From Candidatus Odyssella sp. (GTDB lineage: Bacteria; Pseudomonadota; Alphaproteobacteria; Bin65), in contig JAEULD010000125.1 in NCBI GenBank assembly GCA_016792765.1, forward strand, positions 1-34,793: 34,793 nucleotides of DNA, read 5' to 3'. This document shows, piece after piece, positions 1 through 34,793 of the stretch (the first letter of the stretch is position 1; every line of letters starts with the position of its first letter). The translations under genes were made by a program, and so were the position numbers. A model generated the notes under the pieces. It saw only the letters and a program-made list of their open reading frames with translations, did not search any database and was not told the DNA's origin.

Positions 1-81
1 ATCCCCTTGGGCGATCCTAGCCTGTGCCGCCCGCTCTGGCGAGATTGGACCGCGCGCGCCGGGGGCGGTATGTAGGACGCG

Positions 82-564
82 ATGTCACGCCTGACGCATT
101 TCGACAGCAAGGGCCGCGCCGTGATGGTCGACGTCTCGGACAAGGCCGAGACCGAGCGGCTCGCGGTCGCGCGCGGGCGCGTGACGATGCGGCCGGCCAC
201 GCTCCGGCTGATTCTCGGCAAGAACGTGAAGAAGGGCGACGTGCTGACCGTGGCGCAGCTCGCCGGCATCGCCGGGGCCAAGCGCACGCCCGACCTCGTG
301 CCGCTGTGCCACCCGTTGGCGCTCACCTCGGTGAAGGTCGAGCTGACACCGGTCCGCAGCAGGCACGCGATCGACATCGTGGCGCGCGTCAAGACGACCG
401 GCCGCACCGGCGTCGAGATGGAGGCGCTCACCGCCGTCGCGGTGGCGGCGCTGACCGTCTACGACATGTGCAAGGCCGTCGATCGCGAGATGGTGCTGTC
501 CGACATCCGTCTCGAGCACAAGAGCGGCGGGAAATCGGGCACATACGAGCGGAGGAAGCAGTGA
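82..564 (+). CDS. moaC: Cyclic pyranopterin monophosphate synthase MoaC
   Basis: A 160-residue protein of the usual MoaC length. MoaC converts the MoaA product (3',8-cyclo-GTP) to cyclic pyranopterin monophosphate in molybdenum cofactor synthesis, in the cytosol. Visible family motifs are LCHPLAL near residue 75 and YDMCKAVDR near residues 131-139, which carries the Asp and Lys known to be catalytic in the family, followed by the C-terminal [12 protein letters not shown]. The ATG at 82 is preceded by AGGA at 74-77, so this start is well supported. The gene begins only 81 bases into the window, and no product could be recognised upstream. moeA follows on the same strand after a 223-base gap filled by palindromic repeats, so the two probably belong to one Moco transcription unit. 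Confidence 0.96.
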
Positions 565-586
565 TGCGCTCGGTTGCGTGCCCTAT

Positions 587-773
587 CTTCTCTCTCCCAC
601 GAAGTGGGAGAGAAGGGGCCCGAGCAATGCCCTCTGGGCATTGCTCGGGAAGTGAGGGCCGCCGCCGCGAATCGCTGCCTGCGTCGAGCTTGCGGAAACG
701 CCGTACCCTCACCTCCCAGGCAATGCCCAAGGGGCATTGCCTGGGCCCCTCCTCTCCCGCTGCGCGGGAGAGG
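587..773. repeat. Four-hairpin palindromic repeat (BIME/REP-like)
   Basis: Four hairpins lie in a row between moaC and moeA. Stem pairs are 591-600 with 604-613, 619-632 with 636-649 (14 bp, perfect, loop TCT), 715-728 with 732-745 (14 bp, perfect, loop AAG) and 751-760 with 764-773. The left two and right two hairpins are roughly inverted copies of each other, so the element is a large inverted pair around a ~50-base spacer. The layout matches bacterial interspersed mosaic elements built from REP units. It could modulate mRNA stability or termination between the two Moco genes. That role is inference; the pairing is directly visible. Confidence 0.85.
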
Positions 774-787
774 GAAAGTGTGCGCGC

Positions 788-2002
788 ATGATCTCCGTCG
801 CCGAGGCGCGGCAGCGCATTCTCGCGGCGATCGCGCCGGTGGGCAGCGAGCAGGTGAGCCTCGCGCACGCGGCCGGGCGCACGCTCGCCGCCGACGCCGT
901 CGCGCGGCTCACGCAGCCGCCCAACGCCGTCTCGGCGATGGACGGCTATGCGGTGCGCGCCGCCGACGCGGCGAAGGTGCCGGTGGCGCTGAAGGTCGTC
1001 GGCATCGCGCCGGCCGGGCGGCCCTTCGCGGGCCGCGTCGGAACCGGCGAGGCGGTGCGCATCTTCACCGGCGCGCCGGTGCCCGAGGGCGCCGATGCGG
1101 TCGTGATCCAGGAGGATACCGAGGCCCGCGACGGCGCCGTCCTGGTCAAGGAAGCGGCGCTGCTCGGCCGCCACATCCGCCGCGCCGGGCTCGATTTCAA
1201 GGCGGGCGACGCGTTGCTCCATGCCGGGCGCGTGCTCTCGCCGCGCGACGTCGGCCTCTGCGCGGCGATGAACGTGCCGTGGCTCACCGTGCGCCGAAAG
1301 CCGCGCGTCGCCATTCTCGCCACCGGCGACGAGATCGTGCAGCCCGGCGAAGCGCTCGGGCCGGGCCAGATCGTGAGCTCCAACTCGTGGGCGCTGGCGG
1401 CCTTCGTCGACGCCAATGGCGGCGAGGCCATCAACATCGGCATCGCGCCCGACGAAAAGGCCACGCTCAAGACGATGGCCGAGCAGGCGCGCGGCGCTGA
1501 TCTCTTGGTGACGACCGGCGGCGCCTCGGTCGGCGACCACGATCTCGTGCAGAGCGCGCTCGGCGAGATCGGCCTCGCGCTCGATTTCTGGAAGATCGCG
1601 ATGCGCCCCGGCAAGCCGCTGATGTTCGGCAAGCTCGGCGCCGCGCCGCTGTTGGGCCTGCCCGGCAATCCGGTCTCGAGCCTGGTCTGCTCGCTGCTGT
1701 TCCTGGCGCCCATGCTGGCGAAATTCCTCGGCCGCGCCGAGACCGAGCCGCGCCGCATCGCCGCCCGCCTCGGCGCCGATCTCCGGGAAAACGACCGGCG
1801 CGAGGATTATCTGCGCGCCACGCTGGAACGCGCCCCCGACGGCGGCCTCGTGGCCGTGCCGTTTCGCGCACAGGACAGCTCGATGATGGCGACGCTGGCC
1901 AAGGCTGACGGCCTCATCGTCCGCGCCCCGCTTGCCCCGGCGCTCACGGCCGGCGACACGGTCGAACTGATCCCGCTGGCGATGCCGGGGGTCGTCATCT
2001 GA
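788..2002 (+). CDS. moeA: Molybdopterin molybdenumtransferase MoeA
   Basis: A 404-residue protein. MoeA inserts molybdate into adenylylated molybdopterin in the last step of basic Moco synthesis. The motifs follow the family order: AMDGYAVRAAD near residue 46, FTGAPVPEGADAVV near residue 95, ILATGDEI near residue 175 (start of the MoCF-like domain), TTGGASVGDHD near residue 241, RPGKP and GLPGNPVSS near residues 273-298, and a small C-terminal beta domain. The ATG at 788 is chosen because MISVAEAR is a typical MoeA N-terminus. An in-frame start further upstream would extend translation into the palindromic repeat. The purine-rich GAGGGAAAG at about 770-778 that might act as ribosome binding site lies at the edge of the last hairpin and is rather far from the ATG. 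Confidence 0.96.
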   Translation: MISVAEARQRILAAIAPVGSEQVSLAHAAGRTLAADAVARLTQPPNAVSAMDGYAVRAADAAKVPVALKVVGIAPAGRPFAGRVGTGEAVRIFTGAPVPEGADAVVIQEDTEARDGAVLVKEAALLGRHIRRAGLDFKAGDALLHAGRVLSPRDVGLCAAMNVPWLTVRRKPRVAILATGDEIVQPGEALGPGQIVSSNSWALAAFVDANGGEAINIGIAPDEKATLKTMAEQARGADLLVTTGGASVGDHDLVQSALGEIGLALDFWKIAMRPGKPLMFGKLGAAPLLGLPGNPVSSLVCSLLFLAPMLAKFLGRAETEPRRIAARLGADLRENDRREDYLRATLERAPDGGLVAVPFRAQDSSMMATLAKADGLIVRAPLAPALTAGDTVELIPLAMPGVVI

Positions 2003-2033
2003 GGCGCTTCCCAACAAAAGCCACAGGATGTTG

Positions 2034-2062
2034 TTGACAAGTTCTCGGAACCAAACTAGAAC
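2034..2062 (+). promoter_or_regulatory. Predicted lexA promoter (-35/-10)
   Basis: A perfect TTGACA at 2034-2039 is followed after 17 bases by TAGAAC at 2057-2062, a 4-of-6 match to the -10 consensus. The -10 hexamer lies inside the LexA operator at 2048-2062, so repressor binding would directly exclude RNA polymerase. The predicted transcript would start about 75 bases before the lexA ATG. Confidence 0.6.
2048..2062. promoter_or_regulatory. LexA operator (SOS box), primary site
   Basis: GAAC-N7-GAAC at 2048-2062 is exactly the reverse complement of GTTC-N7-GTTC, the established SOS box of alphaproteobacteria such as Rhodobacter and Rhizobium. It overlaps the predicted -10 hexamer of lexA. 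This strongly suggests autorepression of lexA. Confidence 0.8.
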
Positions 2063-2070
2063 ATGGGGGT

Positions 2071-2085
2071 GTTGATAGTTTGTTC
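2071..2085. promoter_or_regulatory. Second, degenerate LexA-box-like site
   Basis: GTTG-N7-GTTC at 2071-2085 matches the alphaproteobacterial LexA box in 7 of its 8 fixed bases and starts 9 bases downstream of the perfect box. It could be a second, weaker operator giving cooperative autorepression, or chance. Confidence 0.4.
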
Positions 2086-2145
2086 CGAGGAAGCCGCGCC
2101 CCAGCACGAGTGGCGGCCCTCATCCGAGGAGGCTCAGAAACCCCG

Positions 2146-2856
2146 ATGCTCACCCGCAAACAGCACGAGCTGCTGGTCTACATCAACGACTATCTCGCCA
2201 AGAGCGGCGTCTCGCCCTCGTTCGACGAGATGAAGGACGCGCTCGACCTCAAGTCCAAGTCGGGCATCCACCGGCTGATCACCGGCCTCGAAGAGCGCGG
2301 CTTCCTGCGCCGCCTGCCCCATCGCGCGCGCGCACTCGAAGTGCTGCGGATGCCCGAGACGGCCGCGGTCGGCGTCAGCGCGCGCGACCCGGCGCGCAAC
2401 AAGAAGTTCGCGCCCAACGTCATCCCCGGCGATTTCCGCAAGGGCCTCGCCGGCCGCATGGTGACGGCACCCAAGCGTTCGGTCGAGCTGCCGCTCTACG
2501 GCAAGATCGCCGCGGGTACGCCGATCGAGGCGCTGCGCGACACGCAGACGATCGAGGTTCCGCCCGGCCTGCTCGGCCGCGGCGAGCATTACGCGCTCGA
2601 GGTCGAAGGCGATTCGATGCAGGAAGCCGGCATCGTCGACGGCGACACCGTCATCATCGAGAAGAGCGAGACGGCGGAGAACGGCAGCATCGTCGTGGCC
2701 CTGGTGGAAGACAACGAGGTCACGCTGAAGCGCCTGCGCCGGCGCGGCAACTCGATCGCGCTCGAGCCGGCGAACAAGAAGTACGAGACGCGCATCTTCC
2801 GTCCCGACCAGGTGAAGATCCAGGGCAGGCTCGTGGGGTTGCTGCGGCGGTTCTAG
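2146..2856 (+). CDS. lexA: SOS repressor LexA
   Basis: A 236-residue transcriptional repressor and self-cleaving protease that controls the SOS response. An N-terminal winged helix-turn-helix (about residues 1-70, including [18 protein letters not shown]) is joined by a linker to the C-terminal S24 peptidase domain. The Ala-Gly cleavage site is A123-G124 in IAAGTP, the catalytic serine is S157 in EGDSMQ and the lysine is K195 in TLKRL, so all autoproteolysis residues are present. The linker is longer than in E. coli LexA (202 residues), as is normal in alphaproteobacteria. The ATG at 2146 gives the typical [10 protein letters not shown] start; a longer reading frame from 2080 would begin inside the operator region. 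Two LexA-type boxes lie just upstream. The gene ends facing comEC. Confidence 0.97.
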
Positions 2857-2873
2857 TCCCCGCGCGCACGTCC

Positions 2874-2994
2874 CGTCATCCTGAGCGAAGCGAAGGATCT
2901 CTTCGACGCCGACCCAGGGTTGCGTCGAGATCGTATCGAAGCGATGCAGCGCCCACCTGCATCCGAGAGATCCTTCGCTTCGCTCGGGATGACG
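2874..2994. repeat. Inverted repeat between convergent lexA and comEC
   Basis: Arms 2874-2902 and 2966-2994 are 29 bp each and complementary except at one base, around a 63-base spacer. The arm sequence (GTCATCCTGAGCGAAGCGAA and its partner) resembles a dispersed intergenic repeat that I recognise from many alphaproteobacterial genomes. It fills the gap between two convergent genes and could terminate both transcripts. There is no T-tract, so the terminator role is inference. Confidence 0.8.
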
Positions 2995-3006
2995 TGAGGC
3001 TTGGCT

Positions 3007-5175
3007 CTACTCCCGCGCCGCCGTCCGTCCGCGCCGCGGCGGGCGCTGCTCCGCTTCCATCCACGGATGGCTCACCCATGGCCGCTCGCCGCGTTCGCCG
3101 CGGTCGTCGATGATGGCCAGCGTATTCCCCCCGATCCAAACCGCGTGCGCGCCCCGCGTCATCAGGCTGCGCCTGTCGACGACGCGGGCCTTGCGGCAGC
3201 CGGTGCGGGTCAGCGCCGGCGCCACGACCAGCGCCGCGTCGCAATCCTCGGTCAGCGCGGCCGGGTCGCGCACGATGGCGACGCGCACGGCGCCGATCGC
3301 ATAGGTGCAGCCGAGTGCGTCGCAGCGCAGGCGGCCGTCCGCGCCCGCGCCCATCTGCGGCCACGGCTTGAAGCCGGCCGCGCCGTCGCGCTTCCACCAC
3401 GTGTCGGCGACGTAGCCGCGCGCATCGGGCGAGGCGATGTAGAGCGCGCCGTCGGCCGCGCGCGCGGCCAGCGTCTTGCCGTCGCCCGAGATCAGCAGAT
3501 CGGGCGGGCGCACGAGCAGCATCGAGAGCAGCCCCGCGAGCATCGCGGGCGCGCCGAGCCAGCGCCAGCGCCGCTGCCAGATCGCGAGCCACAGCCCGCC
3601 GAGCGCGAACAGCAGGAGACCGAGGCCCGGCATCGCCGTCGTGGAAACGACGGCGCCGGGCCAGCCGGCCACCGTGCGCGCCACGGCGTGCACGAGGTCG
3701 ACGCCCCACCCCATCGCCGCGAGCGGCCAGGCCTCGAGCCCGAACGGCATCGCGAACATCGTCACGAGCGCCCACGGCATGACCCAGAGGTCGGTCACCG
3801 GCACCGCGATCATGTTGGCGGCGAGGCCGTACACCGTGAAGCGATTGAACGAGAACATGCCGAACGGCGCGGTCGCCAGGCCGGCGACGAGGCTGGTCAG
3901 CGCGAGCGCCGCGAAGCCGCGCAGCCAGCGCCGCGCCGCGCCGGGCGGCTCCGGCTCCGGCTTGCGCGCGGCCCAGCGCTCGTAGCAGGCGATCAGCGCC
4001 ACCACCGCGGCGAACGACATCTGGAAGCTCGGGCCGAGCAGCCCTTCGGGCGCCGCGATCAGGATGACGACTGCGGCCCACGCCACGAGCCGCATCGACA
4101 GCGCCTCGCGATCGATGAGCACGCCGGCCATGACCGCGGCGAACATGAAATAGGCGCGCTGCGTCGGCACCGCGGCGCCGGAGATCAGCAGATAAGCGAG
4201 CGTCACCGCGAGCGCCGCGACGGCGGCCCACTTCTTGGTCGAGATACGCAGCGCCAGCCATGGCACCAGCGCCAGCAGCGCACGCACCGCGAAGAACACG
4301 AGCCCGGCGACGATGGCGATGTTCATGCCGGAGATCGCGATCAGGTGGGCGAGGCCCGAATCCTGCCACGCGCTCATCACCTCGGGCGGAATCGTGTGGC
4401 GGTGTCCGGTGATCTGCGCCGCCGCCAGCGCGCCGGTCGGGCTTGGCAATTGCGCGACGATGCGCTCGGTGATGCGCTGGCGCAGCCGCTCCAGCCATTC
4501 GGCGAACGAGAATCCGCCGTCGGCGGCTTTCTTCAGGATATCCGGCTCGCCGAGCGCGAAGCCGACCGCGCCGATGCGCTGGAAATAGGCCTGGCGCTGG
4601 AAGTCGTAGGCTCCGGGCATGGCCGGCGCCGGCGGCGGCAGCAGGATCGCGCGCACGGCGATCTCGTCGCCGGCCGTGTAGCCGCCCTCGATGTCGTGCA
4701 GCGTGAGCCGGGCGCGCAGCGGCAGACGATCCGCAGCGAGGTTGCCGGCGGCGGCGAGCCTGACCACGATGCGCATGCCTTTGTGGGTCGGCTCGGCCTC
4801 GACGATGCGGCCCGTCACCGTCACGGGCCCGAGCCGCTCCGTGAGCACCGGCGCCTTGGCCCAGTCGGTGTGCAGCTTCGCCGCCGCGAAGCCGAGCGCC
4901 GCGGCGAAGGCACCGACGGCCAATGTAAACGCGCCAGCATGCCGCCGCACGGCCACAGCGAGCAGCAGCGTGGCTCCGGGCGCGAGCGCCGCGATCGCGA
5001 TCTGCGGCTCGACCGCGAGCTCGAAGTAGAGGCCGATTCCGGCGCCGAGCGCCACCGGCAGCCACAGGATCCAGCGCTCGCGCTCGGCCGCGAACGCGCG
5101 CGCGATGCGCGCCGCCGCACGGACGGCGCCCGCCCTGCCCTCCAGTTCCGCCAGTGCCGCCGATAGCGCCGACAT
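3007..5175 (-). CDS. comEC: ComEC/Rec2-family competence membrane protein
   Basis: A 722-residue polytopic membrane protein. ComEC forms the inner-membrane channel for single-stranded DNA during natural transformation. The signature [15 protein letters not shown] of the Competence core domain is near residues 272-286 and is surrounded by many hydrophobic segments. The N-terminal part (about residues 80-200) is a DUF4131/OB-like region. The C-terminal part after about residue 560 is where a metallo-beta-lactamase-like domain normally lies, but I see no HxHxDH metal-binding motif, so any nuclease site there is missing or degenerate. The ATG at 5175 is preceded by GAGAGG. The gene is divergent from gltX and convergent with lexA. 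The position between lexA and gltX is a conserved alphaproteobacterial arrangement. I see no other competence gene in the window. Confidence 0.9.
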
Positions 5176-5284
5176 CGCCTCTCGCCCAACCCTTCAACGC
5201 TATGCTAGATCGCTTCCGTCCCTCGAAACCCCGGCAAAGACGCGCCAAATCGAGAACGAAGCGCGCACGGATGCCCGTTTTCCA

Positions 5285-6685
5285 ATGAAAATCGTCACCC
5301 GCTTCGCCCCCTCGCCCACGGGCTTCCTCCATATCGGCGGCGCGCGCACGGCGCTGTTCAACTGGCTCTATGCGCGCCATGTCGGCGGCGTGTTCCGCCT
5401 CCGCATCGAGGACACCGACCGCGCCCGCTCGACGCCCGAGGCCACGCAGGCGATCCTCGACGGCTTGAAATGGCTCGGCCTCGACTGGGACGGCGAAACG
5501 GTGTTCCAGTTCTCGCGCGCGGCGCGCCATGCCGAGGTCGCGCACGCGATGCTCGCCAAGGGGCACGCCTACTATGCCTACGAGACGCCCGAAGTGCTGC
5601 AGCGCATGCGCGAGGCGCAGAAGGCGGCCGGCAAATCGATCCGCTACGAGGGCCCCTGGCGCGAGCGCGACGCCAAGGACGCGCCGCCGGGCGTGAAGCC
5701 GGTGATCCGCTTGAAGGCGCCCACGGCCGGCGAAACCGTCGTCGAGGACCTGGTGCAGGGCACCGTGCGCGTGGCCAACGAGCAGCTCGACGACATGGTG
5801 CTGCTGCGCGCGGACGGGACGCCCACCTACATGCTCTCGGTCGTCGTCGACGATCACGACATGGACGTGACCGACATCATCCGCGGCGACGATCACCTCA
5901 CCAACGCGTTCCGGCAGAGCCAGATCTACAAGGCGATGGGCTGGGAGATTCCGCGCTTCGCGCACATCCCGCTCATCCACGGCGCCGACGGCGCCAAGCT
6001 CTCGAAGCGCCACGGCGCGCTCGGCGTCGCGGAATACAGGAAGATGGGCTTCCTGCCGGCCGCCATGCGCAACTACCTGCTGCGGCTCGGCTGGGGCCAC
6101 GGCGACGTCGACATCATCTCGACCGAGGACGCCGTGAAGCTGTTCGAAATCGCCGACATCGGCCGCTCGCCGTCGCGCTTCGACCTCGCGAAGCTCACCA
6201 ACATGAACGGCCATTACATCCGCGCCGCCGACGACGCGGCGCTGGCCGCCGCGGCCGAGCCGTTCATCGCCGAGAAGCTCGACCGGGCGCTGACGCCGGC
6301 GCAGCGCGAGCGGCTCGGGCGCGGCATGGCGGGCCTGAAGCAGCGCGCCAAGACCCTCGTCGAGCTGGCCGACGCCGCCCTCTTCTATTGCCGCGAGCGG
6401 CCGATCCCGGTCGCCGACAAGGCCCGTGCGCTGCTCGACGGCGCCGGCCGCGAGCATGTCGGCGCGCTGGCGGCGGCGTTCGGCGCGCTCGGCGACTGGA
6501 ACGAGGCCGCGCTCGAGGCCGCGATGCGCGACCAGATCGAACGCCGCGGCGCCAAGATGGGCGACGTGGCGCAGCCCCTGCGCGCGGCCCTGACCGGCCA
6601 GACGCAGTCTCCGGGCCTGTTCGAGGTGATGGCCGCGCTCGGGCGGGACGAGGCTCTCGGGCGCCTTGCCGACGCCGCGAAATAG
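5285..6685 (+). CDS. gltX: Glutamyl-tRNA synthetase
   Basis: A 466-residue class I aminoacyl-tRNA synthetase that charges tRNA-Glu. In most alphaproteobacteria it also mischarges tRNA-Gln for the GatCAB amidotransferase; that is family knowledge and not shown here. The ATP-binding HIGH-type motif [13 protein letters not shown] is near residues 10-22 and the KMSKS-type motif KLSKRHG is near residues 238-244. The helical anticodon-binding region follows to the C-terminus. The ATG at 5285 is chosen because [13 protein letters not shown] is the conserved start; earlier in-frame codons run into the comEC promoter region. No strong Shine-Dalgarno sequence is visible. comEC diverges upstream across about 110 bases, and gltA follows after 112 bases. 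Confidence 0.97.
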
Positions 6686-6797
6686 GGTAATTTCAACTTG
6701 AAAAGCCGGTCACTTCGGGACGGAAACGGTCAGGAATTTCCCTGCCGGCGCAGTCTGCTGTGCCCGGCCCGCACTCGTTTTGGAACATAGGCCCGCC

Positions 6798-8129
6798 ATG
6801 AACGCCACCACCACCGCCGCCGCCAAGCCCGCCGCCAAGGAATCGGTCACGCTCACCGACAATCAGAACAACAAGGCGGTCAACCTGCCGCTCCTGCCGG
6901 GCACGCTCGGGCCGAAGGTCGTCGACGTCCGCAAGCTCTACGCCGAGACCGGGATGTTCACCTACGATCCCGGCTACACCTCGACCGGAAGCTGCGAATC
7001 CAAGATCACGTTCATCGACGGCGACGAGGGCGTGCTGCTCCACCGCGGCTATCCGATCGAGGAACTGGCCGAGAAGAGCAACTTCATGGAGGTCTGCTAC
7101 CTGCTGCTCTACGGCGAGCTGCCGACCGAGGCGCAGAAGGCGAAGTTCGAGGAAGGCGTCACCCGCCACACGATGCTGCACGAGCAGATGCACCAGATCT
7201 TCCGCGGGTTCCGGCGCGACGCGCACCCGATGGCGGTGATGTGCGGCGTGGTCGGCGCGATGTCGGCCTTCTATCACGATTCGACCGACATCACCGACCC
7301 GCGCCAGCGCGAAATCGCCTCCTACCGCCTGATCGCGAAGGTGCCGACGATCGCGGCGATGGCGTTCAAGTATTCGATCGGCCAGCCTTTCGTGTATCCG
7401 CGCAACGACCTCTCCTACGCGGAGAACTTCCTGCACATGACGTTCGCGGTGCCGTGCGAGACCTACAAGATGAATCCGGTGCTCGCGAAGGCGATGGACC
7501 GGATCTTCATCCTGCACGCCGACCACGAGCAGAACGCGTCCACCTCGACCGTGCGCCTCGCCGGCTCGTCGGGCGCCAACCCGTTCGCCTGCATCGCGGC
7601 CGGCATCGCCTGCCTCTGGGGCCCGGCCCACGGCGGCGCCAACGAGGCGGTGCTGGCGATGCTGAAGCAGATCGGCTCGAAGGACCGTATCCCCGAGATC
7701 GTCAAGCGCGCGCGCGACCCCAAGGACGATTTCCGCCTCATGGGCTTCGGCCACCGCGTCTACAAGAACTACGACCCGCGCGCCAAGGTGATGCAGAAGA
7801 CCTGCTACGAGGTGCTGAACGAGCTCGGGATGACCAACAATCCGCTGCTCGAGACGGCGATGGAGCTCGAGCGCGTGGCGCTGCAGGACGACTACTTCAT
7901 CCAGAAGAAGCTCTATCCCAACGTCGATTTCTATTCGGGCATCATCCTGCAGGCGATGGGTTTCCCGACCTCGATGTTCACCGCGATCTTCGCGCTGGCG
8001 CGCACCGTCGGCTGGATCGCGCAGTGGAAGGAGATGATCGAGGATCCGGCGCAGAAGATCGGCCGTCCGCGCCAGCTCTACACCGGCGCCACGAAGCGCC
8101 CCTACGTGCCGATCGCGCGGCGCGCATAG
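6798..8129 (+). CDS. gltA: Citrate synthase (type II, hexameric)
   Basis: A 443-residue enzyme condensing oxaloacetate and acetyl-CoA to citrate at the entry of the TCA cycle. Conserved blocks are [27 protein letters not shown] with the first catalytic His, [13 protein letters not shown] with the second catalytic His, and the [12 protein letters not shown] block with the catalytic Asp near the C-terminus. The length matches Gram-negative type II enzymes. The ATG at 6798 is chosen; an upstream TTG at 6780 would add six residues without clear conservation. The N-terminal 15 residues are Ala/Thr/Lys-rich and precede the conserved beta domain. The gltX-gltA adjacency is typical of alphaproteobacteria. 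A small ORF with a good ribosome binding site follows 15 bases after the stop. Confidence 0.97.
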
Positions 8130-8144
8130 GAAGGACGACGCGGC

Positions 8145-8318
8145 ATGGCGGCGCGGCAGCAGCGCAAGGCTTCGCCCGAGGCGCCTCCGCCGCCGCGCCG
8201 CACCGCGATTCCGCCGCCGGCCAACGACAATCGCGGACGCGGGCGGCTCGTCGCCGCCGTTTCGGCGTCGATCGTCCTCGCGGCCGTCGCGTTCGTCGCG
8301 CTCCGCGCGCTGGGCTGA
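8145..8318 (+). CDS. Small Pro-rich, C-terminally membrane-anchored protein (57 aa)
   Basis: A 57-residue ORF beginning 15 bases after gltA. It has a strong Shine-Dalgarno sequence, AGGAAGGA at about 8128-8135, directly before the ATG. The first ~33 residues are basic and proline-rich (KASPEAPPPPRR, IPPPANDNRG). The last ~22 residues (LVAAVSASIVLAAVAFVALRAL) form one hydrophobic helix that ends almost at the C-terminus, so the protein looks tail-anchored with its N-terminus in the cytosol. It is probably co-transcribed with gltA and ends in a hairpin shared with the convergent fecR-like gene. I do not recognise a family. The ribosome binding site, membrane helix and placement support a real gene, but the small size leaves doubt. 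Confidence 0.6.
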   Translation: MAARQQRKASPEAPPPPRRTAIPPPANDNRGRGRLVAAVSASIVLAAVAFVALRALG

Positions 8319-8320
8319 AA

Positions 8321-8342
8321 CGGGCGCGGTCTTCCGCGCCCG
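8321..8342. terminator. Hairpin between convergent genes
   Basis: A perfect 9-bp GC-rich stem (8321-8329 with 8334-8342) closes on a TCTT loop, 2 bases after the small ORF stop and 9 bases before the end of the minus-strand FecR gene. It has no T-run, so it may be a bidirectional structural or Rho-assisted terminator. Confidence 0.55.
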
Positions 8343-8351
8343 CCTGTCGTC

Positions 8352-9233
8352 CTATCGGTTCAGGCCGGGAGGCGGCGTGCCGCGGCCCGGCGAGCCCACG
8401 CCGGGATAGCAATTGCCGTTCGGCAGCAGCACCGAGCAGCTTCCGCCCGGACCACCCGGTCCGCCGGGCCCGCCCGGACCGCCCGGTCCTCCCGGAGTGC
8501 CGCCCGGCCCGGCGCCCGGCGGCGGCCCGCCGGCGAAATTGCCCGGCTGGAAGTCGGCGCCGAGATGGTCCGGCGGCCCTCCGGCCACGTCGAACAGGCT
8601 GCCGAGCAGCCGCGCGGCGCATTTCGAGTTGCCGCCGCTGAGGCCCGTCATGCCGCACGCATGATCGTTGATCGGCTTCGGCTGCGTCACGGTTCCGCCC
8701 GACAGCACGATGAAGTTGCCCGCGTTGACGATCAGGCAGTTGCCGGGGCTCGCGCAGTATTCGGCCTGGCCCTGGCGGACGATCGCGACGATGATCTCGC
8801 GAATGATCTCGACGTCGACGATCGTTCCGCGCACGCCGATCGTGCCGGCGCGCGTCACGATCTTGTAGTTGTTCGACGGCGAAGAGCCCGACACGAACCG
8901 GAACGCGCCCGACACCGCGCGAACCGCGATCTCGGCGCCGCCCTTGCTCGGATCGTAGACCGCCTTGTCGAGCACGAGCACCGACTCGGCCGCCATCGAC
9001 AGCGTGGTCTCGTCCTTGAACAGGAGCTGCGCCGTGCTGTTGGCGCCGGTGCGAATCTGTTCGTTCTGGGACACGCCGTCGCCGATCTTCAGCGATCGCC
9101 GAACGGCGCCGAGCGAGCCTTGCACCTCGTTCTGCGCCGCCGCCGTGATGCCGATGCGGTCGGCGCCCTGGCCGAACGCAGGCCCCGCGGCCAGCGCGAG
9201 GGCGCATGACAGGAAAGTCGCCGTCGTCCGCAT
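8352..9233 (-). CDS. Secreted FecR-domain protein with C-terminal Gly-Gly-Pro repeat
   Basis: A 293-residue protein with a signal peptide (MRTTATFLSCALALAAGPAFG, cleavage near residue 21). A FecR-like domain covers roughly residues 25-150: IRTGANSTAQLLFKDETTLSM, then VSGAFRFVSG, then TRAGTIGVRGT. A Gly/Pro-rich region follows with six tandem Gly-Gly-Pro-type triplet pairs, and the tail ends with two cysteines. This is the periplasmic or surface FecR-domain type, not the sigma-regulating anti-sigma FecR: there is no N-terminal cytosolic anti-sigma region and no sigma factor gene nearby. The start ATG overlaps the stop of the upstream outer membrane protein gene (TGATG), so the two are translationally coupled. 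The partner suggests a role at the outer membrane; the actual function is unknown. Confidence 0.8.
   Translation of the reverse strand: MRTTATFLSCALALAAGPAFGQGADRIGITAAAQNEVQGSLGAVRRSLKIGDGVSQNEQIRTGANSTAQLLFKDETTLSMAAESVLVLDKAVYDPSKGGAEIAVRAVSGAFRFVSGSSPSNNYKIVTRAGTIGVRGTIVDVEIIREIIVAIVRQGQAEYCASPGNCLIVNAGNFIVLSGGTVTQPKPINDHACGMTGLSGGNSKCAARLLGSLFDVAGGPPDHLGADFQPGNFAGGPPPGAGPGGTPGGPGGPGGPGGPGGPGGSCSVLLPNGNCYPGVGSPGRGTPPPGLNR
8443..8496 (-). repeat. Six tandem 9-bp units encoding Gly-Gly-Pro repeats
   Basis: Six consecutive 9-bp units of the form CCGCCCGGA (plus-strand reading, with small variations) sit in the 3' part of the FecR-domain gene and encode the GGP-type repeat. Each unit keeps the reading frame, so unit gain or loss would change only the length of the flexible segment. 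Confidence 0.85.
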
Positions 9234-10402
9234 CAGAACCTCCATTGGGCCCGCAGGCCCGCGATATGGTTGTTGTAGCGCGCGACGCCGTTGTTCGACG
9301 CGCGATGTTCGAAGTTGTAGCTGGCGGTGATGTCGAGGTGGTCCTGCGCCAGGCCGAAGAAGACCAGCTGCGCGCCGGGCGTGATCACGTGATCGCGCCG
9401 GTTGTTGATCTCGACCGTGAACTGCTCGAAGTAATGGCGGTATTCGTAGGTGCCGTTGACGCCCACCGCGACGTTGTCGCGGATGCGCACGACGTAGTCG
9501 GCACGGATGCCCAACTGATGGAAGCGCGCCGGGAACGGCACGCCGAACGGCTCGACGACCGGGCCCGCGCCGACCACGCCGTTGTAGCGCCAGTAGGGCG
9601 TGACCGAGAGCGAGGCCTCCTTGAGGACCGCCTCGGTGAAGACGAAGCGCGGATACACTTCGACGAACACGCCGTCGCGCGTGGTCAGGTGCCGGCCGAG
9701 ATTCTGATAGCCGCCGCGCACGACGATGCCGCGGAACGGACCGGCGTCGTCGAACTCGAAATTGAGCCCGGCGGTCGGCTCGCCGAAGAACGTCCGGCGC
9801 GCGAGCCACGCATAGGAGAAGCCCGCGAACACGTGCACGCGGCGGTAATTGTCGAACGGAATGACCGGCCCGGTGCGGAAGCCGGCGCTGCCGACGTCGA
9901 GGTCGCGGAATTCGAGGTATTTGGTGGCCACGACGTCGCCTTCGGTCCGCCAGCGGATGCCGAAGATCGGCCGCTCGTCCGCTATGCTGAACCGCGCCGT
10001 CGCCGCGAAGTCGTCGGTCAGCGAGTTCGAGACATTGGCATGGCGCGGATTGGTCTGATAGGCGCCGCCGATCGACAGCGTCGCGCGCAGCGTGCTCGGC
10101 TCGAGCTGGCGCAGCACGCGCGCCCGCCCCGCCGCCGCCTCGGCATTCGCGGGATCGCGGGCGAGAATGCGTTCGTAGGCGGCGAGCGCCTTGCGCAATT
10201 CGCCGCGTTCGATCGACAGGCGGGCATACCTAAAGTTCGGCCCCGGTGCCGAGGGGTCGAGCAAGACTTCGTCGAAGACCCTGCGGTATTCGGCTTCCGA
10301 CTGGGCGATTGCCGGCGCACCGGCCGTAAAGGCCGCCGCCACGCAGACGGCGCCCGCCATCCAGGAACTCACGCGCCCCAATTTTTTCCCCCGGCTCTTC
10401 AC
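9233..10402 (-). CDS. Outer membrane beta-barrel protein with N-terminal TPR
   Basis: A 389-residue predicted outer membrane protein. A basic n-region and hydrophobic core (WMAGAVCVAAAFTAGAPAIA) form a signal peptide ending near residue 34. About residues 36-100 hold a TPR-like helical pair (ARLSIERGELRKALAAYERIL, then DPANAEAAAGRARVL). From about residue 105 the sequence alternates in the manner of beta strands and ends in ...LRAQWRF with the C-terminal Phe typical of BAM substrates. This layout recalls the TPR plus barrel of the Slam/DUF560 family, but I cannot confirm membership. The start is GTG at 10402; an internal ATG at 10360 would lose the basic n-region. Its TGA overlaps the ATG of the FecR-domain gene, so the two form an operon. 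Confidence 0.75.
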   Translation of the reverse strand: MKSRGKKLGRVSSWMAGAVCVAAAFTAGAPAIAQSEAEYRRVFDEVLLDPSAPGPNFRYARLSIERGELRKALAAYERILARDPANAEAAAGRARVLRQLEPSTLRATLSIGGAYQTNPRHANVSNSLTDDFAATARFSIADERPIFGIRWRTEGDVVATKYLEFRDLDVGSAGFRTGPVIPFDNYRRVHVFAGFSYAWLARRTFFGEPTAGLNFEFDDAGPFRGIVVRGGYQNLGRHLTTRDGVFVEVYPRFVFTEAVLKEASLSVTPYWRYNGVVGAGPVVEPFGVPFPARFHQLGIRADYVVRIRDNVAVGVNGTYEYRHYFEQFTVEINNRRDHVITPGAQLVFFGLAQDHLDITASYNFEHRASNNGVARYNNHIAGLRAQWRF

Positions 10403-10625
10403 GTCGCGATCAACGGTTTCTTAGTGATATGTCTCAGCAAAAAGAAAGGCTAGAGGGTAATTATGGTTTAAATCCAGTTTGTCTCCGGGCCGAGCCGCCC
10501 GAGCATCGCTCGCGACGGGACCGCGATATTCGCCATTCCCCGGACCGCTTCGTCATTCGCCATAAGGCGAGCCGCTTCGATCCGGCGCGCAGCCGCGGCC
10601 ATCGCCGGGCTCGTCCCCGCGCCGC
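10403..10625. other. Intergenic region upstream of the OMP-FecR operon
   Basis: This 223-base stretch has a locally AT-rich patch at about 10420-10480 in otherwise GC-rich sequence, as expected for the promoter of the minus-strand OMP-FecR operon. A CATAAT hexamer reads on the minus strand at 10465-10460, but no convincing -35 sits at the right distance. The remaining ~145 bases lie downstream of the nucleotidyltransferase stop, and I see no gene in them. Confidence 0.4.
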
Positions 10626-11393
10626 TCACCCTGCCCCGGCCGCCGTCGCGGCCATTTCGGTCAGTCGCGGCACGACGCGTTTTCGCGCCCGGGCCACGTC
10701 GAGCGGAAAATCGATCTCGGCCCAGGGCAACCCGGTGATGTCCTCGTAGCCGAACACGTCGGGCCCGCTCGCGAGGATGAGGTCGCGAAGCGGCTCCTCG
10801 TATTCCTGGTCGTGGCGCCCGCTCGCGACATATTCGGCGGCACCGGTCAGCAGCGCCGCGCCGATCCCGGCCGAAAGGCGGAAAAAGCCGACGGATTCCC
10901 CGTGAAATTCGTGATCGATCGTCGGCCTCTTGTGGAAGTCGACGATACGGTTCGCCGCGATACACAGCTTGACCGGCTCCTCGCCGGGCTCGATGTTCCG
11001 GTCCATCAACAGGCAGTTGGCCCGGTGCGACTGCGTCAGCCGCTGCATCAGGCGCCAGTCGTAGAGCACGTCGCCGTCCATCAGCAGCGTCGAGCGCTCG
11101 CCGGCAAATGCCGCCGCGGCCGACCACAGCGAGACGACGCTGCCCTCGGCATAACGCGGATTCTCGATCAGCTGCACCTGCCCGGCGCGTCCGATCCGCT
11201 TGATTTCGTCGTGCACCGACTCCGCCCGATAGCCGACCACCATCGCGATGCTCCCGATGCCGCAATGCTCGAGTATCTCGATGTGCCGCTGGAGCAGGGT
11301 TCGTCCGCCGAACCGCAGAAGGATTTTCGGCCGTTCGTCGCCGGCACTCCCCAGCCGGCGGCCGCGTCCGGCCGCCAGGATCACCGCTTTCAT
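10626..11393 (-). CDS. Sugar/choline-phosphate-type nucleotidyltransferase
   Basis: A 255-residue NTP_transferase-fold protein. The N-terminal nucleotide-binding signature MKAVILAAGRGRRLGS is intact, with a downstream PK (residues 22-23). LLMDGDVLYD (near residue 102) supplies a metal-binding Asp, and a second acidic block lies near residue 230 (ITGLPWAEIDFPLD). The overall pattern resembles phosphocholine cytidylyltransferase LicC and phosphonate cytidylyltransferase PntC more than glucose-1-phosphate enzymes. A likely reaction is transfer of CMP from CTP to a phosphorylated alcohol. Its upstream neighbour on the same strand encodes a CDP-alcohol phosphatidyltransferase, which could use such a product. 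The substrate (inositol phosphate, phosphocholine, phosphonate or other) cannot be read from the sequence. Confidence 0.8.
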   Translation of the reverse strand: MKAVILAAGRGRRLGSAGDERPKILLRFGGRTLLQRHIEILEHCGIGSIAMVVGYRAESVHDEIKRIGRAGQVQLIENPRYAEGSVVSLWSAAAAFAGERSTLLMDGDVLYDWRLMQRLTQSHRANCLLMDRNIEPGEEPVKLCIAANRIVDFHKRPTIDHEFHGESVGFFRLSAGIGAALLTGAAEYVASGRHDQEYEEPLRDLILASGPDVFGYEDITGLPWAEIDFPLDVARARKRVVPRLTEMAATAAGAG

Positions 11394-11545
11394 GAGGCCG
11401 CGTCTCCCCTCTGCCCGGCGGCCGATCGCGTCGGAGGACGCGGCTGGCGGTACGAGCGCGATTGCATCGGTCTTGCGGTTCGGCCCCCGTTCCGTCCCGC
11501 TCTCTCGCTCTTACGCACGAACATCGCCTCGTCGCCCCTGCCCGC

Positions 11546-12745
11546 TCACGCCGGCGCGCTCCGCACGAGGCGGCTTTCCTGCGCCGCCACGACGAGCAGC
11601 ATCGCGAAGAAGATCGGCGCGCCGATCGACGCGAGCGCGAGGAACCAGGCGGCCTTGCCGAAGAGCGAGAGCGCCAGCACGAGATAGATGAAATCGCGCC
11701 GCGAGAGCGAATCGAGCATGCTCACGAGCCGGCTCTTGCGCTCGCGGGCGACCGAGACGTAGAGCGGGCCTTCGCCCTGCTTGGGGCGCATCACGCGCCA
11801 ATAGACGAAGCTCGCCGAGCCGAGGGCGCCGAGAACGGCGGCGGCGCCGACCCCCAGCGGCCACGCCGCGCCCGCCGCGCGGCTCCAGCCGAGGGCCATG
11901 CAGGCGAAGATCGCGGCATGCACGACATTGTCGCCCCAGAAATCGAGTATGCCGCCCCAGCGCGATTCCTGATAGCGCAGCCGCGCGAGCTCGCCGTCGC
12001 AGCCGTCGAGGATCGCGTGCGTCAGGAAGAGCAGCGCGCCGATGGTCTGCCAGAGCGGCGCCGGCGAAAGAAAGAACGGCGCTGCGGCGAGGCCGACCGC
12101 GGCCGAGACCAGCGTCATCTGATTGGGCGTGATCGGCGTCCGCGCGAGGCGGCGCGAGAGTCTGCGCGAGATCGGCCGTTCGAAGTTGCGCTCCATGAAT
12201 CCGTCGCTGCCCTTGCCGAGGGAGCGCGTCAGGCGGCGCTCGGCGGCGGCGAGATCGGACTTGCCGGCGATGCGGAGCGGCGCATGCGCCGACCGAGCCG
12301 GGCTGCCCGGCCCGGCCGAAAGGATGCCGGACCAAGGCACGTCGCGGCCGCAGACGACGATGCCGGCGCCGAGCTCCACGCTCCCGCCGCGCTCGACCGC
12401 GACGCCGGCCGCCTCCTCGAGCCAGCCGCGCTCGCCGACCACGAGGCCGGGCGCGCAAACCGTGCGCGCGCCGCCCCGCGCATCCGCCGGCGCGGAGTCG
12501 CCGACATCGACGCCGGGCGTGCGGGAAAGCAGCGTGCGATAGCGCTCCGCCTCCTCGGTCCGCGTCAGCACATAGACGCTGCCGTAGCCGATGCGGCGCG
12601 CGGCGCGCGCCGTGCGCTCGACGAGGCTCAAGCCGAGCATGCGTTGCGTGGGCTGGATGCCGTCGTCGGTGCCGGCCCGGGCGTCGATGACCAGCCGCGG
12701 CGCGATCGGCGTCGGCGCGTCGGAAGCGTCCGATTTTGTCAGCAT
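11546..12745 (-). CDS. CDP-alcohol phosphatidyltransferase with N-terminal NTase-like domain
   Basis: A 399-residue membrane enzyme. The C-terminal half carries a perfect CDP-alcohol phosphatidyltransferase motif: D250-G251, A254-R255, G264, D268 and D272, matching DGxxAR-x8-G-x3-D-x3-D. It is followed by several hydrophobic helices. It is preceded by RPISRRLSRRLARTPITPNQMTL, typical of the di-myo-inositol-phosphate synthase-like branch. Residues 15-150 look like a degenerate nucleotidyltransferase domain (LGLSLVERTARAARRIG, then VYVLTRTEEA) without the GxGxR loop, so it is probably not catalytic. The family transfers a phospho-alcohol headgroup from a CDP-activated donor. The separate intact nucleotidyltransferase downstream could make that donor. 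The start at 12745 is the best ATG, although its ribosome binding site is weak. It is divergent from the flippase-like gene. Confidence 0.82.
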   Translation of the reverse strand: MLTKSDASDAPTPIAPRLVIDARAGTDDGIQPTQRMLGLSLVERTARAARRIGYGSVYVLTRTEEAERYRTLLSRTPGVDVGDSAPADARGGARTVCAPGLVVGERGWLEEAAGVAVERGGSVELGAGIVVCGRDVPWSGILSAGPGSPARSAHAPLRIAGKSDLAAAERRLTRSLGKGSDGFMERNFERPISRRLSRRLARTPITPNQMTLVSAAVGLAAAPFFLSPAPLWQTIGALLFLTHAILDGCDGELARLRYQESRWGGILDFWGDNVVHAAIFACMALGWSRAAGAAWPLGVGAAAVLGALGSASFVYWRVMRPKQGEGPLYVSVARERKSRLVSMLDSLSRRDFIYLVLALSLFGKAAWFLALASIGAPIFFAMLLVVAAQESRLVRSAPA

Positions 12746-12798
12746 GCCGCGGAAATTGACCTCGAATCCCCCGGACCATAGAAGAGTGACAACGGCGT

Positions 12799-12804
12799 TA
12801 CAAT
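12799..12804 (+). promoter_or_regulatory. Candidate -10 element for the flippase-like gene
   Basis: TACAAT matches the -10 consensus in 5 of 6 bases and lies 25 bases before a strong Shine-Dalgarno sequence (GGGAAGGAAG, 12826-12835). No good -35 is visible at 16-18 bases upstream. It lies in the divergent gap between the CDP-alcohol transferase and the flippase-like gene. Confidence 0.3.
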
Positions 12805-12841
12805 CGCGAACGGCCGGATCCGGCCGGGAAGGAAGCGCGTC

Positions 12842-13837
12842 ATCAGGCTCGCCCTGTCTCTCGCCGGTCTGCTCGGGCTCGCGCTGGCCACCTTTCTCGT
12901 CGCCGATCACGGCGCTGCGGCGATCCTCGCGGCGATGATGGCGATCGGCTGGGGCCTCGCCGCGGTGACCGCCTTCCACCTCGCGCCGATGATGCTCGCC
13001 AATCTCTCGTGGCGCGAGCTGCTGCCGCGCGAGGGCCGCCCGGGCGCCCTGGCACTGCTCTGGATCCGCTGGATCCGCGAAAGCGTCAACACGCTGCTGC
13101 CGGTGGCGCAGCTCGGCGGCGACCTCGTCTGTGCGCGCCTCGTCTATCTCCGGGGCGTGCCCGCGGTGTCGGCGATCGGGAGCATGGTCGTCGACCTCAC
13201 CGTGAGCGTGCTCACCCAGCTCGCGTTCGTGGCGCTCGGCCTCGCGCTGCTGCTCCAGCGCTCGCTCGATCCCGCCGTCGTCGCCGTCGTCTGGAGCGTC
13301 GCCGCCGGCATGGGAATTCTGCTCGCGGCGATGGCGGCGTTCATGCTCGTGCAGCGCATCGGCATGTTCGACATCGCGATCCGCATCGGCGGCGGCCTGC
13401 TCGGCAGCGGCGCGCTCGCCCGCCTCGGCGCGACGGCCGCGGAAATCGACGCCGCGATCCGCGCGCTCTATCGCGACAAGCGGGCGTTCTGGACCGCCAT
13501 GGCCTGGCGCCTCGCCGACTGGATCGCCGGGGCCGGCGAGATCTGGCTCATCATGTATTTTCTCGGCAAGCCCGTGGGCGTCGGCGAGGCGCTGATCCTC
13601 GAGAGCCTCGGCACCGGCGTGCGCTCGGCGGCGTTCCTGGTTCCCGGCGCGATCGGCGTGCTCGAAGCGAGCTTCATCGTCTTCGGCGGCCTGTTCGGCA
13701 TTTCGGCGGCGGATTCGCTGGCGCTCGCGCTCGCCAAGCGCGTACGCGAGCTGCTGCTCGGCCTGCCCGGCCTCCTCGCCTGGCAGCTGGCGGAAGGTCG
13801 CCGCATCTGGCTGCGCCGGCGCGAGCCGCCGGCGTAG
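12842..13837 (+). CDS. Lysylphosphatidylglycerol-synthase-like/UPF0104 membrane protein (flippase-like)
   Basis: A polytopic inner-membrane protein of the UPF0104/LPG-synthase transmembrane family. Members include the flippase half of MprF and HpnL-type hopanoid-associated proteins. About seven to eight hydrophobic segments are visible, with the family-like block SLGTGVRSAAFLVPGAIGVLEASFI near the C-terminus. The start is odd. The first ATG is at 12935, but the family-like first membrane segment (RLALSLAGLLGLALATFLVA) is encoded in frame upstream of it. No ATG, GTG or TTG occurs between the in-frame stop at 12779 and 12935. A strong Shine-Dalgarno (AAGGAAG, 12829-12835) is followed six bases later by ATC at 12842, taken here as a non-canonical start (331 aa). 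Divergent from the CDP-alcohol transferase, it may move the lipid made by that pathway; this is inference. Confidence 0.75.
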   Translation: MRLALSLAGLLGLALATFLVADHGAAAILAAMMAIGWGLAAVTAFHLAPMMLANLSWRELLPREGRPGALALLWIRWIRESVNTLLPVAQLGGDLVCARLVYLRGVPAVSAIGSMVVDLTVSVLTQLAFVALGLALLLQRSLDPAVVAVVWSVAAGMGILLAAMAAFMLVQRIGMFDIAIRIGGGLLGSGALARLGATAAEIDAAIRALYRDKRAFWTAMAWRLADWIAGAGEIWLIMYFLGKPVGVGEALILESLGTGVRSAAFLVPGAIGVLEASFIVFGGLFGISAADSLALALAKRVRELLLGLPGLLAWQLAEGRRIWLRRREPPA

Positions 13838-13845
13838 CGCGCGGG

Positions 13846-14269
<424 letters not shown>

Positions 14270-14289
<20 letters not shown>

Positions 14290-15475
14290 GGGTCTTCCTC
14301 CATTGAGCGATGACGTCGAGGATCGTGCGGGCGGCGATGCGGCTCGGACGCTCGCCGCCGACCGAGAGCAGCTGGACCGCCTCGCGGATGCCGGCAAGCT
14401 GCTCGGCGCGCGCCGCCGGATCCTTGGCCAGCCGCTCGACGGCGCCGGCGAGCGCGTCCGGCGTCGCGAAGTGCTGGAGATACTCCGGCAGCACCGCGCG
14501 GTCGAGCACGAGGTTCACCGCCGAGACGAAGCGCAGCCACTTGGTTTTCAGCACGAAACGGAACAGCTGCGCCGAGACCGGGTTGACGCGGTACATGACC
14601 ACGGTCGGCAGGCCCGCGAAGCTGGTCTCGGTCGTGACCGTGCCCGACGCGGCGAGCGCCACGTCGGCCGCGGCGAAGGCCGCGTATTTTTCCGCCGGAT
14701 CGCGCAAGACATGGACCGGCACCGCCCAGCGCCGCGCCTCGGCCTCGACCCGCTCCGCCACCGCCGGCACCGTCGGCAGCACGCAGACCAGTCCCGGCAG
14801 CCGGCGCGCCAGCAGCGCGACCGTTTCGCCGAACAGCTCGATATGGCGGCGAATCTCGCCGCGGCGGCTGCCCGGCAGCGCGCACAGCAGCGGCGCGCCG
14901 GGTGCGATGCCGAGGCGCGCGCGCAACGCTGCGCCTTCCGGCGCGAATTCCTCGGCGCGTCCCGCCCGCTCGGCCGCGAGGTGGCCGACGAAGGTGTTCG
15001 GCAGGCCGAAGCGGTCGAAAAAGCGCGCCTCGAACGGGAAGATCGTGAGCAGGTGGGTGAGGTAACGCGCCACGGTGCGCGCGCGCCACGGCTTCCACGC
15101 CCAGACCGTGGGTGCCACGTACTGGACGATCGGGAACGGCGCGCCCTTGAGCTTCTTGCCGATGCGCTTCGAGAACCCCTGCGCGTCGATCGTGACGAGC
15201 GCGTCGGGCCGGCGCGCGCGGATGTCGTCCACGGTCTCGCGGATCCGGGCCAGCAGCTTCGGCAGCTTCGGGACGACCTCGAAGCCCATCAGCGACAGCT
15301 CCGACATCGGGAACAGCGTGACCAGGCCTTCGGCCTGCATGCGGTCGCCGCCGATGCCGGCGAAGCGCACGGCGCCCCCGGTCGCCTCCTTCAGCGCCTG
15401 CATGAGATTGGCGCCGATCTGGTCGCCGGACGGCTCGCCGGCGGTGATGTAGACGAGAGGGCCGGTTGCGCTCAT
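14270..15475 (-). CDS. lpxB: Lipid-A-disaccharide synthase
   Basis: A 401-residue GT19 glycosyltransferase that joins UDP-2,3-diacylglucosamine and lipid X to give the lipid A disaccharide at the inner membrane's cytosolic face. It shows the N-terminal AGEPSGDQIGANLM (residues 11-24), the YVAPTVWAWKPWRA block (near residue 120) and the LPGSRRGEI block (near residue 200). The ATG at 15475 gives the usual N-terminus. It follows lpxI with a 10-base gap and overlaps gloA. The genes lpxA, lpxI and lpxB are consecutive, supplying three consecutive lipid A activities except for LpxC and LpxD. Confidence 0.96.
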
Positions 15476-15485
15476 GGCGCGCGCG

Positions 15486-16379
15486 TCACGACGTTTTTCC
15501 GGCCGGCGCCGCGCCCCGCGGCGCAAGGCCGACGACGAAGACTCCGAGCGCATCGGCGCGGGCCGCGACCTTGGCGCGATCGATGATCAGCGCGCCGCCA
15601 GCCTCCACCGCGATGCCGCGCAGCCCCGCCTTTGCCACCGCCTCCACCGTCTCGACGCCCACGCCGGGCAGATCGATGCGCCGCTCCTGGCCCGGCTTGG
15701 GCGCCTTGACGAGCACGCCGCCCGGTCCCTTGCGTTGCAGCGCGCCGGCGCGCGCGACGAGCGCATCGGTGCCCTCGATCGCTTCGAGGCCGAGCACCAC
15801 GCCCTGCTGCACGACCGCGGCCTGGCCGATGTCGAGCGCGCCGATGGCTTTGGCCGCGTCCATGCCGCGCGCGATGTCGATGCGCGCCTGGCGGTCGGGC
15901 TTGATGCGGCCATAGACGCCTTCCACGGCGAGCAGGTCCTTCACCAGCTCATGGGGGCCGACGACCCTGACGCCTTCCGCCTCGAACTCGCGGACGATTG
16001 CGCGCAGAAGGCCGTCGTCGCCGAGCGCCCGCACCGTCGCCTTGACGATCACCTTGAGCGCGCGCCAGTCCGGCCGCAGCTCCTTGAGCGACGGGCGGCG
16101 CACCTTGCCGACGAAGACGACCTCCTGCGGATCGAACTCGCGCAGGATCTTCTCGCCCTTGGCGGCCGCGCCCATGCGGCACCAGGCATGCGGCACGCCG
16201 GCGAGTGCCGCCGGATCCGCCTGGCCCTCGATCGCCAGGACGAAGAACGGCCGCCCGGCCTCGCGGCAGGCCTGGACGACGATCCCCGGCAGCGCGCCGC
16301 CGCCGGCGATGATCGCAAGCTTAGACAGGGGCTTGCCGGCCGGTGGTGGGAAGGCAGATGCTGCGGCTCGCGTCGGCAC
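15486..16379 (-). CDS. lpxI: UDP-2,3-diacylglucosamine diphosphatase LpxI
   Basis: A protein of about 280-297 residues from the LpxI (formerly DUF1009) family. It hydrolyses UDP-2,3-diacylglucosamine to lipid X and replaces LpxH in alphaproteobacteria. The N-terminal [15 protein letters not shown] loop, the [10 protein letters not shown] region and ...[13 protein letters not shown] are characteristic. The start is uncertain. The only standard in-frame start is GTG at 16379, which overlaps lpxA by 59 bases and adds 17 residues not expected in the family. A CTG at 16328 would begin at [11 protein letters not shown] and overlap lpxA by only 8 bases. I list the GTG start but consider the CTG plausible. 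Confidence 0.92.
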
Positions 16380-17136
16380 GGATGAAATCGACGATTTCCA
16401 TGACCGCCTCGTTGTCGCGGTACATTTCGGACACGTCGTCCAGCCGCTCTTTTAGCGTGCCCTCTTCCGCGAACAAGAGCCGGTACGCCGTGCGCAGCGT
16501 GTGAATCTGCTCGCGCGGCACGCCGCGCCGCTTCAGGCCGACGAGGTTCAGCCCCGCCAGGCTCGCGCGAGAGTTGTAGAGGGCGTAGGCGTAGCCGAAC
16601 GGAATCACGTCCTCGGCGACGCCGCAGGCGCCCGAGATCATCGTGTAGCGGCCGATGCGCACGAACTGGTGCACCGCGCAGTTGCCGCCGAACACGGCGA
16701 AGTCGCCGACCGCGACGTGGCCGGCCAGCACCGCGTTGTTGGCCATCACCACGTTGTTGCCGACGTGGCAATCGTGCGCGACGTGGCTGTTGACCATGAA
16801 GAAATTGCGGTCGCCCACGCGCGTGACGCCGCCGCCCTGGACGGTGCCGGTGTTCATGGTCACGTGCTCGCGGATCACGTTGTCGGCGCCGATCTCGAGC
16901 CGAGTCGGCTCGCCGGCGTATTTGAGGTGCTGCGGGCCCTGGCCGAGCGAGGCGAACGGATAGACCTTCGTGCGCGGGCCGATGCGGGTGTGCCCGTCGA
17001 CGACGACGTGCGAGGCGAGCGAAACGCCGTCTTCGAGCACGGCATTCCCGCCGACGATGCAATAGGGGCCGATCGAAACGCCGGCGCCGAGCGTCGCACC
17101 GGCCGCCACGACGGCGGTCGCGTGAATCGCGGTCAT
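16321..17136 (-). CDS. lpxA: UDP-N-acetylglucosamine acyltransferase
   Basis: A 271-residue left-handed beta-helix acyltransferase that catalyses the first step of lipid A synthesis, transfer of 3-hydroxyacyl from ACP to UDP-GlcNAc. Hexapeptide repeats run from about residue 5 to 185 ([20 protein letters not shown] and onward). The [16 protein letters not shown] block near residues 120-135 carries the catalytic His. A helical C-terminal domain follows. The ATG at 17136 overlaps the fabZ stop by one base (TGATG), giving translational coupling. Confidence 0.97.
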
Positions 17137-17603
17137 CAGCGGTCGACGATCATGGCCGTGTAGGTTGCGTCGGCGACGACCCGGTCGCCCACCCGGCATT
17201 CGCCGCGGAACTTCCAGACCAGCCGGCGCGCATGGATCTTCTCCACGTGGATGAAGATCTGATCGCCGGGCCGGACCGGGTGGCGGAAGCGCGCGTCTTC
17301 GATCGACATGAAGTAGACGAGCTTGCCGTGCATCGCCTCGCCGAGCGTCTCGACCACGAGCGCGCCGGCCGTCTGCGCCATCGCCTCGATCAGCAGCACG
17401 CCGGGCATGATCGGCTCGCCGGGGAAATGGCCCTGGAAATGCGGCTCGTTGACCGAGACGTTCTTGAGGCCCACGGCGCGCTCGCCCAGCACCATCTCCA
17501 CCATCCGATCCACCATCAGGAACGGATAGCGATGGGGCAACAGCGCCATCACGCGGGCGATGTCACCGCTCTTGACGGTCTGGGCCGGCGGCTCGGAAGT
17601 CAT
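17136..17603 (-). CDS. fabZ: 3-hydroxyacyl-ACP dehydratase FabZ
   Basis: A 155-residue hot-dog-fold dehydratase of type II fatty acid synthesis. The helix signature [20 protein letters not shown] (about residues 56-75) holds the catalytic His and Glu. FabZ and LpxA compete for the same 3-hydroxyacyl-ACP pool, which explains their coupling here (TGATG overlap with lpxA). The gene directly upstream is the skp-like gene, 49 bases away. In most alphaproteobacteria lpxD would stand at this junction. Confidence 0.97.
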
Positions 17604-17652
17604 AGACGGTGCTATCGGCGGCGCCGGCCGAAGCGCGGCGCCGCCTTCCGCT

Positions 17653-18294
17653 TCAGTTGGTTTTCTTGGGTGCCGGCGCCGCCGGCGGCTTCTTGTCCGG
17701 CGCGGCCGGGGTTGCCGGCGCTTCGGGCGCGCCCGGCTCCGCCTTCGGCGGGAACTCGAACTTCACCTGCACCTGCGACTTGTCGAGCCGCTCGAGCACC
17801 TTGTCGGTGATGTCGAGCGCCGCGGCGGCATGCAGCAGCGCGCTCTTCTCGATGACGAGCGTGTAGCCCGATTCGACCGCCATCGCCTGGATGACCTTCA
17901 CGACCTCGTTGCGGAACTGGAGCTGGACCACCCGCACCGCGCGCGCCATCTGCTCCTGCCGGATCTGGGCCGTACGCCGCACCTCGGCGAAGCGCGCGTT
18001 GAGCCGCTGCAGGCGCTGGTCGTATTCCTGGCCGGTGATCTTGAGCCGGTCCTTCTCGAGCTGCTGGTATTCGCCCTGGAGCTTCTTCTGCTCGCCGGTG
18101 AAATCGGCGTCGAAGCGCTTGGCGAGCTTCTCGGCCTCTTCCTGCGCCGATTTCATGGCCTTCGCGGTCTGCGTGAGCTTGCCGCCGTCGACCACGGCGA
18201 CGACCAGCGGAGCCTTTTCGGCCTGTTGCGCGGATGCGGCCGCGGCGAGCGCCAAAGGTGCGGCCAGCGTAATGGCGGTGAGGAATCGCTTCAT
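17653..18294 (-). CDS. skp: OmpH/Skp-family periplasmic chaperone
   Basis: A 213-residue secreted protein. The signal peptide is MKRFLTAITLAAPLALAAAASA, with cleavage near residue 22. A long charged helical region (about residues 45-130, EEAEKLAKRFDADFTGEQKK and onward) fits the tentacle coiled coils of Skp. The VAVVDGGKL strand near the N-terminus and the ESGYTLVIEKSALLHA segment match the body domain. Skp holds unfolded outer membrane proteins for the BAM complex, consistent with placement 21 bases after bamA. The last ~35 residues are Pro/Ala/Lys-rich and longer than in E. coli Skp. Confidence 0.88.
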   Translation of the reverse strand: MKRFLTAITLAAPLALAAAASAQQAEKAPLVVAVVDGGKLTQTAKAMKSAQEEAEKLAKRFDADFTGEQKKLQGEYQQLEKDRLKITGQEYDQRLQRLNARFAEVRRTAQIRQEQMARAVRVVQLQFRNEVVKVIQAMAVESGYTLVIEKSALLHAAAALDITDKVLERLDKSQVQVKFEFPPKAEPGAPEAPATPAAPDKKPPAAPAPKKTN

Positions 18295-18315
18295 CGGAAC
18301 ACCTATGAGTTTGGC

Positions 18316-20604
18316 TCAGAAACGAGCGCCGAATCGGAAGTGGAAGACCTGCGTCTTGTCGCCGTCGAACTTGACGACCGGATAGCCGAGGTCGACGCGC
18401 AGCGGGCCGAACGGAGACTGCCACGAAACGCCCACGCCGGCCGCCACGCGCGGTGTCGCGCGGTTGAGCACGGGCGGACCGCTGAGGCCGTCGAGATCGA
18501 TATCGAACGAGCTGCCGACGTCGACGAAGAAGCGCCCCTGAATGCCGAACTCCTTCGGCAGTCCGAGCGGGAAACTGAGCTCCGTCGTCAACACATAGTA
18601 CTTGTTTGCGCCGAGCGCGTCTCCGGTGACGGAGTCGCGGGGCCCGACACCGCCGAACTTGAACGCGCGCAGGGAATCGCCGCCCAGAAAGAAGCGCTCG
18701 TTGAGGCGGACGCGCTGGCCGAGGCCCTCGACGATGCCCCCCTCGCCGAGCACGCTTACCACCCAGCCCGGCGTGACCGTGTAGTGATACGCGCCGCGCA
18801 GGATGCCTTTCACATAATGCAGCGAGCCCGGCGGCGCACCGTAGGCGACCGTGCTCGACACGACGAAACCTTCGGTCGGCGCGAAACGATTGTCGCGCGT
18901 GTCGTAGGTGAGCGTCGTGGCCACCTGCATCACCGTCGTCTTGCCCTCTTCGGCCTTGATGTACGACGACGCCGTCGACGAGATGTTGCGCACGCGCTTG
19001 TCGTTGACCTCGTACGAGACCGACTGCGAGAGATCCTCGGTGATGCGCCAGCCGAGCCGGAACCGGAAGCCGGTCTCGCGCGTGCCGAATCCGCCTTCCG
19101 TCGTAAAGTCGCGTTCGCGCCGGAAGACGTCGACGCCGAAGGCGAGGTTACGCTCGAGGAAATACGGCTCGGTGAAGCTGATGTCGGCGCCGATCGTTCG
19201 CTGCGAGAGGAAGAACGACGCGCCGAGATCCTGGCCGCGCCCCATGAAGTTCTTCTCGCGGATGGAGATACTGCCGAGCACGCCTTCGTCGGTGGCGAAG
19301 CCCGCGCCGATGCTGAATTCGCCGGTGGCCTTCTCCTGCACCGTGATGACGATGACCGCCTTGTCGGGCGCCGAGCCTTCGCGCGGCTGGATGTCCACCT
19401 TGTCGAAATACTCGAGGTTCACGAGCCGGCGCTGCGAGAGGCGGATGCGCTCGGCGTTGAACGCGTCGCCTTCGTTGATGCGCATCTCGCGCCGGATGAC
19501 CTCGTCGCGCGTGCGGACGTTGCCGCGAATCTCGATGCGCTCCACGAAGACCTTGGGCCCCTCGCGGACGTCGAAGGTGATGTCCACGGTCTTCTTCTCG
19601 CGATCCGGAGTCGCGATCGGATTGACCCGCACGAACGCGTATCCCATCGAGCCGGCGACGCTGGTCAGCGAATCGATCGTCGATTCGATCGCATCGCCGT
19701 CGAAACGTCGGCCTTCGCGCACGCGCAGGCCGCGCTTGAACTGGTCCGCCTGCACGCCCTTCAGGTTCGACACGACGTCGATCTTGCCGAAGCGGTACCG
19801 GTCGCCCTCGTGGATCGTGAAGGTGATGAAGAACGCCGTCTTGTCGGGCGTCAGCTCCGCCACCGCCGAGACGACGCGAATGTCGGCGAAGCCGCGCGAC
19901 AGATAGAACTTGCGGAGCTTCTCGCGGTCCGCGGCCAGCTTGTCGGCGTCGTAGACGTCTGACGTGCCGAAGAAGCGCCAGAACGCGCTCTCTTTCGTCT
20001 CGATCTCCTCGCGCAGGCTGCTGTCGGAGAAATAGCGGTTGCCGACGAAGCGGATGCGGCGGATGGCGGTGACCTCGCCCTCGTTGATCTCGAAGACGAG
20101 GTTGACGCGGTTCTGGGGCAGGTCGATGATCTTCGGCGTCACCGTCGCGCCGAACCGCCCGGTCGCGCGATAGAGCTCGAGGATGCGCTTCACCGCCGCT
20201 TCGACCGCGGCCTTGGAATAGACGGAGCGCGCGCGCAGCGGAACTTCGCTGCCGATGTCGGCGTCCTTGAGCTTGCGGTTGCCCTCGTAGGCGATGCGGT
20301 TGATGATCGGATTTTCGACGACGCGCACGACGATGGTCGCGCCCTCGCGGCGGATCGTCACGTCCGCGAACAGGCCGGTCGCGTAGAGCGCCTTCAGCGA
20401 CTGGTCGACCTTGGCCGCGTCGTAGGGCTCGCCGACCTTGATCTGCAGATAGGAGCCGACCGTTTCCGGATCGATGCGGTTCGTGCCTTCGACCGCGACG
20501 CGCTGGATCACGTCGCCGCGCCGCGCCTGGGCCTGGACCGCATCGGCGGCGCACACTTGCGCGGCCATGACGATACCGGCGGCGAACAGTCCGAAATGAC
20601 GCAC
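18316..20604 (-). CDS. bamA: Outer membrane protein assembly factor BamA
   Basis: A 762-residue Omp85 protein, the core of the BAM complex that folds outer membrane beta-barrel proteins. A signal peptide (about residues 1-27) is followed by POTRA repeats to about residue 360-400 (VAVEGTNRIDPETVGSYL is POTRA 1) and the C-terminal barrel, ending in FHFRFGARF with a terminal Phe. The GTG at 20604 is preferred as start. It has a strong GGGGGAGG ribosome binding site 4-5 bases upstream and leads straight into the signal peptide, while an earlier in-frame start would put a charged 16-residue extension before it. It lies between rseP and skp, as in many proteobacteria. Confidence 0.96.
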   Translation of the reverse strand: MRHFGLFAAGIVMAAQVCAADAVQAQARRGDVIQRVAVEGTNRIDPETVGSYLQIKVGEPYDAAKVDQSLKALYATGLFADVTIRREGATIVVRVVENPIINRIAYEGNRKLKDADIGSEVPLRARSVYSKAAVEAAVKRILELYRATGRFGATVTPKIIDLPQNRVNLVFEINEGEVTAIRRIRFVGNRYFSDSSLREEIETKESAFWRFFGTSDVYDADKLAADREKLRKFYLSRGFADIRVVSAVAELTPDKTAFFITFTIHEGDRYRFGKIDVVSNLKGVQADQFKRGLRVREGRRFDGDAIESTIDSLTSVAGSMGYAFVRVNPIATPDREKKTVDITFDVREGPKVFVERIEIRGNVRTRDEVIRREMRINEGDAFNAERIRLSQRRLVNLEYFDKVDIQPREGSAPDKAVIVITVQEKATGEFSIGAGFATDEGVLGSISIREKNFMGRGQDLGASFFLSQRTIGADISFTEPYFLERNLAFGVDVFRRERDFTTEGGFGTRETGFRFRLGWRITEDLSQSVSYEVNDKRVRNISSTASSYIKAEEGKTTVMQVATTLTYDTRDNRFAPTEGFVVSSTVAYGAPPGSLHYVKGILRGAYHYTVTPGWVVSVLGEGGIVEGLGQRVRLNERFFLGGDSLRAFKFGGVGPRDSVTGDALGANKYYVLTTELSFPLGLPKEFGIQGRFFVDVGSSFDIDLDGLSGPPVLNRATPRVAAGVGVSWQSPFGPLRVDLGYPVVKFDGDKTQVFHFRFGARF

Positions 20605-20695
20605 GTGCCTCCCCCTGCCCTCTTCGTTCCCTGCGAGCGCCCCTCGGCTCACCTACGAGCGCCGAGGCGGTTTCGTCACCCGAGCCCGCCCGCCG

Positions 20696-22117
20696 CTAGA
20701 CGAACAGGCTCCGGATCGACTCGATGACCTTGAGATGGACCAGGTCGTTCCAGGTCGCGAAGACCATGAGGGTTATTACCAGAGCCAAGCCGATACGGAA
20801 ACCATATTCCTGGGCGCGCCGGCCGAGCGGTTTTCCCCGCAGCGCCTCGAAGCCGTAGAACAGCAGATGGCCGCCGTCGAGCATCGGAACCGGGAGCAGA
20901 TTGATTATGCAAAGGTGCAGCGAGAGCACCCCCAGGAACCAGAAGAAATTGTAGAGGCCGTGCTGCGCCATGTCGCCGCTGATCTCGGCGATGCGCAGCG
21001 GACCCGAGAGGTCGCGCGTGCTGCGGGTGCCGGCGATCATCTGGCCGACCGCGGTGAACGTGGCGATCGTGAGACCGTAGGTTTCGCGCACCGCCTGCAC
21101 GAACGAATCGCCGATGCCGTGCTGCTTGCGGAACGCGGCCTGCGGCGCGACGCCGATCACGCCGCCGACCTTGACGGTATTGCCGTCCTTGTCCTTGCCG
21201 GTCTGCCATTTGGGCGTGACGACGAGGGAAACGTCGCGCTCGCCGCGCCGCACGACGAATTCGAGCGGAACTTCGGCGTTCGCGCTGACGATCCGGCGCA
21301 CGTCGTCGAAGGTTTCGATCGGCTGCCCCTTGATCTTCAGGAAGACGTCGCCCGGCTCCAGTCCCGCGGCCTCGGCGGCGCCGCTTGCGATGACCCGCCC
21401 CACCACCGGCGCCACGAACGGGCCGGCGCCGAGCTCGCCGAACGGCGCCTGGTTGCCGCGCTTGTCGGTGATGATGCGGACGCCGACATCGACGTCGACG
21501 CCGCGGCGCTCGCCGTTGCGCTCGACGACCATCGTCACGCGCTCGCCGGGCCGGATCGCCAGCGCCTGCACGATCTCTTCGAAGCGCTCGACGTCGTGCC
21601 CGGCGACCTGGAGGATCTTGTCGCCGGTCTTGATGCCCGCCTTCTCGGCCGGGCCGCCCGCCGTCACCGAGCCGATGATCGCCGGGCTGAACGACTGGCC
21701 CGCCGTGGCGAACAGGATGCCGAGGACCAGGATCGCGAACAGATAGTTGACGAAAGGACCCGCGAAGACGATCGCGGCGCGCTGGCCGAGGCGCTTGTGC
21801 TGGAACGAGACCGCCTTCTCGGCGGGCGTCAGCCCCACCTCGTTGCCGTCGGCGTCGACCTCGCGCTCCGACTCGCCGAACATCTTGACGTAGCCGCCGA
21901 GCGGGATCGCCGCGAACCGCCAGCGCGTTCCGTGACGGTCGGTCCAGCCGAACAATTCCGGCCCGAACCCGATCGAGAACGCCTCGACGCGGACGCCGGC
22001 GCGCCGCGCGATGTAATAGTGGCCCATCTCGTGGACGAAGACGAGAATCGTCAAGATGACGAGAAATGGAAGGACGTAGTTCCAGAGCGGATTCAGGAAC
22101 TCCATGGCATTAACCAT
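20696..22117 (-). CDS. rseP: Site-2 protease RseP/MucP
   Basis: A 473-residue intramembrane zinc metalloprotease that cleaves anti-sigma factors in envelope stress signalling and clears signal peptides. HEMGH (residues 29-33, in LVFVHEMGHYYIARR) is the zinc-binding motif and PMLDGGH near residue 418 holds the third ligand. Two PDZ domains lie between (about residues 135-225 and 230-310; IIGSVTAGGPAEKAGIKTGD and VIASGAAEAAGLEPGD). Four membrane segments are expected. The ATG at 22117 has AAAAGG upstream; a second Met at 22106 is also possible. The stop lies 91 bases before bamA. Neighbouring bamA and skp suggest a shared envelope function. Confidence 0.96.
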   Translation of the reverse strand: MVNAMEFLNPLWNYVLPFLVILTILVFVHEMGHYYIARRAGVRVEAFSIGFGPELFGWTDRHGTRWRFAAIPLGGYVKMFGESEREVDADGNEVGLTPAEKAVSFQHKRLGQRAAIVFAGPFVNYLFAILVLGILFATAGQSFSPAIIGSVTAGGPAEKAGIKTGDKILQVAGHDVERFEEIVQALAIRPGERVTMVVERNGERRGVDVDVGVRIITDKRGNQAPFGELGAGPFVAPVVGRVIASGAAEAAGLEPGDVFLKIKGQPIETFDDVRRIVSANAEVPLEFVVRRGERDVSLVVTPKWQTGKDKDGNTVKVGGVIGVAPQAAFRKQHGIGDSFVQAVRETYGLTIATFTAVGQMIAGTRSTRDLSGPLRIAEISGDMAQHGLYNFFWFLGVLSLHLCIINLLPVPMLDGGHLLFYGFEALRGKPLGRRAQEYGFRIGLALVITLMVFATWNDLVHLKVIESIRSLFV

Positions 22118-22166
22118 CGCGCCTTTTCTCGGACTCGCTCAGTCTAGGGGAGGCAAGTCCAAGTAA

Positions 22167-23357
22167 TCAATTGATAACTCTGTTTCGCGCAATGATTTCA
22201 CCGGCGATCGCGCGCGCCTCCCGGTCGATCTCGGCCACCACGTCGAGATCGTCGATCGCGACGCACGGGATGCGGTCGAGGGTTTCGCCCACGATTTTGG
22301 CAATATCGAGGAAGCCGATCTGGCGATCGAGGAAGGCGTGCACCGCCACTTCGTTGGCGGCGTTCAGCACGGTGGGCGCCGAGCCGCCCGCCTCCAGCGC
22401 CGCACGCGCCAGCCGCAGCGCCGGGAACCGCTCGTAATCCGGCCGCTCGAAGGTGAGCTGGCCCACGGCGGCCAGATCGAGGCGCGGCGACGGCGCGGCG
22501 ATGCGCTTCGGCCAGCCCATCGCATAGGCGATCGGCGTCCGCATGTCGGGCGTGCCGAGCTGCGCCAGCACCGAGCCGTCGATGTATTCCACCATCGAGT
22601 GGATCACGGACTGCGGATGGACGATGACGTCGACCTGGTCCTTGCGGACCGGGAACAGGTAGAACGCCTCGATCACTTCGAGGCCCTTGTTCATCAGCGT
22701 CGCGGAATCGACCGAGATCTTGGCGCCCATGCGCCAGTTGGGATGGGCGACCGCCTGCTCCGGCGTCATCCCGCGCATCTCGTCGAGGCTCTTGGTGCGG
22801 AACGGCCCGCCCGAGGCCGTGAGGATGATGCGCGCCACGCGGTCGGACTGCGCGAAGTCGAACACCTGGAACACGGCATTGTGCTCCGAATCGACCGGCA
22901 GCAGCGTCGCGCGCTTGGCCTTCACCTCGCGCAGCACGAGCTCGCCCGCGCAGACCAGAGTCTCCTTGTTCGCGAGCGCGACGATGGCGCCCTGGCGCAC
23001 GCCGGCCAGAGTCGGCGCGAGCCCGGCCGCGCCGACGATGCCGGCCATCATCCAGTCCACCGGCCGGGTCGCGGCCTCCACGACCGCGGCCGCGCCCGCC
23101 GCCACCTCGATGTTCGTGCCCGACAGCGCCTCGCGCAGCGCGTGATACCGGCTCGCGTCGGCGACCACGGCGATGCGCGGGCGCAGCCGGCGGGCCTGCT
23201 CGGCGAGCAGCGTCACGTTGCGGTTGGCGGTCAGCGCCTCGACGCAATAACCCTCGGGCTCGCGCTCGACGAGGTCGATCGTGTTGCAGCCGATCGATCC
23301 GGTGGAACCCAGGATCGTGATTCGGCGCGGGCCGTTCTCGGTCGCAGTCAGAGCCAT
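22167..23357 (-). CDS. dxr: 1-deoxy-D-xylulose 5-phosphate reductoisomerase
   Basis: A 396-residue enzyme of the MEP isoprenoid pathway that makes 2-C-methylerythritol 4-phosphate with NADPH. The GSTGSIG nucleotide-binding loop is near residues 16-22. The catalytic region has [35 protein letters not shown] and [13 protein letters not shown], all intact. The ATG at 23357 overlaps the cdsA stop by 10 bases. Along with uppS it places isoprenoid supply and undecaprenyl synthesis in the same transcription unit. Confidence 0.97.
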
Positions 23358-24196
23358 GGACGCGGATCCCCTCCGGCGGACCAGATCAATACCGCGGCTC
23401 CCGTCAGCGCGGCCACGATCCCGTCGAGCCGGTCCATCATGCCGCCATGCCCGGGCAGGATGCCGCTGGCATCCTTGACCTTGAACGCCCGCTTCACGCC
23501 GGATTCGAACAGGTCGCCGAACTCCGAGATCACCGCGAACGCGAGCGCGGCGGCGGCCAGCACGAGCGGCCGCGCCAGGCCCAGTGCAAGACCGAGTGCG
23601 AGCCCGACCGCCATCGCCGCCGCGACCCCGCCGACGGCGCCGGACCACGTCTTGCCCGGGCTGATGCGCGGCGCGAGCTTCGGGCCCTTGAGCGTGCGGC
23701 CGACGAAAAAGGCGCCGATATCGCAGGCGATCACGACGCAGACGATCCAGATCACCAGCTCGCGGCCGATCTCGGGCCGCGCGTAGAGCCAGAGCAGCGA
23801 GAGCGCCGGCACGCCGATATAGGCCGCGCCCGCGGCGATCGGCAGCGCGTGCTCGCGCGCATGGAACCGCGCGGCGGCATAGACGAGGGGGATCGCGGCG
23901 GCGACGATGCCATAGGCCCAGGCGTACCGCCCGAACGCGGCCGCGGCGACGGCGCCGACCAGCAACGCCGCCATCGCCGCGCCGGCCGCGCCGAATTTCC
24001 GCGCGCCGGTCACGCGCACCCATTCCCACGACATCACCGCGGCGACGATGCCGACGAAGACCGTGAGATAGGGCGGCCCGGCGACGACCGCCGCCGCCGC
24101 GGGCACGGCCAGGGCGATCGCGGTTATCGTCCGCTGCGCGACTTCGCTAGGCACCCAGGCGTCCTCTGCTGCTGCCGCCGTACCGCCGGCCGTCAT
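23348..24196 (-). CDS. cdsA: Phosphatidate cytidylyltransferase CdsA
   Basis: A 282-residue inner-membrane enzyme producing CDP-diacylglycerol from phosphatidate and CTP. Multiple hydrophobic helices are present. The C-terminal signature [20 protein letters not shown] followed by GGMMDRLDG (about residues 230-258) matches the CdsA pattern completely. The ATG at 24196 overlaps the uppS stop (TGATG). Its product feeds phospholipid synthesis and could also serve the CDP-alcohol transferase found at 11.5-12.7 kb. Confidence 0.96.
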
Positions 24197-24933
24197 CAAG
24201 CGACCGCCGTGCCGTAACGCCGCTCGCGGCGCTGAAACTCCTCGACCGCGCGCCGCAGATTGTCGCGCCCGAAGTCCGGCCACAGGCAGTCGTCGAACAC
24301 AAGCTCCGAATAGGCGCTCTGCCAGAGCAGGAAATTGCTGATGCGCTGCTCGCCGCTGGTTCGGATGATGAGATCGGGGTCCGGCAGGCCGAGCGTGAAC
24401 AGCCTGGACTCGAGCGCCGCCTCGTCGACCGCCGCGGGCGCGAGACGGCCGGCCGCGACGTCGGCGGCGATCATGCGCACCGCGCGCAGGATTTCGTCGC
24501 GGCCGCCATAGGACAGCGCGATCGTCAGGTTGAGCTTCGCGTTCGCGCGCGTGCGCTCTTCGGCTTCTTCGATGAGCCGCACGATGTCGGACGAGAGCCG
24601 CCCGCGGTCGCCGATGCTGCGCAGGCGCACGCCCTGCCGGTGCAGCTCCGCGATCTCGCTGCGCAGATAGAAACGCAGCAGGCCCATGAGATCGTGGACC
24701 TCCGGCGGCGGCCGGTTCCAGTTCTCCGACGAGAATCCGTAGAGCGTGAGATAGCCGATCCCGAGATCGACCGCGGCCTTCACGGTCTCGCGCACCGCCT
24801 CGACGCCGCGCCGGTGCCCCGCCGTCCGCGGCAGGCCGCGCAGCTTCGCCCAGCGGCCGTTGCCGTCCATGATGATCGCGACATGCGCGGGCGCTGGCCG
24901 CGGCGTCGCCGGGACTGGGAGGGGGGCTTCCAT
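24196..24933 (-). CDS. uppS: Isoprenyl transferase (undecaprenyl diphosphate synthase)
   Basis: A 245-residue cis-prenyltransferase making the C55 lipid carrier for peptidoglycan and surface polysaccharides. [11 protein letters not shown] (residues 20-30) holds the catalytic Asp, YGFSSENW follows near residue 65, and [19 protein letters not shown] (near residues 190-208) binds pyrophosphate. The N-terminal ~15 residues are Pro/Ala-rich. The stop is coupled to cdsA, and frr ends 6 bases upstream. Confidence 0.97.
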
Positions 24934-24939
24934 CGCGCG

Positions 24940-25497
24940 TCAGACGTGCATGACTTCCTTTTCTTTGGCCGCCAGCAGCTCGTCGATCTTCTTGATGTGC
25001 CCGTCCGTGGTCTTCTGGATCTCGTCGGTGCCGCGCTTGTGGTCGTCCTGCGAGATCTTGTGGTCCTTCTCGAGCTTCTTGAGCGCTTCCATGCCGTCGC
25101 GGCGCACGTTGCGCACGGCGACCTTGGCCTGCTCGGCGTATTTGTGCGCGACCTTGACCAGCTCCTTGCGGCGGTCCTCGGTCAGCTCCGGGAGCCGGAC
25201 GCGGATCACCTGCCCCTCCGCCTGCGGATTGACGCCGAGATTGGCGTCGCGGATCGCCTTCTCCACCGCGGCCGTCATGCCCCGGTCCCACACCTGCACG
25301 GAGAGCATCCGCGGCTCGGGCACGGACACCGTGGCGAGCTGGTTGAGATGCATGGTCTGGCCGTAGGCGTTGACCGTGATCGGCTCCAAGAGGTTCGCGG
25401 AAGCGCGGCCGGTGCGCAGGCCCGCCAGCTCCTTCTTGAAGGTTTCGAGGGCGCCGTCCATGCGCCGGTCGATGTCCTGCTTCAGCTTTGCGTCCAT
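24940..25497 (-). CDS. frr: Ribosome recycling factor
   Basis: A 185-residue protein, the standard RRF length, that splits post-termination ribosomes together with [20 protein letters not shown] near residues 24-40, the [12 protein letters not shown] block and the helical [14 protein letters not shown] (near residues 105-118) are typical. The ATG at 25497 overlaps the pyrH stop (TGATG), the usual pyrH-frr coupling. Confidence 0.97.
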
Positions 25498-26225
25498 CAG
25501 CGTGCCTCGTCTGTGATGACCGTGAAGCTCCCTTTGCCCTGCAACACGGCGGCGATGCTGCCCGGATTTTGTATCGAAAACACCAAGATCGGAATGCGAT
25601 TCTCGCGCGCCAGGGAGATGGCGGCGGCATCCATGACCTTGAGATCCTTGGCCAGCACGTCGTGGAAGGTGAGCCGGTCGAACTTCTTGGCGTTCTTGTT
25701 CTTGACCGGATCGGCGTCGAACACGCCGTCCACCTTGGTGCCCTTCAGCAGCGCGTCGCAGTTCATCTCGGAGGCGCGCAGCGCGGCCGCCGTGTCGGTC
25801 GTGAAGAACGGATTGCCGGTGCCGGCGGCGAAGATCACGACGCGGCCCTTTTCGAGATGCCGCACGGCGCGGCGCCGGATGTAGGGCTCCGACACCGTGG
25901 ACATCGGGATCGCCGAGAGCACGCGCGTGCTGACGCCGAGCCGCTCGAGCGCGCCCTGGAGCGCCAGCGAGTTCATCACCGTCGCCAGCATGCCGATGTA
26001 GTCGCCGGTGGCGCGGTCGATGCCCTGCGTCGCCGACTGGATGCCGCGGAAAATGTTGCCGCCCCCCACCACGACGCACACCTCGGCGCCGAGCGCGTGC
26101 ACCGACTTGATCTCGGCCGCGATGCGGTCGAGGACGTTCTTGTCGAGACCGTATTCGCGCTCGCCCATGAGCGCCTCGCCGGACACTTTCAGCAGCACCC
26201 GGCGGTATTTCAATCCTGCACTCAT
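25497..26225 (-). CDS. pyrH: Uridylate kinase
   Basis: A 242-residue amino acid kinase-fold UMP kinase. [11 protein letters not shown] (near residues 10-20) and [11 protein letters not shown] (near residues 52-62) form the phosphate-binding loops. [16 protein letters not shown] and [19 protein letters not shown] are characteristic of PyrH. The ATG at 26225 is chosen; a longer frame from 26264 adds a Pro/Arg-rich stretch not expected in the family. It is separated from tsf by 129 bases with two strong hairpins, so it may have its own promoter or be attenuated. Confidence 0.97.
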
Positions 26226-26294
26226 GCGTTCGGTTGGCCTTCGCGGGCTCTGGGGTTGCCGCATTTGGCGCCGCGCGCCCCCGGCCCGTCAAGG

Positions 26295-26337
26295 CCGCTG
26301 CCAAGCGGCAGCGGGCGCCGCCGCGAGTGCGGCGGCG
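26295..26337 (-). terminator. Two tandem hairpins between tsf and pyrH
   Basis: Reading in the direction of transcription (minus strand), a 9-bp stem (26316-26324 with 26329-26337, loop GAGT in plus-strand orientation) is followed at once by an 8-bp stem (26295-26302 with 26307-26314). Both are GC-only or nearly so. There is no T-run, so this is more likely an attenuator, processing site or Rho-assisted terminator than a classical intrinsic terminator. Confidence 0.5.
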
Positions 26338-26354
26338 GGCCGCGGGTTTGTCGT

Positions 26355-27290
26355 CTAGGCCTTGCCGGTGCCGGCGGCGGCGGCGACCTCGGCGGCGAAG
26401 TCGTCCTGCCGCTTCTCGATGCCTTCGCCGAGCTGATAGCGGGCGATCGCGGCGACCTCGACCGGCGCGCCGATCTCCTTGGCCGCGGCCTCGACCACCT
26501 TGCCCACCTTCTTGTCGGGGTCGATGACGTAGACCTGCTCGAGCAGCACGACCTCCTCGTAGAACTTGCGCAGGCGGCCTTCGACCATCTTGGCGATGAT
26601 CTCGGCCGGCTTGCCGGAGCCCGCCGCCTGCTCGGTGAGGATCTTGCGCTCGTTGTCGATCAGCTTCGGGTCGAGCTCGGCCGTGCGCACGGAGCGCGGG
26701 TTCGCCGCGGCCACGTGCATCGCGAGCTGGCGGCCGAGCGCCGCGAGCTTCGCGGCGTCCCCGCTGCTCTTGAGCGCCACCAGCACGCCGATCTTGCCGA
26801 GGCCGGGCGCCACCTGGTTGTGGATGTAGCTGGCGACCACGCCCGGCGAGACCGAGACGGTCTGCGCGCGGCGGATCGACATGTTCTCGCCGATCGTGGC
26901 GACGAGGTGCGTCAGCTCCTCGCCGACCGTGCGGCTGCCGCCCGGAAACGGCCGTGCCTTGAGCTTTTCGACGTCGCCGCCCACCGCCAGCGCTTCCTTG
27001 GCCGCCTTGGCGGTGAAGTTCTGGAACTGGTCGTTGCGCGCGACGAAATCGGTCTCGGTATTGACCTCGATGACGACGCCGCTTCCGCCTTCGGCCGCGA
27101 CGCCGATGAGGCCCTCGGCCGCGATGCGCCCGGCCTTCTTCGCCGCGGCGGCGAGGCCCTTCTTGCGCAGCCAATCGGCCGCCTGCTCGATGTCGCCGCC
27201 CGCCTCGGCGAGCGCCTTCTTGCAGTCCATCATGCCGGCGCCGGTGCGCTCGCGCAGTTCTTTGACCAGGGAAGCGGAGATGTCCGCCAT
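26355..27290 (-). CDS. tsf: Elongation factor Ts
   Basis: A 311-residue guanine-nucleotide exchange factor for EF-Tu. The N-terminal UBA-like domain carries the signature [16 protein letters not shown] (residues 12-27), and [13 protein letters not shown] (near residues 76-88) is the second conserved block. The two core dimerisation subdomains follow, with full length for the alphaproteobacterial form. It lies 45 bases after rpsB, the almost universal rpsB-tsf pair. Confidence 0.98.
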
Positions 27291-27335
27291 GGCGAATTCC
27301 TTTCGGGGATAACGGACGAGGAGCGTCGGGCGGCC

Positions 27336-28133
27336 TCAGGCGGCCGGCTGCGGCGCCTCGGAGCCGGGCTTGTCGGCCTCGATCGCGGGCTCGCCCGGCA
27401 GGGCTTCGGACGCGCCCATGTCGATGCCCGACTTCGCGGCCTCTTCGGCGATGCCGTCGAGCACCGCGCCCCAGAACAGCTCGAGATAGAGCTCGATGGC
27501 GCGCAGCGCGTCGTCGTTGCCCGGCACCGGATAGGTGATGCCGTCGGGATCGCAATTGCTGTCGAGCACCGCGACCACCGGGATGCCGAGCGTCTTGGCC
27601 TCGTCGATGGCGATCGATTCCTTGTTGGTGTCGATCACGACGATGAGGTCGGGACGGTCGCTCATCTCCTTGATGCCGCCGAGCGCGCGCTCGAGCTTGT
27701 CGCGCTGGCGCTGCAGGTCGAGCAGCTCCTTCTTCGTGAAGCCGGCCACCGCCTTGTCGTCGGCGAGCTTGGCCTCGAGCTCCTTGAGCTTCTGGATCGA
27801 ATTCTTGATCGTCGCCCAGTTGGTGAGCATGCCGCCCAGCCAGCGGTGGTTGACGAAGAACTGGCCGCAGCGCTCGCGCGTCTTGGCGATCAGCGGGCTG
27901 GCCTGGCGCTTCGTGGCGACGAACAGGATGCGGCCGCCCTTGGCCGCCGTGTCGCGCAGCGCCTGCAGCGCCCGCTGCAGCATCGGCACGCTCTGCTGCA
28001 GGTCGATGATGTGCACGTTGTTGCGGACGCCGTAGATGTACGGCGCCATGCGCGGGTTCCAACGGCGGGTGTGATGTCCGAAATGAACGCCAGCTTCCAA
28101 AAGCTGACGCATGCTGAACGAGGGCAGCGCCAT
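27336..28133 (-). CDS. rpsB: 30S ribosomal protein S2
   Basis: A 265-residue ribosomal protein. The signature [17 protein letters not shown] (residues 11-27) and [11 protein letters not shown] are at the N-terminus, and the second S2 signature [19 protein letters not shown] is near residues 155-173. The C-terminal ~35 residues are an acidic, Ala/Pro/Glu-rich tail. The ATG at 28133 has GGAGAGAAA upstream. It is the first gene of the long minus-strand run, whose upstream region contains repeat copy A. Confidence 0.98.
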
Positions 28134-28222
28134 CGCGATTTCTCTCCGGTTGTTCCTGACGCGGAGACTGCATTCAGCTGCCCCGAGGGGCCCTGAACAC
28201 CGGATCGGCACCCGCTTCTTTT

Positions 28223-28333
28223 GGCTCGCGGGGCCGTGTTCCGCGTCTATGGGGTTACGTTGATGGGCGGGACTTAACGGGTTTGCCGCGCCGAATCAAG
28301 CGTTTGGCGAGGCCGGGTTGCCGCACCTCGGAG
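28223..28333 (+). repeat. Repeat copy A flanking the heme/DUF2231 unit
   Basis: This sequence recurs at 30726-30841 in the same orientation. The first 47 bases align without gaps with 35 identities, including TCGCGGGGCCG and GGGGTT-N-CGTTGAT-N-GGCG. Beyond that the match continues with small gaps (CGGGT..GCCGCGC..ATC.AGCG, TTTGGC, then TTGCCGC..CGGAG). Copy A is the upstream region of rpsB. Confidence 0.65.
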
Positions 28334-28399
28334 CCAGTGCCGATGCACCGATTCCCTCGGCGCCGGCACGGCCGAAACTGCAAAAAATCAAGCAGCGTT

Positions 28400-28413
28400 T
28401 TGACGTGAGTCAA
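28400..28413. promoter_or_regulatory. FNR/FixK/Anr-type binding site
   Basis: TTGAC-GTGA-GTCAA is a perfect inverted repeat with the half-sites and 4-base spacing of the FNR/FixK/Anr family. It lies 154 bases before the heme-protein ATG. If it acts at the usual -41.5 position, transcription would start near 28448. Low-oxygen activation of the downstream operon is the natural inference. The regulator gene is not in the window. Confidence 0.65.
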
Positions 28414-28566
28414 GGCACGAGCCAGACAAAGGTGAAATCTTGATTGTTCATTCAGAGGCCACGGCGTGGCCGGCGATCCTGCAAAGGGGGTCATCGCAGC
28501 CGCATCTTCCAACTCCCACCGACGACAACAGCCGCTGATCCAGCACGGATCGCGAGGAGGCACGCA

Positions 28567-29988
28567 ATGAAGCGAACGCTCCCCTATCTTGCACTTGTCG
28601 TATTCGTCGGTGTGCTCGGCCTGTCCTGGATCACCCACGGCACCGGTGTCGTCAAGAACGACCCGAAACGCCACATCAGCATCCCCGCCCAATTGACGGT
28701 CCCGCTGCAGGTGCAGTCCGCTTACAACGGCACCGACGTGTATTTCCGCTATCGTTGGCCTTCGCCGAACGCCGGCATTCATCACGACGTCCTGCGCTTC
28801 ACCAAGGGCGCCTGGGTCGTGCAGGGTAGCGCCGTGCCCGGTTCGCAGCCGGACGGCCTGCATGAAGACCGGGTCGCCATGATGGTCGACGACGGCAGTG
28901 TTCCCGAGTTCGGCCGCTACGGCGGCTACGTCGCGATCGGAAACAAGCTCGCCGGTTTCACCGACGAAGCCAGCGGGCGGGAAGTACGCGAGCATCCCTA
29001 TCTCGGGAAGAAACTCGGCCTCGATGAACCGACAAAGTATCTGCCGGCCACGCGCACGAACCTCAAGGATTGGACCGCCGTCGCGCCCGAGGCGGAGCAG
29101 CAACGCCTGTTGGCGGCCGGCTACTTCCTGGATCTCTGGCATTGGCGCGCCCACCGGTCGAATCCGGTCGGGCTTGCCGACGACCAGTACGTCGCGGCGG
29201 GCCGTCTGAGCGATTCGGGACGCGGTGCCTATACGACCAACTGGGACGGCGCGAAAAAGCAGCCGCGACTCATGTTCGATCCGGCCAAGGTCGGCCGAAC
29301 CACGCTCAAGTGGGACGACCTCGCGAAAGGCAAGATCGGACAAGGCGACGTCTATTACCTACGTGAGGACCAGGCCATTGCCTTCGATGCCGCCGCGACA
29401 TGGCAGGAGGGCGATACGATCCCCCGTCGAATCCTGCGCGCGGCCCAAGGTTCCCGCGCGGATATCGGAGTCAGCGGGCAGGCCCGCTGGGCCGACGGTT
29501 TTTGGCAGGTGACGCTGCGTCGCAAGATGGATACGGGGAAGCCGACCGAAGACAAGATTTTCCGCGACGGCGGGGTCTATCAGGTGGCGTTCGCGATTCA
29601 CCGACAGGCCACCGGCGGGCGTTGGCACTACGTCTCGCTGCCGTTCACGCTGGGGCTGGGCCGTGAGGCCGAAATCCAGGCCGCGAAGTTCGAGGGCGAA
29701 GCGCCGGATTGGCGTCAGGCCGCCGTCAACGTCACGCTCTTTTACCCCGGCCAGGTCAACTGGCCTCATCTCAACAGCGCACGGCATGCCGGAGCCTCCA
29801 ACATCAAGCGGGGCGTGCCTGTCAGGTACCGCCATAGCGAAGAGCAGCTCGCCCACTATGGAATCGAAGCCGAGTTCACAGACGCGATACGCGGCCAGTG
29901 GCTGCTGACGATGCTTGCCGGGATCGCGCTGATCGTGGCGTTCGGCGTCGGCCTCAATCTTCCGCTCAAGCGCAAACAAGGACACTGA
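28567..29988 (+). CDS. Membrane-anchored heme b protein, ethylbenzene-dehydrogenase gamma-like
   Basis: A 473-residue protein with one membrane segment at each end (about residues 5-25 and 445-463) and a large domain between them, probably periplasmic. The middle resembles the cytochrome c-552/DMSO-reductase-type heme-binding domain (EB_dh): QSAYNGTDVYFRYRW near residue 50, HEDRVAMMVDDG near residue 99, the characteristic LDLWHWRAH at about 188-196 and a beta-rich C-terminal half. The protein has no cysteine, so it cannot bind heme through CXXCH; family members hold a b heme non-covalently. Catalytic molybdenum partners of such gamma subunits are absent nearby, so it more likely acts in electron transfer with the adjacent DUF2231 protein. 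The ATG at 28567 has GAGGAGG upstream; DUF2231 follows after 2 bases. An FNR/FixK-type box precedes it. Confidence 0.75.
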   Translation: MKRTLPYLALVVFVGVLGLSWITHGTGVVKNDPKRHISIPAQLTVPLQVQSAYNGTDVYFRYRWPSPNAGIHHDVLRFTKGAWVVQGSAVPGSQPDGLHEDRVAMMVDDGSVPEFGRYGGYVAIGNKLAGFTDEASGREVREHPYLGKKLGLDEPTKYLPATRTNLKDWTAVAPEAEQQRLLAAGYFLDLWHWRAHRSNPVGLADDQYVAAGRLSDSGRGAYTTNWDGAKKQPRLMFDPAKVGRTTLKWDDLAKGKIGQGDVYYLREDQAIAFDAAATWQEGDTIPRRILRAAQGSRADIGVSGQARWADGFWQVTLRRKMDTGKPTEDKIFRDGGVYQVAFAIHRQATGGRWHYVSLPFTLGLGREAEIQAAKFEGEAPDWRQAAVNVTLFYPGQVNWPHLNSARHAGASNIKRGVPVRYRHSEEQLAHYGIEAEFTDAIRGQWLLTMLAGIALIVAFGVGLNLPLKRKQGH

Positions 29989-29990
29989 CC

Positions 29991-30542
29991 ATGGCTGCCT
30001 ATCATGTCGTCCTGGTTCACTTCCCGATCGCGCTCTGGATGACGGCGGGACTGGCGATTGTGTTCCGCGCCATCTCCGAGGGCCCGGTGGCCAAAGCCGT
30101 TGACCGCGCGCTCGTTCCCTTTCTCGCGATCGGCTTCGTCTCGGGTATCGCGGCGTACGCGGTGGGCCTGCTGGTGTGGCCGTGGGAGTCGCTCTCGTCG
30201 TCGCCGCTTGGCCGCAACCACATGCTGCTTGCGACGTGGACACTCGCCTATTGGGGGCTGATCCTCGTGACGCGCTGGATGCAGGGCGAGGCCGTGTGGA
30301 ACGGCTTCATGCGGTGGGTGATGGCCGGGCTGGCAATCCTCGGCAACGTCCTGCTCGGAATCACCGGCACCCTCGGCGGCCATCTCATCGGGATACACAC
30401 CGAAGTCTCCCAAGCCCTGCGCGTCCTCGGCTGGGAAGTCTACACCACGTTCTACGTGCCGGACACGACGCTGATCGCGATTTGCGTTGCCAGCGTCGTC
30501 CTTCTCGCAGCCGGCCTGCTGGGCGCACGACGGGCAGCATAG
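29991..30542 (+). CDS. DUF2231 integral membrane protein
   Basis: A 183-residue inner-membrane protein with about five hydrophobic segments (residues 6-27, 41-63, 76-96, 107-131 and 159-178). Its N-terminal YHVVLVHFPIALW is typical of DUF2231. Histidines H5, H10, H77, H131 and H136 lie in or next to membrane segments and could ligate heme or a quinone site; that is inference from placement only. The ATG at 29991 has AAGGA upstream and follows the heme-protein stop by 2 bases, so the two genes form one operon. A plausible role is passing electrons between the quinone pool and the partner's heme domain. Confidence 0.8.
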   Translation: MAAYHVVLVHFPIALWMTAGLAIVFRAISEGPVAKAVDRALVPFLAIGFVSGIAAYAVGLLVWPWESLSSSPLGRNHMLLATWTLAYWGLILVTRWMQGEAVWNGFMRWVMAGLAILGNVLLGITGTLGGHLIGIHTEVSQALRVLGWEVYTTFYVPDTTLIAICVASVVLLAAGLLGARRAA

Positions 30543-30566
30543 ACGCCGCGCCTTCCGGCAACGCAC

Positions 30567-30592
30567 GCCCGGTACCGAGCGCGGTGCCGGGC
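30567..30592 (+). terminator. Candidate terminator hairpin after DUF2231
   Basis: A 10-bp stem (30567-30576 with 30583-30592, one G-T-type mismatch position) surrounds a GAGCGC loop, 24 bases after the DUF2231 stop. It has no following T-run, so it is a weak candidate. Confidence 0.4.
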
Positions 30593-30725
30593 GCGTTCCT
30601 CGGGATCCAGTCGCATTCGAGCGCGCCCAAGACCGGCTGGCGGGCACCGGCGTGGAGGCGCTTCCGGTCTTGCCCTCGCCTTTCGGGTCGATCCCGCCGC
30701 GCGACAGCCGAGGTCGTCGCCGTGG

Positions 30726-30841
30726 GGTTCGCGGGGCCGCTATCGGCTCTATTGGGGTTGCGTTGATCGGCGTGCGCCAGCCGGGTATAGCCGCGCGATC
30801 GAGCGATCTTTGGCCGCCCGGGGCATTTGCCGCCTGCGGAG
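30726..30841 (+). repeat. Repeat copy B flanking the heme/DUF2231 unit
   Basis: This is the second copy of the sequence at 28223-28333, in direct orientation. It lies directly upstream of the isomerase-like gene, as copy A lies upstream of rpsB. The two copies bracket the heme/DUF2231 operon, about 2.4 kb apart. Confidence 0.65.
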
Positions 30842-30856
30842 TGGCCCGGCAGGGTC

Positions 30857-31486
30857 ATGAAAACGATCGAATATTTCTACTCCACGCGCTCGGTCTTCGC
30901 CTATCTCGGGGCGGAACGCATCGTCGCGCTGGCGCGGCGTTTCGGACGCCGCCTGATCCACCGGCCGATCGACCTCGCGCGCCTGATGGAGGGCATCGGC
31001 GGCACGCCGTTCGACCGCCGAACCGAAGCGCAGCGCCGCTATCACTTCGGCCGCGAGATCGAGCGCTGGGGCGAATATCTCGGCCTGCCGGTGCTCGTCG
31101 ACCCGGTCCACCACTACGGCGACCGCGCGCTGCCTTCGGGCTTCGTCATCGCCGCCCAGCGGCTCGGGGCCGATGCCGACCGGCTGCACGCCGCGGTGCT
31201 CGCGGCGCTGTGGCGCGACGACCGCGACATCGCCGACCGGGAGGTTCTCGCCGACCTCGCGCGCGCCGCCGGGATCGATCCGGCGCCGCTGCTGGCGGCC
31301 GCGCTCGCGCCGGAGACGCAGGCCGAATTCGCCAGCAACACCGCCGACGCGATCGCCAGGGGCGTTCTCGGCTCGCCGACCTACATCGTGGACGGCGACA
31401 TGTTCTACGGCCAGGACCGGCTGATGATGGTGGAGCGCGCGCTGGAGCGGCCCTTCGCGCCGCCGTCGGGCCGTACCGCGCTCTGA
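30857..31486 (+). CDS. 2-hydroxychromene-2-carboxylate isomerase-like (DsbA/GST-kappa fold)
   Basis: A 209-residue DsbA-like thioredoxin-fold protein. The N-terminal IEYFYSTRSVFAYLG carries the serine position (near residue 9-11) where HCCA isomerase and GST-kappa activate glutathione; there is no CXXC. The C-terminal GVLGSPTYIVDGDMFYGQDRL is the standard family ending. Relatives act in naphthalene breakdown or as glutathione-dependent isomerases, but no aromatic catabolic gene is nearby, so the substrate is unknown. The ATG at 30857 has AGGG upstream. The gene converges with the cyclase gene; the two stops are one base apart. Confidence 0.85.
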   Translation: MKTIEYFYSTRSVFAYLGAERIVALARRFGRRLIHRPIDLARLMEGIGGTPFDRRTEAQRRYHFGREIERWGEYLGLPVLVDPVHHYGDRALPSGFVIAAQRLGADADRLHAAVLAALWRDDRDIADREVLADLARAAGIDPAPLLAAALAPETQAEFASNTADAIARGVLGSPTYIVDGDMFYGQDRLMMVERALERPFAPPSGRTAL

Positions 31487-31487
31487 T

Positions 31488-32546
31488 TCAGGCGACCGGG
31501 GCCTTGCGGCCGACGAGGCAGACGATCTCGGTCGGGCCCTTGCCCTTCAGATCGACCTGGCCGAGCGAGCGGCCCTGGCACGACGCGCCGAGAAACGGCC
31601 ACAGCGCGCCGGTGACGACGACGGTTCCCGGCTCGGCCTCGGCCGCGACGCGCGCCGCGACGTTGACGGTATCGCCCCAGAGATCGAACACGAAACTCCG
31701 CTTGCCGAGAATTCCCGCCACGATCGGCCCCATGTGGATGCCGACGCGCACCTGCCAGCCGGCGCCGTGCGCCTTCGCCGCCTCGGCCATGGCGAGGCCG
31801 CACTCGGCCGCCGCCAAGACCGGGTTCTCGACGTAGCGCAGCAACCCCGCCGTGGCCATGAAGGCGTCGCCGATCGTCTTGATCTTCTCGAGGCCGTGAC
31901 GATCGACGATCGCCTCGAACGCCGCTACCAGCGCCTCGAGCCGCTCCAGCACGGCTTCGGGCGCGTTGCCGTCGCAATATTCCGTGAAGCCGACGATGTC
32001 GCAGAACAGCACGGCGACCTCGTCGTGCCGGCGCGGCGCGAGGCGGCCGCTCGTCTTCAGCTCGCTGACCACGGATTTCGGGAGCACGCTGTGCAGCAGG
32101 TCGTTGACGCGCGCCTTTTCGGCCTGGAGCTGGGCGAGGAACTTCGCTTCCTGGTCGCGCAGGCGCTTGCGCTCCAGCGCCGCTTCGACGCGCGCGCGCA
32201 GCAGCTCGGCGTTGAACGGCTTCTGGACGTAGTCCTCGGCGCCCAGCTTGATGCAGCGGAGCACCGTCTCGAGATCGTCGAGCGCCGAGACCATGATGAC
32301 CGGCACGTCGCGCAGCGCCATGTCGGCTTTCATCTCCGCGAGCACCGCGGTGCCGTCCAGCTCCGGCATCTGCACGTCGAGCAGGACGAGATCGAACGGC
32401 GCGGCCCGGAGCGCCTCGAGCGCGAGCCTGCCGTTCTGCGCCGCGGCGATCTCGGCTTTCGTGAACTGCTTGAGCCGCCGCTGCAGCGTGAAGACGTTGT
32501 CGTCGATGTCGTCGACGACGAGAATGCGCGGAGGCCGCTCGGCCAT
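31488..32546 (-). CDS. Receiver domain-adenylate cyclase fusion (class III)
   Basis: A 352-residue response regulator with a cyclase output. The receiver spans about residues 7-125, with phospho-acceptor D57 in LVLLDVQMP and Lys in VQKPF. A coiled-coil-like helix (about 125-160) leads to the class III catalytic domain (175-350). The six key residues are all in place: metal Asp D183 and D227, adenine-selecting K223 and D288, and transition-state N295 and R299, with the same spacing as well-studied adenylate cyclases. It should therefore make cAMP under phosphorelay control. Its ATG overlaps the stop of the stand-alone receiver gene (TGATG), and the hybrid kinase is upstream, so this is the likely output of the operon. 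Confidence 0.92.
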   Translation of the reverse strand: MAERPPRILVVDDIDDNVFTLQRRLKQFTKAEIAAAQNGRLALEALRAAPFDLVLLDVQMPELDGTAVLAEMKADMALRDVPVIMVSALDDLETVLRCIKLGAEDYVQKPFNAELLRARVEAALERKRLRDQEAKFLAQLQAEKARVNDLLHSVLPKSVVSELKTSGRLAPRRHDEVAVLFCDIVGFTEYCDGNAPEAVLERLEALVAAFEAIVDRHGLEKIKTIGDAFMATAGLLRYVENPVLAAAECGLAMAEAAKAHGAGWQVRVGIHMGPIVAGILGKRSFVFDLWGDTVNVAARVAAEAEPGTVVVTGALWPFLGASCQGRSLGQVDLKGKGPTEIVCLVGRKAPVA

Positions 32547-32909
32547 CAGCGCGCCCCGCCGAGCAGGCGCTGCATCTTCTCGAGCAGGCGCGGAAGATCG
32601 ACCGGTTTGGTCTCGAAATCGTCGCAGCCGGCCGCCAGCGCCTTGTCGCGCTCGCCTTCGAGCGCATGCGCCGACAGCGCGATGATCGGGATGCCGCGCG
32701 TGCCCTCGGCGGCCTTGAGCCGGCGCGCCGCATCCCAGCCCGACAGCACCGGAAGGCTGAGGTCCATCAGGATCAGCGCGGGCCGCTCGCGCTCGGCGGC
32801 GGCCACGCCCTTCTCGCCGTCCTCGGCCACGATCATCTCGTAGTCGAGCTTGGTCAGCCGGCGGCGGAGCATATAGACATTGTCTTCGTTGTCTTCGACG
32901 TAGAGAATC

Positions 32910-32917
<8 letters not shown>
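32546..32917 (-). CDS. Single-domain response regulator (CheY-like)
   Basis: A 123-residue stand-alone receiver domain. The acidic pair is in YVEDNEDN (residues 6-13), the phospho-acceptor is D52 in LILMDLSLP, and the conserved Thr/Ser and Lys positions are in ALSAHA and ETKPVD. It has no output domain, so it probably shuttles phosphate or modulates the kinase. It overlaps the hybrid kinase by 8 bases upstream and the cyclase by one base downstream. Confidence 0.93.

Positions 32918-34793
<1,876 letters not shown>

Follow-up and report, generated by a model that had tools for sequence, protein, structure and literature searches.

The analysis of the window, by which we mean the whole 34,793-nucleotide stretch of a Candidatus Odyssella sp. 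contig, points to two adjacent genes whose products would form a single membrane-bound b-type cytochrome complex that moves electrons between quinone and the periplasm, is induced by low oxygen or NO, and is found mostly in nitrate-respiring or denitrifying hosts, a reading that we hold with reasonable though far from full confidence. It draws on the obligate pairing of the genes, FNR boxes, a permutation accompanied by loss of Cys with retention of His, ligand conservation in 70/70 members, NapC/NirT-linked c-type relatives, a fold match to the heme-b proteins NxrC and EbdC, His residues on the periplasmic face of the DUF2231 partner, a higher frequency of nosZ and narG among carriers, correlated distance matrices, and a palindrome that also precedes ccoN/fixO in the same genome. 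The pair is a genuine, conserved variant of EB_dh electron-transfer proteins whose electron-transfer function is likely but unproven, and it probably serves as a respiratory device for low oxygen that has gone undescribed; the open-access full texts searched for DUF2231, PF09990 and PF09459/EB_dh contain no description of it, and one may exist elsewhere. PHROGs gave no match. Such a device would provide a function for a DUF2231 subfamily, extend the low-oxygen branch of many Proteobacteria by an electron-transfer unit not described so far, and offer a natural case of c-type heme sites turned b-type with the iron-binding His retained.

The first gene (28567..29988, plus strand) encodes a 473-aa EB_dh-family protein, recognized by the PF09459 profile, a structure model, and PDB fold matches, and 2 nt after it the second gene (29991..30542, plus strand) encodes a DUF2231-like membrane protein of 183 aa with five predicted transmembrane (TM) helices. 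An earlier, sequence-only reading had described a stand-alone two-gene operon with no alpha or beta subunit nearby, and the survey of related loci bears this description out. A single scan of 84,980 genomes yielded 74 loci, of which 72 were testable (the contig continues and the hit falls within this EB_dh clade; window included), and at all 72 a DUF2231-like gene lies directly 3′ of the EB_dh gene on the same strand, with a spacing of −4 to +13 nt except at locus L009, where an apparent frameshift ends the EB_dh frame early. The hosts are Alpha-, Beta-, and Gammaproteobacteria, the flanks vary from locus to locus, and the DUF2231 gene is the only shared neighbor. In the window, rpsB, tsf, pyrH, frr, an M50 protease gene, and lpxB lie on one side of the pair, and a DsbA-like gene and two-component genes lie on the other. 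No molybdoenzyme subunit is present among the window neighbors identified, and the Mo alpha and FeS beta subunit genes that would partner a gamma subunit are likewise absent as shared neighbors of the related loci. Within the family of Halomonas campaniensis (275 genomes), the EB_dh gene is present in 43 genomes and the DUF2231 gene in the same 43 plus one; in that extra genome the contig ends within the EB_dh gene, so that any carrier of one gene among the 275 has both. The pairwise-distance matrices of the two proteins are also correlated (r = 0.79, permutation maximum 0.16), with shared ancestry explaining part of this value. The pair is an obligate unit, probably translationally coupled, under an FNR/FixK-type box. 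Just past the DsbA-like gene, response-regulator, adenylate-cyclase-like, and hybrid histidine-kinase genes follow in a run on the minus strand (31488-34778). In one genome of the Marinobacter genus (G180), the EB_dh gene occurs twice, in equal-scoring copies placed far apart.

The box itself is, as the first reading had reported, a perfect palindrome, TTGACGTGAGTCAA (28400..28413, no strand assigned), an exact match of the FNR/FixK/DNR type that lies 153 nt 5′ of the EB_dh start codon. Sites of the TTGACGTGAGTCAA type occur 12 times in the organism's own genome (4.6 Mb) vs 0.9 expected from base composition, and the same palindrome precedes ccoN/fixO (COX1-FixO, the cbb3 oxidase gene pair) elsewhere in that genome. 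This excess, together with cbb3, Usp, and SQR-like neighbors, indicates that the window palindrome goes beyond chance and is in keeping with an FNR/FixK regulon. The perfect TTGACN4GTCAA site before ccoN/fixO is at L097 (G000:C259); another, at L094 (G000:C183), has a universal stress protein (Usp) gene on one side and ftsH on the other, and a third, at L100 (G000:C294), adjoins an SQR-like oxidoreductase gene. By examining the 180 nt 5′ of 68 EB_dh genes for the pattern TTGAN6TCAA, with random windows from the same loci as the control, we identified exact matches in 25/68 upstream regions vs 0.3% of random windows, and matches with zero or one mismatch in 47/68 vs about 5%. The box has a median position of −88 and the consensus TTGA(T/C)N4(A/G)TCAA. 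Its conservation across loci lends independent support to a predicted FNR/FixK/DNR-type control of the pair, and the proposal of an oxygen-regulated module, here of the oxygen/NO type, gains by it.

The membership of the first protein in the EB_dh family is well supported, with a score of 171.4 bits against Pfam PF09459 (gathering cut-off 33.3, E 4e-50) and matches to this profile in 37/37 relatives. It contains no Cys in its 473 residues, as had been stated, and the description of it as double-anchored is plausible given TM helices predicted at residues 4-25 and 438-471, at the N- and C-terminal ends. The structure model (pLDDT 87) gave significant PDB fold matches only to 7b04_C (NxrC) and 2ivf_C (EbdC), with low TM-scores. 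These gamma subunits of the type II DMSO-reductase family have in common with the window protein the EB_dh fold, the lack of heme-attaching Cys, and an expected non-covalent heme b; the window protein shares about 10% identity with them and differs in its TM anchors, in long insertions and an additional segment at the C-terminus, in a His that seems to occupy the Lys ligand position, and in the absence of Mo alpha and FeS beta subunits. The claim of an ethylbenzene-dehydrogenase-gamma-like heme domain stands for the EB_dh part and fails for the gamma likeness, since the profile of the DMSO reductase family type II heme-b gamma subunit (TIGR03477) scores 19.8 bits, under its cut-off of 169.85. 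The proposed kinship with molybdoenzyme gamma subunits also gives way, as NapC-associated c-type EB_dh cytochromes stand closest to the protein among relatives without the permutation, and the notion of a gamma subunit that lost its partners is not supported.

These c-type cytochromes (e.g., L003, L081-L085, L088-L090) have a homologous beta-sandwich domain, with 36-40% core identity in the nearest ones, and several are linked to NapC/NirT: such a cytochrome is fused to or adjoins the EB_dh protein at L089, L090, and L003, while the L088 protein adjoins an octaheme/cytochrome b561 protein. They share with the window protein the LFYPGQ...HxGA...(CxxC)H segment and the residues H345 and H354, and differ from it in segment order, in the presence of the CxxCH/CX3CH Cys, in the lack of the two TM anchors, and in their partner, which in the window is a DUF2231-like protein instead of NapC/NirT or a multiheme cytochrome, in a two-gene operon with an FNR box. 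The segment that is N-terminal in the c-type proteins (LFYPGQ...HxGA...CxxCH) is C-terminal in the window protein, where codons 384-437 (29716..29877, plus strand) read LFYPGQ...H407AGA...RYRH423. The family profile matches all nine c-type proteins examined in a non-collinear manner, with HMM positions of about 378-426 falling on target residues 70-120 and positions 44-374 on residues 145-481, and hhalign relates the C-terminal segment to the c-type N-terminal one with 98% probability (E 2.9e-13). Un-permuting the protein in silico was uninformative (173.0 against Pfam EB_dh, compared to 171.4 for the native order, 172.6 when only the core is scored, and 171.6 when the segment is shuffled), so that the permutation claim rests on the non-collinear profile match and hhalign. 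The second c-type motif, CX3CH, reads GGYxxxG in permuted members, heme-attachment motifs of either kind occur in 0/70 members, and 64/70 have no Cys whatsoever.

A quick core-domain tree places all permuted members in one group (support 0.967) beside the c-type proteins, and, rooted on the NapC fusions, a root that we assume, it suggests that the b-type form arose from the c-type one. The loss of Cys with both site His (H407 and H423) invariant suggests that the c-type hemes became non-covalent b-type hemes. Sequence comparison shows the EB_dh protein to be related to the diheme c-type EB_dh cytochromes, Cys-free and permuted in its segments but with their His ligand positions kept, and the first description of it had missed both the permuted order and the second, Cys-less His/His site. 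The permuted group includes a degraded paralogue at L086 (3559-4929, minus strand; one fragment labelled c_L086), which is placed divergently as a second copy, has no DUF2231 partner, and is broken by a stop codon; in its YPGQ segment (QWLHREEHPG) it looks nearer to the c-type form.

Residues M105, H192, H354, H407, and H423 are kept in 70/70 EB_dh members, and H345 and H354 are common to all nine aligned c-type relatives. In NxrC and EbdC, the ligands of the EB_dh heme b are a Met and a Lys (PMC8387239, PMC8840923), which in NxrC are Met155 and Lys305 (PMC8387239). K330 was considered as an EbdC-type Lys ligand and dropped, as it aligns with Q280 of 7b04_C (NxrC) and not with K305; in the alignment, the Lys ligand region of NxrC appears to match H354. 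We infer that the beta-sandwich pocket holds one heme b with the candidate ligands H354 and either M105 or H192, and a second heme b is probably bound at the candidate site H407/H423. One pocket ligand of the c-type proteins, the His of CX3CH, has no counterpart at that position in the permuted protein, a point that weighs against the proposed complex.

The DUF2231 assignment of the partner is real but weak at the level of sequence profiles. The window member scores 20.2 bits against PF09990, under the gathering cut-off of 26.4, and 36/37 relatives reach the profile at E<=0.1, the best of them at 6e-8, over most of the domain, so the match is family-wide; compared with other PF09990 proteins, the window type is always paired with a permuted EB_dh protein. 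The structure model (pLDDT 90) has five TM helices and found no fold match below E 0.001, and a profile search of the PDB gave none at E<=5. The term "His-rich" used for this protein is fair only as four conserved His positions: H5 and H10 are invariant, and H77 and H131 are about 90% conserved. Positive charge is highest in the TM1-2 loop, the TM3-4 loop, and the C-terminus, which by the positive-inside rule places the N-terminus and all four His on the predicted periplasmic face. The idea of redox-type domains in the pair, with putative heme binding, is supported. Since the literature searched holds no characterised DUF2231 member, a quinone site on this protein is a guess.

Building on the observed pairing, box, permutation, Cys loss, and His conservation, we infer the heme b, the quinone contact, the direction of electrons, and the acceptor or partner in the following mechanism. 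Low oxygen or NO would switch on the expression of the pair. The EB_dh domain would reside in the periplasm, tethered by its two TM helices and holding heme b, while the five-TM partner would form the part of the circuit that lies in the membrane, where quinol is its probable partner in electron exchange, and would take the role that NapC/NirT-type cytochromes have for the c-type relatives; its likeness to NarI/NapC-type quinol-oxidising membrane cytochromes lies in the proposed role only, as a membrane electron-input module under FNR control. Electrons would then travel through the hemes of the EB_dh protein, either into or out of a periplasmic partner such as a cytochrome c, a cupredoxin, or a denitrification reductase. 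A bolder and distinctly tentative extension is that the pair represents a new class of all-b-type, NapC-independent quinol:periplasm oxidoreductases, in which a permuted diheme c-type cytochrome turned b-type and DUF2231 was recruited as the quinol dehydrogenase of a two-gene module for nitrate/NO respiration.

The link of the pair to nitrate respiration is statistical and incomplete, a tendency and not a rule. Among 51 host genomes, narG is present in 34 and a full TIGR04244 NosZ in 24; in the genome that the window comes from, two narG are present and a full-length TIGR04244 NosZ is lacking. In the Halomonas campaniensis family, nosZ is found in 28/43 carriers vs 53/232 non-carriers (P = 2e-7, kinship ignored) and narG in 36/43 vs 127/232 (P = 3e-4, kinship ignored), with nosZ absent in 15/43 carriers; the Marinobacter genus is a weak control, with nosZ in 9/9 carriers vs 77/115 (P = 0.056, kinship ignored). 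This enrichment in nitrate respirers, along with the FNR-type control, would also suit a module that acts in its own right as a terminal reductase or a detoxification enzyme, in which the DUF2231 protein supplies electrons from quinol and an open-site heme uses them to reduce an oxidant such as a small N-oxide. The pair stands alone, with no conserved reductase gene found downstream of or beside it across the related loci, a result that also counts against the proposed electron carrier, and the loss of the CX3CH His from the EB_dh pocket could leave an open site. We nevertheless consider such an enzyme unlikely, because the EB_dh domains whose structures are known belong to subunits for electron transfer, in which the protein provides two ligands to the heme iron (PMC8387239, PMC8840923), and because other invariant ligands, M105 and H192, are on hand.

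A tie to flavin-based electron transfer across the membrane, by PepSY/DUF2271/ApbE or ferric-reductase-like systems that would carry electrons from cytosolic NAD(P)H to the periplasm, is improbable: PepSY_TM-flavodoxin-reductase, PepSY_2, DUF2271, ApbE, or Ferric_reduct genes lie near the pair at roughly a dozen loci that span several lineages with differing gene order, and DUF2271 is a substrate of ApbE (PMC8238504), but most loci, the window included, have no such neighbors, and several of those that do are close relatives (Rhodobacterales). Equally doubtful is a heme-free EB_dh protein in a structural, sensory, or metal-binding complex, an idea that can appeal to the loss of every Cys attachment site and to a heme that is so far a prediction, but the His/Met set conserved in 70/70 members, including both former CxxCH-site His, is hard to explain without a cofactor, and the respiratory regulation and hosts also speak against it. 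The flavin-linked genes near the pair (PepSY_TM reductase, PepSY_2, DUF2271, and ApbE, or Ferric_reduct with a Cyt-b5 protein) were observed at L010, L011, L030, L032, L038, L040, L057, and L075, and at L050, L054 (Halomonas campaniensis), L060, and L080.
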